NCBI RefSeq assembly: GCF_025370785.1
Contig: NZ_JAMXFA010000008.1
Coordinates: forward strand, 1 to 64,000
Source: Laspinema olomoucense D3b
Lineage (GTDB): Bacteria > Cyanobacteriota > Cyanobacteriia > Cyanobacteriales > Laspinemataceae
DNA length: 64,000 bases
Reading direction: 5' to 3'
Shown: piece by piece, positions 1 through 64,000 of the stretch
Layout of the letters: every line of letters begins with the position of its first letter
How positions within the stretch are numbered: position 1 is the stretch's first letter
Program-made: the position numbers and the translations under genes
The notes under the pieces: generated by a model
The model's input: the letters and a program-made list of their open reading frames with translations, nothing else
What the model was told of the DNA's origin: nothing
The model's database searches: none

Positions 1-90
1 CTCCCCTATCTCCCCTATCTCCCCTATCTCCCCTATCTCCCCTATCTCCCCTATCTCCCCTATCTCCCCTATCTCCCTTATCTCCCCACC
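1..90. repeat. Tandem 9-bp repeat
   Basis: About nine copies of CTCCCCTAT run head to tail, perfect except for the last one or two, and may continue left of the window. The unit is a multiple of three, so a frame can stay open through it, but no gene start is seen and it lies directly after the stop codon of the neighbouring minus-strand gene. Best read as an intergenic minisatellite of the kind common in filamentous cyanobacteria. Confidence 0.9.
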
Positions 91-95
91 TCCCC

Positions 96-350
96 TCACA
101 GTCCGTAAAATTGGCCTTCATGCAAGATCACCTCACCATGTTCGGGGACCCAAGCTACCCACTCGTGCTCGCCGCATTTACACAGTAGCAAGGCTTGATC
201 TGCACTGTATTCGCTGGGTTGTTCGAGTAACTGCACCCAGGTATTGGGTTCCGGTTCCTGCCATAGAATTTCCCGCTGGGATGTGGGGATCCATTCGGGC
301 GATCGCAAATAGACTTTTTCCAATTCTTGTTTAACTAGGTCGAGTTTCAT
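96..350 (-). CDS. Small conserved-looking hypothetical protein (84 aa)
   Basis: I do not recognise this protein. It is an acidic, Trp- and Glu-rich 84-residue chain with one CKCGEHEW motif (two Cys and a His close together) that could hold a metal. It has no signal peptide or membrane segment. Codon use fits the chromosome (gcgatcgc in the ORF), and the ATG at 350 is followed upstream by an AT-rich spacer. It stands alone, with a tandem repeat after its stop. Confidence 0.6.
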   Translation of the reverse strand: MKLDLVKQELEKVYLRSPEWIPTSQREILWQEPEPNTWVQLLEQPSEYSADQALLLCKCGEHEWVAWVPEHGEVILHEGQFYGL

Positions 351-803
351 AATTTTTTACCTTTTTATGATCACGGTGACCCTGGATCCAAAAGCTAGAT
401 CTGGGGTGTGCCTACATGGGTTATGTAATATTTTTGTCTGTAACAATTGTTACAGATATGATTTTTAGGCGTCAAGCAAAGTTAGTAGAACTTAACAATC
501 CTGGCCCTAAGCGCTGGATATCGCGCTGAAAAATCCCCTGGTTCACTCCAGGGGAGATGGGTTTAAAGGCACAGGAAGTCAGGAATGGGATGATTATCGG
601 GGACAAAGAACCTTTCCTTGTCCCTAAATTGAGGCAATGCCTAGGCATAAATCCCGATGAAAATTTGAGAAAAAAATAAACAGTTAATAATCACTTTATT
701 TTTAATCACTAACTCTATATTCTGGAGATTGATAATTTTCAGTTACCAATCTCTAACTTCCCTAAAATTGCTAAAATTTTGCAATTCTTATTTTTTCAGC
801 GGG

Positions 804-877
804 TTTTCCCCACAGATTCCACAACGATTTCCACAGGTTATCGGGGGTTTTCCACAGGTTAGGGAGAGTTTTCCCCA
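804..877. other. Cluster of DnaA-box-like sites (possible replication origin)
   Basis: Within 75 bp there are five related sites: TTTTCCCCACA (804-814), ATTCCACAA (816-824), TTTCCACAG (828-836), a perfect TTTTCCACA (848-856) and TTTTCCCCA (869-877). TTTTCCACA is the usual cyanobacterial DnaA box. An AT-rich stretch (about 660-800) lies just left. No dnaA or dnaN is in view. The rest of 351-1291 shows no gene I can support. Confidence 0.45.
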
Positions 878-1291
878 GGCGATCGCCGTCGAGTTCTCAT
901 CTTTTGGTTGAACTGGGGATTAAGGTCAAAAAATGACGGACGGCGATCGAGGGAGGAAATTTTGTAAAGTTGTGTAACAATAAATAGCTATAATCCTGAT
1001 TCTTTCGTAGCTTCAAGGGACCTAGAACGAAAATCTTAACATTTCGCAACGTTGACAACTCCACCCCTTCTGAGCGCACAATGAAACCGCCAACCTAAAA
1101 CAAAAGGGTTTCTCGTCATTGCAGCTTTTAAAAATAAGCAGCCAGCATTCTTATCGAAAAGCTTTAGCTCGCTCGTTCCAGCTAAAGCGGAGTGCCGCAA
1201 CCCGAATGAGAGTAACACCGGCTTGAATCAAAGCGGGTGGGGATTGGTAAAACGTCAACAGCTACGCGGAACGCGCACGGAGGTTTCCAGA

Positions 1292-1516
1292 ATGAACGCA
1301 AACGTCAGCATCCTTGCAGAAATTCCAGAAGAACTGCATCAATCCCTTAAAGGGTATTTAGACTCTCACCCCGACTGGGATCAAGACCGGGTGTTTGCGG
1401 CAGCCCTGTCTCTGTTTTTGTTACAAAATGGGGATAATCGAACGCCCGAAGCCTCAAAAAACTATCACCAAGCGGCTAGAGTGTATCTGGAAACCCTGTT
1501 TCAGCATCCGGTTTAA
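1292..1516 (+). CDS. DUF2811 family protein (74 aa)
   Basis: The protein begins MNANVSILAEIPEELHQSLK and matches the short cyanobacterial DUF2811 family from memory (conserved IPEELH, HPDWDQDRVF and AALSLFLLQNG). The function is unknown; the N-terminal part resembles a ribbon-helix-helix-like fold. I chose the ATG at 1292 rather than the upstream one at 1223 because GGAGG at 1279-1283 sits about 8 bases before it and the extra 23 residues look non-coding. It is monocistronic. Confidence 0.8.
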   Translation: MNANVSILAEIPEELHQSLKGYLDSHPDWDQDRVFAAALSLFLLQNGDNRTPEASKNYHQAARVYLETLFQHPV

Positions 1517-1546
1517 CCTACAAAGGTGAGGGAATTTGGGTTGAGG

Positions 1547-1638
1547 GATCGGGAGAGGAAACTGCCGCCGAGGCAGGGATCTCCTGAATCCGGGCAAACC
1601 GTTGGGGAGAGGGGTGATGCCAGATTACCAGGCCGATC
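1547..1638 (+). other. Possible structured RNA, class unknown
   Basis: GATCGG (1547-1552) pairs with CCGATC (1633-1638) and encloses a perfect CTGCC/GGCAG hairpin (1562-1576) and a GGAT/ATCC hairpin (1577-1591), with conserved-looking purine-rich junctions. It resembles a riboswitch-like closed multi-stem fold, but I cannot assign a known class and there is no same-strand gene directly after it. The strand is a guess. The remaining bases to 2131 show no supported gene. Confidence 0.3.
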
Positions 1639-2131
1639 AAGAGCAAATGAAGAGAAAAGAGCATTACTTGGAAAGGTCAAACCGCATCAGTGCAAGGATG
1701 AGTCATCGTGCTACCTCGCCAGGGGTGAGCCCTTCCACCGTTCAAGCCCTAGGGTGAATCTATCATGATGTAGCAAGGCGATCGCACCGCATCCCATCTC
1801 AACCCACTGAAATTGACAAAGAGTAGCTGCCGGGGGGTGGATCTAGGATTGTAGAGGGTCCATGCCTGCATCGGAATGAGCTCCCCGTCAAATCAGAAAT
1901 GGATGCAATGGATGCTTGCGGTGGTTTCCCCCCAGGTGGGGGTGCAGTCATAACACCAGACACAGATGAGGTGAGCTGGAGAGATTGCCTAGGCCCCTCT
2001 ATAGCAACTCAAACAGCCGATTCATCAACATGGGGGTCCCTGGGAAAAAGGCGTTTGTTTTTCGTACAGACGCCATTGAGTCCCGAATGAGAATGAATTG
2101 AAACGTAGCGACGATCACATCTAAATTTGGA

Positions 2132-2854
2132 CTAGATTTCCTCCGGTGCATCTTCGGAATCACCACTTTGAGCTTCAAACTTGTATCCCACTCCGCGCAC
2201 CGTATGAATCAGCTTGGGATAGATGCCATCCCCTTCAATTTTGCGGCGGATTTGGCCGATATGCACGTCCACCACACGCTGATCCCCCACATAGTCATAA
2301 TCCCAAACTTCTTGAAGCAGTTCAGATCTACGCCAAACTCGGCCTGGATGAGAGGCTAAAAAATAGAGTAGATCAAATTCCAGGGCAGTTAGGAGAATGG
2401 GACGAGCCGAGATAGTCACCTCGCGACGCACCGGATCGATGCTCATCGTTCCGAAATCAACGGAGGGTTGTTCTGCAACCTGGACAACCCGTTGACGCTT
2501 CAACAGCGCCCCGACCCTAGCACCGAGTTCGACGAGACTAAAGGGTTTGGTAATATAATCATCTGCACCTAAATTAAATCCCCGGATTTTATCAGCTTCA
2601 TCCGTGCGACTGGTCAGCATTAAAACGAAAACACCCGTGCGCTTTTGCATCGCTTGGCAAAGCTGATAGCCCGTAGTATCGGGTAAGTTAACATCCAGAA
2701 TCACCAAGTCTGGATTAAATTGCTCGAAGAGTTCGAGCGCTTTTTTTCCATCTTCAGCCGACTCCATTTGATAGTCTTGCTTACTTAAAAAGCGATGGAT
2801 TAAATTCCGGATCGCCGGATCGTCATCAACCACAAGAATCTTGGCAGAGGCCAT
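2132..2854 (-). CDS. OmpR/PhoB-family response regulator
   Basis: A two-component response regulator of 240 residues. The receiver domain (about 5-118) has the acidic pair DDD (10-12), the phospho-accepting Asp in LVILDVN (about residue 54) and the switch Lys in ITKPFS (about 105). The winged-helix output domain (about 130-230) has the typical LTALEFDLLYFLA and VRGVGYKFE ends. It therefore binds DNA after phosphorylation by an unknown histidine kinase. It is not RpaA by sequence and not clearly RpaB; the nearest kinase (4646) is on the other strand. It is monocistronic, with a short acidic C-terminal tail. Confidence 0.9.
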   Translation of the reverse strand: MASAKILVVDDDPAIRNLIHRFLSKQDYQMESAEDGKKALELFEQFNPDLVILDVNLPDTTGYQLCQAMQKRTGVFVLMLTSRTDEADKIRGFNLGADDYITKPFSLVELGARVGALLKRQRVVQVAEQPSVDFGTMSIDPVRREVTISARPILLTALEFDLLYFLASHPGRVWRRSELLQEVWDYDYVGDQRVVDVHIGQIRRKIEGDGIYPKLIHTVRGVGYKFEAQSGDSEDAPEEI

Positions 2855-4645
2855 AGCTACAACTGTGCTGGTGTGAACAGGTCAAGAGTTATCATTCAGC
2901 CTGACATGATGAGTCAGATAGAGGGTCTAACTTGATTAAGCCAATCAGGGTGAATTCAAGGATCCACTATAATCCCTTTATAGAGTATTGCCCAAATGAT
3001 TGATTGGCAACAAATGAGGCAAATTCAAAGGAAACGGGACGTCCTCCTTTAGACCCTGCCTAGAGTGCTGTTGTCACTCCCTCCACCTCCACTGATTTAG
3101 CGGATCTTGAATCGCGAAGGGTATCGCTGACTATACAACAGATCCACCCATTGCTACTAGAGGGAGTTGCTCAGTAGCAATGGGAGCAAGGAGTTCTCGA
3201 TAAAATAGATAGAGGGGTAGTTAGGGAATAAAGCCATTTGTGCGCAATTCGACAACCAGACCACTCCCCCAAGAAAAATTGACTTAAAAACAGTCAAGAT
3301 GATATTCAAACCTTACGATAGCTTAAAATTTACGATTGGGGGATTACGTTATAACACACAACAGGGTCAGGGCGTAGCATTTTGAGGAAGAAGTGCAACC
3401 GGGTAACCCCTCCCCGGTGATTCTGTTGCGCTATCAGTTGGCCTTGGGATCCGGAGATTTGCCAAACATGAGGGGGGAACCGGGGTTCCCCCCTCAAATT
3501 TCTCCCGTCCATTGCTTCACCCTGGTTGCGGTGCAGTTTTGAGGCAAAAGGGTGGAGGTATCCAAACGGGATGCTGGGAATTTAACCCTTAAAAAAGTAC
3601 CTCTGGCCGATCGCGCCACAATGGGATAGGCGAGCGATCGCCTAGGCTGTATGGCCTGCGGGGTATGAGTTTCGCAAATCCCGCTAATTCCAGAGATAAT
3701 AGAGGGGAGTTTTTCTCATTCCTAGTCAATCACCGCCCAAGACTTCGCTAACCAGTATCCCTTGAACCCAGTCCTGGGACCTCTGCCTTGGTTGGAGTCG
3801 TGAGTGGGGTGTTCTCAAAAGCCCCTTCCGGGACAGGAGGGCGATCGCGCAGGCTCAGTCCAATCCGCCTTAGGGGAAGCATCCTGGAAGCCCCGTGGCT
3901 GCCTCTGGAAGCCGGGGGGAAACAGGAAGTAGAACCGGAGGGACCCGATGGGGTACAGCGGACTCACGTCCCCCCTCATCAATCCACGACTCCAAACCCT
4001 GATTCAGAAGTGAAAGACCCAACGCGAACCGTTGGAATTCGATGCCAGATTTAGGGAATTATCCCCCAGATTGAACCGTTGAATCTGACCACTGACTCAG
4101 CTTTTTACGGACAGCCGTATTTTCCTATAGTTTTGTCCAGTCTCAAAAAAGTCAAGTCATCTGGTGTGATTCATGACAAAATATCCTGGCACTCTTTGTC
4201 CTATCCCGCTCATCCAACGCAACTTATAGCGCTTTTGAGTCGGCTGAGGTACAGATTGTAGCTGGATTCAGTGCCTCCCTTGGGAAGGTCAAATTTTTGG
4301 ATTTGGACCTCATCACTCTGGGAAGGGCCAGGGATGATGTCCACTGCACAGTCCTGTTGTAGTTAAAAACGACAACCCTCGCATTCTCACTCAATCTTAA
4401 AAGGCAAGGGATGATCTGACCCCACAGAAAACTGCGGCAGTTTAATCCGCCCACTTAACTGGATGAATGCAGGCTTTAAAGGGTCTACATTCAGAGGGAC
4501 AGAAACAGTTTGAGCAAGTCTAGGTGCAACCCTGGTTTCCTGACTGACTGTGACACCGAATCCCGCTGTTGACAGAGTTTTGTTCTTCCCAATACTCACG
4601 CCTCTCGTGGAGTGCGGTTCTCCTAATATCCTAGTAAAAGATTAG
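2855..4645. other. Gene-poor spacer of about 1.8 kb with two strong hairpins
   Basis: I find no convincing gene. Two perfect hairpins stand out: CCCATTGCTACT (3147-3158) with AGTAGCAATGGG (3173-3184), and TGAGGGGGGAACC (3469-3481) with GGTTCCCCCCTCA (3484-3496). Neither is followed by a T-tract. A GC-rich stretch at about 3880-4000 is open in one frame but looks like a decayed relic. The spacer also contains the upstream region of the kinase gene at 4646. Confidence 0.5.
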
Positions 4646-5857
4646 ATGAATAGTAATGATTCCCAAAACAATTCTCCTTTGATTCTGTTGGTAGATGATG
4701 ACCGGACAACGCGGATGATGCTGCGGCGGGCCATGCATAATGAAGGGTATCGAGTGGTAGAGGCAGCCGATGGTATTGAAGGGTTGGAACTGTACAAGCA
4801 ACTCAACCCGGATATCGTGCTGCTGGACGCCAAAATGCCGGGGATGGATGGTTTTACCTGCTGTACTCAAATTAAGGCGATCGCCGGTGGGTTAGGTATC
4901 CCGGTGTTAATGATTACCAGCTTAGAAGACGAGGATTCGGTTGATCGCGCATTTGAAGCCGGTGCGACAGACTATATTACCAAACCCATTCATTGGGCAG
5001 TCTTGCGACGGCGCGTTCAGCGGCTTTTACAAGAAAAACAAGCTGAACGTGAAATCCTCAAAGCACTGGAGCAAGAACGAGAACTCAATGAATTGAGGTC
5101 CCGAATTGTGACAATGGTCTCCCACGAGTACCGTACTCCCCTGACGGCGATTTTATCTTCGGCAGAATTGCTTGAATGTTATTGGCACAAATGGGATGAG
5201 CAAAAACGGCTTAAACATCTCGAACGGATTCAATTGGCGGCGACTCATTTAACGCAGTTGGTTGCAGATGTGTTGTCTATCAATGAGGTTGAATCAGGAC
5301 AGATTGAGTTTAATCCGGCTCCGGTGAATCTTAAAAACCTCTGTCAAGAAGTGATTGCCGAATTGCGGCTTGCTCCTGGTTCTCTACATCAAATTAGGGT
5401 AAGCCATTACGGGGATGATTTGGAGGTTGTTATCGATGAAAAGTTAGTACAACAAATGCTAATTAATCTTCTTTCTAATTCTATTAAATATTCTCCTAAA
5501 GGAGGGGAAATAGAACTAGAATTAATTTACTATAATCCGAGTAATTTGACTGAGGAGAAAGGGTTATCATTTACGGAGGCCGAATTTAAAGATATCGATT
5601 CACCTGTAACCATTTTTCGCGTAAAAGACCAAGGACTTGGGATTTTACCCCACGAACAGGGCCAAGTTTTTAATGCGTTTCACCGGGGTAGCAATGTGGG
5701 GACCATTCAGGGGACGGGTTTGGGCTTGGCGATCGCCAAAAAATGTGTGGAATTACATCGCGGAGAGATTACCATTGTCAGTGAAGTGGGTGTGGGGACG
5801 ACGGTTACCGTTACTCTTCCTTCTAGGACTTCTGCATCACCCTTGAACCCCGGTTAG
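4646..5857 (+). CDS. Hybrid response regulator-histidine kinase
   Basis: A 403-residue cytoplasmic signalling protein with a receiver domain first (about 12-125: DDD, phospho-acceptor in IVLLDAKMPG, Lys in ITKP). A short coiled linker follows (about 127-155), then a HisKA domain with the H-box SHEYRTP (His about 163) and a HATPase domain with N-box (NLLSNSIKY), G1 (DQGLGI) and G2 (GTGLGLAI). No transmembrane segment is seen, so the input must come through the receiver. This REC-HK layout is common in cyanobacteria. The cognate output regulator is not adjacent. Confidence 0.92.
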   Translation: MNSNDSQNNSPLILLVDDDRTTRMMLRRAMHNEGYRVVEAADGIEGLELYKQLNPDIVLLDAKMPGMDGFTCCTQIKAIAGGLGIPVLMITSLEDEDSVDRAFEAGATDYITKPIHWAVLRRRVQRLLQEKQAEREILKALEQERELNELRSRIVTMVSHEYRTPLTAILSSAELLECYWHKWDEQKRLKHLERIQLAATHLTQLVADVLSINEVESGQIEFNPAPVNLKNLCQEVIAELRLAPGSLHQIRVSHYGDDLEVVIDEKLVQQMLINLLSNSIKYSPKGGEIELELIYYNPSNLTEEKGLSFTEAEFKDIDSPVTIFRVKDQGLGILPHEQGQVFNAFHRGSNVGTIQGTGLGLAIAKKCVELHRGEITIVSEVGVGTTVTVTLPSRTSASPLNPG

Positions 5858-6507
5858 CGATCGCACCTTCTAAGCAGAGGAGAAACCGGGTTTTCTACCC
5901 TCTTTTGGCCTGAAATCAATCGCTGTTCTTTTACAGCAACCCGGTTTCTAGCCGAATATAAATCAATCAGTTAGTCCTAACTTCCCGTTTTCCAAGCCAC
6001 CTCCTACCCTGGGGAGTGGATATCATTTCTGCTCAAACCATTTCAGAAAAGGCTATTATTCCCGGTGAGGATGCTATTTTTCCTAAACCCTGCTCTGTGA
6101 CTTCTGCCTTGTGGGGATGAGGGGGTTGGCAATCTGGGGGGATGATATCCTGTTTAACAGTCTCTTTCCCTCCCCTAAATTTGACTTTTTTAGGCTATTC
6201 TTTCTATCTTTATCAAAAATTTATTGATTTGGGGATAAAAATTCCTACAATTAAATCAGTCCAAAAATTAGGGGGTTCTTGAGTCCAGTGCATCTGGAAG
6301 AGAACCCAGCCGATCGCTAACCGAGCAGCGGTAGGGAAGAAGGGCGAATACTTTTAGCTCGAAGGTTTCTGAACCCCTCCCCCAGGCGAAAACTCAATCT
6401 AGTCAGGGGGTTCCGGTCAAGAAGAATTCCCTAAAAAGCCCCAATTAAAACCCCTGGATCCGAGGATGAGTGGGACCTTTATTTACACTTACATAACCTG
6501 GCTCAAA
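5858..6507. other. Intergenic spacer with a 12-bp inverted repeat
   Basis: No gene is seen. AGAAACCGGGTT (5881-5892) and AACCCGGTTTCT (5938-5949) form a perfect inverted repeat; this motif recurs in many cyanobacterial genomes as a small dispersed repeat. It lies just after the kinase gene and could also act as a weak terminator, although no T-tract follows. Confidence 0.5.
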
Positions 6508-6975
6508 ATGATGAAAACACCTGGAAAAATTATTTTAGCGATCGCCTCAATCTTTAGCAGTTTTACCCTAATTCAAACAGTCCGAGCTGTGCCCGCCAGC
6601 CAGCTCAACATTCAAATAGAAGGTATCACCAATCCCCGAGGCAATATTTGTTACACCATTTTTTCCCGCAGCGAGGGATTTCCTCGGGATGGGACGAAGG
6701 CGCTCAAAGCCGAATGTTCCCCCCTTGAAAACCTGCCTGTGACCCTACGCATCGATGGATTAAATGCGGGCAACTATGCCCTAGCAGTCTTTCACGATGA
6801 GAACGCCGATGGACAACTGAATGCGAATGCGGTGGGTATTCCCCGCGAAGGATTTGGATTTTCCAATAATCCCCCCATCCTGACTGGTGCTCCCAAATTT
6901 AGCGAAGCTACCTTTTTCGTCGCCGGACAAACTACAACGGTTCGGATTACGATGAAATATTTGCTCCGAATCTAG
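6508..6975 (+). CDS. Secreted DUF2141 family protein
   Basis: From the ATG at 6508 the protein starts with a signal peptide (Met-Met-Lys, hydrophobic stretch, cleavage near VRA-VPA), so it should be exported. The mature part matches DUF2141 (VTLRIDGLNAGNYALAVFHD, then DGQLNANAVGIPREGFGFSN), a beta-sandwich family of unknown function. An earlier ATG at 6466 would add 14 residues that spoil the signal peptide, so I prefer 6508, although neither has a good ribosome site. It is monocistronic. Confidence 0.8.
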   Translation: MMKTPGKIILAIASIFSSFTLIQTVRAVPASQLNIQIEGITNPRGNICYTIFSRSEGFPRDGTKALKAECSPLENLPVTLRIDGLNAGNYALAVFHDENADGQLNANAVGIPREGFGFSNNPPILTGAPKFSEATFFVAGQTTTVRITMKYLLRI

Positions 6976-7260
6976 GCTCAATTGTAAAATACATTCAAAA
7001 GATAACCGGGGGAGCTTACCCTAACCCTGAATGCCACTCTGGCGGTTTCTTCACTCCATGAAGTGGCCTTTCAATCACAACAAGGCAAGCTCTTGAGCGC
7101 AAAATTGTCAGTTTTAGTTCCGCGTGGGGAACCGTAAAAGTTTTCCCGGGAATGGAGGCAAGGCAATTTCCAGGAGTCGCAGGAGGGTGAAGCGATCTAT
7201 CATGAGGGGCATCTCAGGCAAAAGTTAGGAAAAAATCAGCAGTTGTTGGAGGCTAAATTT

Positions 7261-8265
7261 ATGCAGCCTATGTTTAAATGGCTCGGTATTGTGACAGCAA
7301 TGGGAATATGGGGGATATCCATGCCGTTACCCGGATTGGCGATTCCCAATGATCCCACAGGGGGCATGGATTCTGGAGAGGTGACTACTTCTCCCGACAT
7401 CCTAGAATCGCTACAGCCGCCGGTTACCCCTAGGGCAACTCCCGAGAGACCCCCTGAAAGCCCTACATCGACCCCGGGGGCGACTCCCGAAAGAAGCCAA
7501 GAACCGGCAGCAACCCCGACAGTGCAGGGGGAAACGGTGGAGCCCAGACCGGCACAACAGGCGACGAGTGAGGTGGAGACGTTACTCTCCCGGGGTCAAT
7601 TTTTGTTGTCGTCCAAGCAATATGAAGAGGCGCTCAAAACTTATGACAGTGCGCTGGAGTTAAATTCTAATAATGCTGATGCCTGGATTGGACGAGGCAT
7701 GGTGTTAGAGCAGTTGGCGCGTTATGATGATGCGATCGCCTCGATTGACCGGGCGACGGAAATTAGTCCGAATTATTCTCTGGCTTGGCTCAGTCGGGGG
7801 ATGGTGCTCAAACAGGCGGAACGCTTTGAGGATGCGTTAACGGCGTTCGATCGCGCTTTGGATGGGAATGGACAGTGGGGGGACAACCGCGCCGCAGATG
7901 CCGCCCTCAACCGGGGTTCGGTCCTCTGGCAACTCGATCGCCGGGATGATGCTCTGGCTTCTTTTGATCGGGCGCTCGAACTGGATCCTCTATTTTCCCT
8001 CGCTTGGTACAACAAAGCTACTGCACTCCTGCTCCTGGGTGAATTGGAAGCAGCCGTGAGCGCCTATGATAGCGCCATTAGCAGTAATGGTGAGTGGGGT
8101 TTATCCACGGGTCCCGCCAGTGCCTGGTACAATCGCGGTTTGGCACTAGAGCAGTTAGAGCGGTACGATGATGCGATCGCCTCCTATGACCAAGCTCTGC
8201 GAATTACCCCGAACCATACGAAGGCTAGACAGCAGTTGGCTCGCTTGCGTCAGCAGGCACAGTAG
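7261..8265 (+). CDS. Exported TPR-repeat protein
   Basis: A signal peptide (about residues 1-27) is followed by a Pro/Thr/Glu-rich linker (about 30-105) and then at least five tetratricopeptide repeats (A-W-x-x-R-G and Y-D-D-A-I-A-S-Y/I-D-x-A patterns, about 110-330). TPRs mediate protein contacts, so this is probably a periplasmic or lumenal scaffold. The start at 7261 is set by GGAGG at 7248-7252. The gene ends at a strong bidirectional terminator shared with the convergent gene. Confidence 0.85.
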   Translation: MQPMFKWLGIVTAMGIWGISMPLPGLAIPNDPTGGMDSGEVTTSPDILESLQPPVTPRATPERPPESPTSTPGATPERSQEPAATPTVQGETVEPRPAQQATSEVETLLSRGQFLLSSKQYEEALKTYDSALELNSNNADAWIGRGMVLEQLARYDDAIASIDRATEISPNYSLAWLSRGMVLKQAERFEDALTAFDRALDGNGQWGDNRAADAALNRGSVLWQLDRRDDALASFDRALELDPLFSLAWYNKATALLLLGELEAAVSAYDSAISSNGEWGLSTGPASAWYNRGLALEQLERYDDAIASYDQALRITPNHTKARQQLARLRQQAQ

Positions 8266-8272
8266 GCTAAAC

Positions 8273-8307
8273 AAACGGGCGGGGGTTGGAATCCCCGCCC
8301 GTTTTTT
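8273..8307. terminator. Bidirectional Rho-independent terminator
   Basis: AAACGGGCGGGG (8273-8284) pairs perfectly with CCCCGCCCGTTT (8293-8304) across an 8-base loop and runs into a T-tract. It lies between two convergent genes and even overlaps the stop codon of the minus-strand gene, so it can serve both. Confidence 0.9.
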
Positions 8308-9814
8308 AAGGAAGCCAGCCCGGACGGAGGCCCTCAAAGGGTAACTCTTCCGGTTTGTAATCTAAGGGCTGGTTGGGGGGGGCGCTGGGATCCAAGGGCA
8401 GCAGCCAGAGCCGACTTCTGGCGATCACCTCCCCGGAACTGGTGCGAACTGCATCCACTGGGGCTTGATTGGCTTGGGGGGCGGCGCTGACAATTTGATC
8501 AAACAGCAACCCTAACCCATCCGGGGCCAAACTGAGATGAATCTCTCGTTGCTCCGGTAACAAAACCAGGGGTTGCAGGTCCCCGGTTTCTAAATTAATG
8601 GCGGCGATGTAAGGTTCTTCTCTATAAATTTCCCCTTCTACCAATTTCGTAAGCAAACAATAGAGGGTGTTTCCTTGGGGCCCAAATTGGGCGCTCAGAA
8701 ATGAACCTTTAATGCGGAGTAGTTCTTTGCTGACTCCCGTGGTGGTGACTAAATAGAGCGATCGCGTGTAGTCGGTGTTGAATTTCACCATCGCCGCCGC
8801 ACTACCATCAGCCGAAAAGCTCAAGACTCGCCCAAATTGGGGTAGAAAATCTACGGGTTCGGCTTCCGGTTCTAGAGGCAAAATGGCTAATCCCTGTCCC
8901 TGGGCGATCGCCACGGTTTGACTATCAGGAGTAATAATAAAATCCCCACCCGGTTCGTTTTGGAGGGGTTTGGGTTGCTTTCCTTCCTCTATTTTCCAGA
9001 GCCCAAATTGTCCCGGGTCCTGTTTGTTGATCCGCTGCACCAGAATGGTTTTACCATCGGGGGAGAGGTCAAAGCTGAGGTTTTGATAGTTCTGGGAGTC
9101 TAATATCTGTTCGATTTGACCCGGTGAGTTGTCACGGCGGCTGGATTTTCTGCCTGGGGTTTCTGGGACGATGCCGGTGGTGACGGTGAAGAGTCGTTGC
9201 TCTAAAAGTCCTTGCTGGGTAGAACGGGAGTCGATCGCCGAAAATAAGAGGCGATCGCCCTCGGGATAGGGTTGATAATCCAAAACTGTAATTTCTTTCG
9301 GGGTCAGAATGGTTTTTTGGCTTTTGCTGAAGTTGTAAAGAATTAACCGTCCCCGTTCTTCCGGGGAGATTCCGATATAGACTAAGGCGCGATCGCGGCT
9401 TTTAAACTCCCCCACAAATGGCTCAATCAGGGTTCCCTCTTTTCCCGCTTCGGCGAACCGTTCCCGCGCTTGGCTAAGTTCCAGTTTAAATTCCATCCCA
9501 TAAGGCACTCCTTGGGTGACGGTGTATGCCATCCGCCTCCCCGCCCAACTGATTTTACCCGGCACTGGCGGTTCGATTCTCAAGTTATCTTCCACACTCT
9601 GGCGATCCATCGGACGGCTGAAGGTCATGATAAAGGCGCGATCGCTGGCACTGACTTGTTTATTTTGCCAGCTAAATTCCCGTACTCGTGGAGCGGTACT
9701 ATCCCCTCCAAATAAGAGCAGGGCGATCGCCACCGTCAGCACCGCAATCAGGGCGATCGCCGCACGATCCAGCGGTTGGGAGAAATTTTTCTGGAGTTGG
9801 TCGGCACTGAACAT
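8306..9814 (-). CDS. Membrane-anchored protein with Ig-like and beta-propeller domains
   Basis: A 502-residue protein with one N-terminal transmembrane anchor (about 17-36). An SbsA-type Ig-like segment follows (about 40-140, FIMTFSRPMDRQSVEDNLRI), then a long region with propeller-like repeats (SFDLSPDGKTILV, FIITPDSQTVAIA, LSFSADGSAAAMV, LSLAPDGLGLLFD). It probably sits on the periplasmic side. I do not know its role. It converges with the TPR gene and is monocistronic. Confidence 0.7.
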   Translation of the reverse strand: MFSADQLQKNFSQPLDRAAIALIAVLTVAIALLLFGGDSTAPRVREFSWQNKQVSASDRAFIMTFSRPMDRQSVEDNLRIEPPVPGKISWAGRRMAYTVTQGVPYGMEFKLELSQARERFAEAGKEGTLIEPFVGEFKSRDRALVYIGISPEERGRLILYNFSKSQKTILTPKEITVLDYQPYPEGDRLLFSAIDSRSTQQGLLEQRLFTVTTGIVPETPGRKSSRRDNSPGQIEQILDSQNYQNLSFDLSPDGKTILVQRINKQDPGQFGLWKIEEGKQPKPLQNEPGGDFIITPDSQTVAIAQGQGLAILPLEPEAEPVDFLPQFGRVLSFSADGSAAAMVKFNTDYTRSLYLVTTTGVSKELLRIKGSFLSAQFGPQGNTLYCLLTKLVEGEIYREEPYIAAINLETGDLQPLVLLPEQREIHLSLAPDGLGLLFDQIVSAAPQANQAPVDAVRTSSGEVIARSRLWLLPLDPSAPPNQPLDYKPEELPFEGLRPGWLP

Positions 9815-10682
9815 CGGTTAAGCTTTAATGTTTAGAGTTTAGAAGGTCTGACTTGAGGGAGCCGGTTGTCGGACTTACGCCTCTTTTCTATCTTTCTCTA
9901 TTGAGTAAGCACAGCAGTAGATGAAATCCACCTATCCGATGGACTCAAATCCCCCCTCTTGCGTAAGTCTTCGGGTTTAAACCCCGGGGAATCAATGCCT
10001 ACCCATCGGATTTGGAATGCAAATTCAACTGTTTTAATTTAGCATTCCCATCTGACTCCCTCCAGATTATCCCTCTACAAATCGTGGGAACCCGTTTTTC
10101 CCGTAGGGAGGGACTGACGAGAGCGTGAGGGTTTGTGGTTAAGGGAATTACCCCTACAAAGTGGCGGTTGTTGATAGCCTAGGTCTCAACTCGTCCGAAA
10201 GATTAATTTTTAAAAGTGGGAGTTAAAGTATAAATACTTGAGAGTCTGCTGAAGTTAAGCAGAAAAGGGAGTTTAATCAGGGGACATCCCTAAGTATCAT
10301 TACTTATTTAGGAAGACCCAAATTTTAATTTAACCTCAAATTTTACCCGGAGTCCGGGGATGTTGACCCGGGTAAGCGGTCACTGTGACCCTATCATAGA
10401 GTAAACTCGATGATATCCATCATTAAAATCAATAGTTCCCTCGCTCAACCCCTGCACCCCCCAAAGCCCTGTGTAGATGAGGTTATAAGAAGAAATTAGA
10501 TCACAAATTATTAAGTGTTGTGTAGCACTCTCTTCCTTTTGGGACGGAATAACGATACTCTACTCCCAAGAAGATTAAGAAAACATGAATCTGTTCCAGC
10601 ACTACCCCAGAGCAGTCCTGAAACTTATCAGGTAAGCATCAAGGGCAGACTGTTCATTAACGGCTCATATTAGGAAATGCGG
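9815..10682. other. Long spacer upstream of the CO2-uptake cluster
   Basis: About 870 bp without a supportable gene. It presumably holds the promoter and 5' region of ndhF. I see no clear LysR-type or NdhR site and no terminator hairpin, so I make no regulatory claim. Confidence 0.4.
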
Positions 10683-12542
10683 ATGGCTGATTTACTTTTG
10701 ACAACCGTTTGGTTAGTACCGGGCTATGCCTTACTCGGCACACTTCTGGCGAGCGCTTGGTCACCGGGAATGATCCGAAAAACAGGACCGAGACCCTCGG
10801 GCTATATTAATTTAGTCCTAACATTTTTCGCTTTCAGTCATAGTTTGTTAGCGTTAACGGCAACCTGGAATCAACCGGCGCAACAGATATCTTGGACTTG
10901 GTTGAATGCTGCTGGTTTAAACCTAACCCTAGATTTAAAAATATCTGCCTTGACGGTAGGTGCAATGGCATTAGTCACGGGATTGAATCTGCTGGCGCAG
11001 ATTTTTGCCGTGGGATATATGGAAATGGATTGGGGTTGGGGTCGCTTCTATGCCATGTTGGGAGTATTTGAAGCGGGACTATGCGCCCTGATTTTGTGCA
11101 ATTCCTTATTTTTCACCTATGTCATTTTAGAAATCCTTACCCTGGGCACTTATTTATTAGTGGGATTGTGGTTCTCGCAACCGTTAGTAGTGACGGGTGC
11201 AAGAGATGCTTTTCTAACAAAACGGGTGGGAGATTTAATCCTACTGATGGGGGTAGTGGCTTTATTACCGTTAGCAGGAACCTGGAATTTTGATAAATTA
11301 GCGCAATGGGCGCAAACGGCTCATTTAGATCCAAAAGTCGCTACTTTGTTGGGGTTAGCATTAATTGCGGGACCCTTGGGGAAATGTGCTCAGTTTCCGT
11401 TGCATCTGTGGTTGGATGAGGCGATGGAGGGGCCCATTCCCAGTACGATTTTGCGGAATTCCGTGGTGGTGGCGACTGGGGCCTGGGTGTTGGTTAAATT
11501 ACAGCCGGTGTTGGCAATGTCGGAGATTGCCACGACGACGGCGATTTATATTGGGGCTGTGACAGCAGTAGGGGCTTCCGCGATCTCCATTGCCCAAATT
11601 GATATTAAGCGATCGCTCTCTTACTCGGTGAGTGCATACATGGGTTTAGTGTTTATCGCCGTGGGTACGGGCGAAACTAAAACCGCGCTGATGTTGCTAC
11701 TTGCTCACGCGGTGGCGATGGCACTGTTGATTATGGCTAACGGGGGGATTATCTGGAATACGATTACACAAGACCTCACTCAGTATGGGGGACTGTGGTC
11801 TCGCCGTCCGATTTCGGGTTTGGCATTTCTGGTGGGAGTCGCGGGTTTAGTCGCATTACCTCCATTTGGCGGATTCTGGGCGTTGCTCACAATGGCGGAG
11901 AATCTGTGGCCCACTCACCCGGAGTTGGTGGGGGTGTTGGTGGTGGTGAATGGCTTAACGGCATTTAGTGTGATTCGCGAGTTCGGATTGATTTTCGGGG
12001 GGAAACCGAAACCGATGACGGTGCGATCGCCTGAAGTACATTGGCCGATGGTCTTACCAATGGTGGTTTTAATGGGGGTAACCCTACATATTCCGTTAAT
12101 TTTGATGCAATGGAATCTGCTGCCGGACTGGGCGAACCTGAATATTCCTGTGGCGGGAGTTCTGGTTGGGTCAACGGTAGTCGGGGGTGGATTGGGTGCA
12201 TTCGTTTACATGAGCGATCGCATTCCCAAACCCGTCAAATTTGGTCCCCAATCCGTCCAAGACTTTTTTGCTTACGATTTTTACACCGCTAAGTTGTACA
12301 AACTGACCATTGTATTTGCAGTGGGATTTGTTTCCCAGATTGTCTCCTGGTTTGACCGCTACATTGTCGATGGATTGGTCAATTTAGTCGGCTTATTTAC
12401 CCTCTTTAGTGGCCAGGGGTTAAAATACAATGTTTCCGGCCAAACCCAATTTTATGCCCTGACTATTCTGTCGGGAATTGCTGTGTTAGGGATTTTACTC
12501 GCTTGGCCGTCTTTGTTAAAGATTTTCTTGATTTTTAACTAG
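10683..12542 (+). CDS. ndhF: NAD(P)H dehydrogenase subunit NdhF (CO2-uptake NDH-1 form, probably NdhF4)
   Basis: A large polytopic proton-pumping antiporter-like subunit of the thylakoid NDH-1 complex. It starts MADLLLTTVWLVPGYALLG and has the proton_antipo_M core with GPLGKCAQFPLHLWLDEAMEGP and the long C-terminal lateral helix. Association with NdhD and a CO2 hydration protein shows it is the NdhF3/NdhF4 type, not respiratory NdhF1. I prefer NdhF4 because the partner hydration protein looks like CupB. AGGA at 10672-10675 supports the ATG at 10683 over 10677. Confidence 0.88.
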   Translation: MADLLLTTVWLVPGYALLGTLLASAWSPGMIRKTGPRPSGYINLVLTFFAFSHSLLALTATWNQPAQQISWTWLNAAGLNLTLDLKISALTVGAMALVTGLNLLAQIFAVGYMEMDWGWGRFYAMLGVFEAGLCALILCNSLFFTYVILEILTLGTYLLVGLWFSQPLVVTGARDAFLTKRVGDLILLMGVVALLPLAGTWNFDKLAQWAQTAHLDPKVATLLGLALIAGPLGKCAQFPLHLWLDEAMEGPIPSTILRNSVVVATGAWVLVKLQPVLAMSEIATTTAIYIGAVTAVGASAISIAQIDIKRSLSYSVSAYMGLVFIAVGTGETKTALMLLLAHAVAMALLIMANGGIIWNTITQDLTQYGGLWSRRPISGLAFLVGVAGLVALPPFGGFWALLTMAENLWPTHPELVGVLVVVNGLTAFSVIREFGLIFGGKPKPMTVRSPEVHWPMVLPMVVLMGVTLHIPLILMQWNLLPDWANLNIPVAGVLVGSTVVGGGLGAFVYMSDRIPKPVKFGPQSVQDFFAYDFYTAKLYKLTIVFAVGFVSQIVSWFDRYIVDGLVNLVGLFTLFSGQGLKYNVSGQTQFYALTILSGIAVLGILLAWPSLLKIFLIFN

Positions 12543-12703
12543 CGCCCTCTGGTACAATAGGATGAATGTCATAAGTTCGATATATGGATCAGCCCTCATG
12601 CTTAGTTATTTAACTTTAAGCCGGGGCATCGCCTCATATTTCTAGCTAATCTATCCTGGTACAATTCGCAAATTTAGCGCCTAAAACCCAAACCCGCAAG
12701 TTC

Positions 12704-13429
12704 ATGAGCAATTCCATCAGCCCGACTCAAATTTCCCGCCGCAATTTACTCAAATTCGGAGCAGCAGCGCTGGGGACTAGCGCAGTTACGGCGACCCTTT
12801 CCTGCGTTTCTACCTCTAAAATGCAGGTGAATCAACCCTCGGCGGTTCCGGCCAATTTATCCCCAGATGATGCCTTAAATCTATTAATGGAAGGCAATCA
12901 ACGGTTTGTCAGCGAAAAACGCATCAATCCCCACCAAAGTTTTGGCCGAATGGCAGAAGTAGCAGAACATCAAACTCCCTTTGCGGCGCTTTTGAGTTGT
13001 GCGGATTCGCGAGTCCCGGTTGAGATTGTCTTTGATCAAGGATTTGGGGATTTATTTGTGGTCCGCCAAGCGGGAAATGTGGTGACTCCCGAGGAAACTG
13101 GGAGTTTGGAATTTGGGACGGCTGTTTTGGGTTCAAAGGTCATCATGGTATTAGGTCATGAACGCTGTGGTGCGGTCAAGGCGGCAATTAAAGGGGGTGA
13201 ATTTCCGGGTAAAATTGGCAGCTTAGTGGCAGCGATCGCCCCTGCATTGACAAGTATTGAAGGACAGAATGGTGACCCCCTAGAAAATGGGATCAAAGCT
13301 AATGTTTCTTGGCAAGTCAATCAATTGAAAAAATCTCCAGTAATTTCTGAATTAATCGCCGCCGGGAAATTAAAAATAGTGGGCGGTTACTATGATTTAG
13401 ATACCGGAGAGGTTGAGGTACTCAGTTAA
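12704..13429 (+). CDS. Exported beta-class carbonic anhydrase with Tat signal
   Basis: Catalyses CO2/bicarbonate interconversion. The N-terminus holds a twin-arginine signal (SRRNLLKFGAAALG, about 11-24), so it should be exported to the lumen or periplasm. The catalytic zinc set is visible: Cys in SCADSRVP (with the Asp-Arg dyad), then HERCGA (His and Cys). The 241-residue length fits the family. It lies between ndhF and ndhD on the same strand, which suggests a role in CO2 handling at the NDH-1 CO2-uptake complex, comparable to the EcaB-type enzyme of Synechocystis. Direct partnership is inferred from position only. Confidence 0.88.
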   Translation: MSNSISPTQISRRNLLKFGAAALGTSAVTATLSCVSTSKMQVNQPSAVPANLSPDDALNLLMEGNQRFVSEKRINPHQSFGRMAEVAEHQTPFAALLSCADSRVPVEIVFDQGFGDLFVVRQAGNVVTPEETGSLEFGTAVLGSKVIMVLGHERCGAVKAAIKGGEFPGKIGSLVAAIAPALTSIEGQNGDPLENGIKANVSWQVNQLKKSPVISELIAAGKLKIVGGYYDLDTGEVEVLS

Positions 13430-13492
13430 ACTCTACTTGCCTCGGTGCTTCTATTGTTCATTCACGTTTGAGGAGCTACAAAGGATAACGCC

Positions 13493-15001
13493 ATGCTAAG
13501 TCTATTAATTGGATTACCCCTTTTGGGTGCAGCGATCATTGGATTTTGGCCGTCCAAGGGGTCGCCTACGCAATTACGCAATATTGCCCTGGCAGTCGCC
13601 TTGGGGATTTTAGCTTGGACGGTGGCGATCGCCACTCAGTTTGATTTAGCCTCCCCGGGAATGCAATTCCAAGAAAATTTACCTTGGATTCCCCAGTTAG
13701 GGCTCAACTATAAATTAGGCATTGATGGGTTATCTTTCCCCCTGCTTGCCTTAAGCGCATTTCTCACCTGCATTGCGATTTATGGTCGGGGTGAAACTGT
13801 GGAGCGCCCTCGGCTATATTATCCCCTGATTTTCCTCGTGAATGCCGGAATCACCGGGGCATTTATAGCACAAAATTTGTTATTATTTGTGCTGTTTTAT
13901 GAATTAGAGCTGATTCCTATTTACCTCTTAATTGGAATTTGGGGGGGGCAAAAGCGCGGGTATGCGGCGATGAAATTCCTGATTTATACCGCATTGTCTG
14001 GGATTTTAATATTAGCTGGATTTTTGGGAATAGCCTGGTTAAGCGGGTCCAGCAGCTTTGATATTGGAGCGATTTCCACCCAAAATTTATCCTTAACCAC
14101 CCAACTAATTTTACTGTCTATTCTGGTAGTGGGATTTGGGATTAAAATTCCCCTGGTTCCCTTGCATACTTGGTTGCCCGATGCTTATGTCGAAGCGTCC
14201 CCGTCGGTGGCGATTCTCCTGGGGGGAATTGTGTCTAAATTAGGGACTTATGGATTAATCCGATTTGGGTTGCAACTGTTCCCGGAAACCTGGTCACTCG
14301 TTGGCCCTGTGTTGGCCATTGTTGGGGTGGTTAGTGTCATGTATGGTGCTTTTAGTGCGATCGCTCAAAAGGACATCAAGCGCATGGTTGCCTATAGTTC
14401 CATTGGACACATGGGCTATATTTTAGTTGCTGCCGCCGCCGGAACTCCCCTCAGCTTGCTTGGTGCAGTTACCCAAATGGTCAGTCATGGATTAATCCTA
14501 GCCATTCTCTTTTATATCGTAGGCATCATTGAGCTCAAAATTGGTACTCGCGAACTCGATGTTTTGAATGGATTAATGAATCCTAATCGCGGATTACCGC
14601 TCACCAGTGCCTTCCTAATTTTAGGGGGGATGGCAAGTGCGGGAATTCCCGGATTAGTCGGATTTATTGCGGAATTCATGGTATTTCAAGGCAGTTTTTC
14701 CGTGTTTCCCGTGCAAACTTTACTTTGTATTATTGCCTCGGGTTTAACTGCCGTTTATTTCGCGATTTTAATCAATCGCACCTGTTTCGGGAAGCTGGAT
14801 AATCAGTTGGCATATTATCCGAAAGTATTGGCAGTCGAACGAGTTCCCGCTTTGGTATTGGCGATTACTATTTTTATATTAGGTATTCAACCAGCTTGGT
14901 TAGTGCGGTGGAGTGAACCGACAACTACAGCAATGGTAGCTAATATTACTCCCTCTCATCCCGCGCAAATTGCTCAAAAAGTGAACTATTTCGCACCCTA
15001 A
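13493..15001 (+). CDS. ndhD: NAD(P)H dehydrogenase subunit NdhD (CO2-uptake form, probably NdhD4)
   Basis: A 502-residue polytopic antiporter-like NDH-1 subunit. Diagnostic segments are YELELIPIYLLIGIWGG, GIKIPLVPLHTWLPDAYVEASP (proton channel Glu, His and Lys) and AQKDIKRMVAYSSIGHMGYI. It follows the carbonic anhydrase with a 63-bp gap and an AGGA-type ribosome site. With ndhF and the CO2 hydration protein it forms the distal membrane module of a CO2-converting NDH-1 complex. Confidence 0.9.
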   Translation: MLSLLIGLPLLGAAIIGFWPSKGSPTQLRNIALAVALGILAWTVAIATQFDLASPGMQFQENLPWIPQLGLNYKLGIDGLSFPLLALSAFLTCIAIYGRGETVERPRLYYPLIFLVNAGITGAFIAQNLLLFVLFYELELIPIYLLIGIWGGQKRGYAAMKFLIYTALSGILILAGFLGIAWLSGSSSFDIGAISTQNLSLTTQLILLSILVVGFGIKIPLVPLHTWLPDAYVEASPSVAILLGGIVSKLGTYGLIRFGLQLFPETWSLVGPVLAIVGVVSVMYGAFSAIAQKDIKRMVAYSSIGHMGYILVAAAAGTPLSLLGAVTQMVSHGLILAILFYIVGIIELKIGTRELDVLNGLMNPNRGLPLTSAFLILGGMASAGIPGLVGFIAEFMVFQGSFSVFPVQTLLCIIASGLTAVYFAILINRTCFGKLDNQLAYYPKVLAVERVPALVLAITIFILGIQPAWLVRWSEPTTTAMVANITPSHPAQIAQKVNYFAP

Positions 15002-15020
15002 AATCAATTAGAAACTTGCA

Positions 15021-15075
15021 GGAGTGGGAGCATCTCGCTCCCTTGCTGCACTCGGGAGGGAGACGCTCCCACTCC
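15021..15075. repeat. Long imperfect hairpin repeat
   Basis: GGAGTGGGAGC (15021-15031) pairs with GCTCCCACTCC (15065-15075), and the inner bases (ATCTCGCTCCC with GGGAGGGAGA) extend the stem. This GGGAG/CTCCC-rich palindrome resembles dispersed repeats in filamentous cyanobacteria. It sits between ndhD and the hydration-protein gene, where it could uncouple their expression. Confidence 0.75.
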
Positions 15076-15174
15076 GGCGTTCTGGACTCATCATGATTTA
15101 GACGCGCTATAATTTAGTGAAAAAGCCGCCTTAATTGCCTTTTTTTGACTGTTATTCCAGAAAACCTCTAAACT

Positions 15175-16470
15175 ATGACAACTGCAACTTCCACAAAACT
15201 TCCCCCCTCTACCCATGAATTTGCCGATATTATTCATCGGTTAGAAGCCGGTGGCGCAATGTTGCCGGATAATCCAGAAAATTTGAAGCAAATTATCGGC
15301 ATTTATAAAGCCTACGCTGTACCGATGGACTTTTACTGGCGCGATTTGCTTTATATTGCCCAAGAAGTTTTTTTAGAACCTTTTAACTTTTTCAAATACT
15401 TCCTCCCGAAAGAGTATTTAGAACTGCATAATCACTATGCTGGCGATGATGCAGACTTGCGAATTTGGCGGGGAGAAGCAACAGCACATCCGGAACTCTT
15501 AGCATTTATGGAAAAAGGGGAATTAAACAAAAAACTCCCCCGCTTATTCCATCATTGGTTCCACGATCGCGTTAATATGGAATTTGCCGAAGCCTGTATG
15601 CGAGCGATGTTGTGGCATGGCAGAGATATGGGTTGGGGGAAATTTGATGGCTATCTCGATAGTGACGAGTACAAAGCCAATGCGGATGTCGCGATTAAAG
15701 CCTATTTTCAAGGCAATCCCGTGATGTTGGGACTCTATAAACTGTTTCCCGAAATGTTTTTAGAACAGGTGAGACAACTGTCCTATTATAGTAATTTGGG
15801 ATTGTTCTGGGAAGTGATGGCCCCCGTCTTTTTTGAAATGTCTGATCTCTATGATGAAGGCAAACTCACCACCGTTCCGGAAGCGATGAATTTCCTTGTC
15901 AATGGCATCTTTGCGATCGCGGGACGTCCCATTTACCATCACGTGCATATTCGCGGCAAAGTTTACGAAATTATCCCCAAATCTAAAGGCTTTACCTGGT
16001 TATATGAAGCCGCCTTACCCTACGTGGAAGCCGTGTTTTATCGCACTGCACCTTTCCGAGGCACTAAATCCTATAACGCCCAAGCTAAACAAGTCCCAGA
16101 TGAGCAGAAAGACTTCCATTATGGCATTTTATATGCCGATGTCTTTCCCGTGGGAACGGCAGGAATTCCCCCCACCTTATTAATGCAGGATATGCTGCAT
16201 TTCCTCCCCCCCTATTTGGTGGATTATTATCGCCAATATTGCCGGGGTGAGGATGATATGTTGATTCAGTTGGGAATTAGTTTCCAGCGATCAATGTATT
16301 GTGTCACTTCCGCTGTCATTCAAGCCTTACGGACTGCCTTACTCTATCCCTTAGATGATCCAAATCCGAAGCATTTGATGGCAAATCGTCAGTTTTTTGA
16401 AAGCCAACTCGATCGCTTTAAACGTCCTGAATCCCGGATCCGGGAGATTCAAAGTCAGGATTATCGATAA
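15175..16470 (+). CDS. cupB: NDH-1 CO2 hydration protein (ChpX/CupB type)
   Basis: A soluble 431-residue subunit that joins the NdhD/NdhF module and drives vectorial CO2 to bicarbonate conversion at the thylakoid. Family features recognised from memory: PMDFYWRDLLYIAEQ-like start, HHWFHDRVNMEFAEACMRAM, YYSNLGLFWEVMAPVFFEMSD and GIPPTLLMQDMLHFLP. The AGDDADLRIWRGEATAHPEL insertion and the MGWGKFD segment point to CupB rather than CupA. No cupS-like gene follows on this strand, which also favours CupB. The CupA/CupB choice is an inference. Confidence 0.82.
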   Translation: MTTATSTKLPPSTHEFADIIHRLEAGGAMLPDNPENLKQIIGIYKAYAVPMDFYWRDLLYIAQEVFLEPFNFFKYFLPKEYLELHNHYAGDDADLRIWRGEATAHPELLAFMEKGELNKKLPRLFHHWFHDRVNMEFAEACMRAMLWHGRDMGWGKFDGYLDSDEYKANADVAIKAYFQGNPVMLGLYKLFPEMFLEQVRQLSYYSNLGLFWEVMAPVFFEMSDLYDEGKLTTVPEAMNFLVNGIFAIAGRPIYHHVHIRGKVYEIIPKSKGFTWLYEAALPYVEAVFYRTAPFRGTKSYNAQAKQVPDEQKDFHYGILYADVFPVGTAGIPPTLLMQDMLHFLPPYLVDYYRQYCRGEDDMLIQLGISFQRSMYCVTSAVIQALRTALLYPLDDPNPKHLMANRQFFESQLDRFKRPESRIREIQSQDYR

Positions 16471-16525
16471 AGCTCCAAAGTCACATTGTGAGAGTGTTAA
16501 AATTCTCAGGATGATTTAAACTGCC

Positions 16526-16569
16526 GATAAAATTAAGGGTGCGTCATTTGACGCACCCTTAATTTTATC
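16526..16569. terminator. Bidirectional terminator
   Basis: A perfect 21-bp stem (16526-16546 with 16549-16569; core AAGGGTGCGTCA/TGACGCACCCTT) with A/T-rich ends closes the CO2-uptake cluster. It overlaps the stop of the convergent fasciclin gene and can act in both directions. Confidence 0.9.
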
Positions 16570-16966
16570 CCATTAAAATCACGTTATCAATCACATGAAT
16601 TACCCCATTATCTGCTTCCACATCAGCCATAACAACCGTGGCATTTTTGACTTCAAATCCGCTGGAACAATCTATGGAAATGGGAGACCCTTCCACCGAG
16701 GTAACGGACTTTAATTTTGCTAAATCGGCTTGCATCAATTTACCGGGGACGACATGATAGGTTAAAATTCGGGCTAATTGAGGAATATTTTGTAACAGGG
16801 TGTGAATCGTTCCCGGAGGCAATTTGGCAAAGGCGGCATCGGTGGGAGCAAAAACTGTGAAGGGACCGGGGCTTTTTAAGGTTTCGACTAAACTTGCCGC
16901 CTGCACCGCAGCCACAAGGGTTTTAAAGGAGTCATTGCTGACGGCAATATCCACAATATCGGGCAT
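16565..16966 (-). CDS. Fasciclin-domain protein
   Basis: A 133-residue single FAS1 domain starting directly with [20 protein letters not shown], including the conserved [17 protein letters not shown] and the [11 protein letters not shown] box. There is no signal peptide. It resembles the small cyanobacterial FAS1 proteins (Sll1483 type, from memory). CupS, a partner of CupA, is also a FAS1 protein, but this gene is convergent to the CO2 cluster, so I do not call it CupS. Cell adhesion or complex-binding functions are known for the fold. Confidence 0.88.
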
Positions 16967-17070
16967 AAATTCACCTGGGTTTGTACAAAATGCTTTAAAT
17001 TAATTGTATGATAAAGGGTGAAATTGTAGGGAAGGAATAGAAAAGTTAGGGAAGGGGGAGTTAGGAATAA

Positions 17071-17098
17071 AAAAAACCTCTCAGTGGGGACTGAGAGG
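17071..17098 (-). terminator. Rho-independent terminator for the NACHT gene
   Basis: On the minus strand CCTCTCAGT and ACTGAGAGG (17077-17085 and 17090-17098) form a 9-bp stem with a 4-base loop, followed by a run of T (A-tract at 17069-17076 on the plus strand). It lies downstream of the leftward gene ending at 17286. Confidence 0.8.
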
Positions 17099-17285
17099 AA
17101 TGGAGGAGTGCAGGAGCTACCGGAAAACAGCGAGGGTTCTTCAATAGCTAAAAAATACTGTAACCAGGGGTTATGGAGTCGAGATGACAGCCGGATGACA
17201 TTGGCGTGACAGTTGGGAAACCCCGGGGGCGATCGCCCTCCACGGCTGAGAAGAGGGCATTTGCAGCAAGGGGAAAAAACGGGTC

Positions 17286-19325
17286 CTAACTCTCACTCAG
17301 GCGATCGCGCAATAACTCATGAATAAATCGATACTGCTGCCATCCCACTCGCTGTAAAAATAATCGTTGGCTGACATATTCCAAAAACCGGCTATAGTTC
17401 CACGGAATATCCCCTCGGCGCCACAATATCAACCGCACAATTAAGTGCTTCATCCAGGGAATGCCCGTAATTAGTCCCGCAACTAATCCTAAAATAGGGG
17501 CAGTTGCTCCCATGAAAAACAGCACCGAGAGCAAATACATTACCCAACCTCCCGAAGGGGTGACAGCGGATAAAATTGCCCCAATCAGTTGAAAACTCAG
17601 GAAACCCAGGAGGCAACAACTCACCGAGGCGATCGCCGACTGCCACAGGGTACGGGGGGATGTGGTAGTCAGTTCAATATCTGACGCTTTTAAGGCAATA
17701 ATTCCTCCACAGCTTAAAGCAATAATTCCAAATAATATCCCATAAATTCCTCCCACTTCCCATCCATAAATCAAGGCAAATAACCCAGCATATAGGATAA
17801 TAAAAAGCCCCAACAAGGCAAGGGGATACTGTAACTGTTTCCCCGTGGGTTGCAACCGTAACGCCGGAAGAGATTCCGGGGAAAATATTCGTTGATTCCC
17901 CTCACCCATCACCCCTGAGAGCCAGCGCAACCATAGTTTGGTTTGTTCCGCCGGGGGTTCCGCTTTTCGGGAATAGATAGGTTTCTCCATCTCCCGAGAC
18001 AGTTGCCGCCGAATATAAGCATTAAACACATAGCGCTGACGTTCATCTCTTGTCTTCAGGCGTTTCCAGGAATGAATTAAAATTTCCTCGTAGGCAACCG
18101 TCATCAGATTTAAGAATAAAGGAGTTTTGGCTAATCGGAATAATGTCGGATCAGTTTGGAGATTTTCCCAAAGTTCCCGACTGCGAGAGGCAAGCAAATA
18201 TCTCTCAATTTGATTCATTGTCAAGGGTTGCACTCCGACTGCCGCATACAAGCGTAGACGAGTTTGGCGAAGTTGGTAAGTATCCATCCGGGTACAGAGT
18301 ACCAAGGGCAGTGCCTGTCCATTTTGGCGTCTGGATTGGGCAATCTCTTTTAAACAATGTTCTTGACGCTCACCCTCCAGTTCGTCTAGTCCATCCAGGA
18401 GGGGTAACAAGCGATCCTCTGCCAACAATTCGCGGACGAGCTTCGGGTTAACATTATACTTGCGACAGACTTCTTCCTCGATCCAAGTGAGCAACGGGAT
18501 CTGATCCCGCCAATGTGCTAGATCGAGGACAACCGGCACGGGTTCTAGCTCCTTTTGTCGGGCGCGATCGCATAAGTCCCCGGCTAATTCTAATAACGTT
18601 GTTGTCTTACCCGAACCCGGTGCACCCAGGATTAAGACAATCCCAGCGATCGCACCGACTTCCAAAGCACCCGTTTCCGGGTCCGCACGCACTCCCACCG
18701 CATTCAGCGCCTCTATCCCTGCTTGCTGGGGTGCTGCCACCTTTAACCCCTCCAGAATCCGTTGTTCCGCTTCTATTTTCCGCCTGGGGTGCTTCCCAAT
18801 TTTCACCTCCACATCCCACAAGCGGGGGATATCCTCTGTGAGGGGTTCGCGCACCAAATATCGGTGTACAGCATAATGTAACGACTGCTGCTGTCTGGCG
18901 ATCGCTTCACTTTCAACCGCTGCCAGTAACGCGGAACGCTGGGCGATCGGCGAGGATTGCCAGCCCTGCCACCGTTGCCATATACTCAACACCGTCGGCA
19001 ATCCCGTCCCCAACGCCCACAAAAACACCGATGCAGCACTTAAATTTCCCTGAAAAGCCGGATTGAGGGACTCACTGACGAGGAGGAAATACACCGACAC
19101 TGCCGCAATCAGAGGCAGAACCCCAAACAGCCAAAAACCCCGTTCCACCCTGCCACCGGGTAACCAACAGGTTAAGGCGCATAACAGTCCACATCCGAGG
19201 GTTAAAACCCCCAGCAAAATGCCTAGACTCGGTGGGGACGCCGCCGTGATGGCGATCGCCATACAGAAGAACCCATTCACCAATACCGTCAAAATCAAAA
19301 TGAACGCAGGACTAATTTTTGGCAT
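17286..19325 (-). CDS. Membrane NACHT-type STAND NTPase
   Basis: A 679-residue protein with three or four N-terminal transmembrane helices (about 7-115) and a NACHT NTPase core: Walker A GAPGSGKTT (234-242), Walker B LLPLLDGLDEL (about 306-316) and the sensor CTRMD. A second set of four or five helices lies near 500-640. NACHT proteins oligomerise on ligand binding; in bacteria many act in defence or stress signalling. The flanking membrane parts suggest an effector or sensor in the membrane. It stands alone with its own terminator. Confidence 0.82.
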   Translation of the reverse strand: MPKISPAFILILTVLVNGFFCMAIAITAASPPSLGILLGVLTLGCGLLCALTCWLPGGRVERGFWLFGVLPLIAAVSVYFLLVSESLNPAFQGNLSAASVFLWALGTGLPTVLSIWQRWQGWQSSPIAQRSALLAAVESEAIARQQQSLHYAVHRYLVREPLTEDIPRLWDVEVKIGKHPRRKIEAEQRILEGLKVAAPQQAGIEALNAVGVRADPETGALEVGAIAGIVLILGAPGSGKTTTLLELAGDLCDRARQKELEPVPVVLDLAHWRDQIPLLTWIEEEVCRKYNVNPKLVRELLAEDRLLPLLDGLDELEGERQEHCLKEIAQSRRQNGQALPLVLCTRMDTYQLRQTRLRLYAAVGVQPLTMNQIERYLLASRSRELWENLQTDPTLFRLAKTPLFLNLMTVAYEEILIHSWKRLKTRDERQRYVFNAYIRRQLSREMEKPIYSRKAEPPAEQTKLWLRWLSGVMGEGNQRIFSPESLPALRLQPTGKQLQYPLALLGLFIILYAGLFALIYGWEVGGIYGILFGIIALSCGGIIALKASDIELTTTSPRTLWQSAIASVSCCLLGFLSFQLIGAILSAVTPSGGWVMYLLSVLFFMGATAPILGLVAGLITGIPWMKHLIVRLILWRRGDIPWNYSRFLEYVSQRLFLQRVGWQQYRFIHELLRDRLSES

Positions 19326-19451
19326 GGTAGATGCCTCTGTGCAGGTTATCGATTCTCAATTTACCCTCTTCTTGTCCAATAGTCCTCCCGAAGCAAGGCG
19401 ATCGTCACCCTTAACCTTTCCTAACCTCCCCTTTCGGAGATATTTTGCTTT

Positions 19452-20195
19452 TTGTTAAGGAATCGAAACTTGCAACTAAATCTTGCCACACTGGTAAATA
19501 ATCATCACCCTGAGAAACAACCGAGCTCTACCGTGGAATATGAGATTCGTTATAAACCCTCCTTTGCCACCCTGTTTGTCACCCTCAGTCCCGGGGAATC
19601 CATCACCGCCGAACCCGGTGCAGCCATCTCGATGGATAGCCGGATTGCCATCAAAACCCAATTTTCCGGCGGATTCTTCTCCGGTTTATTAAAAAAATGG
19701 TTTGGGGGAGAGAGTTTACTCGTTAACGTCTTTCGCAATCCCACCACTCACCCTTTAGAATTGGTCCTCAGTCAAGCCCAGATTGGGGATATGGCTTGCA
19801 TGGAACTCACCCAGTCTAGTATCTGCTTGCAACCCGGGGCTTATATTGCTCATACCCCGGGGATAAAAATCACCCTCGGTTGGGCGGGATTTGCCAGTTG
19901 GTTTGCCCGCGAGGGACTGTTTAAGCTCAAATTAACTGGCACTGGACGCGTATTTTTCGGGGCTTATGGAGGCTTGACTCCCAAACGAATTAACGGCGAG
20001 TTTATCATTGATAATGGTCATTTAGTTGCCTATGAACCGACGATTAAAATGGGAATTTCTCTTTCTGGTGGCTTGTTTAGTTCGGCTTCATCCGGGGAAG
20101 GATTTGTCAACCGTTTAAAAGGAGAGGGAATTATCTACTTACAATCCCGAAGCGTGGAAGGCTTAGTCAAATTTTTAAACCCCCAATTTCGGTAA
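19452..20195 (+). CDS. AIM24-family protein, copy 1
   Basis: First of three tandem paralogues of the AIM24/TIGR00266 beta-barrel-like family. Visible signatures are a SITAEPGAAISMDS strand, GGESLLVNVF, ARE/SGE glycine turns, IIDNGHLVAYE and GEGFVNRLKGEGIIYLQSR. Function is poorly known (membrane-associated in yeast mitochondria). The first 27 residues look non-conserved, so a GTG at 19533 (giving VEYEIRYKPSFATL) is a credible alternative start. Twenty-five bases separate it from copy 2, so they likely form an operon. Confidence 0.8.
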   Translation: MLRNRNLQLNLATLVNNHHPEKQPSSTVEYEIRYKPSFATLFVTLSPGESITAEPGAAISMDSRIAIKTQFSGGFFSGLLKKWFGGESLLVNVFRNPTTHPLELVLSQAQIGDMACMELTQSSICLQPGAYIAHTPGIKITLGWAGFASWFAREGLFKLKLTGTGRVFFGAYGGLTPKRINGEFIIDNGHLVAYEPTIKMGISLSGGLFSSASSGEGFVNRLKGEGIIYLQSRSVEGLVKFLNPQFR

Positions 20196-20220
20196 TTTCA
20201 GCGGGAATGCTTGGACAACT

Positions 20221-20907
20221 ATGAAGGTTAATATTTTACATCAACCGGACTGTGCGATCGCCCATCTCATCCTCAAACCCGGTGAAGATATCTTAGCCGA
20301 AGCCGGTTCTATGATTGCCATGCAGGGCGATATGCAAGTCAGCACCACCCTGCGCCGAGGCAAAGGTGGTGGCATCTTCGGCGGACTCAAACGCGCCATC
20401 GCCGGGGAATCCTTATTTTTAAGTGTATTTCGCGCCTCCTCCACCGGCGGCGAAATCTTCTTATCCCCGAAAATGTTAGGGGATATTTTCCACTATCAAC
20501 TCCCAGAAACCGGCTTAATAGTCCAAGCCACCTCTTACCTCGCCTGTAGCGCTCAAGTCATCCTAGATATCGGCGTTCAAGGCTTTAAATCCTTCTTTTC
20601 TGGAGAAAGTTTCTTTTGGCTCGATATCAGTGGTCGCGGTGACCTACTTTTAAGTTCCTTTGGGGCCATTTATGAAATTTTTGTAGAAGGGGAATATATC
20701 GTAGATACCGGCCATATTGTCGCCTTTGAAAAAACCTTAACCTTTGAAATCACCAAACCGCCGGGAAGCAACTGGGTGAGCGCGTGGCTCAGTGGAGAAG
20801 GGTTTGTTTGCCGATTTAAAGGTAGAGGTCGTCTCTTTTGTCAAACCCATAATCCCCAAGCTTTCGGTCAATTTATCGGGTCTCAATTATCCCCACGTAG
20901 CGAATAG
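20221..20907 (+). CDS. AIM24-family protein, copy 2
   Basis: A 228-residue paralogue of the genes on either side. It begins MKVNILHQPDCAIAHLIL and keeps the family pattern ILAEAGSMIAMQGD, GGGIFGGLKRAIAGESLFLSVF, YIVDTGHIVAFE and GEGFVCRFKGRGRLFCQTH. Predicted soluble beta-rich protein, no signal peptide. Middle gene of the three-gene run. Confidence 0.85.
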   Translation: MKVNILHQPDCAIAHLILKPGEDILAEAGSMIAMQGDMQVSTTLRRGKGGGIFGGLKRAIAGESLFLSVFRASSTGGEIFLSPKMLGDIFHYQLPETGLIVQATSYLACSAQVILDIGVQGFKSFFSGESFFWLDISGRGDLLLSSFGAIYEIFVEGEYIVDTGHIVAFEKTLTFEITKPPGSNWVSAWLSGEGFVCRFKGRGRLFCQTHNPQAFGQFIGSQLSPRSE

Positions 20908-20943
20908 CCAGAGATTTTGAAAAGTGTCCTCAAGGAGATAAAC

Positions 20944-21672
20944 ATGAGCCATCCTATTGCCTATCAAATTGAACATTCCCCCTCCTATGCCTCCTTACGT
21001 TTTGACTTGCAGCCGGACCAAACAGTATTAGTAGAAGCCGGAGCAATGGCGGCAATGGATACCTGTATTAAGATGAAATTCAAAATAAAAGGGGGACTCC
21101 TAAAAGGCTTAGGCCGCATGGTGAGTGGCGAATCTTTATTTATTAGCGAATTTACCGCTCAAAAAAAAGCCGGTCAATTATTTATCTCTCCAGCAATTCC
21201 GGGAGATATTCAACATTATAGGTTACAAAACAATAGTTTATTCATCCAATCATCGGGATTTTTGGCTTCCAGTCCGACGGTACTCATTGATACAAAATTT
21301 CAAGGATTTAAAGGTTTTTTTAGTGGGGAATCTTTATTTTTAGTCCGAGCAACCGGCGAGGGAGATTTATGGTTCAACTCCTATGGTGCCATTGTAGAAA
21401 TTCCCATCGCCGGGGACTATATTGTGGACACCAGTTATATTGTTGCCTTTGAAGATACCCTGAACTATCGCGTTGAAGTCTTAGGCGGATTATCCTTCCG
21501 AGGATTAAAAACGGGTATTCTGGGTGGGGAAGGGTTAGTTTGTCGCTTTCAAGGCACTGGGCGCTTGTGGGTGCAATCCCGCAGTTTATTCCCCTTCCTA
21601 AATTTTTTAAATCCGTTTCGCCCGTTGCAAAGTAATAGTAATAGTGGCAGTAACAGCAGTGGTGACGATTAG
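20944..21672 (+). CDS. AIM24-family protein, copy 3
   Basis: Third tandem paralogue (VLVEAGAMAAMDT, GLGRMVSGESLFISEF, YIVDTSYIVAFE, GEGLVCRFQGTGRLWVQSR) ending in a Ser/Asn/Gly tail. The ATG at 20944 is preceded by AAGGAG at 20931-20936; the ORF could extend nine codons upstream but without a ribosome site. The three copies differ clearly, so the duplication is old. They probably work together as a hetero-oligomer, which is inference. Confidence 0.85.
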   Translation: MSHPIAYQIEHSPSYASLRFDLQPDQTVLVEAGAMAAMDTCIKMKFKIKGGLLKGLGRMVSGESLFISEFTAQKKAGQLFISPAIPGDIQHYRLQNNSLFIQSSGFLASSPTVLIDTKFQGFKGFFSGESLFLVRATGEGDLWFNSYGAIVEIPIAGDYIVDTSYIVAFEDTLNYRVEVLGGLSFRGLKTGILGGEGLVCRFQGTGRLWVQSRSLFPFLNFLNPFRPLQSNSNSGSNSSGDD

Positions 21673-21899
21673 CCTTTTCACTCGGGGGGGGGGAAATTTA
21701 GGGTCCTGGATGGGCTATTCCGCTGGGGGGTCTGAGGATTCTCGGCGATCGCCCCTCCGTCCCTAGGCCCCATCCCCCTTCCCTCAAACCCCTCCAACCC
21801 ACGGAAAATCAAGGGATTCGGGAATAATAAAAATTTTTGAAAAAAAGACTAGACAAATCTAAAAATTGTGCTACAGTAATAAAGGTGAAAAAACACCAA

Positions 21900-21973
21900 G
21901 GCTCAGTAGCTCAGTAGGTTAGAGCAGGGGACTCATAAGCCCAAGGTCGCAGGTTCAAATCCCGCCTGAGCCA
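21900..21973 (+). tRNA. tRNA with CAT anticodon (Met/Ile2), stem mismatches, integration site
   Basis: A complete cloverleaf is readable: acceptor GGCTCAG/CTGAGCC, D-arm GCTC/GAGC, anticodon loop CTCATAA (CAT at 21934-21936), TTCAAAT T-loop and discriminator A, with no encoded CCA. The anticodon stem has mismatches at 27-43 (G.A) and 31-39 (A.G), and the T-stem has an A.C mismatch at 51-63, which is unusual. A tyrosine integrase starts 128 bp downstream, so this is the likely attachment site of the following element. Confidence 0.85.
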
Positions 21974-21992
21974 TTTACTATATAAGCGTTTC

Positions 21993-22019
21993 AGCCTCCA
22001 TCCCATAAGGGTGGAGGCT
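21993..22019. terminator. Hairpin after the tRNA
   Basis: AGCCTCCA (21993-22000) pairs with TGGAGGCT (22012-22019). It lies between the tRNA and the integrase gene, where it can terminate tRNA transcription; the following TATTTAA is only weakly T-rich. Confidence 0.55.
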
Positions 22020-22100
22020 ATTTAACGTCACTCGACAGCATAGGGGTTGTAGCGTTAACTTACTCTATGTAACGGCAAAAAGTAGTTCAAATTTAGTTCA

Positions 22101-23237
22101 ATGAAAAAACCAGTTTCCGAGTCAGATAGTCAGTTGGCTACCCTTGCTCAAGTAAATGCTGAACTAAAAGCAGCTAAATGTGGGGTCATGGTTTGTCTTC
22201 GTGGCGATCGCCTGAGCCTTCGTGGCTCCTTACCTCCCAAACCCAACAGTGGTCGAACCAAAAATCATCAGCAATATCTGGCCCTAGGGATATTTGCCAA
22301 TCCCGCTGGTTTCAAACGAGCTAAATCTGAAGCGTTACGAATCTCAGGTCTCATCGCTTGTAAGGAATTTACTTGGTCAGAATGGTTGGAGCCTGAACTC
22401 GACCCTGATAATAGACCTATCTCAGATTGGTTGGACCGCTTCGAGCAAGACTATTTCAACAAACGCGCCAGGACCCCTAAGACAATAACCAGTTTCCAAG
22501 ACTATCTCAAAGCCTGGGAACTGTTCAGTAATAAGCGATCGCCACTAACCAAAGATTCGATATTGGCTGCGGTTATTAAGTCTGACCCAGATTCCCGACA
22601 CCGGAAACGCGCCTGTATTGCGCTGGGGGCATTGGCTAAATTTGCTGGAATCGACATTGACCTAAAACCTTACCAAGGAAAATACTCACCCTACACGGCA
22701 ATAAATTCTAAAAATTTACCCAATGATGAGTTGATTGTTGAGTGGCGCAACATGATTCCCAACCCTGCATGGCAATGGGCTTATGGAATCATGGCAACTT
22801 ACGGTATCCGCAACCATGAACTTTTCTATCTCGACACCAGTTTATTGCATGAACCCCCTGGGATTCTGATTGTCCTTCCTGGAGGTAAGACCAATAAACT
22901 CAGGAAAGTCTGGCCTTGTTTGGCTGAATGGTGGTCTGAGTGGAAACTTTGGGAAACTGACTTGCCCAACTGTACCGGCAAAAGTAACACCGATTTAGGA
23001 CAACGAGTGACCCGAGCCTTTGGACGATATAATATTCCATTCAGTCCCTATGATTTGAGACATAGTTGGGCTATCCGAACTGCTGTTTATGGATTGGATG
23101 CTGCGATCGCCGCTCGAATGATGGACCATAGTGTTGACGTGCATACGAAACTGTACCATCGCTGGATTGGGGACCAGCATTTTCAACAGGCTTGGGAAAA
23201 TATGCACCAACGTGAACGAACGAAACGTGAATCATAG
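22101..23237 (+). CDS. Tyrosine recombinase (integrase)
   Basis: A site-specific recombinase of 378 residues that would integrate the element at the tRNA. The catalytic domain (about 200-370) shows the first Arg in YGIRNHELF, the HxxR box in YDLRHSWAIR, a late His in MMDHS and the nucleophile Tyr in HTKLYHRWIG. The N-terminal half carries an arm/core-binding region with a Lys-rich patch. It resembles large cyanobacterial integrases next to tRNA genes. It points into the element, and no excisionase is immediately beside it; a candidate lies at 26795. Confidence 0.9.
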   Translation: MKKPVSESDSQLATLAQVNAELKAAKCGVMVCLRGDRLSLRGSLPPKPNSGRTKNHQQYLALGIFANPAGFKRAKSEALRISGLIACKEFTWSEWLEPELDPDNRPISDWLDRFEQDYFNKRARTPKTITSFQDYLKAWELFSNKRSPLTKDSILAAVIKSDPDSRHRKRACIALGALAKFAGIDIDLKPYQGKYSPYTAINSKNLPNDELIVEWRNMIPNPAWQWAYGIMATYGIRNHELFYLDTSLLHEPPGILIVLPGGKTNKLRKVWPCLAEWWSEWKLWETDLPNCTGKSNTDLGQRVTRAFGRYNIPFSPYDLRHSWAIRTAVYGLDAAIAARMMDHSVDVHTKLYHRWIGDQHFQQAWENMHQRERTKRES

Positions 23238-23273
23238 ACACGGCTTCCCAATAGACCGCGAGACAGTAGATTT

Positions 23274-23726
23274 CTAAAGGATTGTCCTAATAATTTCTTT
23301 AATTTCTGGAGTCATGGAAATTTGTTTAACTGTAACTAACTCATCAAATGATTTCCTGTCTGAATCTTCAGGTTTATTTGATGACTTTTCATAATAAATT
23401 TTCGTTATTCCTGCTGAAATAATCAATTTCAGATAATTCAGACAAGGTTCCCGTGTGACATAAATGCTAGAGCCTTCTGTTGCAATGCCATGTTTAGCTG
23501 CTTGGGCGATCGCATTCGCTTCTGCATGAACTGCCCGGGATGGTAAAACTTTGCTTTCAGTACAACTCTTTAACTCTGGATAACAGAATCCTTGTTCAGT
23601 GCAATGGGCTGTACCGGAGGGGGAACCATTATAACCTGTTGCCAAAACTTGTTTATTTTTCACAATTACTGCACCTACTGGAACAGATAAACAAGTTGAC
23701 CGCATAGACACTAACTTTGTCAACAT
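23274..23726 (-). CDS. dCMP deaminase-like protein with an altered zinc site
   Basis: Would convert dCMP to dUMP for dTMP synthesis. The family pattern is clear: RSTCLSVPVGAVIVKN, ATGYNGSPSG, HAEANAIAQAAK (zinc His and catalytic Glu). The last zinc motif reads EPCLNYL where PCxxC is expected, so one Cys ligand is Tyr (TAT for TGT). The conserved start RPSWDEYFLM lies upstream of the first ATG, in frame to about 23759, with only ATT codons available, so the true start is uncertain. It is divergent from the dUTPase gene, whose ribosome site is close by. Confidence 0.8.
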   Translation of the reverse strand: MLTKLVSMRSTCLSVPVGAVIVKNKQVLATGYNGSPSGTAHCTEQGFCYPELKSCTESKVLPSRAVHAEANAIAQAAKHGIATEGSSIYVTREPCLNYLKLIISAGITKIYYEKSSNKPEDSDRKSFDELVTVKQISMTPEIKEIIRTIL

Positions 23727-23794
23727 CAGAAAATATTCATCCCAACTTGGTCTAATAATTTCGGTAAAATATTTATCAGAGCGTGGAGATTTGT

Positions 23795-24178
23795 ATGAAA
23801 ATCAAAGTTTATCTGTTACATCCGGATGCAATTCTTCCCACTTATGCTCATCATGATGATTCCGCTATGGATTTATCATCGGTGGAATACGTCTTACTAC
23901 ATCCTGGAAAACATTTAGCGATTGGAACAGGAATTGCCATTCAACTCCCCCCCTTGACTGAAGCACAAATTCGACCCCGAAGCGGGTTAGCTTATAAATA
24001 TGGGATTACAGTTTTAAATACTCCCGGAACGATTGATGAAGGTTACACAGGAGAACTCAAGGTGATTTTAATTAATCGTGGACAAGAGATATTTCAGGTA
24101 CTTAAGGGGATGAGAATTGCTCAAATGGCAATTACTCCTGTTATCCGACCTGAAATATTCCCTCAATTAAGGAGCTAA
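23795..24178 (+). CDS. dut: dUTPase
   Basis: Hydrolyses dUTP to dUMP and PPi. The 127-residue protein shows motif 1 (DDSAMDLSS), motif 2 (RPRSGLAYKYGI), motif 3 (NTPGTIDEGYTGELKV) and motif 4 (GMRIAQMAI). The C-terminal glycine-rich motif 5, which closes over the nucleotide, is missing: the chain ends about 15 residues early. GGAG at 23785-23788 supports the ATG at 23795. Its 3' end overlaps thyX tail to tail by 12 bases. Together with the deaminase and ThyX it supplies dTMP. Confidence 0.88.
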   Translation: MKIKVYLLHPDAILPTYAHHDDSAMDLSSVEYVLLHPGKHLAIGTGIAIQLPPLTEAQIRPRSGLAYKYGITVLNTPGTIDEGYTGELKVILINRGQEIFQVLKGMRIAQMAITPVIRPEIFPQLRS

Positions 24179-24889
24179 CCGACCTTTCCCAAGACGATTT
24201 TTCTTGTACCATGCTGCTATAGCCGGAACCCATTCCCGAAAATGGGGCCAAATCAACTGACAAAATTCCTGGCATTCCAACTGAGCATTAGGTTTTGACC
24301 TTAAATCTAGTATGTGCATAAAACTTCGGGCGTTCAATGAAATAATGAAGTTTTGCCGAATATCAAACGGAATAATTCCCCTGGCGTGTTCTTCTGAATA
24401 ACCTTGGTCTATCAATTTTTGATAGTATTTAGCTGCCTCCAGACACCAATCTAAATCTTGTTTCCGTTGTTCTGGACTATATAAATATGTTTTTCCTTGT
24501 CTATCTGTGTAATAATCAACTGGGCGTAAATAAAACACCTCTTCAATATCTTTCAATCCTTTTGCTGCTTCAACAATCCTCCGACCTGAGTACCTACCAG
24601 ATTGAACATCCATTGAAATTCCCACCCTGTGAGTCCTTATTTGTTGCATCACAGAATGAGGAAATAATCCACAGTTTAATACTATTCCAACGTGTTCTAA
24701 ACATCCATAGTGTCCACGATCGCCAGATAGAAGACGTTTAACAATAATTTCTCCACATTTCTCCTCAGACGGCCATTTATCTTTTTCATCGTAGACAAAT
24801 CCTTCACTATAATCTTGGTGCATTGCTGCATAAATTACTTGCTGAGGATTGGGAGTTTTGACAATTAATTCTACTCGAAATTTTTCCAT
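24167..24889 (-). CDS. thyX: Flavin-dependent thymidylate synthase ThyX
   Basis: Makes dTMP from dUMP using FAD and methylene-tetrahydrofolate. The 240-residue protein carries the ThyX signature in the form RTHRVGISMDVQSGRYSG (His/Arg, Ser, Ser, Arg-Tyr) and the later FDIRQNFIISLNARSFMHILDLR block. It is a typical single-domain length. Gene position beside dUTPase and a dCMP deaminase gives a complete phage-like dTMP route. Confidence 0.93.
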   Translation of the reverse strand: MEKFRVELIVKTPNPQQVIYAAMHQDYSEGFVYDEKDKWPSEEKCGEIIVKRLLSGDRGHYGCLEHVGIVLNCGLFPHSVMQQIRTHRVGISMDVQSGRYSGRRIVEAAKGLKDIEEVFYLRPVDYYTDRQGKTYLYSPEQRKQDLDWCLEAAKYYQKLIDQGYSEEHARGIIPFDIRQNFIISLNARSFMHILDLRSKPNAQLECQEFCQLIWPHFREWVPAIAAWYKKNRLGKGRLAP

Positions 24890-24926
24890 TTCTGCTACAA
24901 TTTTAGAAGGTGTTGGGTAAATCTTT

Positions 24927-25415
24927 ATGACTACGAATCCATCAAATTCATCAAATTCATCAAATTCATCTAATTCATCTCCAAATTATGATGATGTTTG
25001 GTTGGAAGTAATCGCCGACATGGAAGAACGTCGTAAGTTAGGAATCAAAATTCATGGGCAACATTATGATGATGTTTTGAAGCAAGTAATCGCCGACATG
25101 GAAAAACGTCGGGAGTTAGGAATCGAAATTTATGGGGAACCCGTCAAAGTTGGTAGTTTTAAGTCCAAGCTATATCTCTACGAGGAAATCTTGGATTCAG
25201 CCGCTTACCTTAAAACTGACATTCTTTCGGGTCCCTCCTTAGATGATTATCAATCCACTGTACCTGCTGATGATTGTCGGTATCAATTATTGATTCTTGC
25301 TCAGAATCTGAATGCTAGTTCTGATAATTTACAAAATAATTTAGCTTTAGCTTTAAGATATATTGCTGCTATTGCTAAATCTCATGATATCAGATTAAGT
25401 CAGCTATCAGATTAA
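24927..25415 (+). CDS. Probable phage-type dNTP pyrophosphohydrolase-like protein with internal duplication
   Basis: A 162-residue protein with an Asn-Ser repeat near the N-terminus (from a 9-bp DNA repeat TCATCAAAT). A duplicated 27-residue block follows (DDVWLEVIADMEERRKLGIK, then DDVLKQVIADMEKRRELGIE). The second copy continues YGEPVKVG...YLYEEILDSAAYLKTDIL, which resembles the RxxxGIxxYG...EElLDaxxYL pattern of phage MazG-like dATP/dGTP pyrophosphohydrolases. This fits the dNTP-metabolism neighbours. Assignment is from pattern memory only. Confidence 0.55.
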   Translation: MTTNPSNSSNSSNSSNSSPNYDDVWLEVIADMEERRKLGIKIHGQHYDDVLKQVIADMEKRRELGIEIYGEPVKVGSFKSKLYLYEEILDSAAYLKTDILSGPSLDDYQSTVPADDCRYQLLILAQNLNASSDNLQNNLALALRYIAAIAKSHDIRLSQLSD

Positions 25416-25711
25416 GTTAATTCAGCTAATTCTCTCAAGAGTTCTTTAGCTAATTTATTTCCTTGTTGCCATTGACTAAACCAATAATATTGTGCTACTT
25501 CTGGTGAAATTTCATCATCTTCCTCTACTGATGTTATTTTACCAGAAACACAACTCAATAAACATTCTTTTAAACTGGATAAATCTTGATTTATTGCTTG
25601 AACTACTGATAAGGCTTGATAAGCATAAACTGAACCCTGAAACTGGTAACTTGTAATGATAAAACTTGGGGTTTGAATTTGAATTATTTGTCTATTTATT
25701 TTAGTAATCAT
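25412..25711 (-). CDS. Hypothetical protein (99 aa)
   Basis: Not recognised. Begins MITKINRQIIQIQTPSFIIT and is predicted mixed alpha/beta, with an acidic middle (VEEDDEISPEVAQYYWF) and a helical end. I chose the ATG at 25711, just after the stop of the upstream gene (25717), so the two are probably translationally linked. It is the last gene of the leftward operon and converges with the 24927 gene with a 4-base overlap. Confidence 0.6.
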   Translation of the reverse strand: MITKINRQIIQIQTPSFIITSYQFQGSVYAYQALSVVQAINQDLSSLKECLLSCVSGKITSVEEDDEISPEVAQYYWFSQWQQGNKLAKELLRELAELT

Positions 25712-25716
25712 GTTTT

Positions 25717-25950
25717 TTACCACCAATTAGAGAACATCGCACGACCATCGATTACCACTTTTCTGGAGAGAATTTTTTTGTGGGGGTCTCCATTCCAATT
25801 TAAACTAGAGGAGCCATCCCAATTTCTTGCTTCAGTTGCTCTGATATATCTCCACTCTACAATTCCATCGGCTCCTGTCCATTGAACTGTATTAGTCCCT
25901 CTACGCTTCCTTCTGGTTTTTGCTTCATTTATATCAAGACTTGCAAGCAT
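25717..25950 (-). CDS. Hypothetical small basic protein (77 aa)
   Basis: Not recognised. Basic N-terminal half (EAKTRRKRRGTNTVQW) and Trp-rich C-terminal half (VEWRYIRATEARNWDGSSSLNW), which suggests a small nucleic-acid-binding or phage accessory protein, but this is a guess. The ATG follows the stop of the 45-residue gene upstream by two bases, and its own stop is 6 bases before the next ATG, so it is a tight operon member. Confidence 0.6.
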   Translation of the reverse strand: MLASLDINEAKTRRKRRGTNTVQWTGADGIVEWRYIRATEARNWDGSSSLNWNGDPHKKILSRKVVIDGRAMFSNWW

Positions 25951-25952
25951 TT

Positions 25953-26090
25953 TTATCTTCCCGTAAATTTTTTATTTACTTCAACTGCTAATTGATTAGT
26001 TTTGGCATTATAGTTTACCCTGATAGAAGTTAGACTAATTTTAACTACTTTATCGATTTTCAGCTTAATAGTTAGTTGAATTCTCTCCAA
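25953..26090 (-). CDS. Small hypothetical protein with TTG start (45 aa)
   Basis: An open frame from TTG at 26090 reads MERIQLTIKLKIDKVVKISL at the start and ends VNKKFTGR, with its stop two bases before the next gene's ATG. The alternating hydrophobic/charged pattern looks like real beta-rich protein. It fills the only gap of the leftward operon. No ATG is available in the frame. Unknown function. Confidence 0.55.
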   Translation of the reverse strand: MERIQLTIKLKIDKVVKISLTSIRVNYNAKTNQLAVEVNKKFTGR

Positions 26091-26129
26091 AAAGCAGCCG
26101 GTAGTTCACTTATTATTTTAGTTTTTTGG

Positions 26130-26795
26130 CTAGTGGAATTTAGTCCTATTTTTTTCATGAACTGTTGTCGATTCATAAGCCTGATTGTTTTGATGATTGG
26201 GCAAAAACTTAAGTTCTTGTTGAGCATAACGAACGGCCACCTCAACTGAACATTGAGATAATAAATGATAAAATTGTTGACGAACCACTTTAGGTAATCT
26301 ACTTAAATCAAGAGTGGTTGAATTTAATTTAACTGGATTCTTTGGGATAACATCTTCAGTTTCAGAATACTTCTTAAGTTTTTCTTGAAGTTTGGTTATT
26401 TTAGACTGAAGACTTTTCACATATTCTTGACTAGCTTCAATTAGAAGTTGAACATCTTTAGCTGAATCCTTAGATGGTAAAACTCCTTTTTTTTGAGCAA
26501 TTGCCCAAATTTTCTTGATTTGTCGATTATTGAAAGCAGCCAAAACTTGTAACTCCAATGCTGAATATGTTGAAACTGGAATATTTAAAAGTTGTTCAAT
26601 TTCAGCCGAACGTAATTCAACAAAATAATCTTGAGCAAATTCCTTCAAAAATAATTCTTGCCAAGATGAATAGCCAACTGATTTGAAACCTCCTTGTAAT
26701 TCAAGATTGTGTAATTCGATTCTGATTTGTCTCCAATTATCAAAACCTTTATGAAAACCAAGGTGTCGAATATTCTGCAAAATAGTAGTTGACAT
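26130..26795 (-). CDS. Hypothetical coiled-coil protein (221 aa)
   Basis: Not recognised. The N-terminal part is rich in aromatic residues (GFHKGFDNWRQIRIELHNLE). The middle contains a helical region and a coiled coil (about 115-145, VKSLQSKITKLQEKLKKYSE). The C-terminal segment (LSRLPKVVRQQFYHLLSQCS) is helical. Its ATG overlaps the stop of the upstream HTH gene (TAATG), indicating coupled translation. A structural or DNA-metabolism accessory role in the replication operon is possible. Confidence 0.7.
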   Translation of the reverse strand: MSTTILQNIRHLGFHKGFDNWRQIRIELHNLELQGGFKSVGYSSWQELFLKEFAQDYFVELRSAEIEQLLNIPVSTYSALELQVLAAFNNRQIKKIWAIAQKKGVLPSKDSAKDVQLLIEASQEYVKSLQSKITKLQEKLKKYSETEDVIPKNPVKLNSTTLDLSRLPKVVRQQFYHLLSQCSVEVAVRYAQQELKFLPNHQNNQAYESTTVHEKNRTKFH

Positions 26796-27121
26796 TAGCG
26801 ATATCTCCGTTTTTCAGGGGGCAGTGCTTGAACATTATCTATGGCTCGGCAATTGACTCGATATCTGGGAGCCATCCCGTCGCTGACATTGATATAGTGT
26901 TTTCCATGCTTCCACCTTCCATCATTGATTCGATCGCGCATTTGTCGAATCGATAATCCTACTTTTGGAGAGGCTTCAGTCAAAGTCATCCATTCGGGTG
27001 AGGATTGTTCTGACTTAGAAATTTCCTGTAAACATGATTGTAAATTAGCGATCGCCTTAACTAATTCATTACTAGCTTCGGCTACGGTTTCTAGTGCCTC
27101 AGTCAATTCTTTAGACATCAA
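26795..27121 (-). CDS. HTH DNA-binding protein, candidate excisionase
   Basis: 108 residues: an N-terminal helical segment (about 5-35) followed by a winged-HTH-like unit, EWMTLTEASPKVGLSIRQMRDRINDGRWKHGKHYI. This is the layout of helix-turn-helix excisionase/MerR-like proteins that read a start motif LTEA...GLS...RDRI. In an element with a tyrosine integrase it is the best recombination-directionality candidate. It overlaps both neighbours (start inside the XRE gene, stop coupled to the next ATG). Confidence 0.65.
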   Translation of the reverse strand: MMSKELTEALETVAEASNELVKAIANLQSCLQEISKSEQSSPEWMTLTEASPKVGLSIRQMRDRINDGRWKHGKHYINVSDGMAPRYRVNCRAIDNVQALPPEKRRYR

Positions 27122-27407
27122 TTTTCTCCCGATAATAAACTGGAAACAGGGCTTTAGATAAATCTAATTCTTGTTTGGTTGTTTGACTCCTCAACAATTC
27201 CAGATATTCCACCTCAATCTGAAATATGGACGCTAATCTTGGCAAAATCTCTTTGACTTCATCTGATGAGGGTTCTAGTCGATTATTCTCTAATTGAGAC
27301 AACCAACAATAATCAATCTGTAACTGAGTCGCCAATTCTTTTTGACTTAAGTCTAATTCTCGGCGACCGCTTCTAATGGCGTGCCCTAATGTGATTTGGG
27401 TTTCCAT
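27111..27407 (-). CDS. XRE-family transcriptional regulator
   Basis: A 98-residue Cro/C1-type HTH protein: GHAIRSGRRELDLSQKELATQLQIDYCWLSQLENNR is a canonical XRE helix-turn-helix (about 8-45), followed by a helical dimerisation tail. It starts 7 bases after the primase stop and overlaps the next gene by 11 bases, so it belongs to the leftward operon and may autoregulate it. Confidence 0.85.
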   Translation of the reverse strand: METQITLGHAIRSGRRELDLSQKELATQLQIDYCWLSQLENNRLEPSSDEVKEILPRLASIFQIEVEYLELLRSQTTKQELDLSKALFPVYYREKIDV

Positions 27408-27413
27408 AACTCA

Positions 27414-30400
27414 CTACCAACTTTTTAAATCTTCTTCCAATTTAGTTAAAGATTGAACTAAATCTGACAGTTGTTGATTGTTCATTAAACGACGGTTATT
27501 AACACCATATCGTTTAACCAGTAGTTGTTTTAGTTTGGTCTCATCAAATCCCAAACTAACAACTGATTTAATTAAAATTGTTGTTTCTTTAAGCAGTTTT
27601 ACATCAACATCAGCCGATTTTTTATTCAATTCTGAAACGGGAACGGATTGAATAATTTCTTCAGTTTCCCATTTTTTACCATTACTACGAGGTTGGTTTC
27701 CAATGCAGAGAAAGACCATGTTTTGATTTTCAGAGAAAGAGCGAATAATCCCGGTCTGATTATTCCACTGTACTTGTTCACCTATGGAGAATTGTTTACG
27801 AAAACTGGTTACCACTATTTGGCTGATTGCTGTTCCATGTAATCTCATTTGGTTCCCAAAATCAATCAGTTCATTTCGGGTCATCAGAGCTTGAGATAAT
27901 TTAGAATATCTCTGCTCCATAAAAGCTCTTAAATCCGCTTTTGATACTCCTTTATTTGCCAATCCCATAAATAATTCATGCGTCTGTTTCCTTAATTCTC
28001 TTAATTCACCTTCACCTTCAGAATCAGAAACAGAATCAGAAACAGAATCAGAAACAGAATCAGAAACAGAATCAGAAACGTTTTCAGAAACAGAATCAGA
28101 AACGTTTTCAGAAACAGAATCAGATTGAGAAATGTTTTCAGAAACAGAGGGTTGAGGGGAGATAGAGGAGATAATTTTGAGACGAGCGCGAATTGATGAA
28201 TCAAGAGATTGCCAGACTTGACGTTTAACATCATCAGGCATAGGACCAGTAATTTCAGCCAATAACGCATTATCAGCTTCTTCAAAATTAGCTACATCTA
28301 TTAGTAATTGACACCACTCAGGAAGAGTTAATGTATTATCTTTGGCAAAGGTTGTGGTTGTAGTCATCAAAACTTCTTCACCTATTTCTGTAGAAGAATT
28401 ATCAGACTCTTGATACCAAACGTTATTAGACCCAGAATCAGACCGATTATTAGACCTTGATTCAGACCCATAATCAAACCCAGAATCAGACCCATTATCA
28501 GACTGAGAATTAGGAACAGTATCAGATGATAAATTATTGATTGAATCAAGTTGTTGGTCAATAGTAGGAGTTTTATCTGCATCAGTTCTTAATCTAATTC
28601 TGCTAATAGATTTTCGCCCTTTAGAGTCTCGGGTTCTGGAACAATCCCATTTCAAAGTTTGAGAACAAAGTTCAATTAAATCTGCACTAAAATTATTAAT
28701 TGACTTGGGTTGTAAACCCGATTGACGACAGAATAAATTATAAGAACCAAATAATGTAGATAATTCAGGATGATAAGATTCATCTTTCCATTCATCTTTA
28801 TCGGAACCAATTTGAGTTTTGGCTTCTTCATCAGAAATAATCCATTCAGAGACCCAAGCAGCAATGGAATCAGTACGGATTTTCGATTCCCAAAGCACTG
28901 GGGATAAGTTATCATTACCAATTCCGCGTAAAGTTCTTTCAATGATACATTCAGGGATACTGAGTAAATAATTGGTAAATGCAGGTAATTCAGGTGAAAA
29001 TTCAGCTTCTAAATCCCGTAACTCAGACGGAGCCGGTTTATGGAGAAATTCGGCCATTAATACCCGTCTAGTTAACCAAGACCCAGCATCTGCATGGAAT
29101 ATAGGAAAATTACTTGTAACTACTGCCATACCTGAAAACCTAAATTGGAAGCCATCTTTGTATAGACGACGGGCATTGAGTGGGTCTTGGCCGGTGAGTC
29201 TTTTAAAGTTTCCCAGTCTACCCAGTACCTTATCTTGGTCAGGTAACAGCAGTAATCTTTTTCCAAATACTTGAGCGACTGCGTGTTTATCTTCTAAATC
29301 TGGCAATGACAAAGTAACCACATTTTGTTCTCCAATTAATGCAGCTAATAAATTTGTCATTGTTGTTTTACCTGTCCCACCAACTCCGATGAGGTGGAGG
29401 AATTTTTGCAGGTCACTACGTCCGCGTAATACTGCTGCGGCATAGCATAGAAGAAGGTGTTTAGCTTGAGGAGTATTTGTAGCAATATCTAACCAATTAT
29501 CTATTTTTCCCCAATCTGTTGAAACAACTGAATAAGGGCGAGGTAATGCCCAAGTTAAGCGATTTCCTGGTGAATGTTCTGTAAATTGGCCTGTTGATAA
29601 TTCCAGAACTCCATTACTAAAAGGCAGAATTTCTCTATTACTGCGTTCATTCCATAATCTGGAGAATAATGAATAGCGCAAAATTCCCACAATATTTTTG
29701 ATATATTTGGGGGTGTAATTTGTAATATTTCGGGAACAGACAATATCATTGATTGATGTTTCCACAAATATTTCTGAAACGGGTGACCATACCCCATCAG
29801 AAACTAAGCCATACATCATCCAAGTATTATGTTCATCGTTCCATAGAATACGGTCGCGATAATCCTCTGCTATTTCTTTAGCTATTTCAGAGGCTGGAGT
29901 TGGTTTAGTTGGTTTAGTTGGTGAATAATTTTGGTTTTCTTGATTGGCGATCGCCACAGCATTATGAATTTCTGCTTCTAATTTTTCAATAAATTCTTCA
30001 GGAGACAAAACTGCTAAAATTTCGGCAATATCTCCTTTTTCTGGTAAATCAGGAACAATTGCTAACGGAGATATTTTGATAAAAGGAAGACCGGCTTCTC
30101 TACAAGCATCATTTATGGCTTGAGATTTAGTTTCTCCAGTTTTATCATTATCTGGTAACATAGCTACCAGAATATTTTTGTTATAAGTTTTGATTCGAGA
30201 AATCACATCAAGAATGGAAGCATGACTCCAAGCGCCACCACTCAGAGTAATAGCAACTAAACTCAGAGACCGGGCAATTTCCACACATCCTTCACCTTCA
30301 AGGAAAAGTAGAACTGGAACTGTATCAGGATTTTCTTGAATTGATTCTATAGCGGCAATTGCTTCATTTTCACGATAAGCAGGCCAAATAGACTCACCTT

Positions 30401-30887
30401 TTGACCAAACTGGAGCACCATCTTCATTAAGGGAACATTGTCTGAAAGTTTTGCTATAACCTTTTGGGTTTGATTCATCATTCCATTGAATACGCCAATT
30501 ACAGCGACCATTGCCATAATCGTAACGAATTCCGATAGCATCATCTGGTATGCCATTTGGAATAAAAGGAGGAGATTGACGAATTGGATAATCTGAGACT
30601 TGTTGTTTTAATAAGTTTAGTTGTCCAATAGGTTTGACTGTAGTTTTGGCTGAAATTTTCCGAGATTTAATATATTTTTTGGGTTCGGAGACTGTTTTAC
30701 TCATGTTTGATGGACTAAGAACTTCGCGAATATCTTCTACATCACAACCATGCCAACATTGATAAGCTCCTGTTTTGGGATTGATTGTGAAATCGTTTCC
30801 CGAACACACTGGACAATGGTAGCGGTTTTTCCCTTTTCTTTTAGTTGGAGTCAAGGTTTCGGCATAATCCAGGATATTGAAAGTCAT
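27414..30887 (-). CDS. Large primase-helicase (CHC2 zinc finger, Toprim, SF3 helicase)
   Basis: Replication protein of 1157 residues. The N-terminal zinc finger uses C25, C28, C44 and C48. A Toprim-like domain follows (LFLEGEGC near 197, MLPDND near 245), then a D5-type N-terminal region (about 330-480) and a superfamily-3 helicase with Walker A GVGGTGKTT near residue 500. After about 770 the chain becomes low complexity: an Asn/Ser/Asp/Gly stretch, then SD/SE-V repeats, before a folded C-terminal part. This is a typical plasmid/phage initiator-primase and implies self-replication. It starts 47 bases inside the upstream winged-helix gene. Confidence 0.9.
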   Translation of the reverse strand: MTFNILDYAETLTPTKRKGKNRYHCPVCSGNDFTINPKTGAYQCWHGCDVEDIREVLSPSNMSKTVSEPKKYIKSRKISAKTTVKPIGQLNLLKQQVSDYPIRQSPPFIPNGIPDDAIGIRYDYGNGRCNWRIQWNDESNPKGYSKTFRQCSLNEDGAPVWSKGESIWPAYRENEAIAAIESIQENPDTVPVLLFLEGEGCVEIARSLSLVAITLSGGAWSHASILDVISRIKTYNKNILVAMLPDNDKTGETKSQAINDACREAGLPFIKISPLAIVPDLPEKGDIAEILAVLSPEEFIEKLEAEIHNAVAIANQENQNYSPTKPTKPTPASEIAKEIAEDYRDRILWNDEHNTWMMYGLVSDGVWSPVSEIFVETSINDIVCSRNITNYTPKYIKNIVGILRYSLFSRLWNERSNREILPFSNGVLELSTGQFTEHSPGNRLTWALPRPYSVVSTDWGKIDNWLDIATNTPQAKHLLLCYAAAVLRGRSDLQKFLHLIGVGGTGKTTMTNLLAALIGEQNVVTLSLPDLEDKHAVAQVFGKRLLLLPDQDKVLGRLGNFKRLTGQDPLNARRLYKDGFQFRFSGMAVVTSNFPIFHADAGSWLTRRVLMAEFLHKPAPSELRDLEAEFSPELPAFTNYLLSIPECIIERTLRGIGNDNLSPVLWESKIRTDSIAAWVSEWIISDEEAKTQIGSDKDEWKDESYHPELSTLFGSYNLFCRQSGLQPKSINNFSADLIELCSQTLKWDCSRTRDSKGRKSISRIRLRTDADKTPTIDQQLDSINNLSSDTVPNSQSDNGSDSGFDYGSESRSNNRSDSGSNNVWYQESDNSSTEIGEEVLMTTTTTFAKDNTLTLPEWCQLLIDVANFEEADNALLAEITGPMPDDVKRQVWQSLDSSIRARLKIISSISPQPSVSENISQSDSVSENVSDSVSENVSDSVSDSVSDSVSDSVSDSEGEGELRELRKQTHELFMGLANKGVSKADLRAFMEQRYSKLSQALMTRNELIDFGNQMRLHGTAISQIVVTSFRKQFSIGEQVQWNNQTGIIRSFSENQNMVFLCIGNQPRSNGKKWETEEIIQSVPVSELNKKSADVDVKLLKETTILIKSVVSLGFDETKLKQLLVKRYGVNNRRLMNNQQLSDLVQSLTKLEEDLKSW

Positions 30888-31134
30888 TGTTTATTTTCCA
30901 GATTTTTGAAGGTTGACCGTAGCGTGAAGTTTTGGCTTTTCTACTGCACAGAATTTTTCCTTCACTGATTAAACGATTTAAGTGAGAAATTGTTTGTTGA
31001 TAACAACAAGGAAGTTGTTCTGCAATTTCTTTAGTAGTTCGCCAATTGCCGTCATTGAGAATCTCTAAGATTTGATTACATCGTTGTTTACCTAGACGGC
31101 GATTTTTGGATGCCCATTTTATGAGGTTAGTCAA
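30841..31134 (-). CDS. Winged-helix DNA-binding protein (97 aa)
   Basis: Small regulator: NQILEILNDGNWRTTKEIAEQLPCCYQQTISHLNRLISEGKILCSRK is a clear winged helix-turn-helix with wing (GQPSKIWKI). Its 3' end overlaps the primase start by 47 bases, so expression of the two is linked. It could regulate the replication operon or act as an origin-binding accessory protein. Confidence 0.75.
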   Translation of the reverse strand: MTNLIKWASKNRRLGKQRCNQILEILNDGNWRTTKEIAEQLPCCYQQTISHLNRLISEGKILCSRKAKTSRYGQPSKIWKINNDFQYPGLCRNLDSN

Positions 31135-31278
31135 ATACTCCTCCTTTCTCTTTTAGGCTCCTCTTTTGTCATTCTATTTGTAGCTACACTTATCAAGATA
31201 GTGTAATTTTGGTGTTGTAAATTCTGATGATATTTTCATCAGAATCATTGTCAACACGCTTAATTGTGTGTTAAGCCA

Positions 31279-31467
31279 TTAAGAAACTAAGCCATCAAAT
31301 AGATTTTCTTGATTAGTCAAGTAGAAATCCACTATGTTAGCCAGGACCAAGGACTGACTTGTTTGCTCTAATGCTGAAATCACTTCAATTTTTCGTTTGG
31401 TTTCTGGAGAAATATTGAAGCTCGTTTTTTTCAATTGCATTTCTCCAGTGCTTCTATTTCGTTTCAT
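31279..31467 (-). CDS. Ribbon-helix-helix-like small regulator (62 aa)
   Basis: Begins MKRNRSTGEMQLKKTSFNIS: a basic N-terminus with a short strand (KKTSFNIS) followed by two helices (PETKRKIEVISALEQTSQSLVLANIVDFYL) is the RHH/CopG arrangement. It is divergent from the XRE repressor gene across a 130-bp region holding inverted CTTACCA/TGGTAAG sites and probably helps control plasmid-like copy number or replication. Confidence 0.6.
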   Translation of the reverse strand: MKRNRSTGEMQLKKTSFNISPETKRKIEVISALEQTSQSLVLANIVDFYLTNQENLFDGLVS

Positions 31468-31519
31468 GGGGCCTCTTTCTCTCCCGGTGGAGGACCTATT
31501 TTTTGGATATTAACCACAC

Positions 31520-31557
31520 CTTACCAAATTTTCCATTTATCTGTCAATCCTGGTAAG
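31520..31557. promoter_or_regulatory. Inverted CTTACCA / TGGTAAG operator
   Basis: CTTACCA at 31520-31526 and TGGTAAG at 31551-31557 form a 7-bp inverted pair in the divergent promoter region between the RHH gene and the XRE repressor gene. The same heptamer recurs three times before the KfrA-like gene, so it is a candidate binding site for one of the element's regulators. Confidence 0.55.
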
Positions 31558-31598
31558 AGAGATTTTAGTAAAGTTTTGTAATGTATTGAGGAATAACG

Positions 31599-32018
31599 AT
31601 GAGAGCCGTATCAATTGTGGATTTAGATGAACAACAACGATTAGGCGAATTATTGAAATATCTTCGGGGAAGCCAAAGCCAGCGGGAATTCGGGAAAAAG
31701 ATAGGGGTATCCCACCCAACAATATCTGCTTGGGAAAATTGCCAATGGGAACCCTCTGAGAAATATCTCCAGAAAATTGCTGCGTTATCTGGGGCCACAT
31801 TAGGCGATTTAAAAGCCTATCTCCAATCTAATCACAGCCCTGAAACCTTTGTGATATTGAAGGATGAGCCCAATATCCCCACGGGGGTCCCCACCGAGAC
31901 CTCATTTCGTTCTGATTTTAATCTTGAAACCACCTATTCCCTTAATCAAATTGCTCGAATCCTCCGGATTCTGGCCGATATGCTGGACCCCCCCCAGCCC
32001 CCTAACTCAAATTCCTAA
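31599..32018 (+). CDS. XRE-family repressor
   Basis: 139 residues. The HTH covers about 17-70 (LLKYLRGSQSQREFGKKIGVSHPTISAWENCQWEPSEKYLQKIA), followed by a Pro-rich linker and a C-terminal helix (YSLNQIARILRILADMLD) that could dimerise. It is divergently transcribed from the leftward replication region and followed by a strong terminator, the usual arrangement of a C1-like repressor. Confidence 0.85.
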   Translation: MRAVSIVDLDEQQRLGELLKYLRGSQSQREFGKKIGVSHPTISAWENCQWEPSEKYLQKIAALSGATLGDLKAYLQSNHSPETFVILKDEPNIPTGVPTETSFRSDFNLETTYSLNQIARILRILADMLDPPQPPNSNS

Positions 32019-32055
32019 TCTAAACACCTCCACTTAACTGAATACCTTGCTGAAC

Positions 32056-32096
32056 ACCTTGCTGAACACCTCTAATTCTTGTTCAGCAAGGTTTTT
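32056..32096 (+). terminator. Rho-independent terminator of the repressor gene
   Basis: ACCTTGCTGAACA (32056-32068) pairs with TGTTCAGCAAGGT (32080-32092), followed by TTTT. A partial extra copy of the left arm (ACCTTGCTGAACA at 32044-32056) precedes it, which could make alternative hairpins. Confidence 0.85.
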
Positions 32097-32203
32097 GGCT
32101 TTTTGTCTGCCTTTGACTTCAAATATAAGCTCTTTTTTCCTTCTGAATATTTTTTCAGAATCTTTTATTCATTTAATTTCTGAGCTAAGTTTTATAGCTC
32201 AGA

Positions 32204-32286
32204 GTCTTCAGAGTCTTCAGATTCCTTGTCTAATCTAGCTTTTAGGTCTTCAGCAAGGTCTTCAGCAAGGTCTTCAGAGTCTTCAG
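32204..32286. repeat. Iteron-like GTCTTCAG repeats
   Basis: Six direct copies of GTCTTCAG at 32204, 32213, 32246, 32258, 32270 and 32279, spaced 9 to 12 bases apart apart from one 33-base gap. Three copies share a longer unit AAGGTCTTCAGC-like. Short direct repeats beside replication and partition genes are typical iterons. The spacer is AT-rich and between the repressor and the KfrA-like gene. Confidence 0.65.
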
Positions 32287-32392
32287 TTTTATGCAATCCA
32301 GATGTGCAATACCCAACTCGCTCCTCCAAACCTGTAGACCCTCTCCCAAATCATTCATCAAAAAACTGAATGATTTTCTTTACAAAAATTTA

Positions 32393-32439
32393 CTTACCAG
32401 AAATGGTTAGTTATGGTAAGCTAGTGTTAGAGTGGTAAG
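32393..32439 (+). promoter_or_regulatory. Operator region of the KfrA-like gene
   Basis: CTTACCA (32393-32399), TGGTTAG (32404-32410), TGGTAAG (32414-32420) and TGGTAAG (32433-32439) lie just upstream of the ATG at 32463. The first and second form an interrupted palindrome. The same heptamer occurs at 31520-31557. KfrA proteins are known autorepressors, so self-binding is plausible. Confidence 0.6.
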
Positions 32440-32462
32440 AACAGAACGGAGAAAAAAAAGAA

Positions 32463-33578
32463 ATGGCTAAACTACCAACGACATGGACAAAGCTGGACTT
32501 AAGCGGGTTCGAGATAAATCAAGACCAGGTGCCAGCTAAAGGAATCAACCGGCAAATGGTGGATATGGCTTGTGACGTACTCCAAGCGAATAAAATCGCA
32601 ATCCGCAACCGCACAGTGCAACAGGCTCTCAAAGAAATCTACGGCGTCGGGGGGAGCGCCACCGATGTATGCAATTTATTGAAAGAGTGGCGGAAGGAAA
32701 ATACAGACGCGCTGAAAGAAGGGAAAAACGACAAGGATTTAGTAACGGCCATCCTGGACTCAGTAGATGATGGACTATTGGCTGATGAGGAAATTCCTGA
32801 AGAATTCCTGACTATCTCAAAGCAAATCGCTCAGGCAACGTACCGGCTGGCTTATCAAACCGCAGATACCAATATTAGTGGTGAGCGCTTACGTCAACTC
32901 AGCATCGAGAATGATACTCTGCGTCAACAACTCAAAGAGTTTCCCCAAATCCAGATGGAACTAGACTTCTATCAAAAACAGTACGAACGTCAACAAAGTG
33001 AACTTAAGTCTGTTTATATTCAGTTGAATAAACAGCAATTGGCTGATTCTGAAGAGTTCTCTCAACGTTTGGATAGTTTGATGTCGGAGCGGAATAATTT
33101 AGTCGAACAATTGGCGATCGCTACTGAACGCCTCAATTCATTGACTGAAACCGAATTATCTCTGGCTAAACTTAGTGGTTCTCTATCCGCTCGTGAACAA
33201 GAAGTCAGTCAACTACAATCCCAAATTCAATCCCTGCAACAGTCTCAAGGTGAAAAAGAGGTGATTGAACAACAGTTGATTGAAGTTAAACAACAATTGG
33301 CTACAGCACATGAAACAATTACTCAACTTCAAAGTCAATCTCGTCAATCTGCGGGTCTTGAAGTTGATGTGGATGTTGACCAACTTGTTGCCGATAATCA
33401 AGAACTCAATCATCTCGTCCAAGTTCTCAACGACCAAATCTCTCATTATCAACAACTGATTGATTCTGATTCTGTTATTGATTCTGATTCTGTTATTAAT
33501 TCTGTTTCTGAGGAGGATGATTTTACAGAAATGGAGTCAAAGGGGTCAAAAGGTAAAAAGGAAAAACAAACAGCATAA
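32463..33578 (+). CDS. KfrA-like DNA-binding coiled-coil protein
   Basis: The N-terminal 100 residues carry the KfrA pattern (VDMACDVLQANKIAIRNRTVQQALKEIYGVGGSATDVCNLLKEW), a plasmid DNA-binding domain. From about 125 to 320 the chain is a long Gln/Leu-rich coiled coil, and it ends in an acidic, then Lys-rich tail with SDSVI repeats. KfrA-type proteins stabilise plasmids and repress their own promoter; the repeated TGGTAAG sites upstream fit this. First gene of a long rightward series. Confidence 0.8.
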   Translation: MAKLPTTWTKLDLSGFEINQDQVPAKGINRQMVDMACDVLQANKIAIRNRTVQQALKEIYGVGGSATDVCNLLKEWRKENTDALKEGKNDKDLVTAILDSVDDGLLADEEIPEEFLTISKQIAQATYRLAYQTADTNISGERLRQLSIENDTLRQQLKEFPQIQMELDFYQKQYERQQSELKSVYIQLNKQQLADSEEFSQRLDSLMSERNNLVEQLAIATERLNSLTETELSLAKLSGSLSAREQEVSQLQSQIQSLQQSQGEKEVIEQQLIEVKQQLATAHETITQLQSQSRQSAGLEVDVDVDQLVADNQELNHLVQVLNDQISHYQQLIDSDSVIDSDSVINSVSEEDDFTEMESKGSKGKKEKQTA

Positions 33579-33594
33579 AATTCAGTAAAAATCG

Positions 33595-33612
33595 GGGCAG
33601 TAAAAAACTGCC
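33595..33612 (+). other. Intergenic hairpin
   Basis: GGGCAG and CTGCCC with loop TAAAAAA, directly after the KfrA-like gene; weak T-tract follows, so it may also terminate. Confidence 0.6.
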
Positions 33613-33648
33613 CTTTAAACCAATCAACATCATAATCACAAGATAAAG

Positions 33649-33936
33649 ATGAAAGAAGCCGAAAAATACTTGTTTTTGAAAGCAGAAATTCTAGCGGAAC
33701 TAAAAAAAATCCAGTCAAATCTTCATTTCTGGCTGAAAAATCCCCAAAATGATTGGGTTTATCAAGAAAAAATTGTCAAAGCTCAAACCAAAATTCAAAT
33801 ATTACAACAGTTGGAAAAATTGATAAATTATCTGGACAATAATCAGATAAGTAAAAAATCTACTCAATCGATTCAAATGCTTGAACGGTGTTTTGAATTA
33901 CCAACAATCTCTCCAAGTACACCCGAAAAAGAATAA
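33649..33936 (+). CDS. Hypothetical helical protein (95 aa)
   Basis: Not recognised. Lys-, Gln- and Leu-rich chain with heptad-like spacing (FLKAEILAELKKIQSNLHFW, then LQQLEKLINYLDN), so probably all-helical and possibly oligomeric. It lies between the KfrA-like gene and an AAA ATPase on the same strand and may work with either. Confidence 0.6.
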   Translation: MKEAEKYLFLKAEILAELKKIQSNLHFWLKNPQNDWVYQEKIVKAQTKIQILQQLEKLINYLDNNQISKKSTQSIQMLERCFELPTISPSTPEKE

Positions 33937-33992
33937 AGAAAATTAACTCAAAATTCTCAACTAAATCAGGAGCTAAATCAGGAGAAAAGATT

Positions 33993-35519
33993 ATGGAAAT
34001 AATTGCAGAGTTGAAGACAATTTTACAAGCTAGATATTCATTAGTCTATGCAGTAACAAAAGATGAAGAAATGGGGGAAGAGGTATTAATAGAAGCAACT
34101 GATAAAAAAAGACAAATATATTTTTGGGATTTCTCAAGAGGCTGGTTGGATTCAGGAAAAGATAAAGGAAATCCTATGCAAGCACTAAATCGCATAGCAT
34201 CCGCACCACCAGAACAAGCAACTTTGTTCGTAATGAAGGATTTAGCAAATGTTATAGCTCCAATCAATGGAAGAATCACACCACCACAGATTCCGATAGT
34301 GCGGGAAATTAAGAATTTGGCTCGGGAAATGAGTCGGGATAGGCGCTGTCTAATTCTCCTGTCAAATGATGTGGTTTTGCCCAAGGAATTAGAAGAAGAA
34401 GCATTAATCCTAGATTTTAGTCTGCCCAGTCTGAGTGAGATTCACCAAATCATTGATACATTGGTTGGGAAAAAAATTAAACTATCTCCAGATGACCGGG
34501 AACGATTAGGTAAGGCTTGTCAGGGATTGACTCGAATCCGAATCCAGCGGATATTAGCCAAAAGTTTGGTTAAACATCATTCAATCACATCGTCCGCTAT
34601 TGATGAAGTCATTGACGAAAAACGCTCAACAATACGCAAAACAGAAATTCTCGAATTCATTAGTTCTGATAAGGGCTTAGAATCAGTTGGGGGCTTAGAC
34701 AATCTCAAACTATGGGTCCGGTCAAGAAGCGGTAGTTTTTCGGAAAAAGCCCGTGATTATGGTTTACCTATGCCCAAGGGTGTTCTGTTGGCAGGGATTC
34801 AGGGAACTGGGAAATCTCTGAGCGCCAAAACCATTGCTCACGAATGGAAGCTGCCTCTATTACGTTTGGATGTTGGTCGGCTGTTTGGTGGAATTGTTGG
34901 GGAATCTGAATCTCGTACCCGGCAGGCCATTCAAATTGCTGAAGCCATCTCTCCATGTGTCCTTTGGATTGATGAAATTGATAAAGCGTTTAGCAATGGT
35001 GGCGGTGACGGTGACAGTGGTACATCTAAGCGCGTGTTTGGGACATTTCTCACTTGGATGCAAGAAAAAACTGCCTTGGTGTTTATCGTACTCACTGCTA
35101 ATCAAGTGGAACTGCTCCCGGCTGAGTTTCTTCGTAAAGGACGGCTGAATGAGATTTTCTGGGTGGATTTGCCCAGCCATGATGAACGGAAATCAATTTT
35201 CAATGTGCATCTGAGTCGATTACGTTCCGAGCGCCAGTTTGATTTAGATTTATTGGCATCTCGGTCTAAAGATTTTTCGGGTGCAGAGATTGAACAAGCT
35301 ATTTATGATGGGATGCAATTAGGATTTTCTCGGAATGAGGAATTTACTGAAACTGATTTATTGAATGCGATCGCCACTACTGTTCCTTTAAGCCAAATCG
35401 CTGCCAATCAAATTAATCATCTCCGTGATTGGGCTTCTCGTTCTGGCGCTCGTCCTGCTTCTTTTTTGGATAATTCTGTCCAAACTTTAACTGAACAATG
35501 TTGGCTTGAAGTTGATTGA
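33993..35519 (+). CDS. ycf46: AAA ATPase of the Ycf46 type
   Basis: 508 residues. N-terminal helical/ATPase-like region, then an AAA module with Walker A AGIQGTGKSLSAK (near 270), Walker B CVLWIDEIDKAF (near 327), sensor-1 (VFIVLTANQ) and the Arg-finger region EFLRKGRLNEIFWVDLP. The overall design and N-terminal features (LSNDVVLPKELEEEALILDFSLPS) match the cyanobacterial/plastid Ycf46 family (Slr0374 type, from memory). It is a mobile-element paralogue of a usually chromosomal gene; its role here is unknown. Confidence 0.85.
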   Translation: MEIIAELKTILQARYSLVYAVTKDEEMGEEVLIEATDKKRQIYFWDFSRGWLDSGKDKGNPMQALNRIASAPPEQATLFVMKDLANVIAPINGRITPPQIPIVREIKNLAREMSRDRRCLILLSNDVVLPKELEEEALILDFSLPSLSEIHQIIDTLVGKKIKLSPDDRERLGKACQGLTRIRIQRILAKSLVKHHSITSSAIDEVIDEKRSTIRKTEILEFISSDKGLESVGGLDNLKLWVRSRSGSFSEKARDYGLPMPKGVLLAGIQGTGKSLSAKTIAHEWKLPLLRLDVGRLFGGIVGESESRTRQAIQIAEAISPCVLWIDEIDKAFSNGGGDGDSGTSKRVFGTFLTWMQEKTALVFIVLTANQVELLPAEFLRKGRLNEIFWVDLPSHDERKSIFNVHLSRLRSERQFDLDLLASRSKDFSGAEIEQAIYDGMQLGFSRNEEFTETDLLNAIATTVPLSQIAANQINHLRDWASRSGARPASFLDNSVQTLTEQCWLEVD

Positions 35520-35540
35520 ATTTGACTAATCAAAAACTAG

Positions 35541-35566
35541 GTCAAGTAGCATAAAAACTACTTGAC
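35541..35566 (+). other. Intergenic hairpin
   Basis: GTCAAGTAG (35541-35549) pairs with CTACTTGAC (35558-35566), loop CATAAAAA, just after the AAA ATPase gene. Confidence 0.7.
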
Positions 35567-35592
35567 TCCACTCCTAATACAACGGCAAAACT

Positions 35593-35847
35593 ATGACTAA
35601 ACCAACTACAACTAAACCAACTACAACTGAACCCATTACAACTGAACCCAATATTATGACTGAATTTACAACTACTTCATCATCCATCATTACTCCATCT
35701 GTATCTGAATCTGATATCAGTGCTGCTAAACAAAGACAAAAACAACTAATCAGTAAAGTCATTCGGGTGTTAATTGACTTTCAACATGATATTGATAGTC
35801 TTCAACAACAATTTCAATCTTTGGATAATGAAATTAATTCCAAATAA
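35593..35847 (+). CDS. Hypothetical Thr-rich protein (84 aa)
   Basis: Not recognised. The first 45 residues are a Thr/Pro/Ser-rich, probably disordered tail (repeats of TTKPTTTEP type), and the rest is a helix (AKQRQKQLISKVIRVLIDFQHDIDSLQQQFQSL) likely to form a coiled coil. The ACAACTAAACCA repeats in DNA underlie the tail. Confidence 0.6.
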   Translation: MTKPTTTKPTTTEPITTEPNIMTEFTTTSSSIITPSVSESDISAAKQRQKQLISKVIRVLIDFQHDIDSLQQQFQSLDNEINSK

Positions 35848-35850
35848 TTC

Positions 35851-35860
35851 GCTTTCGCTT
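35851..35860 (+). promoter_or_regulatory. GCTTTCGCTT upstream motif
   Basis: One of five near-identical decamers lying 26-28 bases before start codons in this element; here 28 bases before the ATG at 35889, which has no clear ribosome site. Confidence 0.5.
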
Positions 35861-35888
35861 TTTCTGTTGATATTTATTCATTTTAACC

Positions 35889-36266
35889 ATGTCTAACAAC
35901 TCCAAACCACAAATTAACACTGAACCTCAAATTATTCGTGTTTGTTCTGAAATCGAAGACCCTATAGGTTCTCTGGATGAAGTCGTTCAATATATCCTCC
36001 AAATTAAAGAGGAATATTCTAAATATTCCAATGTCCAGTTGGATTATGTTGCGGTTACTTATGAGGATTACGTCTACCAAATCTCTTATGACCGACTCGA
36101 AAACGAAGCTGAATTAGAAACTCGTATTGCTAAAGAAAAATTTGCAGTACGAGAATGGGAACAGAAACAACTAGACCTGATTGAAAAACAAAAGATACTT
36201 GCACAAAAACATGAACTACAAGAACAGTTAATTCAACTTAATCAGAAATTGCAAGAACTCGATTAA
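35889..36266 (+). CDS. Hypothetical protein with C-terminal coiled coil (125 aa)
   Basis: Not recognised. About 70 N-terminal residues look alpha/beta (IIRVCSEIEDPIGSLDEVVQYI). A long charged coiled coil then runs from about 75 to 125 (EWEQKQLDLIEKQKILAQKH). The upstream GCTTTCGCTT motif replaces a normal ribosome site. No known function. Confidence 0.65.
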   Translation: MSNNSKPQINTEPQIIRVCSEIEDPIGSLDEVVQYILQIKEEYSKYSNVQLDYVAVTYEDYVYQISYDRLENEAELETRIAKEKFAVREWEQKQLDLIEKQKILAQKHELQEQLIQLNQKLQELD

Positions 36267-36276
36267 CTCTCATTTT

Positions 36277-36316
36277 AGTCAAGTGGTAAAATCTCACTTG
36301 TTCTACCATTTGACTA
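36277..36316 (+). other. Intergenic nested hairpin
   Basis: TAGTCAAGTGGTA (36277-36289) pairs with TACCATTTGACTA (36304-36316) with one G.T, and CAAGTG/CACTTG (36280-36300) offers an alternative inner hairpin. Confidence 0.6.
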
Positions 36317-36347
36317 ACTTTAAATAAAATATAGAGGAGGTATTAAA

Positions 36348-36572
36348 GTGTACATAGTCTCAATATTTAAAAACGGAACTTTATCGGTTCCTGATGCAGT
36401 TGTTTGTACTGATATTGAACAATTGCATCAAGCTCGTGACCGAGGTGATTTCAGAAGACTTTTCTGCCCAGATTGTTTTTATGCTGATGGCAACTCTGGT
36501 AAAATTATCAAACAATCAACTCAATTCCTGAAAGAAAATATTTGGCTAAATGAATTCGATAAAAGGTTTTAA
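36348..36572 (+). CDS. Hypothetical protein with GTG start (74 aa)
   Basis: Not recognised. It starts MYIVSIFKNGTLSVPDAVVC, and a Cys pair lies in LFCPDCFYADGNSGK. The GTG at 36348 has a strong GAGGAGG site about 8 bases upstream. It ends about 50 bases before the IscB omega-RNA, so it marks the region invaded by the IscB element. Confidence 0.65.
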   Translation: MYIVSIFKNGTLSVPDAVVCTDIEQLHQARDRGDFRRLFCPDCFYADGNSGKIIKQSTQFLKENIWLNEFDKRF

Positions 36573-36604
36573 ATATTCACTAAACCTTAACCTGATTACT
36601 TGAC

Positions 36605-36869
36605 TTCATCAATCGAGGAATTTAAAGTAAACTACCCGACACTAAGCTGAGTACAGCTATAATGGGGGCTTTTAAAGAAGCCTAGAGTTTACCCGACTAA
36701 GTACCTCGCGTACTACGTTTTGGAAGCCATCACACCTACGGATACGAAGCCAGTCTGTAGCTCTGTGGTTAACGATTAAACAGGTATATCGGGTCGAAAC
36801 CAGTGTCGTTAGCGCGACAAACTTCTAAAACATTGTCAAGGCTACCATTACCCGTAAGGAGACTCACTC
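36605..36869 (+). ncRNA. IscB omega-RNA (HEARO), boundaries approximate
   Basis: The 240-base region directly before iscB is rich in pairing: GTAAAC (36627-36632) with GTTTAC (36687-36692), twin CTACCCGAC/TTACCCGAC strings, GGGGGCTT...AAGCC, and GTGTCGTTAGCGCGACA. Position and content match HEARO RNA, the guide RNA scaffold of IscB. By the known IscB design, the guide is the 5' end, i.e. the flank at roughly 36605-36625. The 3' end reaches the ribosome site (AAGGAG) of iscB. Confidence 0.78.
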
Positions 36870-38156
36870 GTGAGTAAAGTTTTCGTTTTAGACACCAACA
36901 AACAACCTCTTAATCCCATCCATTCGGGTCGGGCTAGAATGTTGCTCTCTCAAGGAAAGGCTGCGGTTTTCCGCGGCTTCCCCTTTACCCTAATTTTGAA
37001 AGAAGAGGTATCAAGTCCTGATGTAAAGCCACTCCGTATCAAGATTGACCCAGGAGCCAAAACAACTGGATTAGCTCTGGTCAACGACAAAACTGGTGAA
37101 GTTGTTTGGGTCGCTGAACTACAACATCGGGATTTCCAAATTCGGGATGCTTTAACTTCGCGTCGTCAGTTAAGGCGGTTCCGTCGTAGCCGTAAAACCC
37201 GTTACCGCAAGCCTCGTTTCCTGAACCGTACCCGACCAAAAGGATGGTTGCCACCCTCCCTAAATAGTCGAGTTGCCAACATTCTGACTTGGGTTAAGCG
37301 GTTGTCATCTCTATGCCAAATCAACGCTATTTCTCAAGAACTGGTCAGATTTGATACCCAGCAGATGGAAAATCCTGAAATTAGCGGCACTGGTTATCAA
37401 CAAGGAACTTTAGCCGGATATGAAATTCGTGAGTTTCTTCTTGAGAAATGGAATAGAACCTGTGCCTACTGTGGTGCAAAAGACACCAAACTTGAGATTG
37501 AGCATATCCAGCCTCGGTCGAAAGGAGGGTCAAACCGAGTCAGTAACCTGTGTTTAGCTTGCGTCCCTTGCAACCGAGAAAAGGGTAACCAGGATATTAA
37601 AGACTTCCTCAAAGGTAAGCCTGACCTGCTCAAACGAATCTTGGGACAAGCTAAAAGACCTCTGGCTGATACATCCGCCGTCAATGCAACCCGATGGAAT
37701 CTGTACGATAACCTGAGACAAACGAGCTTACCTGTGGAAGTTGGCACAGGAGGTCTTACTAAGTACAACCGCACCATTAGAGGTTTAGACAAAACCCACT
37801 ATTGGGATGCTGCTTGTGTAGGTGCATCAACCCCAGAGCGGTTAATCACATCAGGAATTAAACCGCTATTGATTAGTGCTAAAGGGCATGGAACCCGTCA
37901 ACAGTGTCGCACCAACAAGTTGGGTTTCCCTGTTCGCTACTGTTCGCGAACTAAGTTTCACAAAGGTTTCCAGACAGGCGACATCGTTAAAGCTGTTGTC
38001 ACCTCTGGTAAAAAAGTTGGAACTTATGTTGGTCGAGTAGCTACTCGTGCCACTCTACGTTTCAATATCTCAACAAAAGATGGATTAGTTCAAGGAATTA
38101 GCCACAAATACTGTAAACACATTCACAAAAAGGATGGTTACGCTTATGCCTACTAA
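36870..38156 (+). CDS. iscB: IscB RNA-guided nuclease
   Basis: The 428-residue ancestor-like relative of Cas9. Domains in order: PLMP N-terminus (SKVFVLDTNKQPLNPIHSGR), RuvC-I IDPGAKTTGLAL (D60), Arg-rich bridge helix (SRRQLRRFRRSRKTRYRKPR, 98-116), RuvC-II with E157, HNH with C198/C201, EH at 211-212 and the second CxxC (C231, C234), then RuvC-III THYWDAACVG (H310, D313), and a C-terminal domain. All catalytic residues are present, so it is predicted active. Start is GTG. No TnpA transposase is adjacent, so it would need help in trans to move. Confidence 0.93.
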   Translation: MSKVFVLDTNKQPLNPIHSGRARMLLSQGKAAVFRGFPFTLILKEEVSSPDVKPLRIKIDPGAKTTGLALVNDKTGEVVWVAELQHRDFQIRDALTSRRQLRRFRRSRKTRYRKPRFLNRTRPKGWLPPSLNSRVANILTWVKRLSSLCQINAISQELVRFDTQQMENPEISGTGYQQGTLAGYEIREFLLEKWNRTCAYCGAKDTKLEIEHIQPRSKGGSNRVSNLCLACVPCNREKGNQDIKDFLKGKPDLLKRILGQAKRPLADTSAVNATRWNLYDNLRQTSLPVEVGTGGLTKYNRTIRGLDKTHYWDAACVGASTPERLITSGIKPLLISAKGHGTRQQCRTNKLGFPVRYCSRTKFHKGFQTGDIVKAVVTSGKKVGTYVGRVATRATLRFNISTKDGLVQGISHKYCKHIHKKDGYAYAY

Positions 38157-38194
38157 ACCCTGCCCCTTTTTACAGATATGGTAGGGGTCTCCAA

Positions 38195-38284
38195 ATGATT
38201 GAGGCTGAAAAGTCTAATAAACAACGACAAGAATTGTTGGAGATTCTGAAACTGGCAAAAGATACTTTCAAAAAATTACTCTAG
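38195..38284 (+). CDS. Very small ORF after iscB (29 aa)
   Basis: An ATG frame reads MIEAEKSNKQRQELLEILKL and ends DTFKKLL, a plausible amphipathic helix. It may be a short gene or the tail of a gene cut by the IscB element. A GCCCC...GGGG hairpin at about 38162-38186 separates it from iscB and could be the element's right end. Confidence 0.4.
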   Translation: MIEAEKSNKQRQELLEILKLAKDTFKKLL

Positions 38285-38292
38285 CTCTCTCT

Positions 38293-38302
38293 AGCTCTCG
38301 CT
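38293..38302 (+). promoter_or_regulatory. GCTCTCGCT upstream motif
   Basis: Second of the five decamers, 27 bases before the ATG at 38330. A partial copy (AGCTCTCT) precedes it. Confidence 0.5.
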
Positions 38303-38329
38303 GAATCTTTGTGATAATTGGAGGAAATT

Positions 38330-38731
38330 ATGTTAAATCTGAACCCTGAAACCGGAATTAAACTCTGTTCAAGTTTAGGAACATTCTTCTTTGAAGAGTG
38401 GAATTATCTTCTTGATGCTTTAGTGGCTGGAAACGATGGAAACAGTGAGTTAAAATTAGATGACTACAAACTTTTTGTATTTCATAAAGGAAACCAGATT
38501 TTTGGAGAAATGTTATGTCCTGACGAAGGTTGTGCTGGGGGATATGATTCAGATTATATTGCCCAAAATATCATTGAACTCACAAACCTTAAACTTTTTT
38601 CAGAAAAGTTTCTCCAACAAATCCCGGAATTGAATTCTCAGCCTCATAATTTTCAAGATTCTCAACCGACATCAGAACCGGATAAATCAAAAGTTGTCCG
38701 ACTACATTTTGGCTTCCCTGATATCTCATAA
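38330..38731 (+). CDS. Hypothetical protein (133 aa)
   Basis: Not recognised. The chain starts MLNLNPETGIKLCSSLGTFF, has an acidic Gly-rich loop (DEGCAGGYDSDYIAQNI) and a charged C-terminal tail. GGAGG at 38319-38323 supports the ATG at 38330. It precedes the Ycf35-like gene on the same strand. Confidence 0.65.
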   Translation: MLNLNPETGIKLCSSLGTFFFEEWNYLLDALVAGNDGNSELKLDDYKLFVFHKGNQIFGEMLCPDEGCAGGYDSDYIAQNIIELTNLKLFSEKFLQQIPELNSQPHNFQDSQPTSEPDKSKVVRLHFGFPDIS

Positions 38732-38739
38732 TCACTTAG

Positions 38740-38756
38740 GCCGGTGTGATTCCGGC
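38740..38756 (+). other. Intergenic hairpin
   Basis: GCCGG (38740-38744) and CCGGC (38752-38756) with loop TGTGATT, in the 150-bp gap before the Ycf35-like gene. Confidence 0.65.
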
Positions 38757-38881
38757 TTATTCAACCCCAACAAAGTTTTCGTTATTTCACCCCATCTTTA
38801 TCTGAATTTCCAAAAACCGGAAACAGAATCAGAAACATTCTCGGAAACAGAAACAAAATTATCCACGGAGAAAAGGTAAGT

Positions 38882-39253
38882 ATGTCACACTTTACAACAA
38901 TCAAAACCCAAATCCGCAATGGAAAGATTTTACACCAAACTCTACAGCAACTAAATTATGTTGTAGAAACCAATAGCATTGTCCGAGGCTATCAAGGAAT
39001 CCAAACTAAGGGGGATTATGTTATCAAACGCCAAAATGGTTACGATATTGGTTATATCAAAAATGGAGAGGTCTATGAGGCCGTTGCTGACTTCTGGGGA
39101 GTTGACCTTCAAAAAGAATTTATCCAGCAAATTAATCAAACTTATGCAAGTAATGTTGTAAAAGACTATGCTCAACAAAAGGGGTATGAGATTGAATCTC
39201 AAGAAACTCTTGAAGATGGTTCGGTTCGTTTGGTAATGGCAGGTTGGGTCTGA
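38882..39253 (+). CDS. ycf35: Ycf35 / DUF1257 family protein
   Basis: 123 residues starting MSHFTTIKTQIRNG, with VRGYQGIQTKGDYVIKRQNGYDIGYIKNG, VADFWGVDL and a C-terminal EDGSVRLVM, all typical of DUF1257/Ycf35, a family conserved in cyanobacteria and algal plastids with no known function. On chromosomes it usually sits near a DUF2997 gene; here such a gene lies about 6 kb away in the same element. Confidence 0.85.
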   Translation: MSHFTTIKTQIRNGKILHQTLQQLNYVVETNSIVRGYQGIQTKGDYVIKRQNGYDIGYIKNGEVYEAVADFWGVDLQKEFIQQINQTYASNVVKDYAQQKGYEIESQETLEDGSVRLVMAGWV

Positions 39254-39260
39254 TTCCCAA
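39244..39260 (+). other. Hairpin at the ycf35 stop
   Basis: TTGGG (39244-39248) and CCCAA (39256-39260), loop TCTGATT, overlapping the stop codon of the preceding gene. Confidence 0.6.
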
Positions 39261-39270
39261 TAAATCTTTC

Positions 39271-39291
39271 AGGCCGGTCTATTTCCGGCCT
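39271..39291 (+). other. Intergenic hairpin
   Basis: AGGCCGG (39271-39277) and CCGGCCT (39285-39291), loop TCTATTT; second hairpin in tandem after the ycf35-like gene. Confidence 0.7.
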
Positions 39292-39324
39292 ATCAACTCC
39301 ATAAACTCAAGAGAGATTCGGTCA

Positions 39325-39585
39325 ATGCTCCAATTACGACATCCTGAAAAACGTCAAGTTCAAGCAGATGAAATTAGACAATGGTTGGTTGATTATGTCA
39401 AAACTGGAGAAATTACTCTGCAAGAATTGGTTATGATATCAGATAATTTCTCTCTTGATGATAATGATGTCGATACCCAATCATATATTGAAGGACAAAT
39501 CGCTAAAATGTCTATTGATGATTTATTGAATGCTATTTATCAGTTATTCGATATTTACATAGTCGAAATACCTGAAAATAATTGA
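39325..39585 (+). CDS. Hypothetical acidic protein (86 aa)
   Basis: Not recognised. Starts MLQLRHPEKRQVQADEIRQW and continues as an all-helical acidic chain. The ATG at 39325 is preferred because the upstream in-frame part passes through the hairpin and looks non-coding. It may be a small regulator or anti-defence protein, but nothing in it proves that. Confidence 0.6.
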   Translation: MLQLRHPEKRQVQADEIRQWLVDYVKTGEITLQELVMISDNFSLDDNDVDTQSYIEGQIAKMSIDDLLNAIYQLFDIYIVEIPENN

Positions 39586-39640
39586 TAACTGTTTAATCGG
39601 GTTTTTCAATCGTTTCAATCGTTCATTAAAAGGAAAACCA

Positions 39641-39967
39641 ATGACTAAAGCATTAGGATTTTATTTGGATACAATTCCTCCAGAATTAGCAAAAATAGAA
39701 GAAATTGCCAGTAAGATTCCACCGAAATCCTGGACTCTTCTTATAGAATTTTCTGCAAATCAAGCATCCATTCTTTTATGGGCAGAGTGTTCAAACAATG
39801 AATATAATCATGTACTTTCAACACGAAATGCGATTTTTAAGAGAGTATTGGCAGACCCAATGATAAAATCTGTTTCTGAAATCGATAATTCTAATATGTC
39901 CGCAAAAAATTGGTTGTCCCTTGTTGCATGGTGTCAAGATAAAGCCACAACAACTTTTCATCAATAA
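39641..39967 (+). CDS. Hypothetical protein (108 aa)
   Basis: Not recognised. It starts MTKALGFYLDTIPPELAKIE, with a hydrophobic middle (WTLLIEFSANQASILLWAEC) that is too polar for a clear membrane helix. AAAGGA precedes the ATG. Member of the rightward series of small genes. Confidence 0.6.
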   Translation: MTKALGFYLDTIPPELAKIEEIASKIPPKSWTLLIEFSANQASILLWAECSNNEYNHVLSTRNAIFKRVLADPMIKSVSEIDNSNMSAKNWLSLVAWCQDKATTTFHQ

Positions 39968-40018
39968 GTCTACATCTATTAGCGACGAAAACCTGTTCAT
40001 TTACATTCCCAAAAACCC

Positions 40019-40489
40019 ATGACATACTTTACTGCCGATGAAGCCTTTGTACAATTGATTGAAATTTTGTATGATAAGGGTAAGTTTCCCGAATATCAAT
40101 CATTAGAGATTTGTGTTGCAGAAGTCTTATCTGGATTCCTGGAAAAAGAAAGGGTTCAGCATATTATTCAGCAAATTTTTTCCCTAAATGTTGAGATTCC
40201 TGATGATGTTGCCAAGAAAGTTGGGGTTGATTCTGTTGATGATGTTCCAGTTCCTGATGTAGTTGTTGAGAAAAAAGTTTGTGCATTCAGGTTTAGTGAT
40301 TTTGATTTGGATGAAGATGAATTACCAGAATTAGCAAACTTCAAGGATTCAAAAGAATTGAATGATTTCCTTGATAAAGATGATGAGGAGTCTGTAGCTC
40401 TGAGAGTAAAAATATTCCAATTAGGGTTAAAGGCTCTAAGAAAAGATGGTGATGCCTATTCAACAGCAATCGAAATATTCACAGAATAG
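40019..40489 (+). CDS. Hypothetical very acidic protein (156 aa)
   Basis: Not recognised. Predicted helical N-terminal half and an Asp/Glu-rich second half (FSDFDLDEDELPELANFKDS). Strong negative charge is typical of DNA-mimic anti-restriction proteins, but also of many phage proteins, so I do not assign one. Its end lies 10 bases before the likely TTG start of the next gene. Confidence 0.6.
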   Translation: MTYFTADEAFVQLIEILYDKGKFPEYQSLEICVAEVLSGFLEKERVQHIIQQIFSLNVEIPDDVAKKVGVDSVDDVPVPDVVVEKKVCAFRFSDFDLDEDELPELANFKDSKELNDFLDKDDEESVALRVKIFQLGLKALRKDGDAYSTAIEIFTE

Positions 40490-40499
40490 GAGATTTGAG

Positions 40500-40718
40500 T
40501 TGGTTGAAAATACCCACAAAGTTGTCTTTGACTATGCTGGTTTCTCTTCAAGTATTACCCGATTAACCTGTTATTCAGACGGATGCAATTGCTCAACTCT
40601 GGTTCGTCAACCTTATATCGGCGATGTAATGTGGCAAACGGCCATTGAACAATTTAAACAAAAACATCCTTATTCTTCAGCAATATCTTGGTCTGAATAT
40701 CAAGATTTGAAGAATTAA
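40500..40718 (+). CDS. Hypothetical protein, TTG start (72 aa)
   Basis: Not recognised. An ORF opens at 40446 inside the previous gene, but GGAG at 40490-40493 points to the TTG at 40500, giving a protein that continues VENTHKVVFDYAGFSSSITR. Contains a Cys-rich turn (CYSDGCNCST). The start is uncertain. Confidence 0.5.
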   Translation: MVENTHKVVFDYAGFSSSITRLTCYSDGCNCSTLVRQPYIGDVMWQTAIEQFKQKHPYSSAISWSEYQDLKN

Positions 40719-40741
40719 CACCAGCCCCGAATAGCGTACAA

Positions 40742-40756
40742 GCAGGTCGCTCCTGC
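40742..40756 (+). other. Intergenic hairpin GCAGG-TCGCT-CCTGC
   Basis: 5-bp stem with loop TCGCT preceded by AATAGCGTACAA; nearly the same block recurs at 41062-41078, and a variant at 41725-41741. Confidence 0.7.
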
Positions 40757-40772
40757 AACAATGGAGGTTTTT

Positions 40773-41051
40773 ATGTATTCTGAACAAACTAAAGTAACTT
40801 GGGAATCCGCCAGTCAAGGGTCAATGATTGAGAAAACTGGGACAATTTATTCATTGCTACCAAGTTATTGTGTCCCGATTCTGCAAGAACCTTGGTTGGC
40901 TGAGTTGAAACCAAGTCAACTAAAATTCAATCCCTCCGAATGTTCCAAAAACGAACGATATCTTGTCAAAGTAGTTATTCCTTTAAAACGCGGAGGGGAA
41001 AAAGAGGTCTATTATGCTCCTAGAGCATCTGTATTAACTAAAGTCGATTAA
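40773..41051 (+). CDS. Hypothetical protein (92 aa)
   Basis: Not recognised. Starts MYSEQTKVTWESASQGSMIE and looks beta-rich (GTIYSLLPSYCVPILQE, RYLVKVVIPLKRGGEKEVYY), possibly an OB- or SH3-like fold. TGGAGG at 40762-40767 favours the ATG at 40773. A GCAGG hairpin precedes it. Confidence 0.65.
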   Translation: MYSEQTKVTWESASQGSMIEKTGTIYSLLPSYCVPILQEPWLAELKPSQLKFNPSECSKNERYLVKVVIPLKRGGEKEVYYAPRASVLTKVD

Positions 41052-41061
41052 TAGCGTATTT

Positions 41062-41078
41062 AGCAGGTCGCTCCTGCT
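41062..41078 (+). other. Intergenic hairpin AGCAGG-TCGCT-CCTGCT
   Basis: 6-bp stem, loop TCGCT, preceded by AATAGCGTA as in the copy at 40742. Confidence 0.7.
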
Positions 41079-41084
41079 TTGACT

Positions 41085-41267
41085 ATGGAATTTCCAGAAT
41101 TTTTAATGGAATGTGCTAAAAATGACGAATTGGTATCAGAATTTAATCGTCTCAACCGTTGCAATCTCTATCACCTAAACTTGAACAATCCCCGGGATGT
41201 CAAAATTTTGGACCAATTTACTGCTTTTGTTTATAACCATATTTGGTTAGCTGTTCAAAATAATTAG
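41085..41267 (+). CDS. Hypothetical protein (60 aa)
   Basis: Not recognised. Starts MEFPEFLMECAKNDELVSEF; short helical protein. The ATG is 6 bases after the hairpin at 41062-41078, with no clear ribosome site, so the hairpin may affect its translation. A TTG two codons earlier is also possible. Confidence 0.5.
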   Translation: MEFPEFLMECAKNDELVSEFNRLNRCNLYHLNLNNPRDVKILDQFTAFVYNHIWLAVQNN

Positions 41268-41273
41268 TCTATT

Positions 41274-41283
41274 GCTCTCGCTT
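41274..41283 (+). promoter_or_regulatory. GCTCTCGCTT upstream motif
   Basis: Third decamer copy, 28 bases before the ATG at 41312, which lacks a ribosome site. Confidence 0.5.
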
Positions 41284-41311
41284 GATTGTTTGATGTTTCT
41301 AAAACTTGATT

Positions 41312-41701
41312 ATGTTTCTACTAATTCAACCCGGCAAAGTCACCTTACGCACCAACGACGACGAACTGGAATTAAAACCTATGCAAAATCTCGTTGGGGA
41401 AGAAGGTGATTCGGCTTCAGTTGAATACGTTTATCAACTCTTTTCAGACCCCACTATAGACTTGGTTTGCGATGATGAGTTCATTTTCAAATCATTTGAT
41501 GCTACCTGTGTGTCCAACAAGTTTTCTCCACCAATTATTTTGTGTGGAAATGTTATGGCTGTAGCAACCACTAACGAGGGAAAAACAATTGGTTTAACTC
41601 AACAACAACTTGATATTGTTTTGAATGAATTATTGGTGGTGGTTAAAGAAGTTGACAACAAATTAACCGTGGTTAAAGCCAGAGAAGTTTATCAATCATA
41701 A
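41312..41701 (+). CDS. DUF3846-like protein (129 aa)
   Basis: The C-terminal part (PIILCGNVMAVATTNEGKTIGLTQQQLD) resembles the GNV...G.T.GLT ending of DUF3846, a small family common on plasmids and phages, function unknown. The N-terminal part (MFLLIQPGKVTLRTNDDELE) also fits. ATG at 41312 chosen over TTG at 41306; no ribosome site, but a GCTCTCGCTT motif 28 bases upstream. Confidence 0.55.
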   Translation: MFLLIQPGKVTLRTNDDELELKPMQNLVGEEGDSASVEYVYQLFSDPTIDLVCDDEFIFKSFDATCVSNKFSPPIILCGNVMAVATTNEGKTIGLTQQQLDIVLNELLVVVKEVDNKLTVVKAREVYQS

Positions 41702-41724
41702 CGTTTTGGCAGACATAACGTTTT

Positions 41725-41741
41725 GGCAGGTCGTTCCTGCC
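41725..41741 (+). other. Intergenic hairpin GGCAGG-TCGTT-CCTGCC
   Basis: 6-bp stem with loop TCGTT. A direct repeat ACATAACGTTTTGGCAG-like precedes it twice (41698-41730). Confidence 0.7.
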
Positions 41742-41748
41742 GAGTTCA

Positions 41749-41979
41749 ATGACCTTACCCTATCTCAAAAGAATCAGGGATTGTAGACGTTGTTTTCATT
41801 TTATTCAATCCTCCCAGGACTGCAATATCTGGTGGTGCGAAGGCTGGCCAGAAGTCAGTCAAATTTGGGAGGAATTTGGACTCGACCATGCCGCTGATTA
41901 TTGTCCCGGTTTTGAAGAAGCCTTTCAAGTTCAATATCCGACAACTCGTGCTTACGAAACCTTAAAATATTCACAATGA
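41749..41979 (+). CDS. Hypothetical Cys-containing protein (76 aa)
   Basis: Not recognised. Starts MTLPYLKRIRDCRRCFHFIQ; four Cys (DCRRC, DCNIWWC) plus a later Cys could bind zinc. The ATG lies 7 bases after a hairpin. Its stop overlaps the next gene's start (ATGA). Confidence 0.6.
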   Translation: MTLPYLKRIRDCRRCFHFIQSSQDCNIWWCEGWPEVSQIWEEFGLDHAADYCPGFEEAFQVQYPTTRAYETLKYSQ

Positions 41980-42248
41980 GTACAATTTTCACCTTTCACA
42001 ACATTGAAATTACAGGAGAAGATACCCCTATTGGGTTCTGTTACGACCTCGGTCCTTTGGCAAAGGGACTTGAGATTACTGTTCAACAGTTGAAACAAGC
42101 AATCTTCGATACCAACAGTGAATTGCACCAGGAAAGAGTGCTCTACACTGATTTATCAGACGCTCTGTTTTGGCTCACAGAAAAACATGATAATGATAGG
42201 GCTGATGAACTAATTAGACAATTAGTTACCGATGCCTTATATGCGTAA
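41976..42248 (+). CDS. Hypothetical protein (90 aa)
   Basis: Not recognised. Starts MSTIFTFHNIEITGEDTPIG, with a C-terminal helical part (YTDLSDALFWLTEKHDNDRA). Translationally coupled to the upstream gene by the ATGA overlap, so the two products may act together. Confidence 0.6.
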   Translation: MSTIFTFHNIEITGEDTPIGFCYDLGPLAKGLEITVQQLKQAIFDTNSELHQERVLYTDLSDALFWLTEKHDNDRADELIRQLVTDALYA

Positions 42249-42288
42249 TTTGCCTAAAAACACAGATACCTAAAAACACAGAGAAAAA

Positions 42289-42585
42289 ATGACTAAATCT
42301 TGTTTAGATTGTCAACACTGTCACCAATGGCATCAAAATCAAACTTTGTGGGAACCGGGAGACGAAGGATGGGAATGCAATCATTCAAAAGTCGTTTCAA
42401 GTAACGATTATGACCCATTAGAGAATTTGGAAGACCCAGAAGAATTAGCAAGCCAGTGTGAGTTCTATGAACCAATTGATTATCAGGCCCTTCATGAATT
42501 TGAAGAATACCATGATAATCGAACCACCGAAGCAATTAAAGATTACCTAGAAGCACTTAAAATCCATGAAGCAACACTTGACTGA
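42289..42585 (+). CDS. Hypothetical zinc-binding-like protein (98 aa)
   Basis: Not recognised. N-terminal CLDCQHCHQWH with a later ECNH is a possible zinc ribbon; the rest is acidic (DPLENLEDPEELASQCEFYE). Its last 20 bases overlap the next gene. Confidence 0.6.
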   Translation: MTKSCLDCQHCHQWHQNQTLWEPGDEGWECNHSKVVSSNDYDPLENLEDPEELASQCEFYEPIDYQALHEFEEYHDNRTTEAIKDYLEALKIHEATLD

Positions 42586-42886
42586 ATTAACTCCTGAAGA
42601 ATCTTTAGATTTGATGCGGAAAACTGCTACTCAATTTTATCACGCGGCGATCGCCACTAATTGTCACGCATTTATTGAGTTCACAGGTTTGCTGAATGAA
42701 TACATCAAGGTTTGTCAAGAGTTTCAGAAAAATAACCCCAATCATGATTTTCGTAAATGTAACGTTCATAATGGCAATGCAATTCATCTTCAACCTTATC
42801 AAATTGAGTACATTCACGAAAAACTGACTTGCATTTACCAAAATGAGATTTTTCCTGAAACCTATTCTAATCATTTTTCTGGTTAG
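42566..42886 (+). CDS. Hypothetical protein (106 aa)
   Basis: Not recognised. Starts MKQHLTELTPEESLDLMRKT; a mainly helical protein with Cys and His scattered (CHAFIEFTG, CNVHNGNAIH). The start overlaps the preceding gene by 20 bases, in another frame, suggesting coupling. Confidence 0.6.
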   Translation: MKQHLTELTPEESLDLMRKTATQFYHAAIATNCHAFIEFTGLLNEYIKVCQEFQKNNPNHDFRKCNVHNGNAIHLQPYQIEYIHEKLTCIYQNEIFPETYSNHFSG

Positions 42887-42975
42887 TCTGATAATTTCTG
42901 TTCCATCCCGGAGCAGAAGAGACGATGATGAACCCAACAACCCAAAACCAACTCAAACACACCTAGGAGTAATTG

Positions 42976-43272
42976 ATGAAATTATTTGACCCTGAAGCTA
43001 TTGATGTCCAAATTGAATCAATCAATAATGCGCCTATTGATTCAAACCACTCTGTTGAATTCACCGTTTTCGTCAAAAAGGCTAAAACTGCATACTTTCG
43101 CATTTCTCCTCAAATGAGAGACTTTCTGTTACTTTGTCATGAACAAAACCAAGTTATTGGCTTTGACTACGATTTTCAACAAGGTGACCTCAATTTCGGT
43201 ATCATTGTCAAAGATTCTGATTCTAATAAATCAGATGACGATGCAACGGAACATTTAGCTGAAGAACAGTAG
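42976..43272 (+). CDS. Hypothetical protein (98 aa)
   Basis: Not recognised. Starts MKLFDPEAIDVQIESINNAP; beta-rich middle and an acidic disordered tail (DSDSNKSDDDATEHLAEEQ). AGGAG at 42964-42968 supports the ATG at 42976. It is followed by a hairpin and then the ASCH-domain gene. Confidence 0.6.
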   Translation: MKLFDPEAIDVQIESINNAPIDSNHSVEFTVFVKKAKTAYFRISPQMRDFLLLCHEQNQVIGFDYDFQQGDLNFGIIVKDSDSNKSDDDATEHLAEEQ

Positions 43273-43279
43273 ATTTTGG

Positions 43280-43296
43280 GGCAGGGAAAACCTGCC
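43280..43296 (+). other. Intergenic hairpin GGCAGG-GAAAA-CCTGCC
   Basis: 6-bp stem, loop GAAAA, followed by TCTATTTTAT, so it may partly terminate. Confidence 0.65.
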
Positions 43297-43318
43297 TCTA
43301 TTTTATCAGGAGAATTTT

Positions 43319-43771
43319 ATGTCACCAACACTAGAACAATTACAAGGACTTCGCGCCATTACTCTCTGGCAACCTTGGGCTGGATTAATTGCTCATAAAT
43401 TCAAACAAATTGAAACCAGAAGTTGGTCAACTGATTACAGGGGAATTATCCTAATTCATTCCGCTAAACGTCCAGTCTATCCATCAGAACTTGAACCGTT
43501 TAGTGAATATGTTTCTAATTTTGATTTTGTTCAAGATTTGGGTAAGATAGTGGCGATCGCCAAATTAACTGATTGTGTTTTGATGACTGATGAATTTATT
43601 GAACAACAATCAGAATTAGAAAAACTCTGTGGAAATTGGCAACCGGGTCGATATGCTTGGCAACTATCTCAGATTCAGAAAATTGACCCGATTCCTTGTC
43701 CGGGTAAACAAGGTCTCTGGATTCCTCCAAAAGAACTCATTGCTAAACTAATCCTTGACCAACTTATTTAA
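43319..43771 (+). CDS. ASCH-domain protein
   Basis: 150 residues with the ASCH (PUA-like) RNA/nucleotide-binding fold: ITLWQPWAGLIAHKFKQIETRSW, then YRGIILIHSAKR, and a C-terminal PGKQGLW. ASCH proteins bind RNA or modified nucleosides and some are small phage-borne enzymes; the exact substrate is unknown. Confidence 0.8.
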   Translation: MSPTLEQLQGLRAITLWQPWAGLIAHKFKQIETRSWSTDYRGIILIHSAKRPVYPSELEPFSEYVSNFDFVQDLGKIVAIAKLTDCVLMTDEFIEQQSELEKLCGNWQPGRYAWQLSQIQKIDPIPCPGKQGLWIPPKELIAKLILDQLI

Positions 43772-43780
43772 CCTATTCTG

Positions 43781-43798
43781 GAGCGGTCTATTCCGCTC
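43781..43798 (+). other. Intergenic hairpin GAGCGG-TCTATT-CCGCTC
   Basis: 6-bp stem with loop TCTATT between the ASCH gene and the next gene. Confidence 0.7.
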
Positions 43799-43823
43799 TA
43801 CCTCTTTTTTTACCAGCAAAAAA

Positions 43824-44180
43824 ATGGAACTATCAGAACAAATTAAATCCTCATTAATTGAGTTTTGGTCAGAATCTCAAAAAGTTAGAGTATTACGGTG
43901 GTGGATTGGTGATGAACGAATGCAGGTTTATCTCAGAAAATCCTTGAAAAATTATAATCATAAACTTCAACAATGTTTAGATATTGCAACTATTGAAGTT
44001 TATCCAGAATATCAATTCCAAGGATTATGTAAACAGTTTTTGCAATATTGTCTTGAACATAGTCCATATCCAGTCAGAGTAGAAAATTGCTATAATCCGT
44101 CTCTTCAAATTCATCTAAATAATCAAAGCTGGATTCAAATGGATTTTGATTATTATGCTCCAGATTCTTTGAGAAATTGA
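43824..44180 (+). CDS. GNAT-like small acetyltransferase-type protein (118 aa)
   Basis: The central part (CLDIATIEVYPEYQFQGLCKQF, then HSPYPVRVENCYNPSLQIHL) resembles a GNAT N-acetyltransferase (V/I motif before Q-x-x-G-x-x and a late VENxxN). The first helix and Trp-rich segment are unusual and the chain is shorter than normal. The ATG at 43824 avoids a non-coding upstream extension over the hairpin. Function uncertain. Confidence 0.5.
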   Translation: MELSEQIKSSLIEFWSESQKVRVLRWWIGDERMQVYLRKSLKNYNHKLQQCLDIATIEVYPEYQFQGLCKQFLQYCLEHSPYPVRVENCYNPSLQIHLNNQSWIQMDFDYYAPDSLRN

Positions 44181-44196
44181 GAATCTTGCTACTCTA

Positions 44197-44206
44197 GCTC
44201 TCGCTT
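44197..44206 (+). promoter_or_regulatory. GCTCTCGCTT upstream motif
   Basis: Fourth decamer copy, 26 bases before the ATG at 44233, which lacks a ribosome site. Confidence 0.5.
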
Positions 44207-44232
44207 AAACCTTTGATGTTTTCTGAAATATC

Positions 44233-44826
44233 ATGGTTTGTTCTAATTGGTTTTGGCACATTTACAGATTAGATGCTGGTGAAATCTATCCTGATTTTCA
44301 AGCCTGCTGTCTCTTAGATATTTTGGTAAGTGAATCGACCGATGGTGAAGTCAATACGAGTATCAACGTCTTAGAGAAATTAATGCGTTCGTCTCGGTCT
44401 CAGATTCAATCCAGTTTGGATTTACTGAAACAACAAGATTTACTGGCCCTCACATATCCTTCAAATCCTTCTCAATTACTGGCCGGTGAGTTGAATATTA
44501 AACTAAATCTGGATAAACTCCAGAAAATCACTACCGGCCAATTTCCCACTACTACAGATTCCTCTACTCGCGGTTTCGTCTATGTTGTCCGCAGCGGTCA
44601 TCTCTTTAAAATTGGTCGAACTAATAATTTACAACGTCGATTACGGCAACTTTCAACGATGAATTCTAAACAGGTGGAGTTGATTTGCTCTATTTCAACT
44701 GGGGATTCTGCCACCCTTGAGAAAAAACTTCATCAACAATTCAAACTGTTTCGTCAACATGGTGAATGGTTTGATTTACCGGCTGATTCTATTCAATGGT
44801 TAAAATCTCTAGCACAAAGGATTTGA
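44233..44826 (+). CDS. Winged-helix plus GIY-YIG-like (T5orf172/MUG113) protein
   Basis: 197 residues. The N-terminal half looks like a winged helix (INVLEKLMRSSRSQIQSSLDLLKQQDLLAL). The C-terminal half carries the T5orf172/MUG113 GIY-YIG-type nuclease pattern: GFVYVVRSGHLFKIGRTNN, LRQLSTMNSKQVELICSIST, EKKLHQQFKLFRQHGEWFDL. It may cut DNA or bind it site-specifically; homologues are common on phages and plasmids. Confidence 0.75.
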   Translation: MVCSNWFWHIYRLDAGEIYPDFQACCLLDILVSESTDGEVNTSINVLEKLMRSSRSQIQSSLDLLKQQDLLALTYPSNPSQLLAGELNIKLNLDKLQKITTGQFPTTTDSSTRGFVYVVRSGHLFKIGRTNNLQRRLRQLSTMNSKQVELICSISTGDSATLEKKLHQQFKLFRQHGEWFDLPADSIQWLKSLAQRI

Positions 44827-44829
44827 GTA

Positions 44830-45045
44830 ATGTTTACAGTTTTAGCTTATTCTGACAAATTCTCCAAATGTTTTGGTCCATTTCCTGAAATGGACAAGGT
44901 AGTAGTTTGGTTAAATCTTCAGTCAGATATTCAGGTAAAACATGAGATTTTTGACTTAATTACACCTGATTATTCTGAATCAAAACCATTACCTTTATCA
45001 TCTGAAAGTAAGGAGGAGATGATTGTTTTAATTGGAAAAAAATAA
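44830..45045 (+). CDS. Hypothetical protein, paralogue pair member A (71 aa)
   Basis: Not recognised. Starts MFTVLAYSDKFSKCFGPFPE; the block CFGPFPEMDKVVVWLN resembles CYGPFKGYSNLIGWLN in the next gene, so the two are a tandem duplication. It is followed by AAGGAGGAG, the ribosome site region for the downstream copy. Confidence 0.6.
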   Translation: MFTVLAYSDKFSKCFGPFPEMDKVVVWLNLQSDIQVKHEIFDLITPDYSESKPLPLSSESKEEMIVLIGKK

Positions 45046-45199
45046 TTATTTAACCCATTGTTATGGTCCTTTTAAAGGATATAGCAATTTGATTGGTTGG
45101 TTGAATGCACATTATGCAGCCAAGGCAGAATATTATCAAGGCGAACATCTATATCGTTGTTTGGAATTAATCAATCCCTATGAGCAAAACAATGGATGA
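45032..45199 (+). CDS. Hypothetical protein, paralogue pair member B, TTG start (55 aa)
   Basis: The frame opens at TTG 45032 right after an in-frame stop, so TTG is the only usable upstream start; it reads MEKNNYLTHCYGPFKGYSNL and continues IGWLNAHYAAKAEYYQGEHL. Similarity to the preceding protein supports it being a real gene. It overlaps both neighbours in other frames. AAGGAGGAG lies 15 bases upstream, slightly far. Confidence 0.6.
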   Translation: MEKNNYLTHCYGPFKGYSNLIGWLNAHYAAKAEYYQGEHLYRCLELINPYEQNNG

Positions 45200-45470
45200 A
45201 TTACGCAATAATCTGGAAAACTATTTGTTGGCCGAAGTGGGTGATATCCAGGTTTTAGAGGAAAATGAGGTATTTAAGTCAGTTTTAACCTCATATCAGT
45301 ATTATAGTTCCAAGTTCATTGAACCTTATTGTAATGGGGATTTGATACCTAATTCAATACCAAGCATTGTTAGGTGGGAATTTAGACGAGCAATTATCTT
45401 GGGAGTAACAGATTGGGTATCATTTACTAATCAACTCCAAGATAATCTCAAGCAAAAACTTGGACTGTAG
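45180..45470 (+). CDS. Hypothetical protein (96 aa)
   Basis: Not recognised. Starts MSKTMDELRNNLENYLLAEV; helical protein, acidic N-terminal half and amphipathic C-terminal half. Overlaps the end of the preceding small gene by 20 bases. Confidence 0.6.
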   Translation: MSKTMDELRNNLENYLLAEVGDIQVLEENEVFKSVLTSYQYYSSKFIEPYCNGDLIPNSIPSIVRWEFRRAIILGVTDWVSFTNQLQDNLKQKLGL

Positions 45471-45481
45471 CTGTAATTTTG

Positions 45482-45514
45482 CCATTGCATCACCTCAGCG
45501 TCGGAATGCAATGG
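45482..45514 (+). terminator. Intergenic hairpin, possible terminator
   Basis: CCATTGCAT (45482-45490) pairs with ATGCAATGG (45506-45514), followed by TTTTA. Confidence 0.6.
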
Positions 45515-45551
45515 TTTTACCGGATAAATGTCATTCCCGGTGGATTCTACC

Positions 45552-45767
45552 ATGCAACGTATTCAAATTTTAATGACGATTAAACCTGATGGAACTGTTG
45601 AGGAAAAGGTTCTTTCAACTGGTCATGGTTTGAATTGTGTTAAAGCCAGTCAAGATATTGAACAACATTTGGGACAAGTTGGCGATCGCCAATTAACAGA
45701 TGATTACTTAGAATCGCTTGATTCTGAATCCGATTATGTCCAAATGTTTGAGGATTTAACTCAATAA
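45552..45767 (+). CDS. DUF2997 family protein (71 aa)
   Basis: Starts MQRIQILMTIKPDGTVEEKV and has the family pattern I..DG.v...v....G..C......ie..lG (LSTGHGLNCVKASQDIEQHLGQVGDRQ). DUF2997 proteins usually accompany DUF1257 (Ycf35) genes on cyanobacterial chromosomes; the element holds both, 6.3 kb apart. An ATG at 45528 adds eight residues; GGTGG before 45552 makes the shorter form slightly better. Confidence 0.75.
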   Translation: MQRIQILMTIKPDGTVEEKVLSTGHGLNCVKASQDIEQHLGQVGDRQLTDDYLESLDSESDYVQMFEDLTQ

Positions 45768-45804
45768 TTTAGTTAAACTGAATAAATTGAAAGGAGAAAG
45801 TCTG

Positions 45805-46128
45805 ATGATACAACAAAAATATTTCAAAGATTTACGACAAATGCCAGTACAATCGGCTCCTTGTCGAACTTGTCCTTTTGCTGGAAAAGAACCTATTCCT
45901 TTAGAACCTGAAAGATATGCTCAATATTTAATGCCTTTAGTTAACGGAATTTCTCAACATCTTTGTCATTCGGCGGATGATAAAAAAGTTTGTCGAGGTG
46001 GTCGAGATATTCAACTCAGGCTGTTGTACTGTAAAGGTGCTATTTCTGAACCAACTGATGAAGCATTCAACAAAGCTATCACTCAGCAACTATTTCCTCA
46101 TGAACTTGAAACTGAATCCGAACAATAA
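45805..46128 (+). CDS. Hypothetical Cys/His protein (DUF6283-like, 107 aa)
   Basis: Contains APCRTCPFAGKEPIP, then HLCHSADDKKVCRGGRDIQL: a CxxC/CH/C set typical of a small phage-associated zinc-binding family (DUF6283 from memory). AAAGGAG precedes the ATG at 45805. Unknown function. Confidence 0.6.
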   Translation: MIQQKYFKDLRQMPVQSAPCRTCPFAGKEPIPLEPERYAQYLMPLVNGISQHLCHSADDKKVCRGGRDIQLRLLYCKGAISEPTDEAFNKAITQQLFPHELETESEQ

Positions 46129-46142
46129 TTAATTTCACTTTT

Positions 46143-46164
46143 GGGGTCATCAATCAATGACCCC
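46143..46164 (+). other. Intergenic hairpin
   Basis: GGGGTCAT (46143-46150) pairs with ATGACCCC (46157-46164), loop CAATCA. Confidence 0.7.
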
Positions 46165-46188
46165 TACCTTTACCTCCCCGAAAAAGTT

Positions 46189-46383
46189 ATGAACTCATTT
46201 AGACCACTTGATGCTTCTCTTTTATCAGTTAATAATTCAGGTTTTTATGCAATTTGTTCTCGTTTAAATACTTTCTGCAAAAGTCACCAAAAAGCTATTT
46301 GGATGAAAAAAGAAGGACGTTGTTGGAAATGTTATTGTGATTCTTGCAAAATATATTTAGAAACTCAATCTAAATCTCTGTAA
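46189..46383 (+). CDS. Hypothetical Cys-rich protein (64 aa)
   Basis: Not recognised. The C-terminal half (GRCWKCYCDSCKIYL) has four closely spaced Cys, probably a zinc site. ATG at 46189 chosen because the upstream in-frame part is the hairpin; no ribosome site. Confidence 0.5.
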   Translation: MNSFRPLDASLLSVNNSGFYAICSRLNTFCKSHQKAIWMKKEGRCWKCYCDSCKIYLETQSKSL

Positions 46384-46391
46384 TTTATCCT

Positions 46392-46401
46392 GCTCTCGCT
46401 T
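46392..46401 (+). promoter_or_regulatory. GCTCTCGCTT upstream motif
   Basis: Fifth decamer copy, 28 bases before the ATG of ardA at 46430, which lacks a ribosome site. Confidence 0.5.
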
Positions 46402-46429
46402 CTGGTTTGGGTGTTTTTACTTCAAACTC

Positions 46430-47167
46430 ATGAAAAACAAGAATGTTTTGATGGTTCCAGAAACAGAAACAGCAGGAGAAATTGCTTTTGCTCTCCAGTC
46501 AAAATCTGATGGCAATGCCGTAATTTTAAAGACCGAGGACGAACGAGCAATTTCGTTAGCAGTGAAGTTAGCCGGGGCAGAAGAAAGTTGTAAAATATAT
46601 AGTCGTTGTCGAATTACACCACCACCAGTCACAACACCGGCAATATACGTTGCTTGTTTAGCAGCCTATAACCAAAATATTTTACATGGATGGTGGATTG
46701 ATGCAGTTCAAGATGCTGATGGAATTCTGAGTGACATCGAGGAGATGCTGCAAACTTCACCAGTAAACGATGCTGAAGAATGGAGTATTCATGACTTTGA
46801 CAATTTTGGCTCAATCCGAATCAGTGAACATGAAAGCCTCGAAACTGTTTCCCGTTGGGGAAAGTTAATTGGTGAAAATCCTAATGAAGAAGAAGCAATT
46901 TGTCATTATTTAGGATATTGTCGAGAAAAAGAAGTAGAGCCAAATTATGAACATTTTCGGGAAAGTTATATTGGATTTTGGGATGATTTAACAACTTTTG
47001 CTCAATCAGATTATATTGCTGAAGTTTATGATTACCCAGGTTTTGAGAAAAGAGAAGAATTTTGGTCCAAGTACGTCGATTGGGAATATTTAGGTAGAGA
47101 ATTGGATTTGGGTGGGGGTTTCTATATCGATGAAACTCCCAATGGTATCTACGTTTTCCACAACTAA
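46430..47167 (+). CDS. ardA: Antirestriction protein ArdA with N-terminal extension
   Basis: ArdA is an acidic DNA mimic that blocks type I restriction. Residues about 64-245 match: TPAIYVACLAAYNQNILHGWWIDA, then an acidic region (DDLTTFAQSDYIAEVYDYPG), and the conserved YVDWEYLGRELDLGGGF end. The first 60 residues (MKNKNVLMVPETETAGEIAF) are an extra domain of unknown role. It lies beside an AcrVA2-like gene, so this is an anti-defence module at the end of the mobile element. Confidence 0.88.
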   Translation: MKNKNVLMVPETETAGEIAFALQSKSDGNAVILKTEDERAISLAVKLAGAEESCKIYSRCRITPPPVTTPAIYVACLAAYNQNILHGWWIDAVQDADGILSDIEEMLQTSPVNDAEEWSIHDFDNFGSIRISEHESLETVSRWGKLIGENPNEEEAICHYLGYCREKEVEPNYEHFRESYIGFWDDLTTFAQSDYIAEVYDYPGFEKREEFWSKYVDWEYLGRELDLGGGFYIDETPNGIYVFHN

Positions 47168-47173
47168 TTATTT

Positions 47174-47196
47174 TAGGGTTGGTCTATCCAACCCTA
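47174..47196 (+). other. Intergenic hairpin TAGGGTTGG-TCTAT-CCAACCCTA
   Basis: 9-bp perfect stem with loop TCTAT between ardA and the next gene, ending two bases before that gene's AAGGAGG. Confidence 0.75.
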
Positions 47197-47209
47197 CAAG
47201 GAGGTTATC

Positions 47210-48148
47210 TTGAAAGAAAGTAAAATGCTAAAACAATGGGCATCTCAGAGTAAATGGCTCCCCATTATTCTCAAAGACCGGAATTATAATTTACCTAAAG
47301 AATTTGGAAAATGGAGTGCTATTGCTACAGAATTGGCCTTGTGTATGGATGTTGACGATTTGGGAAAAACTCGGTTAGATGCAGCTTCGCAATTAACTAC
47401 TAACCGAACATTTCTCTGGTTTTTAAGTGATTCACCAGTCTATTGTTTGTCGAGTAATTTACTCAAAGATTTATTAGAAACTGATGTCAATAAATTATCA
47501 GCAATTGCTGGATTAGTTGACACAGTTCCCTTGCACACTTTGATGCTGGTCTTTCCATCTTGGTTCAAAACACCAGATGGTTATCCTATCAAATATGCAA
47601 TTTTACATTGGGGCGATAAAGCCAAACCAGAACAATCAATAGCATCAGGTTATGGGAAAACATTAGAATATTTACCCCAAGAATATCAGGTCAATATTCA
47701 TATATGTTTTTGTTGTAACTTGGGTGATGTTGTTTGGTTCTCTGGAACTGGATTAGAGGATGGTCAAATCAAAATTAATAACGATTATGCTTTTGGTAAT
47801 GCAACAATTACCGAAGATGAAAAAACGTTCATTGAACAATTGCGTAGTCTGACCATTCAAATATTCATGTTGTTAGCCTATAAACCTGAATTACTCGATT
47901 CTACTGATGTTGATGATGTAACCAAAGATTTTGGGAAAAAACATCCCCCGAAAAATTTTACTTCACCAAAACGTTATCCTAGAATGTTAGGGAAACATTA
48001 TCAAAATCCCAGTCTGAAATCTCACACTCCTACTGGAATCAAACAACGCACCCATGTCCGCAAAGGGCATTGGAAAGAAATTCCTTGTGGTCCGGGCAAA
48101 CAACAACGTAAAAAGATTTGGATTCAACCTTATTGGGTAGGACTTTAA
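47210..48148 (+). CDS. AcrVA2-like candidate anti-defence protein (312 aa)
   Basis: The C-terminus (THVRKGHWKEIPCGPGKQQR, KIWIQPYWV) resembles, from memory, the C-terminal HVRRGHW...G.G....WI.P..V block of AcrVA2, an anti-CRISPR that blocks Cas12a. The middle part (LHTLMLVFPSWFKTPDGYPI) also has the hydrophobic strand pattern. Homologues are widespread on phages and plasmids and most have no known target. The TTG at 47210 has AAGGAGG 5 bases upstream and is preferred to the ATG at 47225. The gene precedes the CRISPR locus and follows ardA. Confidence 0.5.
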   Translation: MKESKMLKQWASQSKWLPIILKDRNYNLPKEFGKWSAIATELALCMDVDDLGKTRLDAASQLTTNRTFLWFLSDSPVYCLSSNLLKDLLETDVNKLSAIAGLVDTVPLHTLMLVFPSWFKTPDGYPIKYAILHWGDKAKPEQSIASGYGKTLEYLPQEYQVNIHICFCCNLGDVVWFSGTGLEDGQIKINNDYAFGNATITEDEKTFIEQLRSLTIQIFMLLAYKPELLDSTDVDDVTKDFGKKHPPKNFTSPKRYPRMLGKHYQNPSLKSHTPTGIKQRTHVRKGHWKEIPCGPGKQQRKKIWIQPYWVGL

Positions 48149-48481
48149 CGATATAATAGTGGAGGGTAAATGAACTTTCCACTACCGCCCATTCATTGTC
48201 ATGCAAGAGTTGCCAAAAATTTTTCAACTATTAATTCAAATAATTGGTCAAGAAATAAGTTTTTTTACATTGCTTCATCTTCATTTAATAACAAGTAGTT
48301 GTGTTTGGGATTCAGTGAGGTGCTCCGCTCCAATGTCCTAATGTCGGCAGGACAATTACTCGTGCAGTTGGGTTGGCGATTTAGTTAGGTGATCGCTCAA
48401 CTGCCATTGAACCAATCTCCTCAAATTAGAAAAGCATTTTTCTCCCTCTCAAAAAAACAATATAGGTGTTATTTCACCACC
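48149..48481. other. Spacer after the element genes
   Basis: No supported gene. A short ATG frame at 48201 (46 codons) has an unlikely tail. GTCCT...AGGAC and GCAGTTG...CAACTGC pairings suggest folded RNA or remnants. The right edge of the integrative element should lie here, but no tRNA-derived direct repeat is visible. Confidence 0.4.
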
Positions 48482-48498
48482 TTTCAGCACCTTTTCCC
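48482..48498. repeat. CRISPR-repeat remnant at the TnpB element right end
   Basis: TTTCAGCACCTTTTCCC at 48482-48498 matches bases 2-18 of the array-1 repeat exactly (plus-strand form), and the array-2 repeat in the other direction, then stops at ATGAAGC. On the minus strand it reads GGGAAAAGGTGCTGAAA directly after the TnpB element end, i.e. where the omega-RNA guide would be. It lies 1.7 kb from array 1. Confidence 0.85.
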
Positions 48499-48640
48499 AT
48501 GAAGCTCTCCCCCCTTGCAGAAAGCGAGGTGGGGGTGTTCTATGCTAATCTCAATCTCTCGTGAGTCCAGAGATCACATAAACAAGCCCAGCTTCTAGGC
48601 GACCCACCAGAACGTTTGCTGGAGAGGTCCTCACTGTCAT
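48499..48640 (-). ncRNA. TnpB omega-RNA (reRNA), approximate
   Basis: TnpB omega-RNAs overlap the 3' end of tnpB and run to the element's right end. Here the minus-strand tail (CACCCCCACCTCGCTTTC, then GGGGGGAGAGCTTCAT) is GC-rich with C-tract/G-tract pairing and ends at 48499-48500. The bases beyond it form the guide. The 5' limit is not visible and is only estimated. Confidence 0.55.
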
Positions 48641-49895
48641 TTCTGCGAGTGAGTTTAAGGATGCCCCGGGCTGCAATATTTTGGTTCCCATTCAGGTCAC
48701 AGTTATACTGCCGACCGTTTTGGAATACTGCCAGGGCATAATTTTTGGAGTCTCGCTTGACTCGGCCCGAGCCATCGTAAGCCAGTTTTGAGGTGTAGGC
48801 GGCAACAACATCAATTACCTTCCCACCCTTTTCTTGCCACTTCATTTCGGTGTAGTCGCGGATTTTGGCCTTGAGCCAGCCATGAAACCGTTGCCGCAAG
48901 TTTGAACGTTTCCGTCCACCCTTGGGCGTCCAACCTTTCAGATTCTCAAAGACAATTGCCTCTGAGTTAAACTGGCTGGCTATTTGGACAATCCGCTTAG
49001 AAACGATGTGGCTAATCTGCTTGTTGATGTTCGCGCATTTTTGGTAAGTTTTAGAGCAGAAACCTTTATGTAGTTTTCCCCCTTTACCCATTGTCTTAGA
49101 TGCCCGCATGGAGACGGATTTGAGTCGTTTATCTCGGCGGTCTATGTCTCTTCCCGTGTTCACAAATTCACGATGGATTACAGTGCCGTCGAAAGTTACG
49201 ACCGTGACTGTTGCTGTCGTATTAATTCCCAAGTCAACAGCCACTACATTTTGCTCAGGGTTCTGTTTCGGTGGCACACAATGAAACGGTACCGACAGAT
49301 GACAGACTTGGCTGTTAAAAATTAGAGTCGGAGACAACATCTTGTTGTCCGGTAACTTATGGCGTTCCCTAAGCCCACTAATCTGAACGGTTGTCCAAAT
49401 CCAGTCAGCCCCCGTAAACACCTTAATCTCAACCGCATTATAGTCATGCAGCTTGTAGCACTGCCCTTTATAGAGAACTGGATAGCAACCTGCATCAGCA
49501 TTGAGCTTATGTGGTTTGGCATCCCGACGATTACGGGATAGCCCCGTCTGCCAATCTACATACCGGGTCATGTAGCTATTAACCTGCCCAATGGCAAAGC
49601 TGATGGCGGCTCTGCGGTAGTAGCTAGGAAACTTGTAAAACACCCGATTGAATTGTGGGTATTTCACCACAGGCCGCTTTCCCGTAGAGTGCATCAATCG
49701 CTCTACGGCAGGGATTTGTTCATTGGACGATAAACCCCCTAACTCGGGCCAATGAGTGAAGATAATACCAACCAAATATCGACAAAGCCGACGATAGACC
49801 TTAACCGTTTCACTGAATAGATGACGCTGTTCAGCAGTTGGGTTGAGAGTCCATTTGTCGGTGCGAATAATTGGAGATGGTTGTTTGTGCTTCAT
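48540..49895 (-). CDS. tnpB: TnpB RNA-guided nuclease
   Basis: 451 residues from the ATG at 49895 (MKHKQPSPIIRTDKWTLNPT). RuvC-I is VVAVDLGINTTATV and RuvC-II is EAIVFENLKGW. The RuvC-III region carries CDLNGNQNIAARG with Asp, and the zinc-finger Cys pairs are replaced by SKLAYDGSGRVKRDSKNYAL, a variant known in cyanobacterial TnpBs. The nuclease residues are present. A TATAAT-like -10 at 49902-49907 on this strand is only 7 bases from the ATG, so the mRNA may be leaderless. The gene points away from array 1. Confidence 0.88.
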   Translation of the reverse strand: MKHKQPSPIIRTDKWTLNPTAEQRHLFSETVKVYRRLCRYLVGIIFTHWPELGGLSSNEQIPAVERLMHSTGKRPVVKYPQFNRVFYKFPSYYRRAAISFAIGQVNSYMTRYVDWQTGLSRNRRDAKPHKLNADAGCYPVLYKGQCYKLHDYNAVEIKVFTGADWIWTTVQISGLRERHKLPDNKMLSPTLIFNSQVCHLSVPFHCVPPKQNPEQNVVAVDLGINTTATVTVVTFDGTVIHREFVNTGRDIDRRDKRLKSVSMRASKTMGKGGKLHKGFCSKTYQKCANINKQISHIVSKRIVQIASQFNSEAIVFENLKGWTPKGGRKRSNLRQRFHGWLKAKIRDYTEMKWQEKGGKVIDVVAAYTSKLAYDGSGRVKRDSKNYALAVFQNGRQYNCDLNGNQNIAARGILKLTRRNDSEDLSSKRSGGSPRSWACLCDLWTHERLRLA

Positions 49896-49974
49896 GGTGA
49901 AATTATAACACATTGGTACATTAATATTCCTAAAAGTCCATATATTTTCAAGTGGGAATACCTGGTTATTTTTC

Positions 49975-50037
49975 TTCAAATACTTGCCGTTTAGCCTTCA
50001 GAATCGAAAGCGGTCACATCAAATAAATCGCAGTCAT
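49975..50037 (-). pseudogene. 5' relic of cas1, truncated by the TnpB element
   Basis: On the minus strand the relic encodes MTAIYLM, a stop, then PLSILKAKRQVFE; the intact cas1 at 61351 begins MTAIYLMRSPTILKAKRQVF. The Arg codon has become TGA. Upstream sequence (TCATATAAAACTAACCCAAA) also matches the region before the intact cas1 (TCATATAGAACCAACCCAAA). Homology stops at 49975 where TnpB sequence begins. Confidence 0.85.
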
Positions 50038-50190
50038 AGGCTCACTTAATTGAAAATTACAACGGATTAATTGTTTCTATTCTGGCAAGAAACCATTAGA
50101 TTTATTGTATGAGTTTGGGTTAGTTTTATATGATTTTTATAGGAGTTAGCTAATCCGATTAAATTCCTTCAAGTTTTTCAAAAAAACCGC

Positions 50191-50225
50191 ATTAAAAAAG
50201 TAGTCAAAATACAATCAACTACTTT
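50191..50225 (-). terminator. Terminator of CRISPR array 1
   Basis: On the minus strand AAAGTAGT (50218-50225) and ACTACTTT (50197-50204) form a hairpin followed by a T-run (A-run on plus at 50194-50199). It is the counterpart of the terminator after array 2 (61155-61187), with a near-identical loop (GATTGTATTT). Confidence 0.8.
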
Positions 50226-52204
50226 GTTTCAGCACCTTTTCCCTTTAATAAGGGTCAAACCCTTCTGTTACTTTTTCTCTGTTACCTGTTTCTCCTGGGT
50301 TTCAGCACCTTTTCCCTTTAATAAGGGTCAAACACCAGATGCTATCTTCACAGTAAAAATTATTGTTATTGTTTCAGCACCTTTTCCCTTTAATAAGGGT
50401 CAAACTTGTCTTTATCTATTGCTGCTGGAGTTTTTAATCCAGTTTCAGCACCTTTTCCCTTTAATAAGGGTCAAACAATTGATTAGCCTTTTCCTTTTTT
50501 CATAGCTACTTAGTGTTTCAGCACCTTTTCCCTTTAATAAGGGTCAAACATTTCTTTTCGGACTGCTACCAACATTCTTTTGTCTTGTTTCAGCACCTTT
50601 TCCCTTTAATAAGGGTCAAACAAATGCGAATGCCTCTATTTACATTGGCAACACGAAGTTTCAGCACCTTTTCCCTTTAATAAGGGTCAAACGTCCTTCC
50701 CATCGGGGAAGGCGGTGAGGAGGTCGTGTTTCAGCACCTTTTCCCTTTAATAAGGGTCAAACTGGCGTTACCGTCCAAGCTGCACAGCTTAATGTGTATG
50801 GTTTCAGCACCTTTTCCCTTTAATAAGGGTCAAACCTGACACTGATGCCGTTTATGCCATCATAAAAGTGTTTCAGCACCTTTTCCCTTTAATAAGGGTC
50901 AAACAGTGGTCAAATCGATGCCAATGTAACGGTTTCTAGATGGTTTCAGCACCTTTTCCCTTTAATAAGGGTCAAACTCTTCCATTTTTGCTAGGGGCTC
51001 TTGTAGCTCTAGGTAGTTGTTTCAGCACCTTTTCCCTTTAATAAGGGTCAAACTTTTTTTACTGCTACCCCAGTTCGTTCGCAAGTAGTTTCAGCACCTT
51101 TTCCCTTTAATAAGGGTCAAACTTTTGGAATACGGATCGAAACGTTATCCGCTCAAGCCCCAAGTTTCAGCACCTTTTCCCTTTAATAAGGGTCAAACAC
51201 TGTTCGAGTAACCGGGAACAACGGTTCCCTGACAGTTTCAGCACCTTTTCCCTTTAATAAGGGTCAAACGCAATATCGGAAATTTATTCCTTGAGACCGG
51301 AAAGTTTCAGCACCTTTTCCCTTTAATAAGGGTCAAACAGTTGTCGGTGTACCAATAGCAATTGATATTGCCAGTTTCAGCACCTTTTCCCTTTAATAAG
51401 GGTCAAACCGGTTTGAACCGTGATGTGCTGTATTCTTTCGTTGGAAAAGTTTCAGCACCTTTTCCCTTTAATAAGGGTCAAACACAGTTGACGGACGCAT
51501 TTGGAGTGCAGCTCTCGAAGTAGAGTTTCAGCACCTTTTCCCTTTAATAAGGGTCAAACTGCGGTCGGTTCTGTTAACAGTTCGGGTGCCCAAGTGTTTC
51601 AGCACCTTTTCCCTTTAATAAGGGTCAAACAGTGTAGAGTTCGAGGCTAAAGGTGCAACTGGTGCAAGTTTCAGCACCTTTTCCCTTTAATAAGGGTCAA
51701 ACCGTTCCCACAGGATCTGAAACCATTGAAGGTGCTAAGTTTCAGCACCTTTTCCCTTTAATAAGGGTCAAACCTGATAATCTAACCATTAACGCCATTA
51801 ACGGCATGAATTGTTTCAGCACCTTTTCCCTTTAATAAGGGTCAAACAATGAGTTTGCGGATATGGATTTGGAGTCATTTATTGTTTCAGCACCTTTTCC
51901 CTTTAATAAGGGTCAAACTTCTTCGGACAAAATTTTTACCGTATTTTTGACGGTTTCAGCACCTTTTCCCTTTAATAAGGGTCAAACCCATATTTTGAAC
52001 CAAGAAATGGCTGAAGAATTGTTAGTTTCAGCACCTTTTCCCTTTAATAAGGGTCAAACACTGTTGCTTTGCTCGTTCTTGGCGCATCTACTGCTTGTTT
52101 CAGCACCTTTTCCCTTTAATAAGGGTCAAACTTCTAGCTCGTACAAATGACGGATTTCACGCAGTCCATGTTTCAGCACCTTTTCCCTTTAATAAGGGTC
52201 AAAC
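50226..52204 (-). CRISPR. CRISPR array 1 (28 repeats, 27 spacers)
   Basis: The 35-bp repeat on the transcribed (minus) strand starts GTTTGACCCT and ends AGGTGCTGAAAC; spacers are 34-41 bp. I counted 28 repeats starting at 50226, 50299, 50371, 50442 and so on to 52170, with no obviously degenerate copy. Direction is inferred from the GAAAC 3' end (5' handle of type III crRNAs), the leader at 52205 and a terminator at 50191. The repeat differs from array 2 at two positions (4 and 13). Confidence 0.97.
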
Positions 52205-52411
52205 CCTTAAGTCCTGAGACCCGGGCATAGAGCTAATTCTACACCATTGAATCTGAGGGGGTCAAGTTTTCGTAGCAACAGTTTCATGATTTGGGTCTGA
52301 AATTGGGGAAAATCATTGGTTCAAAGCCTTTTCCTGAGCTTAATCTGAGGGGGGTAACGAAAGAATGCGGGTTTCAGGACTAGCCTACCCCCCTCAGATG
52401 CTTATCATTGG
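52205..52411 (-). promoter_or_regulatory. Leader of array 1
   Basis: Read on the minus strand from 52411 to 52205: GATAAGCATCTGAGGGGGG, then ACCCCCCTCAGAT, a TGAAA-rich stretch, GTTGCTACGAAAACTTGACC, CCCTCAGAT and a short tail to the first repeat. The array-2 leader (59687-59889) has the same blocks in the same order. The 14-bp inverted pair ATCTGAGGGGGGTA...TACCCCCCTCAGAT could bind a regulator or Cas1. The bases from 52412 to 52500 show nothing I can identify. Confidence 0.8.
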
Positions 52412-52500
52412 ATAGAAAGTTATAATTTTTAGTAATAACTATTGGGAGGGCTTCACTTCAGATTACTCCTTAATTTTACCTTGTTCAAGGCGGGTTTTGC

Positions 52501-55500
52501 TTAGGCCCCTCTCATCTCTAAAATCAAACTGGCAATTTCGTCCCGATCGCCACTCTGTTGCAGGATATGATTCAACCAAGGTGAATCGACGCCCTCTACT
52601 CGCCGGATGGACAGAATGATGGTGCGCTGGTTTCGCCAAGGCAGGCGGTAGAATTCGCTGGTGAGGAGTTGAGGAAAAAATTGTCCCTCAACTCGGGCGA
52701 TCGCCGCGACTAAATCAATCGCTTTCGATTCCTGTACTCGTTTAAAATCAATAGAATGCAGCAATAACTTCGTCCATTGGCTGAGTCGTTCAGTTTGGGT
52801 GTTATCTTCTAACTGGGCGATAACATTGAGGGTATCAAGTAATGCTCCAGCGACTCCCCCCTCTAAGTTGGGATGGGTAGTGGCGCGTCTGACTAATTTA
52901 TCAACTTGATCCGAAATGCAAGACGGAATAGTTCGAGAATCGTCAATCCATGCTGTCACGATTTCACACAACTTTTGAATGACTTTAGGCTGAGTTTCTA
53001 CTTCAAAGGTTGTGCAGATTTCAGCTAACTCTTTCTCGGACAGAAGACGCTGATGTTTCTGAATTTGAATTTGAATTATTTCTAAGGCATTGAGTCGAAC
53101 ACCGGGATAGGGGGATTTGACTAAGGCTAAACTGTCTAACAGTTGGGGAAAATCTTGCTGAGAGGCTAGACTTAGCAAGGCTTTGGACGCTTCAAGGGCT
53201 GGTTTTCGCTCCGGGGACTGTGCCAGTACAATTAATCGCGATAAAGCCAGATTGGAAGTAACTGCTTCCAGGCGATTGATTTCCACTGTGGCTAACTCAT
53301 CTTTGACAATTTCTGAGTTCAATTCCCATCGACTTTTGACCTCGGGAGCCACTCGGAGCAGTTGTTGCAGTTGCGCGTCTGCCACTGAAAGTTCAGAAAT
53401 TTGTTCGAGCAGATTGACCAATTTTTCTTGCACCGTTGGCGCATTTTTGGCAAGGGGAATCAGGATGGGTAACCAACGTTCCGGTTCTTGGGAGGCGGGT
53501 TGATTACACCAGTCAATCAGTTGCTCTTTCTGGGTTTCGGTTAGTTCATTGCCTATTGATTTGATGACAGCCGCCAAAGCAGAAAGGCGCTCCAAGTGAG
53601 TCCCCTGAAATTGCACCAGTTTCTTAGCAATATCAGCAGCGACACCGGATAAACTGGCTTCGTCTAAAGCGATTAAATTGCTGCTGGTATGCCGGGGGTC
53701 TCCCGTCAATAAATCGGTCAAGAGTTCATCCAGAATTTCAGGAGACTGGCAAGCATATCGTCCAACCGCAGCGGCACAAACCCGGTCCCATCCCGTTTGA
53801 ATAGGGTAGTGAATCACTGCCAAAACTGAGCCAAACCAAGGATGATTTTCGTTAGTGAGTAACTGGGGAAACACGCGGACAGTGAGTTGGATGAGTTGCT
53901 GTTTCAATGAATTACTGGGACGTTTGGGTAAGGGAAATTGGATACAGGTTTCCCACAATTTTAAATAGGCTGCATCGGGCAATCCTCGCTCCAGATGTAA
54001 GCGGATTACTGTGGTTTGCGTTCCTTCGGCAAAGCTGGGATAATACTCACAAAGTATCGAGAATGCCTCGTCATCGGCGGATTCCCGGAGCAATGGCGTA
54101 CAAGATTCGACCACCGCACCCCATAAAAATGCTTGTTCTCTCTCTTCTGATTCTGCGGTACGTTGCCCGACTGCCCTCAAGACTTGCCGGAGGCGACTGC
54201 CAAGCTGAGTTGGCCAAGGAGTGAGTAACGACCCGAGATGTTGCGCTAGGGTTGAGGCGGTGGTGCGATCGCTCGACTTTAACTGCTCAACTGTGGCATC
54301 CCAGGCAGTTTCCGCTAAAGCTGTGGATGCCGATTCCAAGGCTTGACGGAGAATTTTTTGATAGATTCCAGTTTTCGTCAAGGCGAGTGGTAGTTGTTGG
54401 CGCAGCATGGCTGGGGTGTCCCGGGAAGCCGCTGCAAAGATAACGGCGCGAAACGCTTCCAAGCTGTCGGTGTTGAGTTGTTGCGCGACCGTTTCAAATT
54501 CCCCATCGTCGGCAATGGTTAACAATTGTCGCATGACAGACCACCAACTCCACAACGATCGCCCAGTTTCCGGTTGAGTGAGGGTGGCGATTAACTGTTG
54601 CCGTTGGGGTAAGCTGGATTGTCGCAGTAACCAGTAGGCGATCGCATATTCCAGTAAAGTTTGGTGAAAGAAGTGGATTTTTTGAGAAGGCAGTCGTTCC
54701 AAGACTCCCTCACTGAGCAAATCCCGATAAGCGGAGGCAGTGGTTTCGGTAAAGTCTATCCCCAACTCATCCAAATAAGCCGATTCGCACAGCCGTTCAC
54801 CGGAGAGGTCAAATAAGGCTTTGGCAATGTTCAAACAAAACTTTTCTTTCTCAATCGCCAGTAAAGCGGAATGACTGCGATCGACCCGGCTATAGGCGAC
54901 TTTCTCCTGCCAATATTTTTTGTACAGTTTGCTGACGGTTAAATCTTGGGGGACCCGGCCATCTTTGGCAAATAAATCACACAACAAGGCCAAAAGTAAA
55001 GGATTGCAGACGATTTCTCCTAAAGACCGATTATCCGCAGATAAAGCTAAAATTTTATCCGCAAAATTGTGATTTTCTACTGCCGGTTGCTTCTGGACAA
55101 AAGCCGTGGCAGCTTGGTAGACTTCGGTTCGGGTAAACTCTGGCAGGTGATAGCGGTCCACAGCAGGGGCCAATCCAGGCAGTTTTTCCGCCGTGGGTTC
55201 TAGGAAATCATGATATTCGCGATCGCGACAGGTAAAGACCAGGGTTGTACCCGCTTCCAGGAGTGAGGCAAAAACCCGACTCAAGGGCGGAACCAGGGTG
55301 CGGTCCAGGATTAAATCTAAGGTGTCGATGAGCAACAATCCGCGCTCGCTGGCATTCAACTGGGTGGCAATTTCCACAATGGAACGCTGCATACCGGCAA
55401 CACTCTCTCCCAAGGCGACTGCTAAGTTTTCCGCAGTCGGAGAATCTGGCAGCGTCAGAGAATTGCATAAAATCAAGCCAGTCCAACAGTTTGGATGGAC

Positions 55501-55962
55501 AAGCAATTTGTCATAGAGGCTGCCAATAATCGTGCTTTTTCCATAACCGGCAGGTGCGACAATGGGGATAATGCGTTGAATTCCTTCGAGTCCCCGTTGG
55601 ATTGCTCCCGTGAATTTTGAGTCAACTATCTCGCGGTCAATGCGTTCTAAAATGCGAGGATTCAACGCTTCTCGTCGTAACTGTGCTTGTCGCAAGACTG
55701 CCGCTTTTAAATCGTCAATGGGTTCTGGAGGGGGACCCATATTGACCACATCCTCCCATTCCAGGTCTAACGCTTCACAGATTTTGATAAAGATTTTGCG
55801 ATCGACCCTTTTGCCAGTAAAGAAGTTGTTAATCGTAGACCAAGACGCCAAATCGTATTCTTTGCGGTCCGCCAACATGGATTGGGTTAAATTTTTGCGC
55901 TCCAGTGCCGATCGCACGAGTTGTAATCCAGCGATCGAGGCTTGCAAACTGCGTCTTGGCAT
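52501..55962 (-). CDS. HTH-STAND NTPase with HEAT-like C-terminus
   Basis: 1153 residues from the ATG at 55962 (MPRRSLQASIAGLQLVRSAL). N-terminal XRE-like HTH (about 18-70, ERKNLTQSMLADRKEYDLAS). The P-loop NTPase has Walker A APAGYGKSTI (Lys about 142) and a Walker B-like LLLIDTLDLI (Asp about 213). From about 500 on come long helical repeats (HEAT/ARM-like). NACHT/STAND proteins act as defence sensors. An additional 19 codons open upstream but have no ribosome site. The gene is transcribed toward array 1, inside the CRISPR locus, on the opposite strand to RT-cas1. Confidence 0.75.
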   Translation of the reverse strand: MPRRSLQASIAGLQLVRSALERKNLTQSMLADRKEYDLASWSTINNFFTGKRVDRKIFIKICEALDLEWEDVVNMGPPPEPIDDLKAAVLRQAQLRREALNPRILERIDREIVDSKFTGAIQRGLEGIQRIIPIVAPAGYGKSTIIGSLYDKLLVHPNCWTGLILCNSLTLPDSPTAENLAVALGESVAGMQRSIVEIATQLNASERGLLLIDTLDLILDRTLVPPLSRVFASLLEAGTTLVFTCRDREYHDFLEPTAEKLPGLAPAVDRYHLPEFTRTEVYQAATAFVQKQPAVENHNFADKILALSADNRSLGEIVCNPLLLALLCDLFAKDGRVPQDLTVSKLYKKYWQEKVAYSRVDRSHSALLAIEKEKFCLNIAKALFDLSGERLCESAYLDELGIDFTETTASAYRDLLSEGVLERLPSQKIHFFHQTLLEYAIAYWLLRQSSLPQRQQLIATLTQPETGRSLWSWWSVMRQLLTIADDGEFETVAQQLNTDSLEAFRAVIFAAASRDTPAMLRQQLPLALTKTGIYQKILRQALESASTALAETAWDATVEQLKSSDRTTASTLAQHLGSLLTPWPTQLGSRLRQVLRAVGQRTAESEEREQAFLWGAVVESCTPLLRESADDEAFSILCEYYPSFAEGTQTTVIRLHLERGLPDAAYLKLWETCIQFPLPKRPSNSLKQQLIQLTVRVFPQLLTNENHPWFGSVLAVIHYPIQTGWDRVCAAAVGRYACQSPEILDELLTDLLTGDPRHTSSNLIALDEASLSGVAADIAKKLVQFQGTHLERLSALAAVIKSIGNELTETQKEQLIDWCNQPASQEPERWLPILIPLAKNAPTVQEKLVNLLEQISELSVADAQLQQLLRVAPEVKSRWELNSEIVKDELATVEINRLEAVTSNLALSRLIVLAQSPERKPALEASKALLSLASQQDFPQLLDSLALVKSPYPGVRLNALEIIQIQIQKHQRLLSEKELAEICTTFEVETQPKVIQKLCEIVTAWIDDSRTIPSCISDQVDKLVRRATTHPNLEGGVAGALLDTLNVIAQLEDNTQTERLSQWTKLLLHSIDFKRVQESKAIDLVAAIARVEGQFFPQLLTSEFYRLPWRNQRTIILSIRRVEGVDSPWLNHILQQSGDRDEIASLILEMRGA

Positions 55963-56038
55963 GAGCACCCCCAATGAAAATCTGAGTCTGCCGATTAAGT
56001 CATAGCTGGATTGTACCAAAAGTCATATAAAAAATCAT

Positions 56039-56219
56039 AAGGGAACTCCAAAAAATAAAATCTTCAATCAGAGATACCCCCAACCGATTGGCGTTATTAA
56101 GGGCGGCTTTAATAATTCCAAAACCATTTCATGATTGAGTAAGGGAACTCCAAAAAATAGAATCTTCAATCAGAGATACCCCCAACCGATTGGCGTTATT
56201 AAGGCGGGCTTTAATAATT
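56039..56219. repeat. Direct duplication of about 79 bp
   Basis: AAGGGAACTCCAAAAAATA...CTTTAATAATT occurs at 56039-56118 and again at 56141-56219 with only a few differences (A/G, GGCGG/GCGGG). It lies just upstream of the STAND gene and has no coding potential. It could carry regulatory sites in duplicate. Confidence 0.85.
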
Positions 56220-56269
56220 TCTTAAAACCTCCTAATACCTGATTTTTTTTATGAAAATCCCTACCCTTC

Positions 56270-56297
56270 TCGTGACATGGCTTCAGTCATGTCACGA
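56270..56297. repeat. Dispersed hairpin, copy 1 (TCGTGACATG)
   Basis: TCGTGACATG (56270-56279) and CATGTCACGA (56288-56297), loop GCTTCAGT. The relative at 57036-57065 has the same CTCGTGACA stem and a GCTGAAGCC loop. It ends just after the stop of the 56312 gene (on minus strand) and may help terminate it. Confidence 0.8.
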
Positions 56298-56311
56298 AAA
56301 TCGAATTTTGA

Positions 56312-56677
56312 TTACCCTAATGTTAAAATGTTGTGGGAATAATCTGCGACTAGCCGTTTGATTTGGAGCCATTTCACCCCTAACAGAATATCTAGAATTT
56401 CATCTCCCCCTAACGCTCTAATAATCAACTCCTCTGTATCAAAGAGAATAATACCCTGATAAATGCTAAAATTTATAATGCCTCCAGCCGTCTGCATTCG
56501 CTTTTGACTCTGAGTTTGCACCCACCCCAAATCCAGAGCCATTTCATTATTAAGTAATAACCAATCGGTGAATCCTGTATCTAAAAGTGCGGGTACAGAG
56601 ATTAATGCTTCATCTGCTGCAATTAATCCAATTTCAAAAATTAACTCCCCCTTGTGGTTGAATCTCCCATCAATCAT
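56312..56677 (-). CDS. Retropepsin-like aspartic protease (clan AA)
   Basis: 121 residues from ATG at 56677 (MIDGRFNHKGELIFEIGLIA). The catalytic motif is ALLDTGFTDWLLLN (Asp-Thr-Gly) with a Leu/Gly-rich flap and a closing GVKWLQIKRLVADYSHN. Such single-domain retropepsin-like proteins act as dimers. The ATG overlaps the stop of the upstream gene (ATGA), so it is translationally coupled. Its substrate is unknown. Confidence 0.8.
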   Translation of the reverse strand: MIDGRFNHKGELIFEIGLIAADEALISVPALLDTGFTDWLLLNNEMALDLGWVQTQSQKRMQTAGGIINFSIYQGIILFDTEELIIRALGGDEILDILLGVKWLQIKRLVADYSHNILTLG

Positions 56678-56994
56678 GCTCGTCCACAAACTCCCGTCTC
56701 ATTAATGCAGAGAATGAGACAGGCTGCCTCTGGATGTTTTTCCCGAGCTTTTCTCTCTGCCTCTATTTCATCAGCATCAATGAAATAGTCCTCACTTTCT
56801 GGCTCAATGACCATAAACCAATTGTAATAATCCTGAATCAAAGCGGGTTTCAGTTTTTCAAAAATGGCTTGGCATTTGGCATCAAATTGGGTCCTCTCTT
56901 CTGCAAGTTTAGATGGGTCTTGTGTGTTGATAGGATGTTTAGGAAATAACAGGTGTGGTCTCGGGTTGTTCTCTTCTGAGCGGGGGTTGATCAT
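56674..56994 (-). CDS. Hypothetical partner of the aspartic protease (106 aa)
   Basis: Not a recognised family, but the pattern WFMVIEPESEDYFIDADEIEAE, KAREKHPEAACL resembles small cyanobacterial proteins usually paired with a clan-AA protease. Acidic and predicted helical/beta mixed. It overlaps the protease start, so the two form one operon. Confidence 0.65.
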   Translation of the reverse strand: MINPRSEENNPRPHLLFPKHPINTQDPSKLAEERTQFDAKCQAIFEKLKPALIQDYYNWFMVIEPESEDYFIDADEIEAERKAREKHPEAACLILCINETGVCGRA

Positions 56995-57035
56995 GGGTTG
57001 TGTTCAGCAGAATGATGGGACGATTATAACAATTA

Positions 57036-57065
57036 CTCGTGACAGGGCTGAAGCCGTGTCACGAG
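57036..57065. repeat. Dispersed hairpin, copy 2 (CTCGTGACA)
   Basis: CTCGTGACA (57036-57044) and TGTCACGAG (57057-57065) with loop GGGCTGAAGCCG, related to the copy at 56270. It lies between the protease operon and RT-cas1. Confidence 0.8.
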
Positions 57066-57254
57066 GGACCACTCAGGTTGTGAGGGACAAGGGTTATCGG
57101 AGGTGCTACAGGTGGCAGAGCCAAGTCACGACTAGGACCTGTCATGAGACTCGGGAAAGTCATACAAAAAGTCATATACTCCCCCGGTAAAAGCATATAC
57201 CAACGCAAATACCGCCTTGCCACGATGAAACAGTAAGCCATTTCTAACGAGTTT

Positions 57255-59255
57255 ATGGAATTTACGGAGACCTTACTCAGGGCCGCTTGGCAACAGGTGC
57301 GCCGGGGTTCGCGAATGGCGGGAGTGGATGGCATCACGGTAGATTGGTTTGCCGACAATCTCCAGATGCAGTTGGAGCAACTCCAGCATCATCTCACCCA
57401 GGAAACTTATCAGGCTAAACCCGCATTGGGCTTCTATTTGCCCAAGGCATCCGGGGGGAAACGGTTGGTGGGGATTCCTACCGTATCTGACCGCATTATT
57501 CAACGGTTATTGCTGGAGGAACTTTACTGGCCCCTTGAGGATACCTTTCTCGATTGTAGCTATGCCTATCGACCGGGGCGCAGCATCCAGCAAGCGGTGC
57601 ATCATCTTTATGCCTATTACCAATTTCAGCCTTGTTGGGTCCTGAAAGCGGATATTGCCCAATTCTTCGACAACCTCTGTTGGGCGCTGTTGCTCACTCA
57701 ATTGGAGCAATTGCAACTCGACCCGATTATCGGACAGTTGCTGGAACAACAAATTGCTGCCGGGATTGTGATTCGCGGACAATATCAAAACTTTGGCAAA
57801 GGCGTCTTACAAGGAGCTATACTTTCGGGCGCTTTAGCTAACCTGTACCTGACCGAATTTGACCGCCGCTGTTTGGCTGCCGGACTCAATCTGGTCCGCT
57901 ACGGGGATGATTTTGTGATTGCTACTGCCGATGCCACCCAAGCCCAGCGTAACTTAGAGCAAGTGCGAGGCTGGCTAGGAGAATTATATCTCACTTTGCA
58001 GCCCGAGAAAACTCAGATTTATGGACCCGATGAAGAGTTGACCTTTCTGGGATATCGGTTTGTCAAAGGTCAAGTCTATGCACCGCCACCGCCCGAACCT
58101 CGCGGGGATTGGCTGCTCTCTGCCTCGGGCGTTCCTTATCGGCGACAACGGCAACGACAACGATCGCGGGTTTCTCGTCCACCCCTTGCCTGTAGCCTGA
58201 AACCCGTTCACTTTCCCATTGCCAATCCTGAACATTTATGGAGTGATGCGATGACCACTTTGTACATCACCGACCAAGGCGCTTATTTGAGTGTCAAAAA
58301 TCAGCAATTTCAAGTGTTTTCTAACCACGAATTGCGCGTGAAAGTTCCTGCCAACCGGGTCAGTCATATTGTGTTATTTGGCTGCTGCAATATGTCCCAC
58401 GGAGCAGTTTCTTTGGCCTTACGTCGTCGGATTCCGGTGATGTATTTGTCGCAAAAAGGGCGGTATTTTGGCCGGTTGTACTCGGAAAGTCATGCCAAAG
58501 TTGAGTATTTGATTCAGCAAGTGCAACGGTCCCTCGACCCAGAATTTACCCGCCGCCAAGCCGAGGCGATTGTTCTGGCAAAACTGCACAATTCTCGGGC
58601 TTTGTTGCTCAAACTCAACCGCCGTCGTCAAACCGATGCCGCTTTGATTGCCTTGGAAATGCTTATCAGTTGCCGGGACAAATTGTCCTTAGCCGAATCA
58701 ATGGATGCCTTGCGCGGCTACGAAGGTAAAGCAGCATCCGCCTATTTTCAAGCCTTGGGTTCGTTATTCTCTGGACCCTTTGCCTTCGAGAAACGGACCA
58801 AACGTCCCCCAACTGACCCGGTGAATAGCATGATGAGTTTAGGTTACACCTTGCTCAGTCAAAATGTCCATTCCTTTGTCAACTTAGCGGGACTGCATCC
58901 GCACTTTGGCAATCTGCACGTCCCCCGGGACAATCATCCCGCATTGGTGTCTGATTTGATGGAGGAATTTCGCGCCCAAATTGTGGATTCCTTGGTGGCT
59001 TATCTAGTCAATTCTCAGATTTTGACCCCAGATGATTTTACCTTGCCCGATGAGCGCAATGGAGTCTATCTACAACCTCATGCTTTGAAGAAATATCTCA
59101 AGCACTGGGAGGATAAGTTGCTCTCGGAAATCACTCATCCCCATACGAACTACAAAGTTAGTTTAAAGCGGTGTATTGAGTTGCAGGTGCGAGAATATAT
59201 CGCCTGTTTAGTCGGGGAGGTTGAGGTGTATCGTCCCATGTTGTGGAAGTTGTAG
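57255..59255 (+). CDS. Reverse transcriptase-Cas1 fusion
   Basis: 666 residues. RT domain (about 1-270) with D133/D139 in KADIAQFFDN and the YGDD box at 216-219, then a Pro-rich linker (about 275-310). The Cas1 domain starts near 332 (DAMTTLYITDQGAYLSVKNQ) with E490 (GYEGKAASAYF), H555 (FGNLHVP) and E570 (DLME). No Cas6 domain is attached. All key residues are present, so it should acquire spacers from RNA as well as DNA, as shown for other RT-Cas1. It stands between two divergent arrays and is the best candidate for the locus integrase. Confidence 0.96.
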   Translation: MEFTETLLRAAWQQVRRGSRMAGVDGITVDWFADNLQMQLEQLQHHLTQETYQAKPALGFYLPKASGGKRLVGIPTVSDRIIQRLLLEELYWPLEDTFLDCSYAYRPGRSIQQAVHHLYAYYQFQPCWVLKADIAQFFDNLCWALLLTQLEQLQLDPIIGQLLEQQIAAGIVIRGQYQNFGKGVLQGAILSGALANLYLTEFDRRCLAAGLNLVRYGDDFVIATADATQAQRNLEQVRGWLGELYLTLQPEKTQIYGPDEELTFLGYRFVKGQVYAPPPPEPRGDWLLSASGVPYRRQRQRQRSRVSRPPLACSLKPVHFPIANPEHLWSDAMTTLYITDQGAYLSVKNQQFQVFSNHELRVKVPANRVSHIVLFGCCNMSHGAVSLALRRRIPVMYLSQKGRYFGRLYSESHAKVEYLIQQVQRSLDPEFTRRQAEAIVLAKLHNSRALLLKLNRRRQTDAALIALEMLISCRDKLSLAESMDALRGYEGKAASAYFQALGSLFSGPFAFEKRTKRPPTDPVNSMMSLGYTLLSQNVHSFVNLAGLHPHFGNLHVPRDNHPALVSDLMEEFRAQIVDSLVAYLVNSQILTPDDFTLPDERNGVYLQPHALKKYLKHWEDKLLSEITHPHTNYKVSLKRCIELQVREYIACLVGEVEVYRPMLWKL

Positions 59256-59318
59256 CAAGTTTTCGTCACCTCCACAAATTCAGTCTAGCCACAGCAGTAA
59301 TCCATCCCTTGTTTCCTA

Positions 59319-59594
59319 GTGCAGAACAAACTGCTGACCGGGACCCGAAAATTGCTGTTTCTTCAAATTGCTCAACAACCGGGAATTACCTCCGCCCAAC
59401 TCTGCTCCAACAGTTGCGCTAGAGGAGGAAACTTGTCCCGAATCAATCACCATCTAGCTGGGTTGATTGATGAAGGATTTATTTGCACTTCCTCTCGCAA
59501 CAAACGGGGCAAATCTCATTACCAAATTACCTCAACTAAGGGAAAACGAATGCTACAATTTTTACAGATGGCTCAAGTTGATGGCGAGTGTTAA
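59319..59594 (+). CDS. Winged-helix regulator, GTG start (91 aa)
   Basis: Starts GTG (MQNKLLTGTRKLLFLQIAQQ); helix-turn-helix with TSAQLCSNSCARGGNLSRINHHLAGLIDEGFICTSS and a basic wing (RNKRGKSHYQI), similar in layout to MarR-like or ArsR-like DNA-binding domains. It lies 63 bp after RT-cas1 and 90 bp before the array-2 leader, so it may regulate the leader or cas genes. Confidence 0.75.
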   Translation: MQNKLLTGTRKLLFLQIAQQPGITSAQLCSNSCARGGNLSRINHHLAGLIDEGFICTSSRNKRGKSHYQITSTKGKRMLQFLQMAQVDGEC

Positions 59595-59686
59595 ACGTTT
59601 TTGGGGATACTCACTTCCCACACAGCGTACCTCCATCACCCCACTGGGTGAGCAATGATTAACTCAACTTATCACTAGAGTCTGAC

Positions 59687-59889
59687 TGATAAGCATCTGA
59701 GGGGGGTAGGGTAATCCTGAAAGCCTTATTCTGCCGTTACCCCCCTCAGATTGGTCTCTATCAGAGCGTTTGAAGGCACGATTTTCCGTGATTTGAGGCG
59801 AAAATGAAGCGGATGTTGCTACAAAACCTTGACCCCCTCAGATGTAGGGGTGTACAATTGGCTCAACGCTTGAGCTTCAAAACTCAAGG
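59687..59889 (+). promoter_or_regulatory. Leader of array 2
   Basis: CTGATAAGCATCTGAGGGGG (59687-59706), then ACCCCCCTCAGAT near 59745, TGTTGCTACAAAACCTTGACC near 59815 and CCCTCAGAT near 59835. The same blocks in the same order occur in the array-1 leader. Directly followed by the first repeat at 59890. Confidence 0.8.
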
Positions 59890-61150
59890 GTTCGACCCTT
59901 ACTAAAGGGAAAAGGTGCTGAAACAGTTGCTTCGCATGCCCACAGGGCAGCGAACGGACGTTCGACCCTTACTAAAGGGAAAAGGTGCTGAAACTCCCAA
60001 AACACCCGTGGAAGCGGTCCTACAATACTGTGTTCGACCCTTACTAAAGGGAAAAGGTGCTGAAACCGAATTACGAGCAGGGTCGAACTGAGTGGAAACA
60101 TCGGTTCGACCCTTACTAAAGGGAAAAGGTGCTGAAACAGGATTTTCATCCTTATCTTCCCCCATTCCCTCGCAGAGTTCGACCCTTACTAAAGGGAAAA
60201 GGTGCTGAAACAGCGGAATTAATCGCCCCTGGCATGTGGTACCAAAAGTTCGACCCTTACTAAAGGGAAAAGGTGCTGAAACAGGCAGAAGAAAAACTTG
60301 CTGCATTCGGGTCGAACTGTTCGACCCTTACTAAAGGGAAAAGGTGCTGAAACTTCAATCATTAACAACTGAGTTTCGACCAACAAATTCCGGTTCGACC
60401 CTTACTAAAGGGAAAAGGTGCTGAAACCGGGAATGTCTCCGTAGGCAGTGCCATCGAAAACATTCGGTTCGACCCTTACTAAAGGGAAAAGGTGCTGAAA
60501 CACTGAAATTTTCCTACAGGTATTTGGGGGAAATCATTAGTTCGACCCTTACTAAAGGGAAAAGGTGCTGAAACCTTCCTCCTCTTCTAACACAGTGATA
60601 CTTAAGACGTTCGACCCTTACTAAAGGGAAAAGGTGCTGAAACCCGAAAATGGTCGTAGCCAGCAGATCCTTCAATGTTCGACCCTTACTAAAGGGAAAA
60701 GGTGCTGAAACAATGCCGCATGGTGGGCAACCAACATGAAAAATGCCGAGTTCGACCCTTACTAAAGGGAAAAGGTGCTGAAACAATAATATGTGTCCTC
60801 CCAGTAAGGACACGATTTTTGCTGTTCGACCCTTACTAAAGGGAAAAGGTGCTGAAACTTAGTCCGGTTGTCCCGGCTAATTTGAACATCTAAAACAAGT
60901 TCGACCCTTACTAAAGGGAAAAGGTGCTGAAACATAAGGTTTATAGTAATTACCATCACCATTAGTACATAGAGGTTCGACCCTTACTAAAGGGAAAAGG
61001 TGCTGAAACTTTCGGAAATACTGCTTAATAGTCCGCCCAAAAAAGTTCGACCCTTACTAAAGGGAAAAGGTGCTGAAACCGACAGAGAGATGGATCGAAG
61101 GGTTCTGGACAAAAAGTTCGACCCTTACTAAAGGGAAAAGGTGCTGAAAC
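59890..61150 (+). CRISPR. CRISPR array 2 (18 repeats, 17 spacers)
   Basis: The 35-bp repeat starts GTTCGACCCT and ends AGGTGCTGAAAC; it differs from the array-1 repeat (same orientation) at positions 4 and 13 (T to C). Spacers are 33-41 bp. I counted 18 repeats beginning at 59890, 59960, 60032 and so on to 61116. Direction follows the leader on the left, the GAAAC 3' end and the terminator at 61155. Confidence 0.97.
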
Positions 61151-61154
61151 GCAT

Positions 61155-61187
61155 AAAAGCAGTCGATTGTATTTCGGCTGCTTTTTT
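61155..61187 (+). terminator. Terminator of array 2
   Basis: AAAAGCAG and CTGCTTTT with loop containing GATTGTATTT, followed by more T. It is the counterpart of the terminator at 50191-50225. Confidence 0.8.
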
Positions 61188-61350
61188 AGTGGGCTTTGAC
61201 AAAAAAACTGAGGAAATTTAATCGATTTAACTAAGTCATATAAAAAATCATATAGAACCAACCCAAACTCATATCTAAACTCCAATAGCCCATTGGCAGC
61301 ATAGAAACATAGCGGATTAATGCGCTATAGCCTTTAACTCAAATAAGCCT

Positions 61351-62415
61351 ATGACTGCTATTTATTTGATGCGATCGCCTACGATTCTGAAAGCTAAACG
61401 GCAAGTCTTTGAACTGTGGTATCAGGAGCGATTGGAGTATCGGATTCAGGCCAAACTGACGAGTCATATTGTGGTTTGCCACGGTTGCGAACTCTCCGGT
61501 GAGGCGACGGCATTGGCATTGTCTTATCAGTTGCCGGTGTTGTTTCTCGATGCTGATTATCGGTATTTGGGACGGCTTCATCTGGAATCCCCGGCTCAAT
61601 ATCTATCTCAACAACTGCAACGAGCATCAGATGCGGAGTTTTGCCAATCCACCGCAGAACGAATCGTGAGTGCAACTCTGCACAACCGTCAAGCCTTGTT
61701 GCTGTCTTTAGCTTCTGGCTGTTGTCCCACGGTCGAAATCGCCCTGGAAGCGATCGCCTTCTTCCTGGATGAGATTCCCAATGCCAATATCGAACAACTG
61801 CGCCGGTATTTCGCCACCATCAATCAAGTGTACTATCCAGCTTTGCGCGAGTGGCTGTGGCTAAATGCCGCCGTAGAACCCGCCGCCGTGAATCAGTTTT
61901 TCCACCTGAGTCAGGCGCTGTTAGAACAGGTGGGGTTAGGGTTGGTCCTGGAAATGGGACTCGACCCCGAACTGGGCGGATTGCACCTGAGCGATGGAGA
62001 AAATCTGCCTCTGGTGCGGGATTTGATGCTGGAGTGGTCGGTGGTGTTAGTGGACCGGGTGGCAATGCGGTTTGCCTTGTCTCATTCCAATTTTTTGGGC
62101 AACAGCAATGGCAATGGTCACGGCAACGGCAATGGCAACGGTCATCATCACGGTCATCCCCTGACTGATTTGATAACGGCCTGGGAGCAACAACTAGCGA
62201 CAGTTGCGACGAACAAAAAAACCTATCGTCAATGTCTGTGGCATCAAATCCGACATTACCGGCGCTGTTTGTGCAGTGATACCCCATACCGTCCGGCATT
62301 GCTGAAGTGGACTCCCCGGGAGATGAGTGCGCCTCAACCGTCTTGGCGAGGGACTCAGGTCTCTGAGTATGATAACCCGCAGCCTTGGAAACTTGAGTCT
62401 ATCCCCATGAGCTAA
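61351..62415 (+). CDS. cas1: Second Cas1, degenerate catalytic site, Asn/Gly/His insert
   Basis: 354 residues with the Cas1 fold pattern (LDADYRYLGRLHLESP, QQLQRASDAEFCQS). Compared with RT-Cas1, the first catalytic Glu is replaced (RRYFATINQVYY, F154), the His is kept (GLDPELGGLHLS, H212) and the second Glu of DLME is Leu (DLML, L227). An Asn/Gly/His-rich stretch (about 251-269, NSNGNGHGNGNGNGHHHGH) is inserted after the helical part. It is likely a non-catalytic Cas1 homologue or structural partner. It follows array 2 and precedes cas2 on the same strand. Confidence 0.85.
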   Translation: MTAIYLMRSPTILKAKRQVFELWYQERLEYRIQAKLTSHIVVCHGCELSGEATALALSYQLPVLFLDADYRYLGRLHLESPAQYLSQQLQRASDAEFCQSTAERIVSATLHNRQALLLSLASGCCPTVEIALEAIAFFLDEIPNANIEQLRRYFATINQVYYPALREWLWLNAAVEPAAVNQFFHLSQALLEQVGLGLVLEMGLDPELGGLHLSDGENLPLVRDLMLEWSVVLVDRVAMRFALSHSNFLGNSNGNGHGNGNGNGHHHGHPLTDLITAWEQQLATVATNKKTYRQCLWHQIRHYRRCLCSDTPYRPALLKWTPREMSAPQPSWRGTQVSEYDNPQPWKLESIPMS

Positions 62416-62530
62416 ATCTGATTCCTAGGGTGGTCAGGGATGTTCATATTGCGTCCCCTAACCTCTAATTTTATAGAGGAGACCACCCTACAAATTAACT
62501 GAAATCTAACATCAACCTCTAAGGTGAGCG

Positions 62531-62809
62531 ATGTTTTATTTGATTTGTTACGACATTACAGAAGACAATCGCCGCAACCGAGTCGCCAAGGTGTTGGAAA
62601 CCTACGGAATGCGGGTACAACAGTCGGTATTTGAGGCGGTTTTAAATGAAACTGAATATCATCAACTACAAGCCCGCTTACTCAAGCTCCTCAACAAACG
62701 ACAAGACCAATTGCGGTTTTATCCCCTGTCTCCCGCCAATCGCGATCGCATTGTAATTTTAGGGAGACAACCGGAGTTTACGGTGGATGCTTTAACGTTT
62801 ATTGTTTAA
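62531..62809 (+). CDS. cas2: Cas2
   Basis: 92 residues with the Cas2 ferredoxin-like fold: FYLICYDITEDNRRNRVAKV with the conserved Asp of the first strand, YGMRVQQSVFEAVL, then IVILGRQPEF near the end. Cas2 dimers bridge two Cas1 dimers in the spacer integrase. It follows the second cas1 by about 115 bp. Confidence 0.93.
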   Translation: MFYLICYDITEDNRRNRVAKVLETYGMRVQQSVFEAVLNETEYHQLQARLLKLLNKRQDQLRFYPLSPANRDRIVILGRQPEFTVDALTFIV

Positions 62810-63000
62810 GGACTGAGGCGGTTGAAACGGACTGATTCTCTCAATTTGTGATGATTTTTACCGAATGCTAGGTCAATCAATTAATATCAATAGTTTTATC
62901 TATGACTGCAATAAAAATCAACAAAAATTTGCATAAGTTATTGAATAAATTGGCAAAAATTTGAGTAAAATCAAGGGAACGTTTAGAATACTGAATTTGA

Positions 63001-64000
63001 ATGATGACTCCATTACCCGAAGCATTACCCAATTGGTACGAGGTTATAGAAACCGAGGACCGAGGTTGGACTCCGCAAACTTCTGATATCGTCGATAAGC
63101 CAGAAAATAAGGAAATTAGACAAGCCTGGAACGGTACTTTTTATCCACCGGAAGCTAAGGAATATAGCGTTTCTTTGTCAAAATTGCAAATCCTTAGCCC
63201 CTTGCAAGTGGGGGGAGGCAGTTTCCCCGAAGGTGGGATTTTACCGGCGCAGGTGGGGGGAGTGCCTTGGATACCGGGTTCCAGTATTCGCGGGGCGTTG
63301 CTGCAGTGGTTAGTCAGTCGGTGGAGTGAGTTACCTGCTGAGGAACAAAGATTTTGGGAAACTTTAGTTGAGGGAGATAAAGGTGGATGGGCACCTCGAA
63401 AAATCCGGTTTGAAAGTGTGTTTCTCAAAAAAGAGTTAGAACCGTTTCCCCTCTATTCTCAACAATGCTGGCAGATTTATAATCAACCCAGCAATAAACT
63501 GGGGATTCAGTGGCAGGTTTCTCCCACTACTCCGCCTACGAATCCGTCCACATTTGCGGTGCAAGTGTTACTCTCGACTCCACCGAGTCAGACGGAGAAA
63601 CAATGGCTGACTCAGCGCTTAGAAGAGATGTTAAAAGAGCAGGGGGTGGGACGGGGCAAGGCTTCTGGGTTTGGACGGATTGGGCGATCGTATCCTTTCA
63701 CCAGTCGGTGGGAAATTACTCTCACCGGGACCAAACCGACGGCACAACAGCAAGTGGTTAAAGAGGGGAAAACGGTCCAACATGGCATCTATCGCTGGAC
63801 GCCGCAAGTGCTGCGCGCCACTTTACGAGGTTATTTTACCCGAATTGCCTTGTCCTTACTGTCTCCAAATGACACCGAGACCCTCACCTCTAAGCTATTT
63901 GGGGGGTTTAGTTCTCCAGCGCGATTGACCTTAACCAGTTATTTGACCCAGAAACAGCGATCGGGCAATGCGGGAAAAGGTTATACAAATATTCCCGCCC
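63001..64000 (+). CDS. RAMP-superfamily type III effector subunit, partial
   Basis: The frame is open from ATG 63001 to the window end (333 residues so far). Two RAMP modules are visible: SVSLSKLQILSPLQVGGGSF, VPWIPGSSIRGALLQWLVS, a Gly-rich loop GVGRGKASGFGRIG, then TPQVLRATLRGYFTRIALSL with an LFGG turn. This is the look of Csm/Cmr backbone or Cmr1/Csx10-like proteins, so the locus is a type III system. The rest of the effector lies to the right, outside the window. Confidence 0.85.
   Translation, partial: MMTPLPEALPNWYEVIETEDRGWTPQTSDIVDKPENKEIRQAWNGTFYPPEAKEYSVSLSKLQILSPLQVGGGSFPEGGILPAQVGGVPWIPGSSIRGALLQWLVSRWSELPAEEQRFWETLVEGDKGGWAPRKIRFESVFLKKELEPFPLYSQQCWQIYNQPSNKLGIQWQVSPTTPPTNPSTFAVQVLLSTPPSQTEKQWLTQRLEEMLKEQGVGRGKASGFGRIGRSYPFTSRWEITLTGTKPTAQQQVVKEGKTVQHGIYRWTPQVLRATLRGYFTRIALSLLSPNDTETLTSKLFGGFSSPARLTLTSYLTQKQRSGNAGKGYTNIPA

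Follow-up and report, generated by a model that had tools for sequence, protein, structure and literature searches.

The TnpB element and its ends

The window (the whole 64,000-nucleotide stretch of Laspinema olomoucense D3b DNA that was analysed) contains an IS605-type TnpB element without tnpA, on the minus strand at 48499-49974. Its length of 1476 bp is near that of its tnpA-less relatives (~1483-1590 bp). The intact tnpB gene (48540-49895, minus strand) encodes a protein of 451 amino acids, which matches the OrfB_IS605 family above the cut-off (PF01385, E=3.5e-9) and scores 76.5 bits against guided_TnpB (NF040570), under that profile's cut-off. In the alignment, the RuvC residues D/E/D are kept, and the CxxC zinc motif (zinc ribbon) is missing, as it is in the aligned relatives. 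Comparison with an 83% relative gave a dN of 0.10 and a dS of 1.0. (The dN/dS of ~0.1 against relatives reflects mostly the history before insertion.)

The features of IS200/IS605 membership are present: the OrfB_IS605 protein, insertion at TTGAA without duplication, and a right-end boundary with a subterminal hairpin. A Y1 transposase is a requirement for mobility, not for membership as an IS200/IS605 TnpB element. We found no match to the Y1 transposase TnpA (PF01797) in the 7.0-Mb genome. Because no TnpA-type transposase is detectable, the element is a stranded copy.

Two other features of the window deserve mention. An ArdA-like antirestriction gene (PF07275; 46430-47167) lies ~1.3 kb from the TnpB element. 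There is also a HEARO RNA (RF02033, 128 bits) at 36627-36851. This is the RNA of IscB-type elements, so the window holds a second kind of transposon-encoded RNA-guided system.

The ends of the element were mapped with empty sites and ~50 related elements from cyanobacterial genomes (protein identity mostly 63-83%). The outer sequences are G(49974)AAAAATAACC on the left and ...GAGAGCTTCAT(48499) on the right. At the right end, a hairpin and the conserved terminus GAGCTTCAT (48499-48537, minus strand) presumably form the 3' end of the omega-RNA scaffold; the stem of the hairpin departs from the family consensus at some positions. The ~50 related elements share the end point ...GAGCTTCAT. Their right ends all have the hairpin and GCTTCAT and diverge from the next base, which puts the boundary at 48499 and the start of the flank at 48498. 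This is where the initial annotation had placed it. A right end inside GGGAAAAGG is excluded by the same alignment.

The left end is degenerate: it reads GAAAAATAACCAGGTATTCCCAC (49951-49974, minus strand) and is identical to the best family left end at 22/32 positions. Left ends in the family are CAAAAATAGCGACGCATTCCCCC or near variants, nearly always after TTGAA. The score of this left end is the joint best among all minus-strand positions of the window (one other place ties), and its position makes the proposed assignment convincing.

From empty sites in relatives, it is clear that members of the family insert immediately 3' of TTGAA and do not duplicate the target. For five elements, the joined flanks align without gaps to an empty site (L057 with L204, at 100% identity; L064 with L205; L062 with L218; L063 with L209; and L087 with L212). 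The gap-free empty site at 100% identity reads TTTGAA/AACCC, where the slash marks the insertion point. These joins establish that the target is TTGAA, that it is not duplicated, and where the right end lies. Where joining the flanks restores a reading frame, most cases favour TTGAA and two (L054 and L066) favour TTGA. A four-base TAM (TTGA) is excluded by the gap-free empty sites with TTGAA.

A CRISPR half repeat at the guide position

The window has two CRISPR arrays. Array 1 (50226-52204, minus strand) has 28 repeats of GTTTGACCCTTATTAAAGGGAAAAGGTGCTGAAAC; its leader region (52205-52500, minus strand) is orthologous to that of a relative from the same genus (G003), with 94.4% identity over 3.9 kb including the upstream gene. 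Array 2 (59890-61150, plus strand) has 18 repeats of GTTCGACCCTTACTAAAGGGAAAAGGTGCTGAAAC. It is flanked by the parts of one type III locus (57255-62415), with an RT-Cas1 fusion gene (57255-59255, plus strand; PF00078 and PF01867) and a separate second cas1.

Directly after the right end of the TnpB element, in the guide position, is GGGAAAAGGTGCTGAAA (48498 to 48482, minus strand), the 3' half that is left when a CRISPR repeat is split at TTGAA. These 17 nucleotides are identical to positions 18-34 of the 35-nt repeat in each of the 28 array 1 repeats and each of the 18 array 2 repeats. (At the final position, the C of the repeat is a G here.) The window has 47 copies of the sequence, of which 28 are in array 1, 18 are in array 2, and the remaining one is at 48482-48498 on the minus strand. 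No copies are expected in shuffled sequence. The initial annotation had reported that the 17 bases after the TnpB end are identical to the repeats of both arrays, with 28 and 18 copies at distances of 1.7 and 11 kb, and all of this is correct. (Its interval, 48482-48640, also includes the hairpin of the right end and the 3'-terminal part of tnpB.)

The location of the half repeat is also informative. G003 has the same locus without TnpB, with array 1 and its leader between the gene at 47210 and the gene at 52501. In the window, the half repeat occupies the position of the end of that array, with the same flanking gene on one side and array 1 on the other. Synteny with G003 ends at 48297, and the 184 bp between there and the half repeat (48298-48481) have no credible match in 14 genomes of the family. 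The last base of the half repeat and these 184 bp match no known trailer or spacer.

Could the 17-nt match be unrelated to any CRISPR repeat at this site, and be due to chance or to a solo repeat-like sequence? There are non-array copies of the 17 nucleotides in G003 and in another relative (G006), and in G006 the match is followed by GAAAGG, as it is here. But the probability that a given 17-mer equals any 17-mer of the repeat, on either strand, is ~4e-9. As for the solo copies, the intergenic region that holds them is unrelated, the motif before them is TTAAA instead of TTGAA, and they have no further sequence in common with our site, which is at the end of array 1. We consider this explanation very unlikely. 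The solo copies, TTAAAGGGAAAAGGTGCTGAAA, are in the same place in the two relatives (L129, G006:C7:160542; L130, G003:C24:118239), between an sbtA-like transporter gene and a glycosyl-hydrolase-like gene.

Two further ideas were that the 17 nucleotides are a tracrRNA anti-repeat encoded by the plus strand, and that the system is of type V-K or V-U. These are excluded by three points: the arrays are accompanied by RT-Cas1 and type III genes, the TnpB is an ordinary one, and the 17 nucleotides begin at the conserved boundary of the element.

The motif before the 17-mer varies between arrays. Array 1 has TTAAA throughout (28/28 repeats), and array 2 has CTAAA (18/18). In the syntenic array 1 of G003, 33/33 repeats read GTTTGACCCTTATTGAA/GGGAAAAGGTGCTGAAAC. 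Thus, the array at this locus has TTAAA in the genome with the element and TTGAA in the genome without it, a difference of one base in every repeat. In G009, which is from another genus of the same family, 31/31 repeats read TTTGAA/GGGAAAAGG. The initial annotation had proposed ATTAAA or ACTAAA as TAMs; these are indeed found before the 17-mer in the arrays, but the motif of the element family is TTGAA.

As a side observation, the distal end of the G009 array (L235, G009:C1 near 4260426) is directly followed by a C-terminal remnant of a different TnpB (HDRDINAAINIRNEGLRILD). A related array thus also has the remains of a TnpB at its trailer end.

The left flank and the origin of the guide

If the element had simply inserted into a repeat and both halves had been kept, then the other half would be found on the left. 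This is excluded, as the left flank is a fragment of cas1, which the initial annotation had overlooked. The fragment consists of 63 bp from the start of a cas1 gene (49975-50037, minus strand), with a stop at codon 8 (MTAIYLM, stop, then PLSILKAKRQVFE), and it aligns with the cas1 gene that starts at 61351. The homology to cas1 stops at TTTGAA, exactly at the left end of the element, and the TTGAA target motif (49975-49979, minus strand) lies within the fragment. The cas1 sequence does not resume after the right end. The intact second cas1 gene (61351-62415, plus strand) contains the site CTTTGAA/CTGTGG, which is homologous to the left flank. Between the fragment and array 1 is a trailer (50038-50225, minus strand) that is a diverged copy of the trailer of array 2; together, the trailer and cas1 start behind array 1 are ~77% identical to their array 2 counterpart. 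(This second copy of the trailer and cas1 start, at 49975-50225, is missing from the G003 locus.)

Both flanks appear to follow the TTGAA rule yet to derive from different sites. The element would then be either a chimera of two insertions or a copy whose left side was replaced. Three histories would give this structure: two copies of the element recombined, another CRISPR locus with the element in cas1 supplied a new left side, or the element inserted once into a pre-existing fusion of cas1 and a repeat.

In the last of these, cas1 and a repeat were fused at their common TTTGAA before the element came, and one insertion hit the fused site. A single insertion would be enough, and cas1 and the TTGAA-type repeats do have TTGAA in common; with the G009 repeats, the shared sequence is TCTTTGAA. 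Nevertheless, we found no strain that carries such a fusion, and we think this history is unlikely, though not implausible. It would lead to the same guide and differs from our preferred account in history only.

Another possibility is a single insertion at the TTGAA in cas1, followed by a deletion that fused the right end to a repeat, so that the guide is the scar of a rearrangement. In its favour, the TTGAA site on the left is a canonical one in cas1, and no cas1 sequence follows the right end. But it needs an unlikely double coincidence: the endpoints of the deletion would have to be exactly the right-end boundary and the repeat position that follows TTGAA in relatives. We consider it very improbable.

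A canonical TTGAA insertion into a repeat like those of G003 gives exactly the junction that we see, with the right end followed by GGGAAAAGGTGCTGAAA. Given this, and given that the half repeat is found where the array of G003 ends, it is simplest to suppose that the element went into a repeat of the TTGAA type, at the distal end of array 1. We therefore favour the following account, which we consider highly probable. An IS605-type TnpB element would have inserted 3' of the TTGAA in a repeat of the form GTTTGACCCTTATTGAA/GGGAAAAGGTGCTGAAAC, and its right flank, hence its guide, would have become the 3' half of the repeat. At that stage, each TTGAA-type repeat would have been a matching target with a TAM, and the element could in principle have restored or copied itself at any of them. 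Later, the sequence on the left would have been exchanged, which brought in the second TTGAA site in the dead cas1 fragment, and array 1 came to have TTAAA throughout. Today's omega-RNA would carry a repeat guide with nothing to target productively in the genome that encodes it, and the element would be stranded, and disarmed against the resident arrays.

This account builds on what we observed: the ends of the element, the TTGAA rule, the identity of the repeat, the TTGAA repeats in the orthologous array, the lack of TTGAA targets (see below), and the lack of Y1 hits. We infer the order of the events, the activity of TnpB, and that it no longer cuts at TTAAA. In addition, we deduce from the repeats of relatives that the split repeat had TTGAA, as the left half is missing and the insertion is not visible whole. 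As one option, the initial annotation had suggested an insertion into a repeat that the element has retained as its guide; the mapped ends, the TTGAA motif, the empty sites, and the TTGAA repeats of relatives all favour this. The same junction was present in none of the 390 genomes of the order.

Potential targets and comparison with known systems

The initial annotation's other option was that the TnpB RNA is aimed at the CRISPR repeats themselves. The match in the repeats is long enough: in ISDra2, the TnpB guide is ~16 nt of the right flank (PMC8612924), and by analogy 17 nt would suffice. However, ISDra2 TnpB also needs a TAM (PMC8612924), and TTGAA precedes the 17-mer in 0/46 resident repeats. 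Elsewhere in the 7.0-Mb genome, we found no TTGAA followed by the guide, even with a 12-nt seed. TTAAA and CTAAA each deviate from TTGAA at position -3, which is the most sensitive TAM position in SisTnpB (PMC11043419). Because TTGAA is absent and position -3 is changed, the resident repeats are probably spared: the RNA is probably not aimed productively at them, and the element is probably disarmed against its own arrays.

Alternatively, the omega-RNA might be actively aimed at the resident repeats (for instance, to regulate or cut the arrays), with TTAAA tolerated as a TAM. Besides the 17-nt match, the RuvC residues are intact, the family is under purifying selection, and flexible TAMs are known for some TnpBs (PMC11043419). 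But the rule in this family is TTGAA, all 46 repeats are changed at the position that is most sensitive in the tested SisTnpB, and 46 cuts in its own chromosome should harm the host. We think that active targeting is very unlikely.

TAM-flanked targets for this guide would exist in arrays of the G003 and G009 types. In viral contigs, we found no targets with TTRAA followed by the repeat sequence.

What changed the motif in array 1? A TnpB that landed in a repeat would have been a weapon against every repeat, and its cutting might have purged the TTGAA array and selected for TTAAA in all 28 repeats. (One route, for example, would be repair from a TAM-less array, which would also have brought in the cas1 fragment.) Selection by self-cutting would yield the contrast between TTGAA and TTAAA; array turnover or replacement would yield it as well, and there is only one case. 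We find the idea that TnpB cutting drove the change from TTGAA to TTAAA attractive but unproven, and the full weapon scenario is doubtful.

The element is an ordinary member of a known family. What is new is the identity of its guide and the matching one-base difference between arrays. Among 53 elements of the family, mostly read with ~1 kb of flank, none has a repeat as its guide. We did not find a TnpB with a CRISPR-repeat guide in the full-text literature that we searched (whose coverage of subscription journals is thin). TnpB is regarded as the ancestor of the type V CRISPR nucleases, and our account bears on how those nucleases came to use CRISPR repeats: a CRISPR repeat sequence would have reached the guide position of TnpB through the ordinary target rule. 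The relative's orthologous array would then show what the locus looks like when empty, and the resident repeats depart from it at a single base, the one in the target motif that should matter most. If this TnpB cuts TTGAA repeats and spares TTAAA repeats, then the repeats of cyanobacterial arrays may be shaped by TnpB elements.

Among the most similar known systems are the IS200/IS605 TnpB elements, whose RNA is termed omega-RNA or reRNA, with ISDra2 from Deinococcus radiodurans as the example (PMC8612924). As in ISDra2, a tnpB gene is combined with an RNA scaffold at the right end, and the guide is taken from the right flank; both elements insert 3' of a fixed pentamer (TTGAT in ISDra2, TTGAA here) without duplication. 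Unlike in ISDra2, the guide is part of a CRISPR repeat, so that the original target existed in dozens of copies; also, the flanks of the present element come from two TTGAA sites, and there is no tnpA.

SisTnpB, from an IS605-type element of Sulfolobus islandicus, likewise has its guide directly after the right end and an A+T-rich pentamer as its TAM (PMC11043419). The right end is TTCAC in SisTnpB and TTCAT here. The TAM of SisTnpB is TTTAA whereas the target here is TTGAA, and the present TnpB is a putative nuclease.

Type V effectors that derive from TnpB, such as Cas12m of type V-M and Cas12f, also combine a RuvC nuclease of TnpB descent with an adjoining CRISPR array, and the present TnpB has weak similarity to Cas12f. 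However, the array here belongs to a type III locus with RT-Cas1, and the element sits at the trailer end with its own omega-RNA end. In a type V system, the effector would use crRNAs from the neighbouring array, and the repeat of that array would be joined to its scaffold; after the right end here, we found only half a repeat and no spacer-repeat unit.

Finally, in the TnpB gene drive on multicopy plasmids (PMC11870625), the guide fits many equivalent copies of the empty insertion site, as the repeat guide would have done here. In the plasmid system the copies are plasmids, while here they would be the repeats of one array.
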